Shown: positions 1 through 40,839 of the stretch, in pieces | Position numbering within the stretch: position 1 is the first letter of the stretch | How the letters are laid out: every line of letters begins with the position of its first letter | Notes under the pieces: model-generated | Databases searched by the model: none | Told to the model about the DNA's origin: nothing | The model's input: only the letters and a program-made list of their open reading frames with translations | Translations under genes and position numbers: made by a program | Virus record (IMG/VR): IMGVR_UViG_3300042868_002993 | Location: 1 to 40,839 of that record | Length of the DNA: 40,839 bases | Direction: 5' to 3' (one strand) | DNA from: a virus

Positions 1-161
1 AGCCTTTGTATCTTTAAGCATGACGGCACGGAAGGTTGCAACTACTTCTTCTTTGGTAGTAGCCTTGCCAAACATGTAAGCCAAGGCATCAGGGTTAGTT
101 ACTTTTTTCTTTGCCCAGTAACCATACTGACCTTTAGCATCTGTCTGTGCTAAGAACTCAA
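1..161. repeat. Left copy of the terminal overlap repeat
   Basis: These 161 bases recur at 40679-40839 at a constant offset of 40678, with three differences (positions 22, 25 and 35 here; 40700, 40703 and 40713 there). The repeat lies inside one continuous coding frame. It is best read as the overlap of a circular or circularly permuted genome assembled from a mixed population. It could also be a genuine short terminal repeat. Confidence 0.85.
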
Positions 162-906
162 CATCTTTAACGGCAGCGCCTTCACCCTTAAGTGAACGCT
201 CAAGAAGATTGTCCATCTTTTCGGGAGTCATAGCAACTTTGCCAAATACAGCACGAGCCAACTTACCGTTGATGTTCTCGTACATTAAACCTTTACTTGC
301 AATGACTGCACCTTTACCTAAGAAACCAGTAAATGTAAGTGGGTCAATAACAGTTGAGGCAATTAAATCTTGTGTACCAGAAAGAAACTTACCTGTAAAC
401 TGGTCATCAAATGCAACTTTGCGGTCATTGGCATCAAAGATGTCAAAGCCTCCAGAAAGAAAAGCAAGGTTATTATCAAGTGCATCAGCAAACCAACCAC
501 TACGGTCAGCAGCATTTTTGCCTGGAGATAAAAGGGCAAGTGATGCTTGACCTAAAGAAATTTGTTCTTTGTTAGCAGCAACACGAGTAAGGTAGTTTCC
601 GTAAGATTCGCCTGGGTTCTTATACTTGTTATACATCAAAGGTGTATCAAGTAAATTCTCAACCATTTTTTCACGGACAACTCCGCCCGCTTCGTATGAC
701 TTTTCGCCTACATAGAATAAACCTTTAACTGCGCCACGAAGTGGAGTAGTTCCAATTTTGGCTACATTTTTAACAAGGTTTAAACCATCTACATACCATG
801 GGTCATCGTTAGATAAAGTGTTAGACATGTCGTGGATAAGTCCTGGAATACCAGTGAAATCCGCAACACCCTTTGCCATCTTGCCTAGGTTATCGGTCCA
901 TGACAT
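1..906 (-). CDS. Large polyvalent virion protein, N-terminal part (continues at the right end of the window)
   Basis: This is the first 302 codons of a gene that crosses the circular junction. I translated 906 down to 1 without meeting a stop, and the frame joins exactly to the gene at 40678-35795, giving 5,790 nt or 1,929 residues. The start ATG overlaps the stop of the upstream gene (TAATG), which suggests translational coupling. The N-terminal 300 residues are mostly amphipathic, start MSWTDNLGKM, and have no motif I recognise. The position after the portal and two small genes, and before scaffold and capsid, points to a virion or internal (ejected) protein. See the entry ending at 40839 for the domains. 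Confidence 0.85.
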   Translation of the reverse strand, partial: MSWTDNLGKMAKGVADFTGIPGLIHDMSNTLSNDDPWYVDGLNLVKNVAKIGTTPLRGAVKGLFYVGEKSYEAGGVVREKMVENLLDTPLMYNKYKNPGESYGNYLTRVAANKEQISLGQASLALLSPGKNAADRSGWFADALDNNLAFLSGGFDIFDANDRKVAFDDQFTGKFLSGTQDLIASTVIDPLTFTGFLGKGAVIASKGLMYENINGKLARAVFGKVAMTPEKMDNLLERSLKGEGAAVKDVEFLAQTDAKGQYGYWAKKKVTNPDALAYMFGKATTKEEVVATFRAVMLKDTKA

Positions 907-1361
907 TAGACATTAGCCTTTAACCAACGGTAAAAATTACGAGTTGCGTTAGTTGCTGTTGGAGATTCTGCAATACGAGCGTAAATTGGAAGGAACGCTG
1001 CAAGTTTTGCCATATCTTCATTTTGCTGTGCACTTAACATACCTGGTGTAGACAGAATTTCTGGTCCTGCACCTGGACCCATTGCTGCACCTGTTGAAGG
1101 AAATTCATCTGGGCGTTGTGTCATGGCATCTAAAGGAACAACCTCATCGCCACTGGACATCATTGCTGACATAGCAGAAAGAGTTGGTGTTGGTCCTAGA
1201 TTAACGCCAGATTTATTCATCTTGGCAGATGTTTGTAATTCCATATTGCCAGCATCACCAGTGCGTTCGTAGTCACTAGACATATATTGCGCTGGTTGTC
1301 CTGCACTACCTGCACCGCCTGTAGCGGATACTTGAAAGTTACTTGTTGCTGGTTTTGCCAT
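906..1361 (-). CDS. Small structural-region protein, unknown function
   Basis: A 151-residue protein rich in Gly, Ala, Ser and Met, with a low-complexity first 100 residues and a more ordered C-terminus (LAAFLPIYARIAESP, then FYRWLKANV). GAAGGA sits upstream of the ATG. It lies between the portal gene and the giant polyvalent gene, and its stop overlaps the ATG of the latter by one base. I recognise no domain. Position suggests a minor virion or head-assembly protein, which is an inference from synteny only. Confidence 0.75.
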   Translation of the reverse strand: MAKPATSNFQVSATGGAGSAGQPAQYMSSDYERTGDAGNMELQTSAKMNKSGVNLGPTPTLSAMSAMMSSGDEVVPLDAMTQRPDEFPSTGAAMGPGAGPEILSTPGMLSAQQNEDMAKLAAFLPIYARIAESPTATNATRNFYRWLKANV

Positions 1362-1390
1362 GTTTGATTTCCTTCGCTATAAGAGCGTTA

Positions 1391-1425
1391 ATAAAATTAT
1401 GAGCAGTTTTACTCTTGCTCAGGAG
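1391..1425 (-). repeat. Late-operon intercistronic element, copy 1
   Basis: A 35-base stretch in the 112-bp gap between two late genes. Its first 19 bases (ATAAAATTATGAGCAGTTT on the plus strand) are identical to 21904-21922, and both copies end in CTCAGGAG. Read on the coding (minus) strand it holds GAGCA...TGCTC, which can form a small stem, followed by CATAATTTTAT, which resembles a -10 element. It may be an internal late promoter or an RNA-processing or stability hairpin. Confidence 0.5.
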
Positions 1426-1473
1426 GGTTCGCCCCTTGTTTATAGTTGCTGTACGGTGGCAACTAAGCGAAAA

Positions 1474-1668
1474 TTAAACTGCTCGCCCGTGTGTACCTGA
1501 TGGTTGTGCTGTGAACATTGTGACGGAAGCGCCAGGCTTAGAAGCCTTTGGCATACCGAAATTTGTAGGCTGTTGCACATTTGGCTTTGCTGAGCCACCC
1601 TGATTAGCAGGCTTTGATGCCTTACCAGGTTGGTTGTTTGGATACTTTGCTGTGCTTGTGTTTGCCAT
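1474..1668 (-). CDS. Small Pro/Lys/Ser-rich protein
   Basis: A 64-residue, basic, low-complexity protein (MANTSTAKYPNNQPGKASKP...) with no predicted fold. A strong AAGGAGG lies just upstream of the ATG. It sits directly behind the portal gene in the late operon. The composition suggests a disordered virion accessory or DNA-binding tail. I do not recognise a family. Confidence 0.7.
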   Translation of the reverse strand: MANTSTAKYPNNQPGKASKPANQGGSAKPNVQQPTNFGMPKASKPGASVTMFTAQPSGTHGRAV

Positions 1669-1684
1669 GGTTTACCCTCCTTCC

Positions 1685-3496
1685 CTAGATAGGTAGTCGC
1701 CGTGCGACTGTTGCTTGTAGATTAGGTTCACCACGAGCACCAAGTGATGCAAGTAGTGATTGAACATCTGGTCTACCGCCTGGGGCAATTTGTCCTGCTG
1801 CTACGCCTTGCATACGACCTGATTCAGACAATCCCATACCAAGTTCCGCACCACCTGCTGTAGCCTCTCCTGGCATGCCTTGTTCAGGACTTCCTGTCGC
1901 AGGGGCAGCAGCAGGGGTGGGAGCCTCTGGGGTAAACGCCATTTGAATAGCAACTTCAATAGAAGTTCCCTTTTGGCGTTCGCTGATTACGGTAGAAAGT
2001 TTGCGTAGGATGTCGGATGGGTCTTGTCCTTGGCTTGCAAGGGCTGGAATTGCTTGTGCGTATGAGGCAATAGCCTGTTTCATAGCATCACGGAGTTCTT
2101 CTGTCTCAACCTTTTGTTCTTCATTAGTTGCATTGAAGGAGAAAGGCATCTGACGGCGTAAAAAGTCACGAGAAATTAACTTATCACCACGGGCTTGTAG
2201 TCCAAACACGAGTGCACGGTTAGGGTCAAGTCCTGCCATCAAGCCATATTGGACATCTACGGTGTAATCACCCTTAATATCTCGTGTTGGCTTGTATTTA
2301 ATGTTGTAAGGTGTTCCATTATAGACACCAATGAGTTCTTTCTCTTGGTCGCCAAATAGTTTTTCATCTACTTTAAGACAAAGAGCAAGTAATTCTGTAA
2401 ATGCACGAGCAAACATTGAGTGTGCAGTCTTGATTTGTGTATCAAAACCACCCATAAGTGCCTTAACACCTTGACCAGTAATGATAGAAGCATCTGAATT
2501 ACCAGTTCTTGCTTCTGGAAAGCGTGAACCTAAGCGCAGTTCTTGTTCAAGAACTGACTGCTGTGCGAACACATTACTAGGAAGTTCAAGCGGTACTCTG
2601 CGAATCTCGTTAGGCTTACTGGAACGCATAATTGCATCTGGTCCAAGGGCTAACTCCTGACTGTCTAATGGCATAGCAATAGGTGCTTGCACTGATTTGG
2701 TTGCAGCCTCAAGTGAAAGCAACGCATAGCGTGCTTTAGCAACTTGAATAGCAAGAACATCATCAAATTGTCCACGAGATTGGTCATCAATAGATGGTCG
2801 TTGTACAACACGAATCATGCACTCGCCCATTAAGTTAGGTGCACGGTCTAAAACAAGATTGCTGCGGTTAGGCATAAAGATAATATCTTGGTCTTTATCG
2901 TGGTAACGCACAATTTCTGAAACAGTAGATGCTGAATTTTTATCATAAATAAGGTGAGCAAGGTCTGGATACTGAGCCATTAGTTCTGTTGTTTGCTTAT
3001 TTATGCGTTGGAAAAACTGTGTAACACGACCATAGCGGTCAATTACTGGGTAAGAACCAATAGAATCAAGGAACTTAATGCGTGGCATACTCTCATCTAA
3101 ATCATATTCAACCTGTGCGGGTACGAAACCATAGGTTACATAACGGTCTGCAGCATTAAACATCTGGGTTTGAAGGTCTGAGAAGTTAACAATGCCGTTA
3201 ACAATCTCACCACGCTTGTCAGCCTTTTTGCGTTTTTCTTCTGATGCCATTGAAGTTGATGTACAAGAGAAGGAAGGCAAAGGTGCAATCACTTCTGCAA
3301 TATCACGAGCAGCAATATCAACCATGTTTGCCACGATAGGGTTTTCAAAAGGACCATCGGGGAAAAGGTCTGGGTAGACATCACGCATTTTTCCTTGGCG
3401 AACTTGCAATACCTGGTTCATGCGTTGGTCACGGTCATCAAATGACCTGCGATAGCGCTGATAGGAATTGGTAATATCATCCATTGAAAGCGGCAT
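1685..3496 (-). CDS. Portal protein
   Basis: A 603-residue protein directly after the large terminase gene, the standard place for the dodecameric portal through which DNA is packaged and ejected. The length fits large portals of short-tailed phages. The N-terminal region (YQRYRRSFDDRDQRMNQVLQ), a long alpha/beta core and a disordered Gly/Ala/Pro-rich C-terminus are typical. I chose the ATG at 3496, because AGGAGG lies five bases upstream, over a GTG at 3502. Assignment rests on context and overall resemblance; I cannot name a subfamily. Confidence 0.8.
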   Translation of the reverse strand: MPLSMDDITNSYQRYRRSFDDRDQRMNQVLQVRQGKMRDVYPDLFPDGPFENPIVANMVDIAARDIAEVIAPLPSFSCTSTSMASEEKRKKADKRGEIVNGIVNFSDLQTQMFNAADRYVTYGFVPAQVEYDLDESMPRIKFLDSIGSYPVIDRYGRVTQFFQRINKQTTELMAQYPDLAHLIYDKNSASTVSEIVRYHDKDQDIIFMPNRSNLVLDRAPNLMGECMIRVVQRPSIDDQSRGQFDDVLAIQVAKARYALLSLEAATKSVQAPIAMPLDSQELALGPDAIMRSSKPNEIRRVPLELPSNVFAQQSVLEQELRLGSRFPEARTGNSDASIITGQGVKALMGGFDTQIKTAHSMFARAFTELLALCLKVDEKLFGDQEKELIGVYNGTPYNIKYKPTRDIKGDYTVDVQYGLMAGLDPNRALVFGLQARGDKLISRDFLRRQMPFSFNATNEEQKVETEELRDAMKQAIASYAQAIPALASQGQDPSDILRKLSTVISERQKGTSIEVAIQMAFTPEAPTPAAAPATGSPEQGMPGEATAGGAELGMGLSESGRMQGVAAGQIAPGGRPDVQSLLASLGARGEPNLQATVARRLPI

Positions 3497-3510
3497 ATCC
3501 ACCTCCTAAC

Positions 3511-5373
3511 TTAGTTATATGAGTAATCAGACAAACTAACAGTGAACTGTTGAGATTTGTCATATCGTGTATGGAACATGGACTTTGCTGCATGTGTGCG
3601 GGCAAAGTGAGTAGCATTTGCAATACGGTCACGGGCTGCAAGTTCTGCAAACCAAAAAGCCATAACGCAGTCAGTCTTTTGTGACTTAGGCGCATCTGGA
3701 TACCAAGTAACCAGTTGTTCTATCAAAGCCTTTAAGCCTTCGGACATGTGAGTAGATGGGAACTCAATAAGGTTCGTACCATCTTCATGCCCATGGAACA
3801 ATGAAGTAAGAGATGCCACACCGAAGTCTGTATCCCATTTATTGTTTCCAGTATGGTGTTCTTTGAGTGTGGCACCCCTTGCTGTGAGGTATTCCCGAAC
3901 CTCTCGGTCCTGAGTTAACATTGCTTGAAATGCATTTTTCTCAACACGCCACTCAGAAATCCCGTACTTGTCGGTCCAATCCTTAATTACTTCACGGATT
4001 GCATCGGGCTTCATGCCCTGCACATTGGACACATCAAGTAGGTAACGCTTTTGATTGTTAATGTCAATAGCCAAACAAACACATGCGGTATATCCAGCCA
4101 TTGCTGGGTCAAGCCCTGCAACAACTACAAGTCCATCCATACCTTCTGGTCGGTTACCTGCTTTGTTCTTTGGGATGATGCCGATATTTCGTGCCCCATT
4201 AATAACGCCTTTAACGGAGTCACCTGGGAATACTGCATCTTCATGTACCTGTTGTTGTTGATAAACCATTGCCCAAAGATTGGGTGACATACGACTACGC
4301 TTTTTAAAGAGCGCTTCGCCATCCCATTTAACATAAAGTCCGTTTTCATCTGGCACGCCTTTACCTGATACAGGTGGCATATTTGTTTTAGCCCAGAGAG
4401 TTTTCCAGTCTTTGTGTTCATCACTAAATTCTAATACCGCAGGTTGTGCGAAGTAAGTCCAGGGAGATGTCTCATCTGGGTAGCGCATAGGGTCACGCAA
4501 TTCAGAGTATAAGTCCTTTGGGCGAAGGCGAGTACCTACGACAAGTAACTTACCCCCGTCATTGTCAATACGAGACATAACCTCAGACTGAATCCAATCA
4601 ATCTGCTTTTCATATTCATGGGCGTTGGTATGGTCAACACAGTCATCCATGATAATCAGGTCAGCACGGGCACCGTAGATATGACCACGAATACCAATAG
4701 CCTGAACTGTTGGGTCTTTTTCACCAGAGTTACGAGCCTCGGATGATAGATAAATTAAGTCCTGCTTCCACGAATCAGAGTTCTTTTCAAATCCGCCTGG
4801 AGGTCCAAAGGCGAGGTGTAAGTCCTGATAACGAGGATGGGTGAGTCTGTTCTTAATGGAGAGCAGGAACTTTTGCGCCATAGCCTGTGTCTTGGATACA
4901 ACCAAGATACGGATGTTAGGGTTACGGCAAATCTGGTATAGAGCATAGTTGACTGTAATAGTCGTAGACTTAGCATGCTCAGGCGGTGTATTGATAATAA
5001 TTAAATCAGGGTCGCCAGGTTCATAAATAATACTTGGGTGTACTTCGGAGGGGGTGGTACCCTCCAATAAATCAATCCAGTGCTTCTGATGGGTAAAGAC
5101 TTCTACCCCTAGGTACTTAGATGAAAATTCTGTAAACGATGGCAGTTCGGTGGTTGATTGACCTATCTCGCCACGGGCGGTCATAGACCGCACCTTGTCT
5201 ACCTGGAGTGAGAAGGAGGGGTCCGTCTTTCGGTAGTACTCATAAGTTTTGATAGAGCGCCCCACGGCATCCATAGCCTTTTGTGTGGAGTAGCCTTCCA
5301 TTAAAAATTCAATAATCTGCTTCTTTATGGCATCCGATTTATGGGATGCAGCAGTAGTTCTTTTTCTTTCCAT
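3511..5373 (-). CDS. terL: Terminase large subunit (packaging ATPase-nuclease)
   Basis: A 620-residue DNA-packaging motor. An N-terminal helix-turn-helix-like segment (about residues 15-50, KKQIIEFLMEGYSTQKAMDA) precedes the ATPase. The Walker A variant is PPEHAKSTT (130-138) and Walker B is ADLIIMDD (237-244). The C-terminal RNase H-like nuclease has its first acidic motif at VVVAGLDPAMAG (about 427) and further acidic residues later. No separate small terminase gene is visible, so the N-terminal HTH may take over DNA recognition. This is the first gene of the leftward late operon, and a hairpin lies just upstream of its start. Confidence 0.93.
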   Translation of the reverse strand: MERKRTTAASHKSDAIKKQIIEFLMEGYSTQKAMDAVGRSIKTYEYYRKTDPSFSLQVDKVRSMTARGEIGQSTTELPSFTEFSSKYLGVEVFTHQKHWIDLLEGTTPSEVHPSIIYEPGDPDLIIINTPPEHAKSTTITVNYALYQICRNPNIRILVVSKTQAMAQKFLLSIKNRLTHPRYQDLHLAFGPPGGFEKNSDSWKQDLIYLSSEARNSGEKDPTVQAIGIRGHIYGARADLIIMDDCVDHTNAHEYEKQIDWIQSEVMSRIDNDGGKLLVVGTRLRPKDLYSELRDPMRYPDETSPWTYFAQPAVLEFSDEHKDWKTLWAKTNMPPVSGKGVPDENGLYVKWDGEALFKKRSRMSPNLWAMVYQQQQVHEDAVFPGDSVKGVINGARNIGIIPKNKAGNRPEGMDGLVVVAGLDPAMAGYTACVCLAIDINNQKRYLLDVSNVQGMKPDAIREVIKDWTDKYGISEWRVEKNAFQAMLTQDREVREYLTARGATLKEHHTGNNKWDTDFGVASLTSLFHGHEDGTNLIEFPSTHMSEGLKALIEQLVTWYPDAPKSQKTDCVMAFWFAELAARDRIANATHFARTHAAKSMFHTRYDKSQQFTVSLSDYSYN

Positions 5374-5383
5374 AGGCAGTGTA

Positions 5384-5409
5384 GCGAATCCGCTATATGT
5401 TAGATTCGC
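5384..5409 (-). promoter_or_regulatory. Inverted repeat just upstream of the terminase gene
   Basis: Perfect 7-bp arms GCGAATC and GATTCGC are separated by 12 bases. The repeat ends 11 bases before the terminase ATG at 5373. It could be a leader hairpin that limits terminase translation or a dyad operator for the late operon. The sequence cannot separate these. Confidence 0.5.
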
Positions 5410-5421
5410 AGCATTTCCTTT

Positions 5422-5567
5422 CCTAACCGTAGGCTGAAGCCCTAAGGCGGAAGCCGTAGGTTAGGGCATTAACTAGGGGGGAGCCTAAGGCTCCCTATGC
5501 ACTAAGCAGTAGGGCGTAATATGTAAAGCCCTACACTATAGTATTAGGTGTCCGAAGGACACTTTTT
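5422..5567 (+). ncRNA. Possible structured transcript with a rho-independent terminator
   Basis: Four consecutive stems (CCTAACC/GGTTAGG, GGGAGCC/GGCTCCC, GTAGGGC/GCCCTAC, GTGTCC/GGACAC) end in TTTTT at 5563-5567. That is the form of a short plus-strand RNA with an intrinsic terminator. No protein frame or clear promoter is visible, so this is a low-confidence candidate. It could instead be a cluster of structural sites for replication or packaging. Confidence 0.3.
5548..5567 (+). terminator. Intrinsic terminator-like hairpin
   Basis: GTGTCC-GAA-GGACAC is followed directly by five T residues on the plus strand. There is no plus-strand gene upstream, so it would end either a noncoding transcript or a leader RNA. 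Confidence 0.55.
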
Positions 5568-5917
5568 GGACATCTTTTTCTAATATATTTTTTGTTGCCT
5601 ATGCCACTGCACTATAAGTGCTGGTCAGCGCCACATTACGACCCCTATCAAAGTTATGTGGGTAGATACACATACATACATACACACACATATTTAAAAC
5701 CCTGGGGTCGCTGACCCCGCAAAGTCTCTGCTATTTACGAGGATGCAAAGCCCTTGCCCCGCTTTACAGGCAAGAACTAGGGGCAAAGCAAGGCGAGCAC
5801 GCACGCATGCGACAACTAAGCACGCTCGCCCTTAATCGGGGGGCATCGGGGAAGAATCTCGCCTCGCCTCGTGTGCTCGTCTCACATATTGAGACACGCT
5901 CACCATGCGGGGGGCAA

Positions 5918-5933
5918 TGTGAAGCGCATCACA
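5918..5933. promoter_or_regulatory. CRP/GlxR-type palindrome, site 1
   Basis: TGTGA-AGCGCA-TCACA matches the TGTGA-N6-TCACA consensus of CRP-family regulators (CRP in enterics, GlxR/Crp in actinobacteria). It lies 37 bp upstream of site 2 and about 127 bp before the SprT start. Confidence 0.6.
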
Positions 5934-5954
5934 TCCCACGCTCAACCTCGGCAA

Positions 5955-5970
5955 TGTGACGGACATCACA
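5955..5970. promoter_or_regulatory. CRP/GlxR-type palindrome, site 2
   Basis: TGTGA-CGGACA-TCACA is followed by AAATGGTAGG, a flank also found after site 3. It ends 89 bp before the SprT ATG. Sites 2-5 all carry ACA just before TCACA, so the conservation extends beyond the palindrome. Confidence 0.65.
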
Positions 5971-6042
5971 TGCCAAATGGTAGGGAACACACCCCGAGCA
6001 ATGATTTAATTCTCTCATCGCTTAAGTCACAAGGACTTAACG

Positions 6043-6054
6043 AGACAGGAGAAG
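6043..6054 (+). promoter_or_regulatory. Start-associated motif and ribosome-binding site before the SprT gene
   Basis: GAGACAGGAGA lies just before the ATG at 6060. It is a variant of the TTAAGACAGGAG repeat, with only a degenerate ACTTAACG in front, and it fixes the SprT start. It gives an 11-base match to the complement of the 10665-10700 hairpin segment. Confidence 0.75.
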
Positions 6055-6059
6055 AAGAA

Positions 6060-6695
6060 ATGACACAAGCAACACAAGCAAAGACAGGCAAGGCATCAAA
6101 GGCGGAGGCACTCTCAACAATTACCAAAGCCCTTGAATCTGCTCATGAAATCATCAAAGCGGAGACAGGCGCCCCTCGTGCCACTCTTTTAGTTACCCGT
6201 GACCTAAAGGGCAGAAAAGGACATTTCACCCCTTTTACACCATGGAACAATGGCGGAGAATCCTTTAATGAAATTGCTTTCAATCTTGAGCATTTCACAA
6301 CACCAGAAGAATTACTTTCTACCTTGTTGCATGAGGTGGCTCACTCCTTGAATCATGCCAATGGAATTGAAGATTGCTCATCTAACCAATACCACAATGC
6401 CAAATTCAAAACACAAGCCGAGGCGTTAGGTCTTAAGACCGAGCAAACCAAAAAGGGATATAGCGCAACAACTTTAACCGAGTTAGGCGCTAAGCGATGG
6501 AAGAAGGCGCTCACCATCCTTGCCAATGCCTTTGACCTTGTTGCACTAGGTGGCGAGCAGGCAAAGCCTAAAGGCAGAAACACCAACTTAATCAAGGCAC
6601 AATGCGATTGTGAGAACACCATCCGCCTAAGCCGAACAGTCTTAGAAATCGGTGTGACATGCAACGCATGCGATGAGATTTACAAGGAGGCTTAA
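6060..6695 (+). CDS. SprT-like zinc metallopeptidase
   Basis: A 211-residue protein with the zincin motif HEVAH at residues 91-95 followed by a downstream helix, and a C-terminal zinc ribbon (CDC...CNAC, last 30 residues). That is the SprT/Spartan-like architecture. Spartan-type proteases digest DNA-bound proteins. Phage versions are common but mostly unstudied, so the substrate is unknown. The start at 6060 is set by the GACAGGAG ribosome-binding site. The coding DNA also holds TCTTAAGACC at about 6432, read as LKTE. It is the first gene of the rightward leaf, under two CRP-like sites. Confidence 0.85.
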   Translation: MTQATQAKTGKASKAEALSTITKALESAHEIIKAETGAPRATLLVTRDLKGRKGHFTPFTPWNNGGESFNEIAFNLEHFTTPEELLSTLLHEVAHSLNHANGIEDCSSNQYHNAKFKTQAEALGLKTEQTKKGYSATTLTELGAKRWKKALTILANAFDLVALGGEQAKPKGRNTNLIKAQCDCENTIRLSRTVLEIGVTCNACDEIYKEA

Positions 6696-6710
6696 GACTT
6701 AAGACAGAAA

Positions 6711-6754
6711 GCCCCCGCCCGATAAGTCGGCACAGGTTCACGACCTACGGGGGC
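6711..6754 (+). promoter_or_regulatory. Long-loop hairpin after the SprT gene
   Basis: GCCCCCG and CGGGGGC form a perfect 7-bp stem, with a smaller AGGT/ACCT stem inside the loop. No T-run follows. A second stem lies at 6758-6782 (nine pairs, one a wobble). Together they could be an attenuator, RNA-stability element or factor-dependent terminator between the SprT gene and the next block. Confidence 0.45.
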
Positions 6755-6785
6755 ACGAACTCTCAATCTAAAGTTGAGGGTTAGG

Positions 6786-6801
6786 TGTGAGGAACATCAC
6801 A
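6786..6801. promoter_or_regulatory. CRP/GlxR-type palindrome, site 3
   Basis: TGTGA-GGAACA-TCACA, followed by AAATGGTAGG as at site 2. It ends 103 bp before the ATG at 6905. Confidence 0.65.
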
Positions 6802-6864
6802 TCGGAAATGGTAGGAATCAACCGCCGATTGTGAAAGAATCAGACCACAAAGCACGACACACAG

Positions 6865-6899
6865 CGGGAAAAGTTCCCGTTATGTATTAAGACAGGAGA
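6865..6899 (+). promoter_or_regulatory. Leader hairpin and start-associated ribosome-binding site
   Basis: CGGGAA-AAG-TTCCCG (6865-6879) is followed by TATGTATTAAGACAGGAGA. The ATG is at 6905. The stretch TATGTATTAAGAC recurs at 7675-7687 and just after the terminator at 10704-10716. Confidence 0.7.
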
Positions 6900-6904
6900 A
6901 AAAA

Positions 6905-7216
6905 ATGTCACAAGATACACCCGCAGTTCTTCAATTCGTTGAAGATTATTTACTCGTTACAGATAACGAGGCGGAGAGTTACCAAGCAATTCAAGAAATG
7001 CCCGAGTTACTAGCGGGTAACATGTCGGGATTATCTGACCGCTTACGGGAAGAATTTGAGACTTACATCTCCCAAGTTGTGGAAAGAGAACGAGAGAACG
7101 GACACGAGGCGGGAGCCTTGCTTATCTCTCAGTTACTAATCGGCTGGGGTTCTGCAACCTTTGACCGAATCGCCCGCCATTACATCGGACTTAAGACAGA
7201 ATCAGAGGTGGCATAA
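6905..7216 (+). CDS. Small acidic protein of unknown function
   Basis: A 103-residue acidic, mainly helical protein (VEDYLLVTDNEAESYQAIQE) with no recognised domain. It has a strong start-associated ribosome-binding site. Its C-terminus, GLKTESEVA, is encoded by a copy of the TTAAGACAG repeat placed shortly before the next ATG. It is the first gene of the block behind CRP-like site 3. Confidence 0.75.
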   Translation: MSQDTPAVLQFVEDYLLVTDNEAESYQAIQEMPELLAGNMSGLSDRLREEFETYISQVVERERENGHEAGALLISQLLIGWGSATFDRIARHYIGLKTESEVA

Positions 7217-7438
7217 ATGGCAACAGTTACGAAATACGCCCACAAGGTAGAGATTCTGCACGAGCCATCTTTTGAAGGCTTTGAGTTCACCTTTACGGCA
7301 GACGAGAACACAGACCCCGCCGAAATCTTCAAGCAACTATGCCATGACTTAAGCATCATCGTGCACAGCGTTGAAGAAGTTGAAGAAGAATTAGAAGATA
7401 ACGAATTGTTACTTAAGACAGAGGAGGTGACAGCATGA
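7217..7438 (+). CDS. Small acidic protein, possible coiled-coil end
   Basis: A 73-residue protein starting one base after the previous stop. The first 50 residues look like a small beta/alpha fold. The tail is strongly acidic (EEVEEELEDNELLLKTEEVTA), and LLKTE is encoded by the directional repeat. Its stop overlaps the next start (ATGA), so translation is probably coupled. I recognise no family. Confidence 0.7.
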   Translation: MATVTKYAHKVEILHEPSFEGFEFTFTADENTDPAEIFKQLCHDLSIIVHSVEEVEEELEDNELLLKTEEVTA

Positions 7439-7569
7439 AGATTACATTTAACCTTTACAGTGGAAGCGGTTTTGAATCTAAGAACACACTAAGCGCAGAG
7501 GATTTTGCAGAGTTTCGCAAACTAGCCGAGACTCTCAAACAATCAGTAAGAATTGTGAGTGTGTCTTAA
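7435..7569 (+). CDS. 44-residue microprotein
   Basis: MKITFNLYSGSGFESKNTLS..., 44 residues, overlapping the previous stop by four bases. AGGAGG lies upstream, within the repeat-derived sequence. A predicted beta-hairpin is followed by one helix (FAEFRKLAETLKQS). Function unknown. The short length and strong ribosome-binding site with coupling argue that it is real. Confidence 0.6.
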   Translation: MKITFNLYSGSGFESKNTLSAEDFAEFRKLAETLKQSVRIVSVS

Positions 7570-7583
7570 TACAGAACTAAACA

Positions 7584-7599
7584 TGTGACTAACATCACA
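7584..7599. promoter_or_regulatory. CRP/GlxR-type palindrome, site 4
   Basis: TGTGA-CTAACA-TCACA in a 128-bp gap, followed by AAATGCTTGAC as at site 5; the TTGAC could be a -35 element. It ends 98 bp before the ATG at 7698. Confidence 0.65.
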
Positions 7600-7640
7600 G
7601 CCCTAAATGCTTGACGAGCACGAGGTGAGCGAGGCACCAT

Positions 7641-7692
7641 TAGGGCACGACATAAGGCAGGAGATACTTGCCCTATGTATTAAGACAGGAGA
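7641..7692 (+). promoter_or_regulatory. Leader hairpin and start-associated ribosome-binding site
   Basis: TAGGGC and GCCCTA (7641-7646 and 7670-7675) close a 23-base loop. TATGTATTAAGACAGGAGA follows, and the ATG is at 7698. The arrangement (CRP-like site, hairpin, TATGTATTAAGACAGGAG, ATG) repeats that before 6905. Confidence 0.65.
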
Positions 7693-7697
7693 ACAAA

Positions 7698-7910
7698 ATG
7701 GCAACATGGATTAACGCAAAGGGTGACACCATCACCACAAACGGAACTATTTACACGATTACAAAGAACGGACACGCCTCTCATTGTGATGTTGCAAGAT
7801 GGAGCATGACAGCCGAGAAATGGATTAGAAACGACATAGCCTCAGGGTATTACAGCGATTTTACCGAGGTGCTAGAACAATCATTACTTAAGACAGAAGA
7901 TGCATCATGA
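7698..7910 (+). CDS. Small protein with LKTEDAS tail
   Basis: A 70-residue protein (MATWINAKGDTITTNGTIYT...) predicted to be mostly beta-strand, then a helix. I start it at 7698, next to the strong ribosome-binding site, rather than 30 bases further upstream. It ends LLKTEDAS, encoded by CTTAAGACAGAAGATGCATC. The same 24 bases, with one change, end the gene at 8960, and both are followed by a Cys-rich microprotein. Function unknown. Confidence 0.7.
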   Translation: MATWINAKGDTITTNGTIYTITKNGHASHCDVARWSMTAEKWIRNDIASGYYSDFTEVLEQSLLKTEDAS

Positions 7911-7981
7911 CCGAGACAATCTGCGGAGACTGCCTCATCCCCCTATCCACATGCCAACATGCAAAGGAGTACAAGCGATGA
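7907..7981 (+). CDS. 24-residue Cys-rich microprotein
   Basis: MTETICGDC...STCQH: a CxxC and a CxH pair in 24 residues could bind one zinc. It overlaps the previous stop (ATGA) and the next start (ATGA). GACAGAAGATGCATC lies upstream. It is very short, so coding is inferred from the overlap chain and the likeness of its setting to 8957-9085. Confidence 0.45.
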   Translation: MTETICGDCLIPLSTCQHAKEYKR

Positions 7982-8133
7982 AACTAACACGCCGAGGCTG
8001 GATAGTTCTAGTAATTATTCCCGCAATCATAGTTCTAATCGGATTCCAATATGTCTTAAGTCAGATTTGGTGGGTCGGTGACGGCTACTGCTGGGGTGAC
8101 ATGTGGACATGTAACAAGGATGGACTAAAATGA
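7978..8133 (+). CDS. Small single-pass membrane protein
   Basis: A 51-residue protein: basic start (MKLTRRG), a hydrophobic helix at about 8-27 (WIVLVIIPAIIVLIGF), then a short exposed tail with two Cys. I chose the ATG at 7978 because AAGGAG lies nine bases upstream and the start overlaps the previous stop. It may act in the host membrane (superinfection exclusion or lysis control), but nothing specific supports this. Confidence 0.65.
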   Translation: MKLTRRGWIVLVIIPAIIVLIGFQYVLSQIWWVGDGYCWGDMWTCNKDGLK

Positions 8134-8363
8134 GTAAGACATATCACTATGTAGTTATGTTTGATGAAGAAACAAATCACTGGAGTATAGATGTAGACGG
8201 AGAGGAATCAGCCTTTCCCAATGGCACAATCTATGACGACAACGAAGGATGGCTCTATGGATATGCAGGAGATGGCAACTTCGTAGGTCAAGAACAAGAA
8301 CTTAGCGAACAGTTAAGTCAAACACTAGACAAATGGAACTTATTACTTAAGACAGGTGACTAA
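8130..8363 (+). CDS. Small acidic protein with LLKTGD tail
   Basis: A 77-residue acidic protein (FDEETNHWSIDVDGEESAFP) overlapping the previous stop by four bases. It is probably a beta-rich domain followed by one amphipathic helix. The tail LLLKTGD comes from a copy of the directional repeat, and the last two codons overlap CRP-like site 5. No family recognised. Confidence 0.65.
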   Translation: MSKTYHYVVMFDEETNHWSIDVDGEESAFPNGTIYDDNEGWLYGYAGDGNFVGQEQELSEQLSQTLDKWNLLLKTGD

Positions 8364-8370
8364 CATCACA
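8355..8370. promoter_or_regulatory. CRP/GlxR-type palindrome, site 5 (one base off)
   Basis: GGTGA-CTAACA-TCACA; the first T of the consensus is G because the site overlaps coding sequence up to 8363. AAATGCTTGAC follows, as at site 4. It ends 70 bp before the ATG at 8441. Confidence 0.55.
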
Positions 8371-8424
8371 TGCAAAATGCTTGACTTACTTAGCCACCAA
8401 CTGGCAGAGTAAGAACTACCAACT

Positions 8425-8434
8425 AGACAGGAGA
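8425..8434 (+). promoter_or_regulatory. Start-associated ribosome-binding site before 8441
   Basis: AGACAGGAGA followed by AAACAAATG; the TTA in front is replaced by CT. It sets the start of the zinc-ribbon gene. Confidence 0.75.
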
Positions 8435-8440
8435 AAACAA

Positions 8441-8638
8441 ATGAAAGTAAAAACAAACAGAGTCTTTGCTTACATAGCAAACTCAGATGGCACACGAGGA
8501 AGTGGCGAAATGATTTGCCCCAAGTGTGCACTAGATGTACCAACACCTCTTGAAGGGTGTCAGTCAAATGATTACTCTTTCGGATACGAAGTGCTGGGTT
8601 GTAACTGGTGTGGCGAAACCCTCAATACACCATTTTAA
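8441..8638 (+). CDS. Small zinc-ribbon protein
   Basis: A 65-residue protein with CPKC (about 26-29) and CNWC (about 55-58), a treble-clef or zinc-ribbon pattern, and a fifth Cys at ECGQ-like LEGCQ. The start at 8441 is set by AGACAGGAGAAAAC. Such ribbons may bind nucleic acid or protein; the target is unknown. It heads the block after CRP-like site 5. Confidence 0.7.
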   Translation: MKVKTNRVFAYIANSDGTRGSGEMICPKCALDVPTPLEGCQSNDYSFGYEVLGCNWCGETLNTPF

Positions 8639-8646
8639 ATTAACTA

Positions 8647-8660
8647 CTTAAGACAGGAGA
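8647..8660 (+). promoter_or_regulatory. Start-associated ribosome-binding site before 8667
   Basis: CTTAAGACAGGAGA followed by AAACAAATG: the full consensus form of the repeat, placed in the 28-base gap between two genes. Confidence 0.8.
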
Positions 8661-8666
8661 AAACAA

Positions 8667-8960
8667 ATGGCACTACCCGAACACACACTTGAAGCACTAA
8701 CCAACGGGCACAACAACATGGAGTTCAACGAAGATGGACACATGACTAGCGCACATGGGTCAGGTGTGGATTTATATGTCCTCATTTCACTCATTGGCTG
8801 GATTAAGTTAGAACTTAAGACAGGTATGAAGATGACCCGTCATGGGAGCACACTTAAGAAGGCTAACGAAATGCTAGGCACTAACTACAAGCGTAAGCAA
8901 CAAGCGCTTGACCACCTTGAATCATTGCTATCAGTTCTTAAGACAGAAGATGCATCGTGA
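8667..8960 (+). CDS. Small helical protein carrying two copies of the repeat
   Basis: A 97-residue protein with two predicted helices and a basic C-terminal half (KKANEMLGTNYKRKQQALDHLESLL). The DNA repeat occurs twice inside it, read as LELKTG in the middle and VLKTEDAS at the end. The latter is the near-identical twin of the end of the gene at 7910. Its stop overlaps the GTG start of the next gene. Function unknown. Confidence 0.7.
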   Translation: MALPEHTLEALTNGHNNMEFNEDGHMTSAHGSGVDLYVLISLIGWIKLELKTGMKMTRHGSTLKKANEMLGTNYKRKQQALDHLESLLSVLKTEDAS

Positions 8961-9085
8961 CTTATGGTTGCGGTGCATATACCTGCGTTACTTGCTACCC
9001 GTTTACATATCGCTGTGAACATGGCAAAGATTACGATAAGCCAATACCCCATGGCGAACTTGTGCCTGATTGTGAGTGTGAATAA
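8957..9085 (+). CDS. 42-residue Cys-rich microprotein
   Basis: MTYGCGAYTCVTCYPFTYRC... ending PDCECE, with seven Cys and two His, so zinc binding is likely. The GTG start overlaps the previous stop (GTGA), and the stop overlaps the next ATG (TAATG). The setting copies 7907-7981. No family recognised. Confidence 0.55.
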   Translation: MTYGCGAYTCVTCYPFTYRCEHGKDYDKPIPHGELVPDCECE

Positions 9086-9234
9086 TGAATAGCATTGAAC
9101 GCAAAGTAATACAACAACGCATCAAGCGTGCAAGAGAACAGCGCAACGCCACTATCAACAACGAGGACTTTGATTACTGGCATGCATTGTATGAACATTA
9201 CACATCATTACTTAAGACAGGAGAAAACAAATGA
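9085..9234 (+). CDS. 49-residue basic helical microprotein
   Basis: MNSIERKVIQQRIKRAREQR...: a long basic amphipathic helix, then a Tyr/His-rich stretch, ending SLLKTGENK. That tail is encoded by the full repeat, which at the same time is the ribosome-binding site of the next gene. Overlaps neighbours at both ends (TAATG and ATGA). Possible nucleic-acid binding; function unknown. Confidence 0.55.
   Translation: MNSIERKVIQQRIKRAREQRNATINNEDFDYWHALYEHYTSLLKTGENK
9211..9224 (+). promoter_or_regulatory. Start-associated ribosome-binding site before 9231
   Basis: CTTAAGACAGGAGA followed by AAACAAATG. Identical in the 23 bases to the start of the gene to the copy before 8667, yet here it also encodes LKTGENK of the upstream gene. 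Confidence 0.8.
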
Positions 9235-9368
9235 GTGAGCCACGCTACTTAGAGGGTGACGATGTAGCACTTGGTATAAATCAAGGATGCGATAACTGTG
9301 ATGAGATAGACTGCGGGTGCGGAGAGCCTGACCCCGACAGATTGTACGATGAGATGGGAGAAATGTAA
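9231..9368 (+). CDS. 45-residue acidic Cys-rich microprotein
   Basis: Acidic, with CDNCDEIDCGCG in the middle: four Cys in a compact cluster suited to one metal ion. The start is set by GACAGGAG seven bases ahead. It is followed after one base by the next gene. Function unknown. Confidence 0.6.
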   Translation: MSEPRYLEGDDVALGINQGCDNCDEIDCGCGEPDPDRLYDEMGEM

Positions 9369-9369
9369 C

Positions 9370-9651
9370 ATGGCAATACATGAAGTAGAACTAAAAGGTA
9401 TAGAGGTAGGAGCATTACTTAAGACAGAAACTGCATACGACAAGGACATGAACCTAACCTTTGATGGTAAAGAGATACGAGTTATCCTGCATTGGGATGA
9501 CCACGATGGCTTTGAGATTCAATGGCTTGACCTTGAAGGTAGGTGGATTAGTGCGCCATGGTGGGCTGATAAGATAGAAGAAGATGGAGAGATGTCCGTT
9601 GGATATTTCCTTGATTCATTAGAAGCACACACTAAGAAGGAGATGCCATGA
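9370..9651 (+). CDS. Small acidic protein, unknown
   Basis: A 93-residue acidic protein, beta-rich and rich in Trp (GFEIQWLDLEGRWISAPWWAD). I start it at 9370, where GGGAGA lies seven bases upstream, rather than 9349. LLKTETA near residue 17 comes from a copy of the repeat, here near the N-terminus. Its stop overlaps the next start (ATGA). Confidence 0.65.
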   Translation: MAIHEVELKGIEVGALLKTETAYDKDMNLTFDGKEIRVILHWDDHDGFEIQWLDLEGRWISAPWWADKIEEDGEMSVGYFLDSLEAHTKKEMP

Positions 9652-9824
9652 CTATTCTTATGCAATGTTTAGGGTGTGGCATAGTTGTAACTAACCCAAG
9701 AACAATGAATTATATGTACGAGAAGTGTGACTTCTGTACTGATAAACAAAAAGAGATGGAAGAAAGAGCGATAGATTCTTACTTACATGCCGAAGCCGAA
9801 AGAAAGTTGGAGCAAGATGTTTAA
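9648..9824 (+). CDS. 58-residue zinc-ribbon microprotein
   Basis: MTILMQCLGCGIVV... with CLGC (7-10) and CDFC (about 27-30): a minimal zinc ribbon, then an acidic helix (KQKEMEERAIDSYLHAEAE). Overlaps the genes on both sides. It resembles small ribbon proteins common in actinobacteriophages, but I cannot give a function. Confidence 0.6.
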   Translation: MTILMQCLGCGIVVTNPRTMNYMYEKCDFCTDKQKEMEERAIDSYLHAEAERKLEQDV

Positions 9825-10260
9825 GGGCTTAAGACAGATACATCCACACGCACGACTGTGGATTGCAACAGCCTCAATCTTAGGACTCATCTTAGTTCTT
9901 AAGACACCACCAATATTCATTGAACCACCACATGGCAAGGTGGTTGCGTATTATCAGAACGATTACCAACGCTACGCTGTGGATAAACTGATAGAAAGAA
10001 ATCAACTTGAACAATACTCATGCCTCTATGAATTGTGGATGAAAGAAAGCAACTGGCGACCAATGGCACTAAACAAATCAAGTAAAGCCATGGGTATTGC
10101 ACAGTTCATGCCACAAACATGGGTTAATCTAAAGATTAAACCAACAACTGACGGCTATGCTCAAGTTGATGCTGGCTTGCTTTATATTGACAGGCGTTAC
10201 GGAAAGACAGGTGGTATATGCCGAGCATACGCTCATCATTTGGCAAAGAACTGGTACTGA
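9817..10260 (+). CDS. Membrane-anchored lytic transglycosylase-like protein
   Basis: A 147-residue protein with one N-terminal membrane helix (about 13-28, LWIATASILGLILVL) and a small SLT/lysozyme-like domain. The catalytic Glu is expected at E77 (WMKESNW), and AMGIAQFMPQTW is the classic Slt motif that follows it. The ATG at 9817 has GGAG just upstream; a start at 9787 would overlap the previous gene more and has no such site. It lies in the rightward leaf, far from the CHAP lysin, so a role in entry, exclusion or cell-wall remodelling is as likely as lysis. TTAAGACAG is read here as LRQ. Confidence 0.8.
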   Translation: MFKGLRQIHPHARLWIATASILGLILVLKTPPIFIEPPHGKVVAYYQNDYQRYAVDKLIERNQLEQYSCLYELWMKESNWRPMALNKSSKAMGIAQFMPQTWVNLKIKPTTDGYAQVDAGLLYIDRRYGKTGGICRAYAHHLAKNWY

Positions 10261-10261
10261 T

Positions 10262-10603
10262 ATGGAGATTAAATTCTTTCGTGTCTTAAGCAAGAAACCA
10301 GCACGCTCAAGGGGTGAGGGTTACACCGCCATTGAGTTACGCTATGACAGTAACCAATTCAAAGGTGCATCATGCTCAGGTATAGAGACAGACTTCTTCT
10401 ACCCAGCACAAGATAGGTTTGAGGCTGGCGAAGCGGAGTTACTCAAGCGTATTTGTGTTGATTGCCCAGTCATGGAAGCCTGCCTTGAGTGGGGCATAGC
10501 GATGGAAAGGTATGGGATATGGGGTGCTACGACACCTAATGAAAGGTTTGGTATACGCAAGAGACTCAACATCATTGCCTCTGACCCTCAACACAACTCA
10601 TGA
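10262..10603 (+). CDS. whiB: WhiB-like iron-sulfur regulator
   Basis: A 113-residue WhiB-family protein with the four cluster-binding Cys at 38, 65, 68 and 74 (CVDCPVMEAC) and the G[I/V]WG turn GIWGATTPNER near 86, followed by a basic tail RFGIRKR. WhiB proteins are found in Actinobacteria and their phages. They bind a 4Fe-4S cluster and usually act with the primary sigma factor; a mycobacteriophage version is known to block host septation and repress host whiB. I start at 10262, immediately after the upstream stop, because residues upstream of this are only the transglycosylase gene in another frame. Confidence 0.92.
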   Translation: MEIKFFRVLSKKPARSRGEGYTAIELRYDSNQFKGASCSGIETDFFYPAQDRFEAGEAELLKRICVDCPVMEACLEWGIAMERYGIWGATTPNERFGIRKRLNIIASDPQHNS

Positions 10604-10609
10604 TATGAT
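10581..10609 (+). promoter_or_regulatory. Promoter-like sequence at the end of whiB
   Basis: CTGACC (10581-10586) and TATGAT (10604-10609) are 17 bases apart and match four and five of six bases of TTGACA/TATAAT. A start near 10616 would fall at the first base of the stem at 10616-10658. It overlaps the last codons of whiB. Confidence 0.4.
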
Positions 10610-10614
10610 TGTTT

Positions 10615-10704
10615 GGCACACCAGCCCTTGCGAAGGGGAAGCGTAGCGGTTGGTGTGCATAGAAAAGCCCATCAGATTCTCTCCTGTCTCTGGTGGGCTT
10701 CTTT
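10615..10704 (+). ncRNA. Candidate phage small RNA complementary to the repeated ribosome-binding site
   Basis: A roughly 90-base segment with no reading frame. The 5' part folds by GCACACCA/TGGTGTGC (10616-10623 and 10651-10658), with CCCTTGCGAAGGG inside. The 3' part is a 12-bp terminator hairpin (10665-10700) with a 12-base loop, TTCTCTCCTGTC. The loop segment TCTCCTGTC is the exact complement of GACAGGAGA, which precedes the starts at 6060, 6905, 7698, 8441, 8667 and 9231. With one more base from the stem the match is ten bases. Pairing would cover the Shine-Dalgarno sequence. The function is inference: the loop could be only an inverted repeat copy. Confidence 0.45.
10665..10703. terminator. 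Bidirectional terminator between converging operons
   Basis: AAGCCCATCAGA and TCTGGTGGGCTT pair over 12 positions with one G-T. A T-rich tail (CTTCTTTAT) follows on the plus strand, and TTTTCT on the minus strand. It separates whiB (rightward) from the dNMP kinase gene (leftward), and reaches the kinase stop codon. Confidence 0.85.
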
Positions 10705-11242
10705 ATGTATTAAGACCTAACTCTTTAGCCAACATAAATACTTCATCACTTAAGTCATCAAGAGTTCCATCGTTATAGATAACATGACTAAACATATAGT
10801 TATCCATAGCATGTTCAGATGTGTGATGATTAACTGCGGTGTTATTCCTGCGGTTGATACGCCACACAGTACCGCCAAGTTTCTTTATTGCATCAGCCTC
10901 ATTAGGAAAACGCACATCACTAATAACAACACGGTCACCCTGTCTTAAGTCAGATAGTGACATCTTAATCCACACATCATTGCCAATCATCTTGCGACCA
11001 AAATCAGTACCTAATACCTGCAATAGACGGCGAACCTCAGGGTTTTTCTTTGCTATATCCCAACCATAGTCATCTACTAAATCTGCAACACGAGTGATGC
11101 TATCTAATCTAGGGTTGATAATTTGTAATGCATGTCGCATCGGGTCAGCAAATGCTCGGCGTTCGTAATCGTAATTAAGACACAACAAGTTAGCGGTTGC
11201 ATCTTTACCTGACTGTGCGTACCCACTCAAACCTATAATCAT
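10703..11242 (-). CDS. Deoxynucleoside monophosphate kinase
   Basis: A 179-residue P-loop kinase: GYAQSGKDAT near residues 7-16 is the Walker A of the phage dNMP kinase family, and RVVISDVRFPNEAD (about 105) holds the conserved acidic loop. It would phosphorylate dNMPs to supply dNTP precursors. I start at the ATG at 11242, with GGAG seven bases upstream, rather than TTG at 11248. It is the last gene of the leftward replication operon and overlaps the upstream small gene by four bases. Confidence 0.87.
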   Translation of the reverse strand: MIIGLSGYAQSGKDATANLLCLNYDYERRAFADPMRHALQIINPRLDSITRVADLVDDYGWDIAKKNPEVRRLLQVLGTDFGRKMIGNDVWIKMSLSDLRQGDRVVISDVRFPNEADAIKKLGGTVWRINRRNNTAVNHHTSEHAMDNYMFSHVIYNDGTLDDLSDEVFMLAKELGLNT

Positions 11243-11343
11243 TGGCAACTCCAGCAGTAGTAAGGTGTTCTTACTGATGATTCATCTACATGAAATTCTT
11301 TGGCGCAATGAAAACATTTAACATCTATTTTATTCTCACTCAT
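11239..11343 (-). CDS. 34-residue zinc-ribbon microprotein
   Basis: MSENKIDVKCFHCAKEFHVD... YYCWSCQ: two CxxC pairs 18 residues apart form a minimal zinc ribbon. It overlaps the genes on both sides by ATGA, so it fits a coupled chain. Function unknown. Confidence 0.65.
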   Translation of the reverse strand: MSENKIDVKCFHCAKEFHVDESSVRTPYYCWSCQ

Positions 11344-11501
11344 TTCTTTATGTATCCAATCTGTTTGCGTTTGTACCAAATTATTTTATCACCTGCTACA
11401 TAGATGTAGTATCCAATATCGTTTAAACATATACCAATATAATACAATGGCAGTCCTATTAAGTTCCATGGTTTCATGCGTTGGTACTTGGGTCTAATCA
11501 T
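11340..11501 (-). CDS. Small basic membrane-associated protein
   Basis: A 53-residue basic protein (MIRPKYQRMKPWNLIGLPLY) with a hydrophobic stretch at about 13-32 that could lie in or on the membrane, and a basic end. The start overlaps the sigma-like gene stop, and its stop overlaps the next ATG. A longer frame running up to 11636 is the sigma gene in another frame. No family recognised. Confidence 0.6.
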   Translation of the reverse strand: MIRPKYQRMKPWNLIGLPLYYIGICLNDIGYYIYVAGDKIIWYKRKQIGYIKK

Positions 11502-12147
11502 TATCAGGTTTCCTATATCTACGATTGTTCCATTGAGGTTGTTCGCCACCAACACGCTCTTGTAACTTGGTAAGTGCACGAGATACACGCTTACGGATAG
11601 CCTCATCGCTAATGGAATACTCAATAGCAAGTGCATCTATATCAGTGCCACCCTCTGCAAACCTACGCTCTAATAAAATTTTATCTTGTTCAGGTAGTTT
11701 ACTAAGAGCAAAAGATACATCACTCAACATAGCCTCACGATTCATACCTTCACTTGGTTTACTTGTCTTACTAACAAACTCACCTTCGGGATTGTGCGCT
11801 ATAGATTCAACCCAATGCTCATAGTTCCATACATCTTTAAGTAACTCTTGCAAGATTTCATGTGTGTAATAGAAAGCATCTGATGGTATGGACTTAGCAC
11901 GATGTGCTCTTTCTCTAGCAGCATACTTCTGTGATTCATTATTAAAAGTACGCTTAAGTTTAAAGACAAGAGAATCTTGTGACTCCCACTCCTCTATCTT
12001 GTGCCAATGTTCAGCAGCCCAAAGGTTGAGGTGTTGGAATACATCATCTGATGTAATAAGATTGCGATGAATACGAACACATCTGTTAGCCGAGAGACGG
12101 GCACATCTGTATACTGTTTCCCAAAGTAATTCTCTCTCGTTACTCAT
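11494..12147 (-). CDS. RNA polymerase sigma factor-like protein
   Basis: A 217-residue protein with the layout of a small sigma-70-family factor. An N-terminal helical region resembles region 2 (DDVFQHLNLWAAEHWHKIEEW, about 33-55). A C-terminal helix-turn-helix resembles region 4 (ALSKLPEQDKILLERRFAEG, then DEAIRKRVSRALTKLQERV). It may direct host polymerase to phage promoters, perhaps the late operon, since no phage RNA polymerase is present. It overlaps the nuclease gene upstream by eight bases. Confidence 0.75.
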   Translation of the reverse strand: MSNERELLWETVYRCARLSANRCVRIHRNLITSDDVFQHLNLWAAEHWHKIEEWESQDSLVFKLKRTFNNESQKYAARERAHRAKSIPSDAFYYTHEILQELLKDVWNYEHWVESIAHNPEGEFVSKTSKPSEGMNREAMLSDVSFALSKLPEQDKILLERRFAEGGTDIDALAIEYSISDEAIRKRVSRALTKLQERVGGEQPQWNNRRYRKPDND

Positions 12148-12526
12148 CTCGCATTTTCCTCATTGCTTCTAGTAGATTATCAACTGTGATTAGGTAGCCT
12201 TTGCTTCTGTTTGGGGGTATCTCACAGGTTATCTCTCTACCGAAGTGCTCTATCGCATAGTGTACATGAGATGTGGGTACCATAAGGACACCTTTCTCTA
12301 ATACAAACGCCCAGTATTCAGCCTCAGTTATATACAATCCTGATAGTTCCCATGATTGTGAACGCTGATACCAACACGATATTTCTATGTATACATTGCC
12401 AGTTGACCACCACTTACGGTCACGCTTTACTTCTATAGTCTTACCTTCGGTAAGTAAATCCTCTACTAATTTCTCACCAGCCTGTCCATGGCGAAAGTCA
12501 AGGTCAAATGATGAGAGGTCAGTCAT
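12140..12526 (-). CDS. PD-(D/E)XK-like endonuclease
   Basis: A 128-residue protein with the restriction-endonuclease-like core: GQAGEKLVEDLL (E18), then TIEVKRDRKWWSTGNVYIE with the E-x-K pair at 32-34. Similar small phage nucleases are seen beside primase and sigma genes. A role in recombination, repair or host DNA cutting is possible; the substrate is not evident. Confidence 0.65.
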   Translation of the reverse strand: MTDLSSFDLDFRHGQAGEKLVEDLLTEGKTIEVKRDRKWWSTGNVYIEISCWYQRSQSWELSGLYITEAEYWAFVLEKGVLMVPTSHVHYAIEHFGREITCEIPPNRSKGYLITVDNLLEAMRKMRDE

Positions 12527-12529
12527 GTC

Positions 12530-13150
12530 TTAAACACCAATTCTTCTGCGTAATCCTTCGGCACCCTCTTGTAGGTATACATCATTAACATCTTGACCCT
12601 CAGGCATAAACACAGGAAACACATTGTCTAGTTCACGACTTAGATTCTTAGCCATTTCTCTGCCTGCATTGTCACCGTCACATAGAAGAATAACTTTATC
12701 CCAATCAGCAAGGACTCGTGAGTAAAAAGGTTTCCAGTTGTTAGCCCCTGGCAATCCAACTGCAGTGAACCCAGCCTGTGTAGCAACCACAGTATCTAAC
12801 TCACCTTCACATACAATCAGTACATCATCATCTCTATTGAGTGCGTTGATATTAAAGATATGGGTAGTAGCACCTGGTCTTGACATGTACTTGGGTCCTG
12901 ATGTGTCAATACCTAATGAACGAAAGCGAATATCTATAGCACCAGCAGGAGTTAGGTAGGGGATACTAAGTTTTCCAACATAGGGTTCATGCCCCATCTC
13001 TGGATTTTTTACGAAGCCGAGGTGAAATGTACGAGCCGTCTGTTCTGTGATACCTCTGCTCTCCAGATACGGAAGAATCTCCACGATGTTTTGAGCGTAG
13101 TTCTCCGTTGCCCTCGCCAGTAATTCTCTCTGCAATTTGCTTAGCCTCAT
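12530..13150 (-). CDS. Primase TOPRIM subunit
   Basis: A 206-residue DnaG-type TOPRIM protein: DDDVLIVCEGELDTVVATQAG (about 105-125) has the conserved Glu, and KVILLCDGDNAGREMA holds the D-x-D motif. It would make RNA primers with the zinc-binding subunit encoded just upstream. AAGGAG lies nine bases before its ATG. That start lies inside the zinc-subunit gene in another frame, so about 164 bases are read in two frames. Confidence 0.85.
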   Translation of the reverse strand: MRLSKLQRELLARATENYAQNIVEILPYLESRGITEQTARTFHLGFVKNPEMGHEPYVGKLSIPYLTPAGAIDIRFRSLGIDTSGPKYMSRPGATTHIFNINALNRDDDVLIVCEGELDTVVATQAGFTAVGLPGANNWKPFYSRVLADWDKVILLCDGDNAGREMAKNLSRELDNVFPVFMPEGQDVNDVYLQEGAEGLRRRIGV

Positions 13151-13376
13151 TGAAAGTAACTCCTTCTTTTTTCATAATGATTGAGTACACATCGCCAGCC
13201 ATGTCACAGCCGAAGCAACGGAACCCACCGTTTTCTGTATTAAGACGGGCAGACTTTACTCTGTCTCCGTGAAAGGCGCACCGTACTGTTACCCAGCCAC
13301 GCTTGCCTTGAGGTATATCAAATCCGTAATGTTCTAGTACTTTGCCGAGGTCATGTTTAGAGTTTTGCAATAACAT
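12987..13376 (-). CDS. Primase zinc-binding (CHC2) subunit
   Basis: A 129-residue protein with the CHC2 zinc finger CAFHGDRVKSARL...FRCFGC (C-x2-H...C-x2-C, about 33-56) that lets DnaG-type primases recognise template DNA. FNEAKQIAERI follows as in full-length primases, but the frame then runs on through a basic, low-complexity tail that overlaps the TOPRIM gene. I prefer ATG 13376 (GAGG seven bases upstream) to GTG 13379. The primase is thus split in two polypeptides. Confidence 0.8.
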   Translation of the reverse strand: MLLQNSKHDLGKVLEHYGFDIPQGKRGWVTVRCAFHGDRVKSARLNTENGGFRCFGCDMAGDVYSIIMKKEGVTFNEAKQIAERITGEGNGELRSKHRGDSSVSGEQRYHRTDGSYISPRLRKKSRDGA

Positions 13377-13722
13377 CACTGAGCCTCTGCACTACATAGG
13401 ACTCCTCAATGCCTTTGTTAGAAGCCTTGATGATAACCAATGGTGTTGGTGCTAACTTTAACTTCTTAGCAACACGATAGTTCTCTGACTCTACTTGTGC
13501 CTCACGAATCCAACCAGATAAATCTACCTTGCCATCACGCCGTGGTGCCTTGGCTTCAATGACATAAGAATCATTTGTTGTCTTAAGAAAGACATCACCT
13601 ATATCGTTGCGACCAGCACGAGGTAACCTTTGTGCTTCGTATTCTTCTTCAATAAACCAGTCAGCCAAATCAATTTCAAAGGCTGCTCCTCTGCGTTTAT
13701 TTGCTTGCTGTTGTGTCGCCAT
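13357..13722 (-). CDS. Holliday-junction-resolvase-like nuclease
   Basis: A 121-residue archaeal-Hjc-like PD-(D/E)XK protein: KRRGAAFEIDLADW (E16), GRNDIGDVF (D40/D43) and YVIEAKA (E56, K58) supply the metal-binding residues. Such enzymes cut branched recombination or packaging intermediates. I chose the ATG at 13722; the frame upstream is the glycosyltransferase gene in another phase. It overlaps neighbours at both ends. Confidence 0.75.
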   Translation of the reverse strand: MATQQQANKRRGAAFEIDLADWFIEEEYEAQRLPRAGRNDIGDVFLKTTNDSYVIEAKAPRRDGKVDLSGWIREAQVESENYRVAKKLKLAPTPLVIIKASNKGIEESYVVQRLSDVIAKL

Positions 13723-14431
13723 TTGTCTGCCTTTCTGCTGCAGCAGCAGCCTGCCAGTATAGTGCGTAGTAATTCTCATCATAAGCAAAACGCTTCATGT
13801 GTTTAACAACTGCACCTGTGTGTGCATACACATCAACACCTGCCTTTTTTAAGTTGCGAAAGAACACAATGTCCTCGCCAATATATTTATCTCCTAGTCC
13901 TTCTTTCTCAGCAAACACTGAATAGTCAGGTGAGATAGCACGCAACTTAGGAACAACATTGCGGTGCATAAGGGTTAAACCTAAGCCAGCACAATCAATC
14001 TTAACTACTTCATCCTTGGGTAGTGGGTGAAGATACTTAATTTCATACTCACTTACCTCATTAAATAAAGCAGGCATGGGTTGCATCAACGATGACTCCA
14101 TTTGCTTGGAGATAAAGTAAGTGCCACACACAACTGGCTTAGTATTTTTATCGGCTATCTTCCATAGCATGCCAAGTACATCAGTGGTAAGCACAATGTC
14201 AGAATCAACCCATAACAACCAGTCTGTCTTTACTTTGTCATACCACATATCAAGCAGGGCTTGGCGTTGTCTGCCAATCTGATTACCTTGCACACGAATA
14301 GCATTGTTAATTGCCATCTTGTGACTGGGTGCGGTTACCGTGGTGTACATAATACCCTCGGCAAACTTGCCATCTACCATACCGTTATCACACCAGCCGA
14401 TAGATAATGTTTCTTGATTACTGTTCGCCAT
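13697..14431 (-). CDS. GT-A-fold glycosyltransferase (replication-operon copy)
   Basis: A 244-residue glycosyltransferase-2-like protein with the metal-binding DxD motif in WLLWVDSDIVL (about 93-103) and a C-terminal catalytic block GEDIVFFRNLKKAG followed by a His-rich segment. It would move sugar from a nucleotide donor. Because it sits among DNA-metabolism genes, possible acceptors are phage DNA bases, host surface glycans or virion proteins. A second member is encoded at 22186-22863 in the late operon. Confidence 0.75.
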   Translation of the reverse strand: MANSNQETLSIGWCDNGMVDGKFAEGIMYTTVTAPSHKMAINNAIRVQGNQIGRQRQALLDMWYDKVKTDWLLWVDSDIVLTTDVLGMLWKIADKNTKPVVCGTYFISKQMESSLMQPMPALFNEVSEYEIKYLHPLPKDEVVKIDCAGLGLTLMHRNVVPKLRAISPDYSVFAEKEGLGDKYIGEDIVFFRNLKKAGVDVYAHTGAVVKHMKRFAYDENYYALYWQAAAAAERQTNGDTTASK

Positions 14432-14720
14432 CTATATTCTCCGTTTCATCTATCGCTCTTAGTGCACTCTCTCCCATTTCCTTAAAAGAAATAGAGAGGT
14501 TAATTAAATTAACTGCTATTGCATTGTTGCAATCAGGTCCATGGTCCTCTTGCAAATGCCTTGCCAACTGTTCAACATAATCCGCATACTGCATGGCTTC
14601 CAACCAAATAGTATTTGGGTCATAGATTTGTTTACTTGTTTCTTCAACTTGTTCTATGACATTAGGTAGTTCGCTAAGCAGGGCTTCCTGTATCTCCTGA
14701 GGTACTTGGAACTTCGTCAT
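14418..14720 (-). CDS. Small acidic helical protein
   Basis: A 100-residue acidic, all-helical protein (VPQEIQEALLSELPNVIEQV...). I start it at ATG 14720, with AGGA close upstream, rather than the TTG at 14831, which would double the overlap with the neighbouring gene. The end overlaps the glycosyltransferase start. No family recognised. Confidence 0.6.
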   Translation of the reverse strand: MTKFQVPQEIQEALLSELPNVIEQVEETSKQIYDPNTIWLEAMQYADYVEQLARHLQEDHGPDCNNAIAVNLINLSISFKEMGESALRAIDETENIDGEQ

Positions 14721-15021
14721 CGCTTTCCTTAATTCCTTTTCCGAAAGCAACAATGTCTCCGTTTTGGTGGGCTTGCCATTGTTCTTCTGTGAGGTCTTGA
14801 AACCGACCAGTCTCTTTATTTTGCCAAACAAGTGCTCTCCATCCGACTATGTATGTAAGTGTGCGAGGTACTGTCATAAGTTGTGCCTTAATATCAGTCA
14901 ACAATGGGGCTGTTGGTACTGCAATTTCATCTTTAACTTTATCTACTGGGATTTCGCCATCGTTTTGTACAACAGTTAATTCCCATGGACTATCTATTGG
15001 TGTGATAATCATTTCACCCAT
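14674..15021 (-). CDS. Hypothetical protein downstream of the replicative ATPase
   Basis: A 115-residue protein with a well-placed AAGGAG before ATG 15021. A beta-rich N-terminal domain is followed by VWQNKETGRFQDLTEEQW, and the C-terminal 20 residues are Ser/Asp/Glu-rich. Possibly a replication accessory protein by position. No motif identifies it. Confidence 0.6.
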   Translation of the reverse strand: MGEMIITPIDSPWELTVVQNDGEIPVDKVKDEIAVPTAPLLTDIKAQLMTVPRTLTYIVGWRALVWQNKETGRFQDLTEEQWQAHQNGDIVAFGKGIKESDDEVPSTSGDTGSPA

Positions 15022-15031
15022 CTGCTTCTCC

Positions 15032-15811
15032 TTAAGGTTGTCCTACATCTAGTATCTGCATGCTTGCGGGGTCGTATGAAAGCCATACGGGTGTGCCACC
15101 TGTGGCATCGGCTGGTCCGTAACGATTCTTTACTGCACATACACCAAGAGTTGATACCTGATTGTGTACTGTAAGAATAAGCGAAGGTGTCTGTGCTACT
15201 TTTCCATGAAGTGCTTTTTGTGGGGGGCAAGGATTACCAAGTACACCTTCTGATGTGTGATGACAAACCACAACTGCTGCACCTGTCTCTCTTGCCCACC
15301 ACTTAAGTTCTTTCATTAAAGTACGCAAGCCACCCCACTCGTCTTGGGAATCCATCGTTACATCTACTGCGTTATCTAACACAATCAAACGAACATCCTC
15401 ACCTAAGCGCTCACGAGTAGCAAGTACTGCATCCTCAATATCTTTAAGCGTTGGTGCAGAATCAAACTCCCAGTAGATATGGTCGGCAGGCTTAAGCATT
15501 TGTGCTGCCCAATCCCTGTCCATTTCCATTAGTGGTTCAACCTCTGACTGTGGCTTGCCCGTTAATAATGCAAGCAAACGAAGGCTCATCGTGTGTGAGT
15601 GTGTATCCGCTGAGATGTAAAGAGTAGGCACTCCTGCCTTGACTGCCAAGGACAGAGCAAGCGTTGACTTGCCTGCCCCTGGCGGTCCAGCAATCATGCT
15701 TACTTCGCCGTAACGGATTGCTATTTGTTGAGCAGCGAGAGAGTGCCACACCGCTGGAAGGGTTGCACCCCCTCGTGATTCTGTCTTAATAGCACGGCTG
15801 AGTAGGCGCAT
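15032..15811 (-). CDS. RepA/DnaB-family hexameric helicase-like ATPase
   Basis: A 259-residue RecA-fold ATPase with Walker A GPPGAGKST at 42-50, then LYISADTHSHTMSLRL, typical of the RepA/DnaB-like AAA_25 group, and Walker B VRLIVLDNAVDV. It lacks the N-terminal DnaB domain, so it resembles the compact RSF1010 RepA type. It probably unwinds the replication fork with the split primase. AIKTES near its start is encoded by a minus-strand copy of TTAAGACAG. Confidence 0.83.
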   Translation of the reverse strand: MRLLSRAIKTESRGGATLPAVWHSLAAQQIAIRYGEVSMIAGPPGAGKSTLALSLAVKAGVPTLYISADTHSHTMSLRLLALLTGKPQSEVEPLMEMDRDWAAQMLKPADHIYWEFDSAPTLKDIEDAVLATRERLGEDVRLIVLDNAVDVTMDSQDEWGGLRTLMKELKWWARETGAAVVVCHHTSEGVLGNPCPPQKALHGKVAQTPSLILTVHNQVSTLGVCAVKNRYGPADATGGTPVWLSYDPASMQILDVGQP

Positions 15812-15814
15812 GGT

Positions 15815-16231
15815 TTATGCAGGCACCTTGTTTTTGCAAGCCTGACCCTGAGGTAGTGGACATGCATAGAAGCCTTTATAGGGGCGACCAGTTGCTTTAG
15901 CAATACCTGCTGGAACTAAACGCATTGGCACTCCACCGCATGCTCCACCCGTGCAAGTTGGTGCTGCTGCACCTGCTGGCTTATAGCCTGCTGGTGCTGG
16001 ATATGAAGGTGCAACGGCTGCTACTGCAGAGTGGTTAACAACTTCTGGCTTAAGACCTGAATTTGATACTGCACAGATTGCATCAATGGTTGACTCAAGG
16101 TCAGCGATTGAAGCAATACGAACTGTTAAACCATCAAGGGCTTGGTCAAGTTCTGCCTCTGATGATGCACGGATGTTAAGCAAAGAACCCTTAGGTGTCT
16201 TTACATTGATTTGATATAGCGGTTCAGTCAT
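15815..16231 (-). CDS. Zinc-binding protein, possibly ssDNA-associated
   Basis: A 138-residue protein. The first 60 residues form an alpha/beta domain, residues 65-95 are an Ala/Pro-rich linker, and the C-terminus has four or five Cys in a ribbon-like layout (TCTGGACGG, then FYACPLPQGQACKNK). That ribbon resembles those in topoisomerase-like or ssDNA-binding phage proteins. It lies between a recombination nuclease and a helicase. Role inferred from position. Confidence 0.6.
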   Translation of the reverse strand: MTEPLYQINVKTPKGSLLNIRASSEAELDQALDGLTVRIASIADLESTIDAICAVSNSGLKPEVVNHSAVAAVAPSYPAPAGYKPAGAAAPTCTGGACGGVPMRLVPAGIAKATGRPYKGFYACPLPQGQACKNKVPA

Positions 16232-17063
16232 TTGTTTCTCCTATAGGTATTTCGGGATAGAGGTGTGAGTCTTTTCCACCCACTGCATAGCATGATGAGT
16301 TTACAGGGCATGTGCCACACATAAACCCAGGTGCTGGTATAAAGATTTTGTTAGTCACTGCTATTTCAAATCCCTTAACCCAATTACCAAGGCGTGCCTC
16401 AGTAAAACGGTCAAGAGAAACAGGTTGGGTAAGTTCACCTGTGCGAGCCATGAAATAACTACCAAGTTGTGGGCGAATACCAAAGGTTTTCTCCACAAGT
16501 ATGGCGTAGATACCAAGTTGTGTTTGAGACTTAGGCTCAGCACTTCCTGTCTTAATATCTACAATTACTAACTCTCCTGATGGTGCAACCATTACTCGGT
16601 CAAGGAACGCTTTAATGTTAACGCCCCTAATTATTTGGTTCATTTCAGTTTCAATAGCGGGGATGCCAGCGGGAGTATCCCAAATCTTCCAGCCACTTTC
16701 TTCTCTGAATTGAATCCAGTAATCAACCATCTTTGGTCCATTAGCAAGCCACCAATTAGCATCTTCCTTATTAGGATTCGCTTTGGTTTGTTTGCCACCA
16801 GCACGCCAAGACATGCCGTTATCTGCCATTTTGTAGTTGTGTTCCCATCGCTCTTTAAATACAGCAACGGGGTCAAAACCCTCAGGCTTTATGTCGTAGT
16901 ATTCCGTGCACTCATGTACTGCTTTACCCCCTGCTAACCAGTATGATGGCGCTTCGGGCACATGGACTACACGGGATAGGTAATACTGCCACCCGCACCC
17001 AAGCCATGTAGACATGGCGGAGTGGGATACATAGTTCTTACCCGTAACCAGTTCAAGTGTCAT
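16224..17063 (-). CDS. RecB/Cas4-like exonuclease with Fe-S cluster motif
   Basis: A 279-residue PD-(D/E)XK nuclease of the RecB/Cas4/AddB group. C23 in LGCGWQYY and three Cys in CGTCPVNSSC near the end match the split four-Cys iron-sulfur site. The catalytic residues are H in GGKAVHECTEYYD, D in IKAFLDRV, and D-x-K in ELVIVDIKTG, followed by QTQLGIYA. It probably resects DNA ends for recombination-dependent replication. It is the first gene of the leftward replication operon. DIKTG is also a minus-strand copy of the repeat. Confidence 0.85.
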   Translation of the reverse strand: MTLELVTGKNYVSHSAMSTWLGCGWQYYLSRVVHVPEAPSYWLAGGKAVHECTEYYDIKPEGFDPVAVFKERWEHNYKMADNGMSWRAGGKQTKANPNKEDANWWLANGPKMVDYWIQFREESGWKIWDTPAGIPAIETEMNQIIRGVNIKAFLDRVMVAPSGELVIVDIKTGSAEPKSQTQLGIYAILVEKTFGIRPQLGSYFMARTGELTQPVSLDRFTEARLGNWVKGFEIAVTNKIFIPAPGFMCGTCPVNSSCYAVGGKDSHLYPEIPIGETND

Positions 17064-17156
17064 TGTTTCTCCTTCAATAGAGGAGACTACTACACAATCT
17101 CTGCTCTATTATGCGACACGCCAAACAGAATTACACGATTGTAATTAAAAAACCGT

Positions 17157-17170
17157 TACACTCCTGTTCG
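17157..17170 (+). promoter_or_regulatory. -10-like element placed for a leaderless GTG gene
   Basis: TACACT (17157-17162) ends seven bases before GTG 17170, so transcription would start at the start codon. No good Shine-Dalgarno sequence precedes the GTG. I see no convincing -35. Confidence 0.35.
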
Positions 17171-17412
17171 TGTTGAACAGGATAAATAGAACTGCAGCGA
17201 GGCTGCTAAGCCGAGCAGGTGTAGTTGATAAATATAGTGGAGCAGACCTGCGTAACCTAGGTCCAATACATGTATGTATGTGTGGCTCCCGCTTATTTAA
17301 AGTGGGTTGTATGTTTGAAGATGGCGAAATAAGCATGTGGTTTGTAGATGGAGAGTGTGCTTTATGTGGAGCCTTAGTCAAGGTGCCAACACCAGTTGAT
17401 GAGATGATATAA
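17170..17412 (+). CDS. Small zinc-binding protein, possibly leaderless
   Basis: An 80-residue protein with a basic N-terminus (NRINRTAARLLSRAG) and a ribbon formed by CMCG (about 36-38) and CALCG (about 63-66). No ribosome-binding site is visible, but a -10-like TACACT lies just upstream. Leaderless mRNAs are common in Actinobacteria. It starts the rightward 17-18 kb cluster, directed away from the divergent RecB-like gene. Confidence 0.6.
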   Translation: MLNRINRTAARLLSRAGVVDKYSGADLRNLGPIHVCMCGSRLFKVGCMFEDGEISMWFVDGECALCGALVKVPTPVDEMI

Positions 17413-17562
17413 ATGATTGAATATATTTTTTTAATTTTTGTTTATGTCTTAAGCAATACAATTATGTTTAAAATTGGTTTTAAATACGGTATTAAGACAG
17501 AACAACAGGCTCGCCTTCGTAGGTTAGCAACCATAAAGAAATTATTAAATGGCAAAATATGA
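17413..17562 (+). CDS. Small membrane protein
   Basis: A 49-residue protein: a hydrophobic N-terminal helix (MIEYIFLIFVYVLSNTIMF) and a basic tail (RLRRLATIKKLL). It starts right after the previous stop. YGIKTEQ is encoded by an exact ATTAAGACAG copy, again in the coding sense. Function unknown. Confidence 0.55.
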   Translation: MIEYIFLIFVYVLSNTIMFKIGFKYGIKTEQQARLRRLATIKKLLNGKI

Positions 17563-17716
17563 TTACAGATGCGCCGTATGCGGTGGAGTGCAAGAGATAG
17601 ACAAACCAATGGGCAGCGACTGGGCTCCAGTCTGCTGTGAAACTTCTATGACACAGGTTTATAGCGCTGTGCCAGTAAAATTCAATGCCTCAGGATTCTA
17701 CTCCACAGGGGGATAA
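17549..17716 (+). CDS. FmdB-type zinc-ribbon protein
   Basis: A 55-residue protein with the FmdB-family pattern: MAKYDYRCAVCGGV (C8, C11), a second Cys pair (C29, C30; normally CxxC, here CC), and the typical ending VKFNASGFYSTGG. Family members bind zinc and are often annotated as regulators without firm evidence. The adjacent-Cys second knuckle is unusual. It overlaps the genes on both sides. Confidence 0.75.
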   Translation: MAKYDYRCAVCGGVQEIDKPMGSDWAPVCCETSMTQVYSAVPVKFNASGFYSTGG

Positions 17717-18047
17717 GCCTAAGCAGCATAGATTGCTCCTTAAAAATCCAGACAAACGGTGGGGTATCTGTGCAGTATGTGGACCCGCAAGATTAAAAAA
17801 GAAACAATATGGGTGGTCTTGTAGAAATAAATATAACTTATATCGTTCCAGTCAATTTAAAAATAAAAAGGATTATTGTGAGTTGTGTGGCTTTGTTGCA
17901 GAACATCGCAGTCAATTAGATGTTGACCATATAAACGGTGACCATTTAAACAATGAACCAGATAATCTCCAGACATTATGTGCTAACTGCCATCGCTTAA
18001 AGACCCAACAAAATAAAGATTGGGAAAGCAAAAAAACCCCCCGCTAA
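17685..18047 (+). CDS. HNH endonuclease
   Basis: A 120-residue HNH nuclease: DVDHINGD (about 79-86), a central Asn in LNNEPDNL, and CANCHRLKT (99-107) make the beta-beta-alpha-metal active site. CELC (65-68) pairs with CANC to bind structural zinc. Three more Cys lie in the N-terminal part. It may be a homing-type or packaging-associated nuclease; near terminases HNH proteins aid packaging, but this one is far from terL. Its stop lies inside the terminator hairpin. Confidence 0.85.
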   Translation: MPQDSTPQGDKPKQHRLLLKNPDKRWGICAVCGPARLKKKQYGWSCRNKYNLYRSSQFKNKKDYCELCGFVAEHRSQLDVDHINGDHLNNEPDNLQTLCANCHRLKTQQNKDWESKKTPR

Positions 18048-18059
18048 AAAAGCGAGGGG
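18037..18059. terminator. Bidirectional terminator between converging operons
   Basis: CCCCCCGCT, an AAAAA loop and AGCGAGGGG pair with one C-A mismatch. An A-run lies before it (a T-run for the minus strand) and TAATCTGTTT follows. It stops both the HNH cluster and the long late operon. Confidence 0.8.
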
Positions 18060-18080
18060 CTAATCTGTTTAAACTATTTG

Positions 18081-18293
18081 CTACTTAGCGCCTAGTCCGT
18101 ATTCTTTTTCTGTCTTGTCTGCCCACTTTGCAGCAGGTGCAGCAAGTGAACCAATTAAAATTGCATATTGTGGTGCTACATCAGCAGCAAGGGCAATGCC
18201 CATGGTGACAGCAGATGCAAGAACTGCACGAAGATAGGACTTAAAGGCTGCTTTAGTCTTTGGGTCCTTTAGTTTTTCAATTAGGTCTTTCAT
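18081..18293 (-). CDS. Holin-like membrane protein
   Basis: A 70-residue protein with an amphipathic N-terminus (MKDLIEKLKDPKTKAAFKSY) and two hydrophobic stretches (AVLASAVTMGIALAAD and YAILIGSLAAPAA). This fits a small holin, which would form membrane holes so the lysin reaches the wall. I start at ATG 18293 (GGAG six bases upstream, overlapping the lysin stop). It is the last gene of the late operon. Confidence 0.65.
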   Translation of the reverse strand: MKDLIEKLKDPKTKAAFKSYLRAVLASAVTMGIALAADVAPQYAILIGSLAAPAAKWADKTEKEYGLGAK

Positions 18294-18787
18294 TTGTTGC
18301 TCCATTTCGGTTTACCAAAACCCACAGCAAACACTGCAAGTTTTCTTTTGTTGTCTTTCTTGTACGCTCTAATCCTAATGGCTACTTCACCACCATTACG
18401 CTCAGAACCCTTCTTTTTTTCGGGTGTCGTATTGCCTTCAATGGTAGTAATAGTTCCATCAAGGTTGTCTTTAAGCACAATACCTACATGGTCTACTGGA
18501 TTACCGCCCTCAACAAAGTCAAAGAACACAATGTCGCCAGGCTTAGGTGATGCCGTGGCTGCGTTGTTCCATCTACCCATGCCTTGAAATCCTGCCACGC
18601 CTGCTGGAGTAAAGACAAGGTTAGGTAGTTTTAATTTAACCTGAGCAGCACACCACATAACAAATGAACCACACCATGGCTGACCATCATGTTTAGTAAA
18701 CGCACCATACTTAGTTTTATTGTTAGGTACCTCTACTGTGCCAACTTCCTTTTGTGCTACTGCTAAGAAGTCATCAACTTGTGCCAT
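18290..18787 (-). CDS. CHAP-domain endolysin
   Basis: A 165-residue CHAP amidase/peptidase: the nucleophile is C39 in PWCGSFVMWC, the general base H100 in VDHVGIVL, and the third residue E117 or N119 in TIEGNT. KPGDIVFFDF is the usual strand before the His. The CHAP domain makes up almost the whole protein; no separate wall-binding domain is visible. It would cut host peptidoglycan at the end of infection, released by the holin-like protein next door. Confidence 0.9.
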   Translation of the reverse strand: MAQVDDFLAVAQKEVGTVEVPNNKTKYGAFTKHDGQPWCGSFVMWCAAQVKLKLPNLVFTPAGVAGFQGMGRWNNAATASPKPGDIVFFDFVEGGNPVDHVGIVLKDNLDGTITTIEGNTTPEKKKGSERNGGEVAIRIRAYKKDNKRKLAVFAVGFGKPKWSNK

Positions 18788-19434
18788 TAGTTTTTATCCT
18801 TGTTTGTTTCTATGTCGTAATGAAAAGCATTTGAATCTTCTGTAACCCATTTCTTTTTATCTTCAACATCCCATTTACGGTCATTGATTATCCTATGAAT
18901 AAGTGGGTCACCATATTTAGTTGTATATGATGGTTCAAAAACAAATATTCTGTTGTTAGGTTGAATAGCAAAGTTGCCATCATCTCGCTCTATTACATGA
19001 CCACACTTGTGTTCATCGGGAGTTTCTGAGTATCCGTCATCAAGTCTATTAGAGTCAGGGTTATGCCAGTCAAGGGTAAAAAGATACTTACCACTAATTT
19101 TATTTCTATCTCTATCTGTATAATGAAGGCTTAAGTTTGTTAGATTAGCAAACTTAGTAGCAGTTATGTATGGACTAAAAGAGTTCCAAAGAACTAAGTT
19201 ATATAGGCTTACCTCTGGTACTCCTGGTTCGCTGCAAAAAGCATTGATAGGCATACGCCACCAAAGACCACCATCTTCCATCATAAAATGAAATAGCGGG
19301 CTTCTGTTTTGTACGCTACTTACTCCAAAGATTACGCAAGGGAAATACTTATCGTGACTATCCTCTTGATTGCGTAAAAAGTTACCTCTTACATAACAAC
19401 TTATTGGTGGGATATTAGCGTTTAATTCTGGCAT
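18787..19434 (-). CDS. Conserved-looking late protein of unknown function
   Basis: A 215-residue protein rich in aromatic residues, Asn and Asp (ISCYVRGNFLRNQEDSHDKY; FTLDWHNPDS). No signal peptide or membrane segment. It looks like a compact beta-rich enzyme or virion protein. Between tail and lysis genes; its stop overlaps the lysin start (TAATG). I recall similar proteins in environmental phages but no function. Confidence 0.7.
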   Translation of the reverse strand: MPELNANIPPISCYVRGNFLRNQEDSHDKYFPCVIFGVSSVQNRSPLFHFMMEDGGLWWRMPINAFCSEPGVPEVSLYNLVLWNSFSPYITATKFANLTNLSLHYTDRDRNKISGKYLFTLDWHNPDSNRLDDGYSETPDEHKCGHVIERDDGNFAIQPNNRIFVFEPSYTTKYGDPLIHRIINDRKWDVEDKKKWVTEDSNAFHYDIETNKDKN

Positions 19435-19638
19435 TTATTTTTTATCTTTACTTATTAAAATCTGATACAAAATTTCTACTTTTTCTTCTAATCTAATAAC
19501 GGAGTCTTTTAAACTTGCGCCTGAATTGGGCTTAAGTTCATACAGATAATGCTTGACTAACCATCTAATAGAACCAGCAAACGCAGTTACGATTGCAATG
19601 ATAGATACAATTAGTCCAGCCCAATTTGCAGTAGTCAT
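19435..19638 (-). CDS. Small membrane protein with coiled coil (holin-like)
   Basis: A 67-residue protein with an N-terminal membrane helix (about 7-26, AGLIVSIIAIVTAFAGSI) and a charged coiled coil (SVIRLEEKVEILYQILISKD). This resembles one-pass holins, or spanin-like or antiholin partners. It lies two genes upstream of the lysin. Confidence 0.6.
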   Translation of the reverse strand: MTTANWAGLIVSIIAIVTAFAGSIRWLVKHYLYELKPNSGASLKDSVIRLEEKVEILYQILISKDKK

Positions 19639-19651
19639 TACATTGTTCTCC

Positions 19652-21880
19652 TTATACGACAGTTCTGGCTATGAGCGTAATGATTCCGCCAAAGCCTGTG
19701 TAGTTACGATTAGCAGGGGTAGAGCGAGTGAAGGTAACTTGGTCAATAATGACTTCGGTTGGCTCTCCACCTTGGTTAAAGTCTTGAAGAATAACTGTTT
19801 GTCCGTTGGCTTCAATAGTTTCTAGTGCGTTTAAACGCTCTCTTGAATAGCCCTCGTAACCAATAATGTTACCTGTCTTATCTGTTTCTTTGTCATAACA
19901 GAACAATGGAATCTGTAACACACGAGCACGGGTAGGTGTTGGCAAAGCCTTAACAGCAATACCTACCACTACTGGACCAGTGGTTGCGCTAGTAGAGTTA
20001 CGGGTAAGATTAAGTTTAAACGATGCATCTGGTCCTGCTGTTGCATAAGCATCGCCTAAATCAATATCTGCAGCAGTGCTGATTCCTTCGTAAAGTGTTG
20101 CAATAACGGTGTCGGAAGTTGGACCAATTTTATAGATTTCAATATCACCACCTGCTAAATCATTGGTAGTACGAATACGAATACGCTTCCATGCTTTGTT
20201 CTCCATAGTGTCATAGCGGATACGAGCAGTACGGATTACTCCCGCTTCAACTAAATCTGTTGGATGTTGTAACCAAATACCTGAACCAGAAATTGCAAAA
20301 GCAACCTGATTATTATTACCTAAAATACGAACGGCGTTTACCGTACCAGTAACACCATTTGCATAGGCATCCGTTGCACGAGCGTACATACCACTGAAAG
20401 TGGCTTGATTATTTCCTATAAATGAAATTGGTTGACCAAGGTTAATGCGTGTAGTTCCAGAGTTAGAGTTTACTTGGTTAGTATTGCTTGCCCAGATATA
20501 AGAGTCACGCCCTTCAAAGTCATAGACACCGTTCTCATTATGAAATACCAATGGTCCATATTGCATGTCACCGTTTTGGTCTAGGGTTGCAATGCGAGCG
20601 CCCTTGTTTGTACCAACCATAATATATGTACCAAGGTAGGAGTAAAGAGATAAAACAACTTCACCTCGTGGCAATGTGGCAGCGGTAACAATAGTGCCTA
20701 GTGCACCAGTATTATCTACTGCTAATTTAAAAATACTAGAGTGTTCACCTGCATAGCCACCAAGGTAGATTGCATTAGTTCCTTCGGTAATAGCACTCCA
20801 ATCCCACAAAGCGGGCATAATAGTTGAACCATTAATAAGTGTTCCGCTTGTAGCGTTCATTGCTGGTTTAATGTCAACTGCTGCTCCGCTACCTTTACTA
20901 TTAAAAGTAAGTTGATAGGCTGAGTAAGTTCCATTAGTAAATCCAAACGCAGCAACAATACGGCTTTTAACATACTTAAGAGTTACATGGTCTGCCGTTA
21001 AGGAATCGTATGTATAATGTTTATGTGTTGTGCCGTCAGATAATTTAACATCATAGATGCCAGCGGTTGTAGCAACATACATAAATGTACCATCTGATGT
21101 AGTAGCAAGGATTGTTTCATTGTTAAATGATGAGAAATTAACTAAGGCTGTAGATGTGCCAGAACTTGTAATCTTATACATTGCAGTAACAGGGTTAAAT
21201 GTTATACTTGCTCCACTGGTTACGCTTCCAGTAGTGGCAGCGGAAATAGTTATACTACCTGTGGTAACCGTAGATACCGTTGTGCCAGAAGTAATACCAG
21301 TTGCGTTTGCTACATATCCAACAACTATGCCAGCAGTGCTGGCTACCGTAATAGTTGTAGCGCTTGTGGCTGCAGTTGCAGCAGCAGTTGTAGTAATAGC
21401 AGGTGCCATATCAGTGGCAACAAGAAAAGCAACACCAGCATCACTAGCGCCTGTATCTACCTTACATTTACCAGTAAAAGCCTGAACAAGTGTGGTCTTT
21501 CTAAGTAGGCTTATCTCACCTGGAGTCCAGACATCTATGCCGTGTGAATCACGATAGCGAAAACGAACTTCGGCATCGTTGCCTTCCATTGGCTCAGCAA
21601 ATAGAACACCCTCACCGTAGTGCCATGATGATTGTGAGCGTGTCCAATAGCCTGAGCCACCAAGGGTGTGCTCACCTGGGTCACGCATTTGGTCTACACG
21701 CTGAACACGGAACTCTGCAGTCTGTCGGCGGTAAGGGGTACTGTCTGTTACTGCCATAATAAATGGCAAGCCACCGATAGCCATGTCAAAGGCGTTACCG
21801 CTTAAATCATAGTATGTAGAAAGCCGACCAGATAAATCAATTATCGTGCGCTCGGATATATCGGGTGAACGACTAGCCAC
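19652..21880 (-). CDS. Large tail protein (nozzle/tip-like)
   Basis: A 742-residue late protein. GTG start at 21880 with AAGGAG upstream. The first 120 residues (SERTIIDLSGRLSTYYDLSG...) and the following blocks look like a beta-propeller or tail-nozzle protein. Residues about 163-233 are a Thr/Val/Gly-rich beta module (ITVASTAGIVVGYVA) that resembles an insert in the major capsid protein. The C-terminal half is beta-rich. It may be the gp12-like tail nozzle of short-tailed phages; that name is inference from size and order. Confidence 0.6.
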   Translation of the reverse strand: MASRSPDISERTIIDLSGRLSTYYDLSGNAFDMAIGGLPFIMAVTDSTPYRRQTAEFRVQRVDQMRDPGEHTLGGSGYWTRSQSSWHYGEGVLFAEPMEGNDAEVRFRYRDSHGIDVWTPGEISLLRKTTLVQAFTGKCKVDTGASDAGVAFLVATDMAPAITTTAAATAATSATTITVASTAGIVVGYVANATGITSGTTVSTVTTGSITISAATTGSVTSGASITFNPVTAMYKITSSGTSTALVNFSSFNNETILATTSDGTFMYVATTAGIYDVKLSDGTTHKHYTYDSLTADHVTLKYVKSRIVAAFGFTNGTYSAYQLTFNSKGSGAAVDIKPAMNATSGTLINGSTIMPALWDWSAITEGTNAIYLGGYAGEHSSIFKLAVDNTGALGTIVTAATLPRGEVVLSLYSYLGTYIMVGTNKGARIATLDQNGDMQYGPLVFHNENGVYDFEGRDSYIWASNTNQVNSNSGTTRINLGQPISFIGNNQATFSGMYARATDAYANGVTGTVNAVRILGNNNQVAFAISGSGIWLQHPTDLVEAGVIRTARIRYDTMENKAWKRIRIRTTNDLAGGDIEIYKIGPTSDTVIATLYEGISTAADIDLGDAYATAGPDASFKLNLTRNSTSATTGPVVVGIAVKALPTPTRARVLQIPLFCYDKETDKTGNIIGYEGYSRERLNALETIEANGQTVILQDFNQGGEPTEVIIDQVTFTRSTPANRNYTGFGGIITLIARTVV

Positions 21881-21903
21881 TGTATCTCCTTAGGTATTAA
21901 GAC

Positions 21904-21939
21904 ATAAAATTATGAGCAGTTTAAACTCATACTCAGGAG
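21904..21939 (-). repeat. Late-operon intercistronic element, copy 2
   Basis: The partner of 1391-1425: 19 identical bases, then a variable part and CTCAGGAG. It lies in the 72-bp gap upstream of the 742-residue tail gene. The coding strand reads CTGCTCATAATTTTAT, with a -10-like CATAAT. Confidence 0.5.
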
Positions 21940-21952
21940 TTAGTATTGTTTG

Positions 21953-22207
21953 TTATTCTGTTGGAGTTTCCTCAACAACAGGTTCTTCTTCAATCACGGG
22001 TGGCACTAGGAGTTCTACGATAAACGCATCAATCCACGCTGTTGCAGCATCTTTGTCAGCCCATGCTGTGCCATCTGGATGGTTTGGTTGATATAGAAAT
22101 GGCTTGTTTTCTTCGTTTGGATTTGTTGTATCCCATACACGAATAGCAAGCGCATCATCTATTTCATAAATGTATCTTTGTTCACTCAAGGTTTTATTCC
22201 TTCCCAT
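21953..22207 (-). CDS. Small acidic late protein
   Basis: An 84-residue acidic protein (MGRNKTLSEQRYIYEIDDAL...) with a compact N-terminal domain and a Pro/Glu-rich disordered tail (PPVIEEEPVVEETPTE). Overlaps the glycosyltransferase end by 22 bases. Possibly a tail-fibre chaperone or accessory, by position only. Confidence 0.65.
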   Translation of the reverse strand: MGRNKTLSEQRYIYEIDDALAIRVWDTTNPNEENKPFLYQPNHPDGTAWADKDAATAWIDAFIVELLVPPVIEEEPVVEETPTE

Positions 22208-22863
22208 GTTAACTTCATCATTTTGTGGTGCTGAACACGAACCGTAGGGTCAAACCAAACATCAAACCCTAAATTATTAACACGCTCACACCATGCAATA
22301 TCTTCCCCCATAATTGGAAAAGTATATTCTTCACCAGTTTCTGCATCTTTCATTGTTACTTCAACTGATTGAAACCAAGGTCGTGTTAATTTTTCAAACA
22401 CTCCCTGCTTAACAGCAATAAATCCAAATCCAACGCCATGCACTTTTATTGGGTCTGTCATTTTAATTACTTGGTCATGCTTTAATGGACCACCCAATTT
22501 TTCAGGGTATGCAGTAACATCACCATTGGCTAGTAGATAAGCACCAGATACAATGTCTTTGTCAGATTCATATAGTTTCATAAAATCTGCTGCAGACCAC
22601 GCAATATCAGAATCAATCCATATAAGTTTATCGTAAGTAATCTCACCCTTAAATGGTCTTGTGTCTAATATATTATTTTCTCTGCCACCATTAACAGTAA
22701 TTTCTCTAGCATCTCCAACATGTGATGCGTAATGATTAGAGAAAGCGTAGGTAATACCTTTACTAGAAAGTTCCTGCACGGTTTCTAATAGGGAGTACAC
22801 ATAGGCACTCATTAAAGAGTGCCCTGGTGTACATATAACTACATTTACATGTTGTTGGGTCAT
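22186..22863 (-). CDS. GT-A-fold glycosyltransferase (late-operon copy)
   Basis: A 225-residue glycosyltransferase: the DxD motif is in KLIWIDSDIAW (about 78-88), and PIMGEDIAWCERVNNLGFDV is the late catalytic block. It resembles the protein at 13697-14431 in both motifs and spacing. Directly downstream of the 1,010-residue putative receptor-binding protein, so it may glycosylate virion fibres, or alter host glycans. The start overlaps the previous stop. Confidence 0.75.
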   Translation of the reverse strand: MTQQHVNVVICTPGHSLMSAYVYSLLETVQELSSKGITYAFSNHYASHVGDAREITVNGGRENNILDTRPFKGEITYDKLIWIDSDIAWSAADFMKLYESDKDIVSGAYLLANGDVTAYPEKLGGPLKHDQVIKMTDPIKVHGVGFGFIAVKQGVFEKLTRPWFQSVEVTMKDAETGEEYTFPIMGEDIAWCERVNNLGFDVWFDPTVRVQHHKMMKLTWEGIKP

Positions 22864-25800
22864 GCTAAAGCACTAAATGTAGTTTGATAGAATTGATAAG
22901 CCGAAGGCGAATCAACCTTAATTGTTTTCCAAACTATTCCATCACCTGTAATCACAAAATCTCCATTTCCAAATGGTTGTATATCATAGTAAGAACTAAC
23001 CAAATAACTACTTGGTATAGTTCTTGTAGTCCATGTTACACCATCGGTAGAGATTGCGAGGGTTCCTATTGTGTTAACGGCTGCAAATATTCCATTTGAA
23101 TAAGTTACGCCACGAATATCTGCCGTAGAATTAAATGGTGATGATACTCTAGCCCATCCAGTTTGACCTGGTGCCCAACGAGCAATAGTGTTATTGTTGC
23201 CAACGGCTATTAATATATTATCACCACCTGTAGCAGCATAAAAAGTGGTGTTAGAGCATCCTGGGACTTGGGTATAGTCAATTTTATCTGAGATAGATGA
23301 AATTATACCTAGATAACCCTCATTACAACATGAGATAACTCTTGAATCAGCACCAGTTGCAGCACCAATTCCATATGTTACTCCAGTTGTAGTAATACTA
23401 CTAGTTTTTGCGGTTAGAGTAGTCCAACTTGTTCCGTTGGTATTACCATAATAAAATACACCGCTAGATGCTGCAGAAGTAGTAGCAGCAGAAAAGAAGT
23501 TTCCATTTTTGAAAACAAGTTTATGTGCAGTTCCAGCAGCAGGTGCAGCACCCGTAGTTGAAAAACTAATACCGTTTGTTGAACTAAACATTGTTGCACC
23601 ACCACCGTAGTTGGCTACAAAAATTCTATTATCTGGGTTGTAAGCAACACCTCCACCAGTTGAAGTTCCAATATTAAATGTTGTTTTACTATTTGTAGAT
23701 GTATTAACTGTAGTAATTTCTCCATTAAAAGGAGTAACAATAATATTATTTCCTACTGCAGATTGAATTGCAGTCGCTTGTGTATTTTTTGCTACCCAAG
23801 TACTTCCAGTAAAATCTGTTCCATATATAGGATACCTATAATTACCTACTCCTATATAACCTGATGCATTATCAGATATATCAGATAATGTATAATTCGC
23901 ATCAATTCCATATGTTGCAGTTGTTAATAAATCCTGATTAGCCCAAGAAGCAATAGTCGCTGATGTTGTAGCCGCTATAAAAGGAGCAGTAGAACTATTA
24001 TAACCCCATACAACAAGTGTAGTTCCAAACATTTTGTAGTTACTAATAGACCAACCACCATCAGAAAGTGATGTTCCATTAGTCCAAGTTAAACCATCTG
24101 TTGAATATGCCATAGTACGGGCATTTGTAGTACTTCTAGCAACATAATTAGTTCCATTGTAAAATACTTGATTATCAATATTACCTGATGTATATGAAAC
24201 AGCAGTTGGGTCCCAAGTAATACCATCAGTAGATGAATAACGCTTACCATTACCAAAGGCATAATATGTTGCACCAATAAGGTTAACACTATAAAGTGAT
24301 TCATTATAAAATGGTGAAATACTATTACGAACATCAAAAGTAATTCCATCTGTTGATAATGTAAGAATACCAGAGTTTCCACCAGCCCAAAGTTTATCTG
24401 TTCCATTGCTTACTAACATTAATATGTTAGCACTAGGCATTGAGTTTGTTTGAGTTGCTGCTGTCCATGTAACAGCGTCAGTTGATGTGCGAATTGTTCC
24501 AGAAGCACCTGTTGCAACCCATCTTGTATTATGGTATTTAACTGCCAATAAAATAGATGAAGTTCCAGATGTTTGTGCAGTCCATGTAGTACCATCAGTA
24601 GAGGTTGTTGTTCTACCACCAGCACCAACGGCAACAAATATTCCATTACCATAAGCAACTGCGTTAATATTAGATGAACCAAATTGAGAAGTTCTTGCAG
24701 TCCATGTGGTTGCATCTGTTGAAGATGTAAGAGTTCCAGCGTTACCTACTGCGACATAAGCACCACCACCATAGGCAACTGCGTTAATCTGGGTTGACCC
24801 AAAGTTAGAAGTTCTTGTAGTCCAAGTAGTAGCATCGGTTGATGTTCTTAATTGACCACTCTCACCTACGGCAACATAAATACCATTACCGTATTCAAGT
24901 CCTCTTATATTAGTTGAGCCAAAGCCAGAAGTTTTAAGTGTCCAAACATTTCCATCAGTTGATGTTGATAAATTGCCAGTTTGTCCAGCAGTAACAAATA
25001 TTCCATTACCAAATGTTGCAGCAAAAACAGTAGTACCCCAACCAGGATTACGGTATGACCATGCTTCTGTAGTAGTTAATAAACCTAAATTTCCACTATC
25101 AGAACCAACAATAAATGTATTATTACCAAACGCTCCACTTCTAATAATGCTACTTGTAATGAACATGCCAGTAAGATGTTGCCATGTAGTACCATTTGTA
25201 GATACTGAGTAATGACCACGACCACCAAGAGCATAATAATAATTGTTGCTTAACTGTCCTGCACGAGAAAGCCCTGGTTCAGCCTTGGATGTTCCACCAG
25301 TACCTAAAAATCCACCACCAATATCTTTGTTAGTCCAAGTAACAGTATCTGTTGATGTATGTACTGAACCAGCACCAACTACTGTCCAATTACCAACAGT
25401 TGAGTTGTACCAAACATTTTGCCCCTCACTACTCATATAACCATTAGTGGTTGCAACGGTCCAAGAATATGCATCTGTTGATGTTTCTATTCCATTATCT
25501 TCAGCAGTTGCTACTACATATTTTCCATTATCATATGCAATACCTTTACCATTACCAGTTTGTAATACGCTAAAATATTTTGTTCCAGTAGTAGTATTAG
25601 GCAATACACCTTGAGGGGTAAATGTTAAGTCAGAAACAGTATTATTTAAAGTAATATATTTTCTTCCACCATTTGGTATGGTTAAAGATTGATTATCTGT
25701 AGTTGTTGAAACAACATAATTATTAACGGTTGACCCTAGTGAATCAACACCTACCACATAAGTTCCAGCAGCAATAGGAGTTGTGTATGTATAAGTTCCG

Positions 25801-25892
25801 TTCGTAGATTTACCATCAAATAAAGCAGTTGTAGCGCCATATGGTAATGCAGTGGCGGAACTGCTTGCTGCAGGAAATACTGAAATACCCAT
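22860..25892 (-). CDS. Tail fibre/adhesin with many BNR-like repeats
   Basis: A 1,010-residue beta-repeat protein. Units of about 35-45 residues carry the pattern [A/V]YGNGI[F/Y]VAVG followed by TSTD[G/A]xTWTxRTS, the Asp-box-like signature of BNR/sialidase or Ycf48-type propellers. Repeats are most regular at about residues 260-480. The last 40 residues differ and may be a trimer or capping end. Its position beside another fibre gene suggests a receptor-binding fibre. No catalytic residues of a sialidase are evident, so binding rather than cleavage is likely. Confidence 0.7.
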   Translation of the reverse strand: MGISVFPAASSSATALPYGATTALFDGKSTNGTYTYTTPIAAGTYVVGVDSLGSTVNNYVVSTTTDNQSLTIPNGGRKYITLNNTVSDLTFTPQGVLPNTTTGTKYFSVLQTGNGKGIAYDNGKYVVATAEDNGIETSTDAYSWTVATTNGYMSSEGQNVWYNSTVGNWTVVGAGSVHTSTDTVTWTNKDIGGGFLGTGGTSKAEPGLSRAGQLSNNYYYALGGRGHYSVSTNGTTWQHLTGMFITSSIIRSGAFGNNTFIVGSDSGNLGLLTTTEAWSYRNPGWGTTVFAATFGNGIFVTAGQTGNLSTSTDGNVWTLKTSGFGSTNIRGLEYGNGIYVAVGESGQLRTSTDATTWTTRTSNFGSTQINAVAYGGGAYVAVGNAGTLTSSTDATTWTARTSQFGSSNINAVAYGNGIFVAVGAGGRTTTSTDGTTWTAQTSGTSSILLAVKYHNTRWVATGASGTIRTSTDAVTWTAATQTNSMPSANILMLVSNGTDKLWAGGNSGILTLSTDGITFDVRNSISPFYNESLYSVNLIGATYYAFGNGKRYSSTDGITWDPTAVSYTSGNIDNQVFYNGTNYVARSTTNARTMAYSTDGLTWTNGTSLSDGGWSISNYKMFGTTLVVWGYNSSTAPFIAATTSATIASWANQDLLTTATYGIDANYTLSDISDNASGYIGVGNYRYPIYGTDFTGSTWVAKNTQATAIQSAVGNNIIVTPFNGEITTVNTSTNSKTTFNIGTSTGGGVAYNPDNRIFVANYGGGATMFSSTNGISFSTTGAAPAAGTAHKLVFKNGNFFSAATTSAASSGVFYYGNTNGTSWTTLTAKTSSITTTGVTYGIGAATGADSRVISCCNEGYLGIISSISDKIDYTQVPGCSNTTFYAATGGDNILIAVGNNNTIARWAPGQTGWARVSSPFNSTADIRGVTYSNGIFAAVNTIGTLAISTDGVTWTTRTIPSSYLVSSYYDIQPFGNGDFVITGDGIVWKTIKVDSPSAYQFYQTTFSALA

Positions 25893-26194
25893 TACGCTAT
25901 CTCCACTCCGCTAATGTGAAAATCAACTGATGTTGATGATGCACTACCAGCAATTATTTGTGTTGCAGGAACCACTTGCTTAAGGTCAAAGAAAACAGAT
26001 GAGTTAGCAGCAATAGACACACTGCCAATTAGGTCAATGGCATTGATAGTCATTGATGCTGTTACTGCAGCCGTTGTTGGGTTGCAAATAACTATGTTAG
26101 TTACTACCGCCGTTGTTCCAGCGGGAGTTGTATATAGGGTTGTTGATGTAGTCGCTGCCGATGTACGAGCAAGGACTTTTGTTACAGTAGCCAT
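25892..26194 (-). CDS. Small Thr/Ala/Val-rich tail protein
   Basis: A 100-residue beta-rich protein (VLARTSAATTSTTLYTTPAG, VVTNIVICNPTTAAV) of the type often found beside tail-fibre genes, perhaps a fibre-base or decoration domain. Its stop overlaps the start of the 1,010-residue gene by one base. Confidence 0.65.
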   Translation of the reverse strand: MATVTKVLARTSAATTSTTLYTTPAGTTAVVTNIVICNPTTAAVTASMTINAIDLIGSVSIAANSSVFFDLKQVVPATQIIAGSASSTSVDFHISGVEIA

Positions 26195-26209
26195 TAGTTA
26201 CTACCTTTC

Positions 26210-27781
26210 TTAGAATACGCCCATTATGGCGTTGATTTTTGTTTCGTCTGTATAAGAATTAGCGATGCCAAGCGTTACATCGCCAGAGGTTCCACCGCCT
26301 GTTAAACCAGTGCCAGCGGTAACTCCAGTAATGTCGCCAGGGTTTGGGGCTGCCCACTCTAAGCCAGTAGCGGTTGCGCTATTAACTGAAAGAACATAAC
26401 CATTGGTTGAGGCAACAGTTAAGGCTGATGGAGTAGAGGCTCCAGTTGCAGATACAAGGGTACCTTTTGCAGTCCAAAGGGCTTTGTCTACGAAGTTAGA
26501 TGTATCAGGTGCTACTAATTGCCAAACACTACCTGAGTAAACTTTCATAGCAGAAAGCACTGTGTTGTAATACAAAGCACCAGTTAATAGTGGGTTGCCA
26601 TCGTTATCTACTGTTGGGTCAGATGACTTATTACCTAAGTATCTGTCATCAAACTCGTCATAGATAGTAGCAGCACTAGATGCAGATGTTGCAGCAGATG
26701 CAGCACTTGTTGCTGCAGCAGTTTGACTTGCTGCAGCAGATGTAGCCGAAGTAGCAGCAGCAGTGGCGCTGGCTGCAGCGCTTGTGGCGCTAGTAGTAGC
26801 AGCCGTAGCAGAAGCAGCAGCGGATGTAGCGCTGGTAGTCGCAGCAGTTGCACTAACAGCAGCACTGGTTGCACTTGTAGCAGCAGCACTTGCTGATGAA
26901 GCAGATGAGGTAGCACTAGCATCAGCAGAAGTTGCACTCGTGGCTGCAGCACTAGCAGAGTTTGCTGCACTTGTTGCAGAGGCTGCGATTGTAGCCACAG
27001 AAGCAGCAGCGGTAGTTGCACTAGCAGCAGCGCTTGTAGCGCTAGTTGCTGCACTTGTTGCGCTGGTTGCTGCTGCAGTAGCAGAGGCTGCAGCACTTGT
27101 TGCTGAGGTTGCAGCAGCAGAAGCGCTAGTTGCAGATGATGCAGCAGATGCTTCTTGTAGAACAAGAATTGCATCTACATAAGATTTAGGTGCAGCAGAT
27201 GAACTAGACATACCAGCAGATGAAAGACCTGTGATTGTTCCAGCACCACTAACAACAATGGCTGCTGTTGAAGTTACCGTACCTGTAAGAGTTGCACCGT
27301 TAATAGTTGGAGTTGTAAGAGTTTTGCGAGTAAGGGTTACTAATTGGTCTGAACCAACTATTGAACCATCGCCTGATACGAGTCCATGCACATGTGTTTG
27401 TCCAGCGTTAGAAAGAATAGCAGTATCTGCATCGTAGCCACGGGCTGCAATGTGAGTTTGTTCTTCTCTAAAATCACGACCAGATACACCATGGCGTACG
27501 GATGTACCAGCAGTATGAGAAACCGCAAGGGTTGAGTCTTGACCACGGACAACTTGAAGTGTTGTTCCAACCACAGATATACAAGTAACAACTTCTTCTT
27601 TGTTGGTATCTGGTGCAAAAATTAATGTAAATGGAACAGCAGGGTAACCACTAACAGATACAACAGAAACGCTTGTGGTTGTATCACCAGTTGCTGCTGA
27701 TGAAATAGAGTTAACGAGCGTTGTTTCAATTGCCGTGGCGGAAAAATTCCGCTTGAGTACGCCTGGGTCGCCTGCTGCCAT
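26210..27781 (-). CDS. Tail fibre with long Ala/Ser/Thr repeat shaft
   Basis: A 523-residue fibre-like protein. Residues 1-110 form an anchor domain (FREEQTHIAARG) that likely joins the tail. Residues about 205-375 are near-periodic [S/T]A[A/T]SAA heptads, a trimeric coiled or extended shaft. The C-terminus has a beta-rich part ending TAGTGLTGGGTSGDVTLGI, common in phage fibres. It lies downstream of the connector gene, and the 1,010-residue protein follows it. Confidence 0.75.
   Translation of the reverse strand: MAAGDPGVLKRNFSATAIETTLVNSISSAATGDTTTSVSVVSVSGYPAVPFTLIFAPDTNKEEVVTCISVVGTTLQVVRGQDSTLAVSHTAGTSVRHGVSGRDFREEQTHIAARGYDADTAILSNAGQTHVHGLVSGDGSIVGSDQLVTLTRKTLTTPTINGATLTGTVTSTAAIVVSGAGTITGLSSAGMSSSSAAPKSYVDAILVLQEASAASSATSASAAATSATSAAASATAAATSATSAATSATSAAASATTAAASVATIAASATSAANSASAAATSATSADASATSSASSASAAATSATSAAVSATAATTSATSAAASATAATTSATSAAASATAAATSATSAAASQTAAATSAASAATSASSAATIYDEFDDRYLGNKSSDPTVDNDGNPLLTGALYYNTVLSAMKVYSGSVWQLVAPDTSNFVDKALWTAKGTLVSATGASTPSALTVASTNGYVLSVNSATATGLEWAAPNPGDITGVTAGTGLTGGGTSGDVTLGIANSYTDETKINAIMGVF
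26650..27160 (-). repeat. Imperfect GCN/short-period repeat tract inside the fibre gene
   Basis: About 500 bp dominated by GCA/GCT/AGT/ACT codons that encode the Ala/Ser/Thr shaft. Similar units recur many times, and all six frames stay largely open. The plus-strand frame at 26763-27182 is an artefact of this. The tract could change length by slippage or recombination. Confidence 0.75.
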
Positions 27782-27793
27782 GGTGGGGTTACC

Positions 27794-28717
27794 TTATCTC
27801 TGATAGTGTGAACGAATAGGGAATTGACGGCGTTGGTTCTCCGCTACTTCCTTAAGACGAGTGTTGTAAATATTGAACAAGAAGCGTGATGCGTTTTCAC
27901 CACTTCGTGCTCCACGCTGGTTATCAAGCACATCTGCTTCTGCAGATAATGCGCCAAGGCGTGATGGGTCTAGGAAAGAAATCATACGAAATGCTGCGCC
28001 ATAGATAACTACATCTTCTGAGTAGTCAGGCATGCCAGTTACTGTTGAGTATTCTTGTGTAACTGATGGTAATTGTGTAATGTCAAAAAGTGTTGGGCGT
28101 TTTGAGTAAGCCACATTGACAATACGACCTGGAACTACTGCTGAGTAGATACCAAGGGTATGTCCAAAGGCACCGCCTGTGCCGTACTGTGCTGGGTTTG
28201 CTGTTCTATCTAATTGCCATGCACGCACTGGTAACCACTCTTGAGATGGACCAATGACATGGTGAGTTACAGACAAGATATTCTGTATTACATCAGGAAC
28301 ATCATAAGTTGTACGAGCAGCAATAAATGAAAATTGATATTGACCAACGGCAAATACATCTGGATACATTGCATTAAGTGTGTCGTTAATAGCACGCTTA
28401 ATTTCAAAGCGTGGAAATAATGGGGATACTATTACTTTAGATGAATTATCATGCGTTGTTGCAATGGTGCCACGCTGCCCACGACCCCACGGTGCAAGGG
28501 TAAGGGTATTGTCAATGTTATTTGTAGAGGTAACATACATAACTTCATCGCCAATTTGAATAAAACCACGGCTTACAACATTAGAATCATAAACAGAAAT
28601 AGTTGTTTGGGTTGTAGTTGTTATAGCGCCAGTTAACCATGTAGTTGATTCCATGTTTAAACTGTAGCCATGTAAAAGTGTATCTACACGGTCAGTAAGT
28701 TGTTCAAGAGTGCTCAC
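27794..28717 (-). CDS. Head-to-tail connector/adaptor-like structural protein
   Basis: A 307-residue protein. It starts STLEQLTDRVDTLLHGY and goes on with GFIQIGDEVMYVT...APWGRGQRGT, then RFEIKRAINDTLNAMYP. This pattern is common in environmental phage structural proteins placed after the capsid genes. It may be the adaptor or tail-tube (gp11-like) protein. The stop of the 91-residue upstream gene overlaps its start. Confidence 0.6.
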   Translation of the reverse strand: MSTLEQLTDRVDTLLHGYSLNMESTTWLTGAITTTTQTTISVYDSNVVSRGFIQIGDEVMYVTSTNNIDNTLTLAPWGRGQRGTIATTHDNSSKVIVSPLFPRFEIKRAINDTLNAMYPDVFAVGQYQFSFIAARTTYDVPDVIQNILSVTHHVIGPSQEWLPVRAWQLDRTANPAQYGTGGAFGHTLGIYSAVVPGRIVNVAYSKRPTLFDITQLPSVTQEYSTVTGMPDYSEDVVIYGAAFRMISFLDPSRLGALSAEADVLDNQRGARSGENASRFLFNIYNTRLKEVAENQRRQFPIRSHYQR

Positions 28718-28989
28718 AGGTCTATGCTCCTTAAGGCTGATACCGCCGACTTGCCTGTTGTACCAGCAAGTTCATTACATACTGAGTTTAAACCTTTGTA
28801 GTTATTTGGTTGACGAGATGAACTAGCCTTGTAGTTCAGCGCTCCTAATAAATCTTTACCAGTAGTGCCAGCCCATTTATTGGCTGCACCTGGTGCATCT
28901 AGGAAAAGAGTGCGGTTTGGATATGTGCCAGAATTGGCAAGTCTATTTAACTCAGCAACGAGTGTGGAGCCTGCATAACCTGTAGCCAT
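28714..28989 (-). CDS. Small structural-region protein
   Basis: A 91-residue protein with a duplicated pattern: WAGTTGKDLLGALN and LAGTTGKSAVSALRS are two copies of a short helical unit. Small proteins like this lie between capsid and connector genes in related-looking phages. Function unknown; a neck or virion accessory is possible. Confidence 0.65.
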   Translation of the reverse strand: MATGYAGSTLVAELNRLANSGTYPNRTLFLDAPGAANKWAGTTGKDLLGALNYKASSSRQPNNYKGLNSVCNELAGTTGKSAVSALRSIDL

Positions 28990-28991
28990 AA

Positions 28992-29153
28992 TTACTTGCC
29001 TTTCTTTTGTGCTGCTCTCATGTTGTCCACAAGATTGGGATACTTTCTGCCAGCCTTTTTAGCAGCAGCCTTGGCTGATGCTTTAGCAGTAGGTGAAAGC
29101 GGTGTTGATTTTTTCTTAGGGTTGGGTTTATCCCATACTTCTTTTTTAGCCAT
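28992..29153 (-). CDS. 53-residue Lys/Ala-rich basic protein
   Basis: MAKKEVWDKPNPKKKSTPLS... with an AKASAKAAAKKAGRKYP stretch and a final helix. The composition is histone-like, so DNA condensation or packaging is possible. The ATG overlaps the previous stop (TAATG). Confidence 0.7.
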   Translation of the reverse strand: MAKKEVWDKPNPKKKSTPLSPTAKASAKAAAKKAGRKYPNLVDNMRAAQKKGK

Positions 29154-29410
29154 TACCATTTCACCTTATCTGCCCAATACGCTGCACTCATTTTGCCTTT
29201 GGCAATGTTTGTAGCGTGACGAGCCTTAAACGATTTTTGTCTTGCTGTTGGAGTCTTATCTCCACTAACACCCTGTTGACCAAAGCGAATAGTTTTAACC
29301 TGGTCACCAGACTTTGCCACAACTACATGTGACTTTGTTGGATGGCTCGGTGTGCGCTTAGGCTTATTAAAACCCGACACTCCTGCTCGCTTTAGTCTTG
29401 GGTCTGACAT
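29153..29410 (-). CDS. Small conserved-type basic protein
   Basis: An 85-residue basic protein (LKRAGVSGFNKPKRTPSHPT, KTIRFGQQG, KARHATNIAKGKMSAAYWAD). I recall very similar short proteins in many aquatic phages, where KRTPxHPxKSHxV and AYWADKVKW are conserved, with no proven role. The strong conservation and basic charge suggest nucleic-acid binding or a capsid-associated job. Confidence 0.75.
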   Translation of the reverse strand: MSDPRLKRAGVSGFNKPKRTPSHPTKSHVVVAKSGDQVKTIRFGQQGVSGDKTPTARQKSFKARHATNIAKGKMSAAYWADKVKW

Positions 29411-29416
29411 TTGTTT

Positions 29417-29539
29417 TTACTTTTCTCCGAGAGTAGTTGGATTGTTAACCTCAGGGGCAGGGATGCCATACGGGTCAATAGTTCCAAACTTGCCATCTGC
29501 ATTAACGGTGTTAGTTCCGCATCCACATACTGCACACAT
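29417..29539 (-). CDS. 40-residue Cys-rich microprotein
   Basis: MCAVCGCGTNTVNADGKFGT...: CxxCxC at the N-terminus, then a Pro/Asn-rich tail. It starts two bases after the stop of the proteasome-like gene. Such CxxCxC microproteins between small capsid-region genes are seen in other aquatic phages. Probably metal-binding. Confidence 0.6.
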   Translation of the reverse strand: MCAVCGCGTNTVNADGKFGTIDPYGIPAPEVNNPTTLGEK

Positions 29540-29541
29540 AA

Positions 29542-30240
29542 TTACATACCCTTTTTCTTAAGCATTGCCATGCCCTTTTTCATTTCTTTAGCCTTTGCGC
29601 CTTTTGATTCAGCCTTCTCAGCCATTGCATAAGCCTTCTTCTTCATTGCTGGTGATACTTTCTTTTTCATTGTAGCCATTGTGTTTCCCCTTTGTGTGAT
29701 TACTTTTATATCTCCACCGACACTTATGTTGTAGTCAGCAGAAATCTTAATTGCTCTACGAGCAGCAAACTCTGCTGCCTTCATAGAGTTCTTACTAAAG
29801 CCAGTGGCTAGTGCACCAAGGGCTAGGCTTCCTCCGCTACCAACTGCGTATAAGCCACGGTCATCTCGTGACCAAAGATAATCCTGGTCTACTTCATAAA
29901 TGATTCCGTTTAAACAGATAAGAGCATCAAAACCAGAATCTGGATTCTTGACTGTATCTGGCTCGTATCCATTATCTTTCATAGTTTCACGCAGAGAGGG
30001 TAAGACTTTGGTCTGCATAAATACATCTACTGATATTGATTTAATAACCTTAGGTGGTGTCCAAAGAAAGTTTGCTATGTTGCCAGCAATGGCATCGCCT
30101 GAGAAGGCAAATACATAGTCACCCTTTTTAATAACTTTATCCATACCTTTTGCATAGTACGGTTTGTCATCATAGGTAGTCATGGAATCTGCTGCTATTA
30201 CTGCCCAGCCTTTTCCCTGAATACCTACGATGGCAGTCAT
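29542..30240 (-). CDS. Proteasome-like Ntn hydrolase with Lys-rich C-terminal extension
   Basis: A 232-residue protein. Residues 1-187 match the proteasome beta-subunit/HslV fold: T2 would be the N-terminal nucleophile after Met removal; D18 in VIAADS corresponds to Asp17, and K35 in MDKVIKK to Lys33, with one residue of insertion. YVFAFSGDAIAG and FAARRAIKISADYN are typical later segments. Located just after the capsid genes where a maturation protease often sits, so capsid processing is a good guess. Residues 188-232 are a separate Lys-rich segment, with its own AAAGGGG and ATG at 29681, possibly an internal start. Confidence 0.8.
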   Translation of the reverse strand: MTAIVGIQGKGWAVIAADSMTTYDDKPYYAKGMDKVIKKGDYVFAFSGDAIAGNIANFLWTPPKVIKSISVDVFMQTKVLPSLRETMKDNGYEPDTVKNPDSGFDALICLNGIIYEVDQDYLWSRDDRGLYAVGSGGSLALGALATGFSKNSMKAAEFAARRAIKISADYNISVGGDIKVITQRGNTMATMKKKVSPAMKKKAYAMAEKAESKGAKAKEMKKGMAMLKKKGM

Positions 30241-30242
30241 GT

Positions 30243-30680
30243 TTACCCCTTAAAACTATTGGTGTTTGCATCGTAGGCTTTGCCTACTTTATTTGAATCA
30301 TCTATTGCTTTTTGCACCTGCCTAGTAGAAGTTCCTGCTGGTTGGATTCCCTGATTACGAGCATCCTTGTAAAGGTTTAATTCTTTATCCCATTTTTTCT
30401 GAGACATACCTTTGTTACTTGCAGCATCTCCTGTAGATAGTTGGAGAGTACGAGCCTTACATCCAAAGCATGAGCAAAATTCTGAATCAGTATGGTCTGG
30501 GTTTTCTTCTGTTAATCCCCAGTCTGACCATGGTTCTGGTGAGGTGGCATTGCACTCTGTGCAGCCAAACAACTTAACCTTAAAAATCATTTGTCCGTCT
30601 ACTAAATCGTATCCGTCTTTTACTACTTTACCAATATGTCCTTTAACTGAACAATTATACTTCTGTAATGTATTCCCCAT
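30243..30680 (-). CDS. Cys-rich structural-region protein
   Basis: A 145-residue protein with CTEC (about 39-42) and CSCFGC (about 69-74), a probable zinc site, then a basic helical C-terminal half (KKWDKELNLYKDARNQG). Overlaps the upstream gene by 26 bases and precedes the hydrolase gene. Unknown virion or assembly role. Confidence 0.65.
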   Translation of the reverse strand: MGNTLQKYNCSVKGHIGKVVKDGYDLVDGQMIFKVKLFGCTECNATSPEPWSDWGLTEENPDHTDSEFCSCFGCKARTLQLSTGDAASNKGMSQKKWDKELNLYKDARNQGIQPAGTSTRQVQKAIDDSNKVGKAYDANTNSFKG

Positions 30681-30927
30681 AATTGCCCCCGATGCTTGCG
30701 TTTGTTAAACGATTCTTAGTTGCCTCGTCAATAATATATTCATGTCCACCTAAGTAGACTTCTGTTGCTGTGGCAATTTCAGTTTGTGCGGGGTAGCGAT
30801 AAGAAGAATACATACCATTTATCATCATTACTGTTACGCCACGAGCAATGGAATAACGCTCAAGGAGTCTGTGCCAGCCCATAGGTGTTTCTTCAACACT
30901 GGGTGTTACAAATTTATACTCTGCCAC
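30655..30927 (-). CDS. Small protein directly after the capsid gene
   Basis: A 90-residue protein (KFVTPSVEETPMGWHRLLERYSIARGVTV) with a compact alpha/beta look, ending NYGEYITEV. The position after the capsid suggests a capsid decoration, head-completion or stopper protein. No family identified. Confidence 0.65.
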   Translation of the reverse strand: MAEYKFVTPSVEETPMGWHRLLERYSIARGVTVMMINGMYSSYRYPAQTEIATATEVYLGGHEYIIDEATKNRLTNASIGGNYGEYITEV

Positions 30928-30988
30928 TGTTCCTCCTTATTGGTGTAGAGAGAGGGCAAGCGAACCTGCCCCCTCAACTACAATTACT

Positions 30989-32158
30989 TTATGCAGAGAT
31001 GGATGAACCATTTTCAATGCGGTAAAGTGCTGCTTCACGGTAAAGTGAGAAGCCAAGTACGCCGTACCAACCGATTGGTCGGAAACGAAGTAACTTGTCT
31101 GTAACTGGACCGATAACAACATTTGGTTCTTGAGCAACAGCCTCAGCAAGTGCTTGCTTACCAGCAACAATTGTGCGGTAAACAGCAGTTACTGGAGTAA
31201 CTGTTACTGTCGCTCCAACTGTGACCGCAGCAGTGTTTGCTGTGTCTACAGTAATTGTTGTTGTTGAACCTGATGTAGACAAAGATACAATCTTTGCACC
31301 AGATGCAATACCTGTTGCTGCAATCTTATCTCCTGCTTCTGCAGTAGTAGCGATTACAGATGAAGAAGCCACACCGATTGTAAGTCCTGCTGATGTTCCA
31401 GCAACAGTTACTGTTGTTGTAGCAAGGGCAGAAGCATCTGCGCCATCTACGCCACGATACATACGAGGTGTCTCAACAAAGAAAGCGCCTTCGTAGGTTC
31501 CGATTGAGCCAGCCCAGAAGTTGCCTGTGCCAGTCTCTGCGTACTTGTGCATGTCGTTCCATCCACCAACGCCAGTTTCTGCACGAAGGTCGTGTGAAAC
31601 TTCTGGGTGGATACCTGTCCAGTAAAGAGAACCTTCACGAGGAACAGCCTTGTTTGAACGAAGTTTAGCCACAGCACGGCGGATGTTAGCAGCAGTGATT
31701 GTGTCAGATGCTGTAACTGTCGCTGTTGATGTGCGTGTTCCACCATAGATAACATTTGTTCCTTGGCGGAGAGTATTCATGGCTAGTCTGTCTAGTGAGT
31801 CAGCCATGTTGTAAGCGATGATGTCTGCTACTGCAGGGTCAACATCGGATAGTGAGAACAGTTGCAACTTGCGTGTTACAAGTGATGCATTTCCGTACTC
31901 GTTAAGTGTTACAGAAACTGTTGTTACATCTGACAGTGCTACTGCATCTGGGTCAGTTGTTTCTGAGAGTGTTGATGTTGCTGGTGCCAAGTCGTTGTAA
32001 ATTGAGAATACAACACTTGAACCTGGCATTGCCTGTTGAGCAGGGCGCTTGTCGGCTACTGAACGAATCAGTGGCTGTGAACGAAGCGCAAACTCTACAT
32101 AGCGGTCATACGCTGTTTTGATTAAGCCAGCGAGTGCTGACGAATCTGTGTATGCCAT
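30989..32158 (-). CDS. Major capsid protein, N4gp56-like
   Basis: A 389-residue capsid protein. SETTDPDAVALSDVTTVSVTLNEYGN (about 64-90), the TGTNVIYGG region and IHPEVSHDLRAETG...IGTYEGAFFVETPR match the N4gp56-family HK97-fold capsid proteins as I recall them. AGGAGGTG, the strongest ribosome-binding site in the window, fits high output. Residues about 243-323 are a Thr/Val/Ala-rich beta insert just before TAVYRTIVAGKQALAEA that looks like a surface decoration module. Confidence 0.87.
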   Translation of the reverse strand: MAYTDSSALAGLIKTAYDRYVEFALRSQPLIRSVADKRPAQQAMPGSSVVFSIYNDLAPATSTLSETTDPDAVALSDVTTVSVTLNEYGNASLVTRKLQLFSLSDVDPAVADIIAYNMADSLDRLAMNTLRQGTNVIYGGTRTSTATVTASDTITAANIRRAVAKLRSNKAVPREGSLYWTGIHPEVSHDLRAETGVGGWNDMHKYAETGTGNFWAGSIGTYEGAFFVETPRMYRGVDGADASALATTTVTVAGTSAGLTIGVASSSVIATTAEAGDKIAATGIASGAKIVSLSTSGSTTTITVDTANTAAVTVGATVTVTPVTAVYRTIVAGKQALAEAVAQEPNVVIGPVTDKLLRFRPIGWYGVLGFSLYREAALYRIENGSSISA

Positions 32159-32191
32159 GTGGGTTCACCTCCTGGTGATTGGTAGTTTGAG

Positions 32192-32659
32192 TTATTGAAC
32201 TGAAACACCGAGTAATGCACTGAGTTCTGCAGCACTTTTAGCATTAAGAATCTTTGACATTGAATCTTCATCCACTCCTGGAGGAGTACCTGTTGATACA
32301 ACATCGTTAATTCTTTTTTGTGCTTGTAGTGCTGGGTTGTTTGATGCTTGGCTTTCGCCTTCTTTGGCATCTTGGTTAACACCAAATACATCGCCGTATT
32401 CATTAAGCCAGTTGTTAACTGCTTCTTCCGAAGCATCTAAGTCCTGGGGTATAAACGCTGCGACCTTTGGGTTAATACCTTTTGAAGTCAACACATCCTT
32501 TACGGTGCGTTGACGAGTCTGATTCTTTAGAGTTGTTGCTTCTACTTCAAGTTCTTTCAAACGCTTTTCTAGCGTTTTATTTACCCTGCGTAATTGCTTG
32601 ACAACATCCTGAGGCTCAAAGTCCTCATCTAAATCGTCATCGTCATAATTGGTAGCCAT
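32192..32659 (-). CDS. Scaffolding-type protein
   Basis: A 155-residue acidic protein with a poly-Asp/Glu start (DDDDLDEDFE), a coiled coil (VVKQLRRVNKTLEKRLKELE) and a helical C-terminus (SKILNAKSAAELSALLG), immediately before the capsid gene. This is the usual form and place of a capsid assembly scaffold. Confidence 0.8.
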   Translation of the reverse strand: MATNYDDDDLDEDFEPQDVVKQLRRVNKTLEKRLKELEVEATTLKNQTRQRTVKDVLTSKGINPKVAAFIPQDLDASEEAVNNWLNEYGDVFGVNQDAKEGESQASNNPALQAQKRINDVVSTGTPPGVDEDSMSKILNAKSAAELSALLGVSVQ

Positions 32660-32782
32660 CTACCTATCTCCCTTGTTAGTTGTTGTATTCGCAATCCACA
32701 TCACGGTTCGGGGAAACCATAATGGCTATTGCTACCAGTCTTGTTACGCTCATCTGGGCTGGTGGGTCTGATGAGGATTCTA

Positions 32783-34018
32783 TTATATGTTGCTTTGTGT
32801 CTTAAGCGATGCGCTTGAAATACCACTTTGTCCAGCAAAGCGAGCCTGCTCACGCAGTGCTCTGCGCTGTGACTCAAGCATCTGTTGTTGGTCACCACCA
32901 AGGGTTGATGCTACGGCTTGAAGTTCATTGTAACCCTTATCGCTTTCAATACTGGCAAGACCGCTTTGAATATTAGCCAAGAGCCTAGCCTTACCAAAAG
33001 ATTCTTTAAGTGAGTTAAGGTCAGAGGTGCCAGATACATTGATGTAACTTTCAGCAGCAGCCTTGTCCAAGTCAAACTTGTACATCTCTGCAGCAGCACC
33101 AATCTCAGAAGCACGAATCTGCTTCTTAACAATATCCATACCCAACTTAGGGTCAAGAAGATATGAGATAGCGCCTGTAATGTCTACGCCGTAGTACTCG
33201 TTAAGGGATGCAAGAACATCTGTGTTTTTCTTTACCTTGTCAGATGCTATAGCCACACGCTGTTCGTATTCTGCAACAGATACTTGATTAGCAATAACTG
33301 TTCCAAGTTTTTCTGTAGTTCCAAAAATCTTATCATCCAAACCATAAGCCTTAAGGATACTAGTCATGCCTTTTTCCATAGAAATATATGTGGCTTCATT
33401 AATTGCACGACCAGCCTTAGAAAGAGCAGCCATACCAGGAAAGCGTGCTTTATATTCATCTGTTCCTACAAGGTTAATTTTAATTTGAGATGCAGATAAA
33501 TCTTGTTTAATGTAACCATCAATAACATCTGCCAAACTACCAAGTCCTGCTAGTTGCAGATTAGCCCTAAAATCTTCTAGCGCAGTAGTAACCGCAGCAC
33601 GGTTAGTAATTTGTGCAGTAGAGGGTCCAGTTGAAACATTAGATACAGATGAACCATCTTTCCCAATTGGTCCTACATATCCTGCTGGTTTAGTGCCCTG
33701 CAATCCTCCAGTAAATTCCCAAAGAGATATACCTTGTTTTGCTGCAGTTGCTTCATTGATTGCTTGACCAACTGATACCCCAGTTAATCCTTTAGCCCTA
33801 GCATCAGCCATTACTTTAGAGTATTCTGCTGCGGTTAAATCTCTGGCTGGGTTATATGAGTCACCATACTTATTCATTGTGGCTTCTACGCCACCACGCT
33901 GTTTTAAATATTCTTGTGGTGTTATACCTTGGGAACTAGCATTGGCTGTAATAACACTTTTATTAGTGGCTGATAGTTTGTTAAAATCAGTAATAAAATT
34001 ATCTGCAATGTCTGCCAT
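32783..34018 (-). CDS. Putative internal virion protein (411 residues)
   Basis: Mostly helical, no membrane segments. A first segment (AEYSKVMADARAKGLTGVSV) is followed by a long helical body with LDPKLGMDIVKKQIRASEIG, ending RRALREQARFAGQSG. It shares helical, Asn/Gln/Ala-rich style with the next two genes. Placed between the giant polyvalent gene and the scaffold, where short-tailed phages encode internal ejection proteins. Function inferred. Confidence 0.6.
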   Translation of the reverse strand: MADIADNFITDFNKLSATNKSVITANASSQGITPQEYLKQRGGVEATMNKYGDSYNPARDLTAAEYSKVMADARAKGLTGVSVGQAINEATAAKQGISLWEFTGGLQGTKPAGYVGPIGKDGSSVSNVSTGPSTAQITNRAAVTTALEDFRANLQLAGLGSLADVIDGYIKQDLSASQIKINLVGTDEYKARFPGMAALSKAGRAINEATYISMEKGMTSILKAYGLDDKIFGTTEKLGTVIANQVSVAEYEQRVAIASDKVKKNTDVLASLNEYYGVDITGAISYLLDPKLGMDIVKKQIRASEIGAAAEMYKFDLDKAAAESYINVSGTSDLNSLKESFGKARLLANIQSGLASIESDKGYNELQAVASTLGGDQQQMLESQRRALREQARFAGQSGISSASLKTQSNI

Positions 34019-35448
34019 TATCCTATGAATCCAAACTGCTTCATTAAATCAAGCGCTGTATTTGAGTATGTTTCTTTAGCGTTCTTTGTGTATTGCCAGA
34101 GAGGGTCAGATTTAACTTGCTTGTTAAACTCAGCAAAGGTACGAGCATTGCCTGTAGTTGGGTCTACAACCTTAGCCATAAGGTCTTTCCAAGTAAGATT
34201 GGTTGAGTCAACCTCAAGTAATGTAGCCATCTGATTACGATAACTATTTGTTACCTCATATAATGAACGACCTTCTTTGATAGAAGAAGCAAATGGCTTA
34301 TACAAATCCATAGCCTGAGCCTTCATCTCGTTAAGATAATACTGTTGGTCACGACCATCTGTTGGGTCCAGGAGTGAACGCTGGATTGTATTAAGATAGT
34401 TGTTGTCAATAGTAATGCCGTAATTAAGAGCCTGCTTCTTAATGTTATCTACTGCTGAACCAATAGTTCCACCGCCAGTAAATAACAACTGAGCGTTGTC
34501 TCCTAGGTGTTGAAGAATTTGAACATCGTTCCAACCATTTTTAATTGCATCCATTGCAATACCTTGAATAGTTTTGTTGTTATCAATTACTTTGCCAGTT
34601 ACTGGGTCTATCTGTTGTGCACGGATGCCTAGTTTCTCAAGACTTGCAGCCACATTTGCTGTATTAAAATTTAACTTTTCTGCAAAGACTGCAGCATTGC
34701 GTGGGTCATTTGTCTCAATAAAGAAAGAGCGTAGGCTAGGTAGTGTGTCTTGCCACCAAGTGGTTTGCTTAAGAGCCTCTGTAAAAGTAGCCTCTGTCCA
34801 GTTTTCTTTTTTGGCAGTTGTAAACAACTTGTCAATTTGAGCCTTGTATTCCTTAGGCAATGTTTTAAATGTAGCCTCAAGGTAACCAACCCAAGCAGTT
34901 TTAATTTTGTCTGCTTCTGGAGTTTTTGAAACAACACCAGAACCACTAGGCTTAGTTGTTGTGCCAGATGTTGTGACAGTTGGCTTACTAGTTGTTACTT
35001 TTGGTGTAACAGTAGAACCGCTTGCGTATGCGGGAGTACCTGGTACTAAACTTTCACCCATTGGTCCATAACGAAGTTCAGCATTTCCTTCTGATGAAAC
35101 AAAAGGATTTTTTCCATCGTATGTTTCAAGGGCTGTTTTAGCCTTTAATACTTCTGCTGGTGTTCCATAATCTTCTGCACGCTGTAATGCTTCTTGAAGT
35201 TTTGCACGCTCTTTAGCGGTTTTTTCATTAGCAATAGTTGAGCGCTCAGCCTTGTCAATTTTTTCTAAATCTTCAATACGCTTTTCAGCATTTTTCTTTG
35301 CAACAAGCGCTTTTTTGTATTCAGTTGAACCAACCTTGGCTCGTGCTAATGCTTTTTTAATTTGCTCCAAGCCAATATATTCTTGGCGTAATTTTTCAGC
35401 AGCAGTAGGTGTATCTGGGCGATTGTAACGGGTAGTTGTTTCAGCCAT
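34018..35448 (-). CDS. Putative internal virion protein (476 residues)
   Basis: The first 100 residues form a Lys/Glu/Ala-rich coiled coil (LEQIKKALARAKVGSTEYKK). A Thr/Ser/Pro/Val-rich linker (about 140-175) joins it to a helical C-terminal domain. It overlaps one base with genes on both sides, so the set is translated as a unit. Candidate core or ejection protein. Confidence 0.6.
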   Translation of the reverse strand: MAETTTRYNRPDTPTAAEKLRQEYIGLEQIKKALARAKVGSTEYKKALVAKKNAEKRIEDLEKIDKAERSTIANEKTAKERAKLQEALQRAEDYGTPAEVLKAKTALETYDGKNPFVSSEGNAELRYGPMGESLVPGTPAYASGSTVTPKVTTSKPTVTTSGTTTKPSGSGVVSKTPEADKIKTAWVGYLEATFKTLPKEYKAQIDKLFTTAKKENWTEATFTEALKQTTWWQDTLPSLRSFFIETNDPRNAAVFAEKLNFNTANVAASLEKLGIRAQQIDPVTGKVIDNNKTIQGIAMDAIKNGWNDVQILQHLGDNAQLLFTGGGTIGSAVDNIKKQALNYGITIDNNYLNTIQRSLLDPTDGRDQQYYLNEMKAQAMDLYKPFASSIKEGRSLYEVTNSYRNQMATLLEVDSTNLTWKDLMAKVVDPTTGNARTFAEFNKQVKSDPLWQYTKNAKETYSNTALDLMKQFGFIG

Positions 35449-35795
35449 TACTTTCTCGCCTTCTGTACATCAGCCTGAATAGCGTTATAGATAGCATCTA
35501 AATAGCGATTCTCTTGACGAGCCTCAAATTCAGGTGTGCTTTGAAGAAATGACATTACAGCCTGTTGGCGACCAGGTGCACCTGTATCTTGAGACTGACT
35601 GAGGTAAATGTTAAGAGCCTTTTTGTAATCAACACCTACACCAGAGCGACCAAACATCTGTGTAAACAAAGACTGAACATCTGCTTCGGCATCTTGTCGT
35701 GTAACAACAGGACCTTTTGCATTGCCAGAGTTGTTAGCCTGTGCAGTTTTAATTGCATCTGCAAGTTGCTCAGCAACAGTTTTCTTTTCAGTCAT
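35448..35795 (-). CDS. Small helical virion-associated protein
   Basis: A 115-residue helical protein (KKTVAEQLADAIKTAQANNS; LFTQMFGRSGVGVDYKKALN; YLDAIYNAIQADVQKARK). It overlaps the polyvalent and 476-residue genes by one base each. Likely part of the same internal-protein cluster. Confidence 0.6.
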   Translation of the reverse strand: MTEKKTVAEQLADAIKTAQANNSGNAKGPVVTRQDAEADVQSLFTQMFGRSGVGVDYKKALNIYLSQSQDTGAPGRQQAVMSFLQSTPEFEARQENRYLDAIYNAIQADVQKARK

Positions 35796-38700
35796 TAGAT
35801 TACCACCGTATCATTTGAAAAATAGCGATTGATGAATTGCTCAAACTCAGGGCTTCCTGCGATTAAGTTGGTTCTAAACATATCAAATGCTGCAGCAACA
35901 TCTGCGTTTGAATTGGCATCTATACTGCGTGAACCGCCTGCTGCATCTCTTTGTTTAAGGATTTCTGCAATTTGACTTCGTGCTTCTAGGTAAAGAGCCA
36001 TACTCTTTACTACTGCACGGTCACCATTTTGAGCCATCCATTTTTTATCTTTAAGTGCTTTTTCAAGAACATCAACACGGCGTGCATACTTAGCACGGTC
36101 AGGGGATACATACTCAGAATACCAGTCAAGATTATCTCCTGCCTTCTGTTGAATCCATATTGACTTAGCCTGCTTAACAATATCCATTTCAGGGTCACTG
36201 TCATCGGCTATTCCGTTTTGAATCTTGTAAGCATTGATTGCTTGTTCTAGTTGCTGATATTCAGCCCAACCACGCTTGATGTTTGCTTCACGAAGCAACT
36301 CACCTGGAGTACGGTTTTGACGGTATGTGCTACCGCCACCTGGGGTGGCACCTTTGTTGTATTGCCATTGATATGCAGCCTGGCTAAATGTGTAGGCGTT
36401 GTCGCCATCGTCAGCCAAGAAGCCCATCAACTCAGGGTTACCTTTACCCTCAGCGTATGCCATAAGGTCACTGTGCTTGCGTAGGTTGCGTACTGTTTGG
36501 ATGCTAGGTTCTAGCCCTCCTTCGTTCTTAGATAGGCTCACAGTGGCTTCAAAGAAGTCTGGATACTGCTCTAGGAACTTAGCCTCAGCCATGCCGTATA
36601 CACGCTCACCAGTTGTTGGGTCACGGTAGTCAGCATATTGAGTCTGGTATTGACGGAAAGTTTGAGCGTAGAAATCAACCTCAGGTGCAATAGCAAATGG
36701 CGCTGAGATAGATGTCAGAGCACGAAGGAAGAAGAACTTGTTTGTCTTATCCTTAATCTCTGTCGGAGTTGGAGCATCTGTACGCTTGCCTTGGTTATAG
36801 AGATAAGTCTCATAACGAAGCATCTGGTTATATGAACGAACATAAAGTTCATCCTGTCGCCATACTGTAGCAAGACGGCGTATAGCCGATGGAGTAAAAA
36901 TATCAACTGCATTTTGTGGAGAGCCTACTGGGAAGAAAGGCTTAAAAGCATCTTCTAATTCAGGGCGTTGCGAAAGAATTAAATATGCAGGCAAAGTGGC
37001 GTATGGACCAAAACCTGGGTTACCTGGTTGACCTTGTGTAATTACATCAAGGCTTTGTAGTGGGATGCTTATGCTCTTAAATGAGTTTTCAACTACTGGT
37101 TTCCATGATGATGGCAATGCATTGATAAATGATTGCGGTACATTAACAACAAGGCTTGCACCTTGGCTTCCTTGTAACTGCTCAGCACTTGTAAGACGGT
37201 TACCATCACGGTCAACAATCATCTGACTATTAACAACTTGTGCAATAGTGCGTGCTGCTGTTGCAACTAACTGTGGATTATCCATAGCCATACCGCCCCA
37301 GCGCTTAATAGTATTCTCATAGGCTGCGTAGAACGGGAATAGTAATTTTACTGAACGGCTAGATGATGCACCAGTACGGCGAACAATAGTGAACAATGTA
37401 CGCTCAACTTCTTGGCGTGCTGTTTCACGAGCATTAGATACTGCACGGTTAATCTCATCTGGAGTTAAACGGTCAACACCTTTAGCATCTGCCATAGCAG
37501 CAATGTTTAAACGAAGTTCTTTTTCGTATACCATTGTAACCATAGGATGACGAGCAAATGTATCTTCTGGCATTGAGCCAAGGAAACGCATAACACGGCG
37601 GTTAATAGTATCAATAATACGCTCTTGGTCTTTGTATTCCTTTGATGAAGTAACTAACATACCGTTGAGTGGCTTCAAGTTTTCAGGATTCTTACCAAAG
37701 CGTTCTACAAGGAACTGTTGTACTTCTCCACCAGAAAGTGGTTTGCCAGTTTCTTTAGCAGCGCTAAGCATAAGTGCTGTTTCATTATCTGGAATATAAG
37801 AAGCAACTGCTTGACGAGTCTCGTGCAACTTAGCCATAAGATGTTCGTCTAATTCGCCACCTTTTAACTTAGTAACACCTTTGCCAGCACCTACAAGTGT
37901 GTAGGCTTCTGTTGCATACATTGCACCTTTGCTTGTACGGAACCAATTAAGGATTTTTTCATTATCCTCACCGTCAAGAATCCTACGAACTACTGGGTCC
38001 ATAATGCCTGACTCAGGGTCACGGAAGTGCATATTCAAAATGTTTGCCCAACCCTCAAAGTACTTAGGGTCTGCAGGGTCAATAGTGCGAACTGAGCGTG
38101 AACCAATACCTGCCATAAACGCCATCTCTTGTGAAGATACTAATGCGTTCCATGTGCTTTCAGCAGATGTGCGACCAAGGAACCATGATGCTTCTTCAAA
38201 AGCCCTAGGCAATGTGTAGTTAATACCGTTTGCTTCATAGTTAAAAGTTCCATAACCTGTACGCTGTTTGACTGCAGTTGATTCTGCACGGTCAATAACA
38301 GCACCTAAGCGTGAGAACAAATCATCTAAGTGAGCATGAGATTGTGCATAGTCACGAGCAAGATTAGCAGCAGCATCTTCAACGCCATTGTTAATCATTG
38401 CGTTAACTGAATCTTCTGTGTAATAAGGAGAGACTGCGTAGTCTTTCTTTTGTAAACGAGCCTGCTTACCAGCCATGCGTTTTGCAGCACGGCGTGATTG
38501 AGGCGTATTAAGGCGTGGTTCAAGACCGACAGTGGCATCCATATCCCAGACTTGTGCTTCTTTTTCCATCCTGGATTTAATGTATGCATTTACCTCAGCA
38601 GTACGACCCTTTTCTCCAATAGATTCTGGAAGGGCAATATGTGAAAGACCGCCAGCACGCTTGTCATCAGCGACAACAGCACGACCATATCCGTTTTCAC

Positions 38701-40839
38701 GCATGTATTTAAACACTGGGTCGCTAGGGTCACTCCAACCTTTTGTCTTAACCCATGATTTAAAGTTAGTAATTTTGCCACCGAAGGCAGCATCACGAAG
38801 TTCTAATGGGATGTCAGACCATTGCTGTAAGTACAAAGGCTTGCCGTATACACGGTATGGCTGAACATTACCTTTAGTTGCACCAACACGAAAGATAGGG
38901 CGATTAGACCAGTTCTTAAATAGAACTATCTCTGCTTCGTCTGTATCTGCTGCAAGCACAAGTGTTTCGTAATCAATGCTTTTAACTTTTTTCCATTGTC
39001 CAGCAGAATCTTTATATTCAACAAGTTTGCCAGCATTGACTGCATCAATCATATCTGATTGGAGTCTAAGAGTTGCTTCATTGAGTACATCTGCACGCTT
39101 CTCAGATGGGAGAGTTCCACCTTCTGGAGTTGGCTTTTGTCCAAGACGACCAGGGCGACCTGTTGGCGTAGGGATGTATTGTTCAACTGATTGAATAATG
39201 CCACCCTCGGCATAACGGCGTGCAACTGCAGGTGATGCAGATGTAGCCAAGGCACGAGTCTTATCAAGTTCAAACGAACCAGGTGCACCATGATAAAGAG
39301 TAACTGACTCTAGGTCAGCAAGTACTCCTTTAAGTGTGCGAAGTTCTACTTCAAATGCAGCCTTCTCTGCCTGTGCAACAGTAATTGCTGCTTCGCCAGT
39401 AATGTCAGAAGTTATAGCCTGAGTAAATCCTCTTACAGTTTTACCAACACGCATGCCTTCAAGTTCGGCAATACGAGTAGAAACTTCTTTAGCCAGTTGT
39501 TGGCGACCCATATCAACTGAGCGAAGCATGTCAAACTGAGAACTAATTTCATTTTGAATAACATTAAAGTCATCTGTTTTACCAGTCATAACATTAACAT
39601 TGTCAATAATGCGATTAACGCCTGCTTTACGGTTGTTAAAGAAACGACCAACTGCAGCCGAACCACCTGAGGCAACCGCAGATGGGAGAGCAAAACCCTT
39701 AGCCATCATAGATAGTTGTGCTTCTGTAAGGTTACGAACTGTGTAACCAAGGCGCATCAATACAGATGTTTTGAAAATATCATTGATTGTGTCAAGTGAA
39801 GCCATTGATTTTTGAGTGCGGATGGCTAAGTTATCAACATCAATACCTTGCAAAACGGTTGGAAGTATACGCTCGTGGGCATCAACACCCTGTTTAAGAC
39901 GAGCAAGGTCTGCAATGACTACTGTGTTTGCTTGTTCACGCTCAAGTAATGGAGACTTAGCATTAACAAACTGGTCACCATCAAAATACCCAAGGAAACC
40001 TTGGTTGTTATGGCGCTCAATTAGCGAAGCACGGCGTGCATCATAAATTTTGTAAATCTTATCTAATGTATCTTGGTCGTAATTAGGAAAAAGAGTGTTG
40101 ATTGCACGGCGCTCTGCTTCTTTAATAATGTCAAGACGGGCAGCAGGAGATGCTGCTCCTAAGTAACGGTCAGCAAGTTCTCTTGATGCTTCTTGGAACT
40201 TGTTACCAGATAGGTCATTTGTCTGTCTTAAGAAAGTATTAAACTCCATATATGAGTTACCATCGTTGACACTGAATACACCGCTTGGTACTTCTTCATT
40301 AAAGAAATGAACTATTTTAACTAACGGATGAAGTGATGTCTTAAGATAAGTAATTGATTCAGAGTCACCAAATGTGCGAGCAGACATCTTTTTAGCCTTG
40401 GCAACTGCACTAAAGCGTGAATCTTGTAAAAATTGTTTTTCAAATCCATAACGGAAAGGGCGACCAGTAGCAACCATTTCGTAAGATGCAAGGAAGGCTG
40501 GGTCTGTCTTTTTTAAATCTTCAATGTATGAACCAATAGCATTGTTATATTCAGGAGTTGTAAGAACATCTCCATCTAACTTACCATCCATCAACTGGCG
40601 TTGTGGGTGAGTTGGACCATCGGTAATGTTGTCAAATATCAAAGCAAGTTCTGAATCTTTTTCTGCAATTTCAGACATAGCCTTTGTATCTTTAAGCATA
40701 ACAGCACGGAAGATTGCAACTACTTCTTCTTTGGTAGTAGCCTTGCCAAACATGTAAGCCAAGGCATCAGGGTTAGTTACTTTTTTCTTTGCCCAGTAAC
40801 CATACTGACCTTTAGCATCTGTCTGTGCTAAGAACTCAA
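35795..40839 (-). CDS. Large polyvalent virion protein with ADP-ribosyltransferase-like domain (C-terminal part; N-terminus at 906-1)
   Basis: With 1-906 this makes a 1,929-residue protein. At about residues 755-970 LYHGAPGSFELDKTRALATS...AVARRYAEGG and NGYGRAVVADDKRAGG...ALPE look like the ADP-ribosyltransferase-like domain of phage polyvalent proteins. Near 1410 KLLFPFYAAYENTIKRWGG resembles the LPD38-type module of the same class. Such giant proteins are packaged and injected with the DNA, and can protect it or modify host targets. The rest is helical. The methionine at 40762 is not the true start; the frame is open to the window end and continues at 906. Domain names are from recall. Confidence 0.75.
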   Translation of the reverse strand, partial: EFLAQTDAKGQYGYWAKKKVTNPDALAYMFGKATTKEEVVAIFRAVMLKDTKAMSEIAEKDSELALIFDNITDGPTHPQRQLMDGKLDGDVLTTPEYNNAIGSYIEDLKKTDPAFLASYEMVATGRPFRYGFEKQFLQDSRFSAVAKAKKMSARTFGDSESITYLKTSLHPLVKIVHFFNEEVPSGVFSVNDGNSYMEFNTFLRQTNDLSGNKFQEASRELADRYLGAASPAARLDIIKEAERRAINTLFPNYDQDTLDKIYKIYDARRASLIERHNNQGFLGYFDGDQFVNAKSPLLEREQANTVVIADLARLKQGVDAHERILPTVLQGIDVDNLAIRTQKSMASLDTINDIFKTSVLMRLGYTVRNLTEAQLSMMAKGFALPSAVASGGSAAVGRFFNNRKAGVNRIIDNVNVMTGKTDDFNVIQNEISSQFDMLRSVDMGRQQLAKEVSTRIAELEGMRVGKTVRGFTQAITSDITGEAAITVAQAEKAAFEVELRTLKGVLADLESVTLYHGAPGSFELDKTRALATSASPAVARRYAEGGIIQSVEQYIPTPTGRPGRLGQKPTPEGGTLPSEKRADVLNEATLRLQSDMIDAVNAGKLVEYKDSAGQWKKVKSIDYETLVLAADTDEAEIVLFKNWSNRPIFRVGATKGNVQPYRVYGKPLYLQQWSDIPLELRDAAFGGKITNFKSWVKTKGWSDPSDPVFKYMRENGYGRAVVADDKRAGGLSHIALPESIGEKGRTAEVNAYIKSRMEKEAQVWDMDATVGLEPRLNTPQSRRAAKRMAGKQARLQKKDYAVSPYYTEDSVNAMINNGVEDAAANLARDYAQSHAHLDDLFSRLGAVIDRAESTAVKQRTGYGTFNYEANGINYTLPRAFEEASWFLGRTSAESTWNALVSSQEMAFMAGIGSRSVRTIDPADPKYFEGWANILNMHFRDPESGIMDPVVRRILDGEDNEKILNWFRTSKGAMYATEAYTLVGAGKGVTKLKGGELDEHLMAKLHETRQAVASYIPDNETALMLSAAKETGKPLSGGEVQQFLVERFGKNPENLKPLNGMLVTSSKEYKDQERIIDTINRRVMRFLGSMPEDTFARHPMVTMVYEKELRLNIAAMADAKGVDRLTPDEINRAVSNARETARQEVERTLFTIVRRTGASSSRSVKLLFPFYAAYENTIKRWGGMAMDNPQLVATAARTIAQVVNSQMIVDRDGNRLTSAEQLQGSQGASLVVNVPQSFINALPSSWKPVVENSFKSISIPLQSLDVITQGQPGNPGFGPYATLPAYLILSQRPELEDAFKPFFPVGSPQNAVDIFTPSAIRRLATVWRQDELYVRSYNQMLRYETYLYNQGKRTDAPTPTEIKDKTNKFFFLRALTSISAPFAIAPEVDFYAQTFRQYQTQYADYRDPTTGERVYGMAEAKFLEQYPDFFEATVSLSKNEGGLEPSIQTVRNLRKHSDLMAYAEGKGNPELMGFLADDGDNAYTFSQAAYQWQYNKGATPGGGSTYRQNRTPGELLREANIKRGWAEYQQLEQAINAYKIQNGIADDSDPEMDIVKQAKSIWIQQKAGDNLDWYSEYVSPDRAKYARRVDVLEKALKDKKWMAQNGDRAVVKSMALYLEARSQIAEILKQRDAAGGSRSIDANSNADVAAAFDMFRTNLIAGSPEFEQFINRYFSNDTVVI
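40679..40839. repeat. Right copy of the terminal overlap repeat
   Basis: Matches 1-161 at 158 of 161 bases. The three differences are G to A in the plus-strand reading; two are silent and one changes Thr to Ile in the polyvalent protein (VVATF versus VVAIF). That pattern fits natural variation between population members better than sequencing error. Confidence 0.85.

Follow-up and report, generated by a model that had tools for sequence, protein, structure and literature searches.

Positions 10616 to 10703 of the window (the whole stretch of DNA analysed, 40,839 nt or 40.8 kb, positions 1 to 40,839 of virus record IMGVR_UViG_3300042868_002993) very probably encode a phage small RNA that acts by base pairing, hiding the ribosome-binding sites of a set of early genes. 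Pairing between the loop of this predicted RNA and a motif that precedes the gene starts is strongly supported by comparison of related phages, which also demonstrates, at the level of sequence, the RNA structure, its strand and the coevolution of the loop with its targets. We infer that the RNA is transcribed, that it represses rather than activates, and when it acts. The RNA (10616-10703) would have a promoter and a terminator of its own. The loop of the terminator hairpin would serve as a seed for the extended Shine-Dalgarno motif (A)GACAGGAGA, which at least six genes of the upstream rightward, probably early, operon carry before their starts, and would form 9-11 bp with it. As the pairing covers the ribosome-binding site, translation initiation should be blocked, and for the whole set simultaneously; Shine-Dalgarno pairing normally blocks initiation. 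Pairing would perhaps destabilise the mRNA as well, and the early genes would be turned down as infection proceeds.

The window contains genes for a terminase, a portal protein, a DnaB-like helicase, an exonuclease, a sigma-70 region 4 protein, whiB and a deoxynucleotide monophosphate kinase (DNMK). Small genes occupy the + strand from approximately 6.0 to 10.6 kb, and the flanking genes of known function lie on the minus strand. The small-RNA locus sits between the convergent whiB (+) and DNMK (-) genes, and is composed of the following elements.

10262 to 10603, + strand: whiB-like gene (Pfam Whib, 8e-13), whose 3' end contains the -35 of the small RNA
10581 to 10609, + strand: putative small-RNA promoter, CTGACC-17-TATGAT with an extended -10 TG (TGATATGAT)
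10616 to 10703, + strand: predicted small RNA of 88 nt with two hairpins, with covariation in 33 relatives
10616 to 10658, + strand: hairpin 1 (43 nt), loop GAAGGGGAAG largely conserved, missing from some relatives
10665 to 10700, + strand: hairpin 2, the terminator, with a 12-bp stem and a 12-nt loop; terminator-like on the minus strand too
10677 to 10688, + strand: seed loop TTCTCTCCTGTC within hairpin 2, complementary to the start-site motif
10703 to 11248, - strand: DNMK gene (Pfam DNMK, 3e-22), convergent, used as anchor for locating relatives

A CTGACC-17-TATGAT element, a compact fold and a 12-bp terminator hairpin after whiB had been noted in a sequence-only reading of this DNA, and all three were recovered. 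The RNA fold of positions 10600-10720 (121 nt) had an energy of -48.6 kcal/mol compared to -31.9 for shuffles (z -5.0), and the two hairpins are separated by a spacer of 6 nt. The ends at 10616 and 10703 were inferred from the distance to the -10 and from the terminator. The promoter-like and terminator sequences are conserved, most relatives having a similar -10 (TGATATAGT, TGATACAAT and TGATACAGT among them) at the equivalent position. No Rfam family reached its gathering score for the small RNA, the B11/6C model being unmatched and the remaining matches weak and meaningless, with E values up to 5. Directly past the terminator (10703-10716) lies a conserved sequence, TATGTATTAAGA, that resembles TATGTATTAAGACAGGAGA found before the starts at 6905 and 7698.

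The gene make-up of the window is that reported for cultured Ca. Planktophila phages, in which whiB, sigma-70 and glycosyltransferase genes have been described (PMC10202952), and the phages carrying the small RNA are viruses of freshwater actinobacteria. There were no nucleotide relatives of the locus among the phage DNA records searched, and neither the kinase family nor the hairpin was found in the bacterial genome collection, which consequently provided no host lineage or provirus.

The complement of the loop had been noted before six starts. We found GACAGGAGA in six + strand copies, 5-7 nt before ATGs, with its one complement in the RNA loop; these seven matches in the window compare with 0.16 expected, and none of 100 shuffles attained seven. 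The six copies are located as follows.

6044 to 6052, + strand: target motif of the SprT-like gene (start 6060)
6891 to 6899, + strand: target motif of ORF 6905-7216
7684 to 7692, + strand: target motif of ORF 7698-7910
8426 to 8434, + strand: target motif of ORF 8441-8638
8652 to 8660, + strand: target motif of ORF 8667-8960
9216 to 9224, + strand: target motif of ORF 9231-9368

At five starts the duplex predicted between loop and site was 10 bp long, with an energy of -17.5 to -17.7 kcal/mol; the start at 6060 had a longer one (-21.6 kcal/mol). These lengths agree with the shared match of ten bases, longer at 6060, claimed earlier; the 1% quantile of duplex energy for random 30-mers was -13.0 kcal/mol. 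An RNA-RNA interaction prediction had been suggested as a check, and when the starts of the window were ranked by their duplex with the loop, five of the six targets were placed on top, with 9231 scoring equally when its start was taken directly.

Relatives of the locus were identified in viral contigs using the DNMK anchor, many of them with identical gene order, and structure statistics were taken over 33 distinct RNAs. The consensus of these RNAs has 26 pairs, 18 of which had changed on both sides. For this structure 97.8% of cells were paired and 144 cells had changed on both sides, and the covariation of 0.548 (shuffles gave 0.240, sliding no more than 0.108) was equalled by 0 of 500 shuffles and by no slid control, as is found for a structured RNA kept by selection. 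Stem changes passed through G-U in the + orientation, equivalent to A-C on the minus strand, in 97 cells compared to 9 cells with A-C, which identifies the + strand as the functional RNA. The sequence-only reading had raised a decoy, made from the minus strand (loop GACAGGAGAGAA), as an alternative; the functional copy would then lie on that strand and could soak up a protein or ribosomes like a sponge. The motif itself would indeed be displayed in the loop on that strand, but both the direction of the G-U changes and the position of the -10 element on the + strand disfavour a decoy, which we consider highly improbable.

In group A, as we call the phages sharing one form of the loop, the loop CTCTCCTGTC was invariant in DNMK-anchored copies while the stem was rewritten (CCATCAGA/TCTGGTGG, CCCAGCGA/TCGCTGGG, CCCGCTAGA/TCTGGCGGG and CCTAGCAA/TTGCTAGG, among others). 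This constancy is not a selection effect, because copies were taken by position and not by loop sequence. Hairpin 1 was absent in L030-L032, L037 and L245, where the seed hairpin lies immediately behind the -10, and hairpin 2 is therefore the core of the RNA. In L241-L244 the neighbour of DNMK is another sequence, which closes with a plain GC-rich terminator; the seed-loop hairpin is present elsewhere in the locus in L241 and L242, indicating that the RNA had moved and yet been kept.

The loop was constant within a group and different between groups, and the start-site motif differed in step. The loop/motif pairs were UCUCCUGUC/GACAGGAGA in group A and CCAGUCCUU/AAGGACUGG in group B, with finer sub-variants matched to 10-11 nt. 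Group B (L278-L288 and others) has a homologous RNA at the equivalent site after whiB, which shares hairpin 1 and follows a similar -10; its loop is GGGTTCCAGTCCTT (GGATTCCAGTC in L278 and L280), its starts bear AAAGGACTGG(A), as in AAAGGACTGGAGC-ATG and AAAGGACTGGT-ATG, and GACAGGAGA was absent from the group B loci examined. In L278 and L391 a loop GATTCCAGTC is paired with GACTGGAATC-ATG starts, and in L273 and L274 a loop TGGTTCCAGTC with GACTGGAACC-ATGG starts (for L273 also given as GACTGGAACCA-TGG). The more distant L038-L043 have the loop AATGGTTCCAGTCCC and starts such as AAAGGACTGGAA. Two further loop types occur in L221 and L300, whose contigs end before the early region; if the pairing holds, their starts are expected to bear AAAGGACUAAC and AAAGGACUAGAAA, respectively. 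A pattern hunt for additional loop types returned only an unrelated contig, L441.

We compared the loops in a swap test using deduplicated starts, scoring at least 8 contiguous pairs within 22 nt upstream. Loop A fitted 108 of 705 group A starts and 0 of 273 group B starts (P 5e-17), while loop B fitted 15 of 273 group B starts and 2 of 705 group A starts (P 3e-7); kinship of the contigs makes both P values too small, though the swapped-cell counts of 0 and 2 are independent of it. Shuffling loop A gave a mean of 16 and a maximum of 104 fits compared to 131 observed, a weak control because any C/U-rich shuffle resembles the anti-Shine-Dalgarno sequence, and the swap test was therefore used instead. 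A smaller share of starts carries the motif in group B than in group A. Since the contigs are interrelated, the counts overstate independent events, and the change from loop A to loop B represents one to a few events, plus the sub-variants. Motif starts numbered 152 across 25 loci of group A; of these, 145 were on the strand of the RNA, all of them upstream of it, indicating that the target set is the rightward operon ending at the RNA and not the minus-strand genes. The seed is complementary to several messages and coevolves with them. The sequence-only reading, which proposed a trans-acting RNA for a whole set of ribosome-binding sites, had named relatives with a change in only the motif or only the loop as grounds for refutation. 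In the relatives both had changed together and the swap test was clean, so that the proposal passed this test and is supported.

The same data bear on the possibility that the locus is only a bidirectional terminator between convergent operons, in whose loop an inverted copy of the motif happens to persist or is maintained by gene conversion. The location between convergent genes and a hairpin that is terminator-like on both strands would fit, and the lower A/U stem covaries too. However, a terminator needs neither a fixed loop amid a changing stem nor a -10 just before hairpin 1, and the loop changes jointly with the motif in other phages, making this explanation very unlikely.

The start motif extends beyond what 16S rRNA requires. 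AGAC lies just 5' of 121 of the 255 distinct group A sites with AGGAGA before ATG. Group B has 35 such sites, and AGAC is missing from the contexts listed for them; in that group, CTGG lies directly 3' of 12 of 43 AAAGGA sites. The extra AGAC bases can be paired by the loop plus one stem base, and not by 16S rRNA. A loop that mimics the 3' end of 16S rRNA, instead of pairing with phage messages, might be suspected from the CUCCU of loop A, which is the anti-Shine-Dalgarno core. We regard such mimicry as extremely improbable, given that the loops of group B (GGUUCCAGUC) are little like the 16S tail and match their own extended motifs, and that the GAC part of the motif is without a 16S partner.

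A small RNA pairing with ribosome-binding sites has precedents. In mycobacterial B11/6C, the terminator-hairpin loop lowers the translation of several messages by pairing next to their ribosome-binding sites (PMC12395582). Like the RNA predicted here, B11/6C is an actinobacterial small RNA that uses its own terminator loop as the pairing element (PMC12395582), but it is host-encoded and has a run of C in the loop, whereas the phage RNA has a specific 9-11 nt loop word that is matched to the starts of the phage itself and covaries between phages. The pairing could be real and its outcome other than repression, with mRNAs being protected or activated, or titrating the RNA from host targets, and the evidence for pairing is silent on the sign of the effect. 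This outcome is nevertheless rather unlikely, since the duplex would cover the Shine-Dalgarno sequence, a few nt 5' of the start codon, the usual place for blocking the 30S subunit, with B11 as precedent (PMC12395582). The c4 antisense RNA of P1/P7 is a phage RNA that blocks translation through loops pairing around a ribosome-binding site (PMC12197685). It controls one message (ant), unlike the single loop here that fits at least six starts; the six targets in the window are separate, and none was an antirepressor in Pfam and PHROGs scans.

The Start-Associated Sequences (SAS) of cluster K mycobacteriophages are a repeated AGGAG-containing word, wider than pairing with 16S explains, that stands before many non-structural gene starts including that of an SprT-like gene; whether a protein or an RNA binds it was left open by the authors (PMC3203893). 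A repeated extended word before starts and an SprT-like gene among the targets are shared with the window (PMC3203893). The words are different (13-bp GGGATAGGAGCCC compared to GACAGGAGA here), the motif of the window does not class as an SAS, no partner RNA of SAS is established, and an anti-SAS hairpin loop is found in only some K phages. The one reverse SAS of Anaya (cluster K) sits in a hairpin loop; in several other K phages the anti-SAS loop was lost though the surrounding RNA-like region persists, and in Pixie, ZoeJ and Kratio most anti-SAS matches were plain antisense of SAS sites. We treat the cluster K anti-SAS hairpin as a comparable system only as a lead. The RNA-like intergenic region itself (L235:44720-45067; Anaya, JF704106 59719-60066; other K phages) is conserved and matches 177 records; it contains a -10-like box, TTTAGACT, and a hairpin that varies. 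Anaya and several others, but not Marshawn, Yuna, LeMond or Keshu, have in addition a hairpin loop complementary to SAS, CCTCCTATCC, which may explain the 'single reverse SAS'.

Other phages use the same motif, and in the searchable parts of their sequences the whiB-DNMK RNA was absent; they have instead a hairpin whose stem (9-19 bp) varies widely in sequence and whose loop is close to TTGAGTACTCTCCTGTCCTC, followed approximately 10-20 nt downstream by a start with a GACAGGAG-like site. This second form is non-homologous to the terminator RNA and has the same loop. Such leader hairpins, with a near-fixed loop around CTCCTGTCCTC, were found in L439:31640-31720 (E7), L440 (F5), L120, L121, L137 and L146, and also in L091, L112, L135, L155, L418, L425 and L437, and could act in cis, in trans or both ways. 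Two of these phages, Planktophila phages LanE43AprE7 and AprF5, are cultured freshwater actinophages which, like the window, have whiB and sigma-70 genes (PMC10202952), GACAGGAGA before several starts and a hairpin with a CTCCTGTC loop. In these two phages, unlike in the window, the hairpin stands as a leader before the replication operon and not as a whiB-DNMK terminator RNA. Among the words upstream of E7 and F5 starts GACAGGAG ranks first, and the exonuclease/helicase operon is preceded by an 18-bp hairpin. The exonuclease-like gene of E7 (L439:31712-32489) appears as two overlapping ORFs of 61 and 202 aa in different frames, which may reflect a sequencing error or a frameshift; that of the window is one 279-aa ORF.

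To our knowledge, very few phage RNAs control a whole set of the phage's own genes. A base-pairing RNA on ribosome-binding sites is of a known kind, and the set-wide, coevolving phage version is new to us; the open papers searched, a coverage that leaves most subscription journals outside, contained no comparable phage system and none with loop-target coevolution across a phage family. We tentatively raise the possibility, doubtful as it is at present, of a translational address system in actinophages, in which a phage-specific word over the Shine-Dalgarno sequences of a gene set is read by a single loop that has arisen at least twice in unrelated hairpins (the terminator RNA after whiB and the replication-operon leader). 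The cluster K SAS may belong to a system of the same kind. If true, word and loop would drift jointly, so that related phages use different codes and could escape each other's RNA. What reads the start-associated words of actinophages has been a question since 2011. The predicted small RNA offers a concrete answer to it, one that lends itself to testing in culture, with Planktophila phages E7 and F5 and their host. The host group is among the most abundant of freshwater bacteria. The coevolving variants also supply a natural set of orthogonal pairs of RNA loops and ribosome sites.

Other repeats were present in these genomes. The 8-mer TTAAGACA has 31 copies in the window, counting both strands together and coding sequence included, mainly at 6-11 kb, and CTTAAG has 41 copies compared to 13.5 expected. 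The sequence TTAAGACAG often constitutes the 5' half of the start motif. In group B (L288, L286 and L278) there are instead 16-37 copies per locus of the 8-bp palindrome GTTTAAAC.
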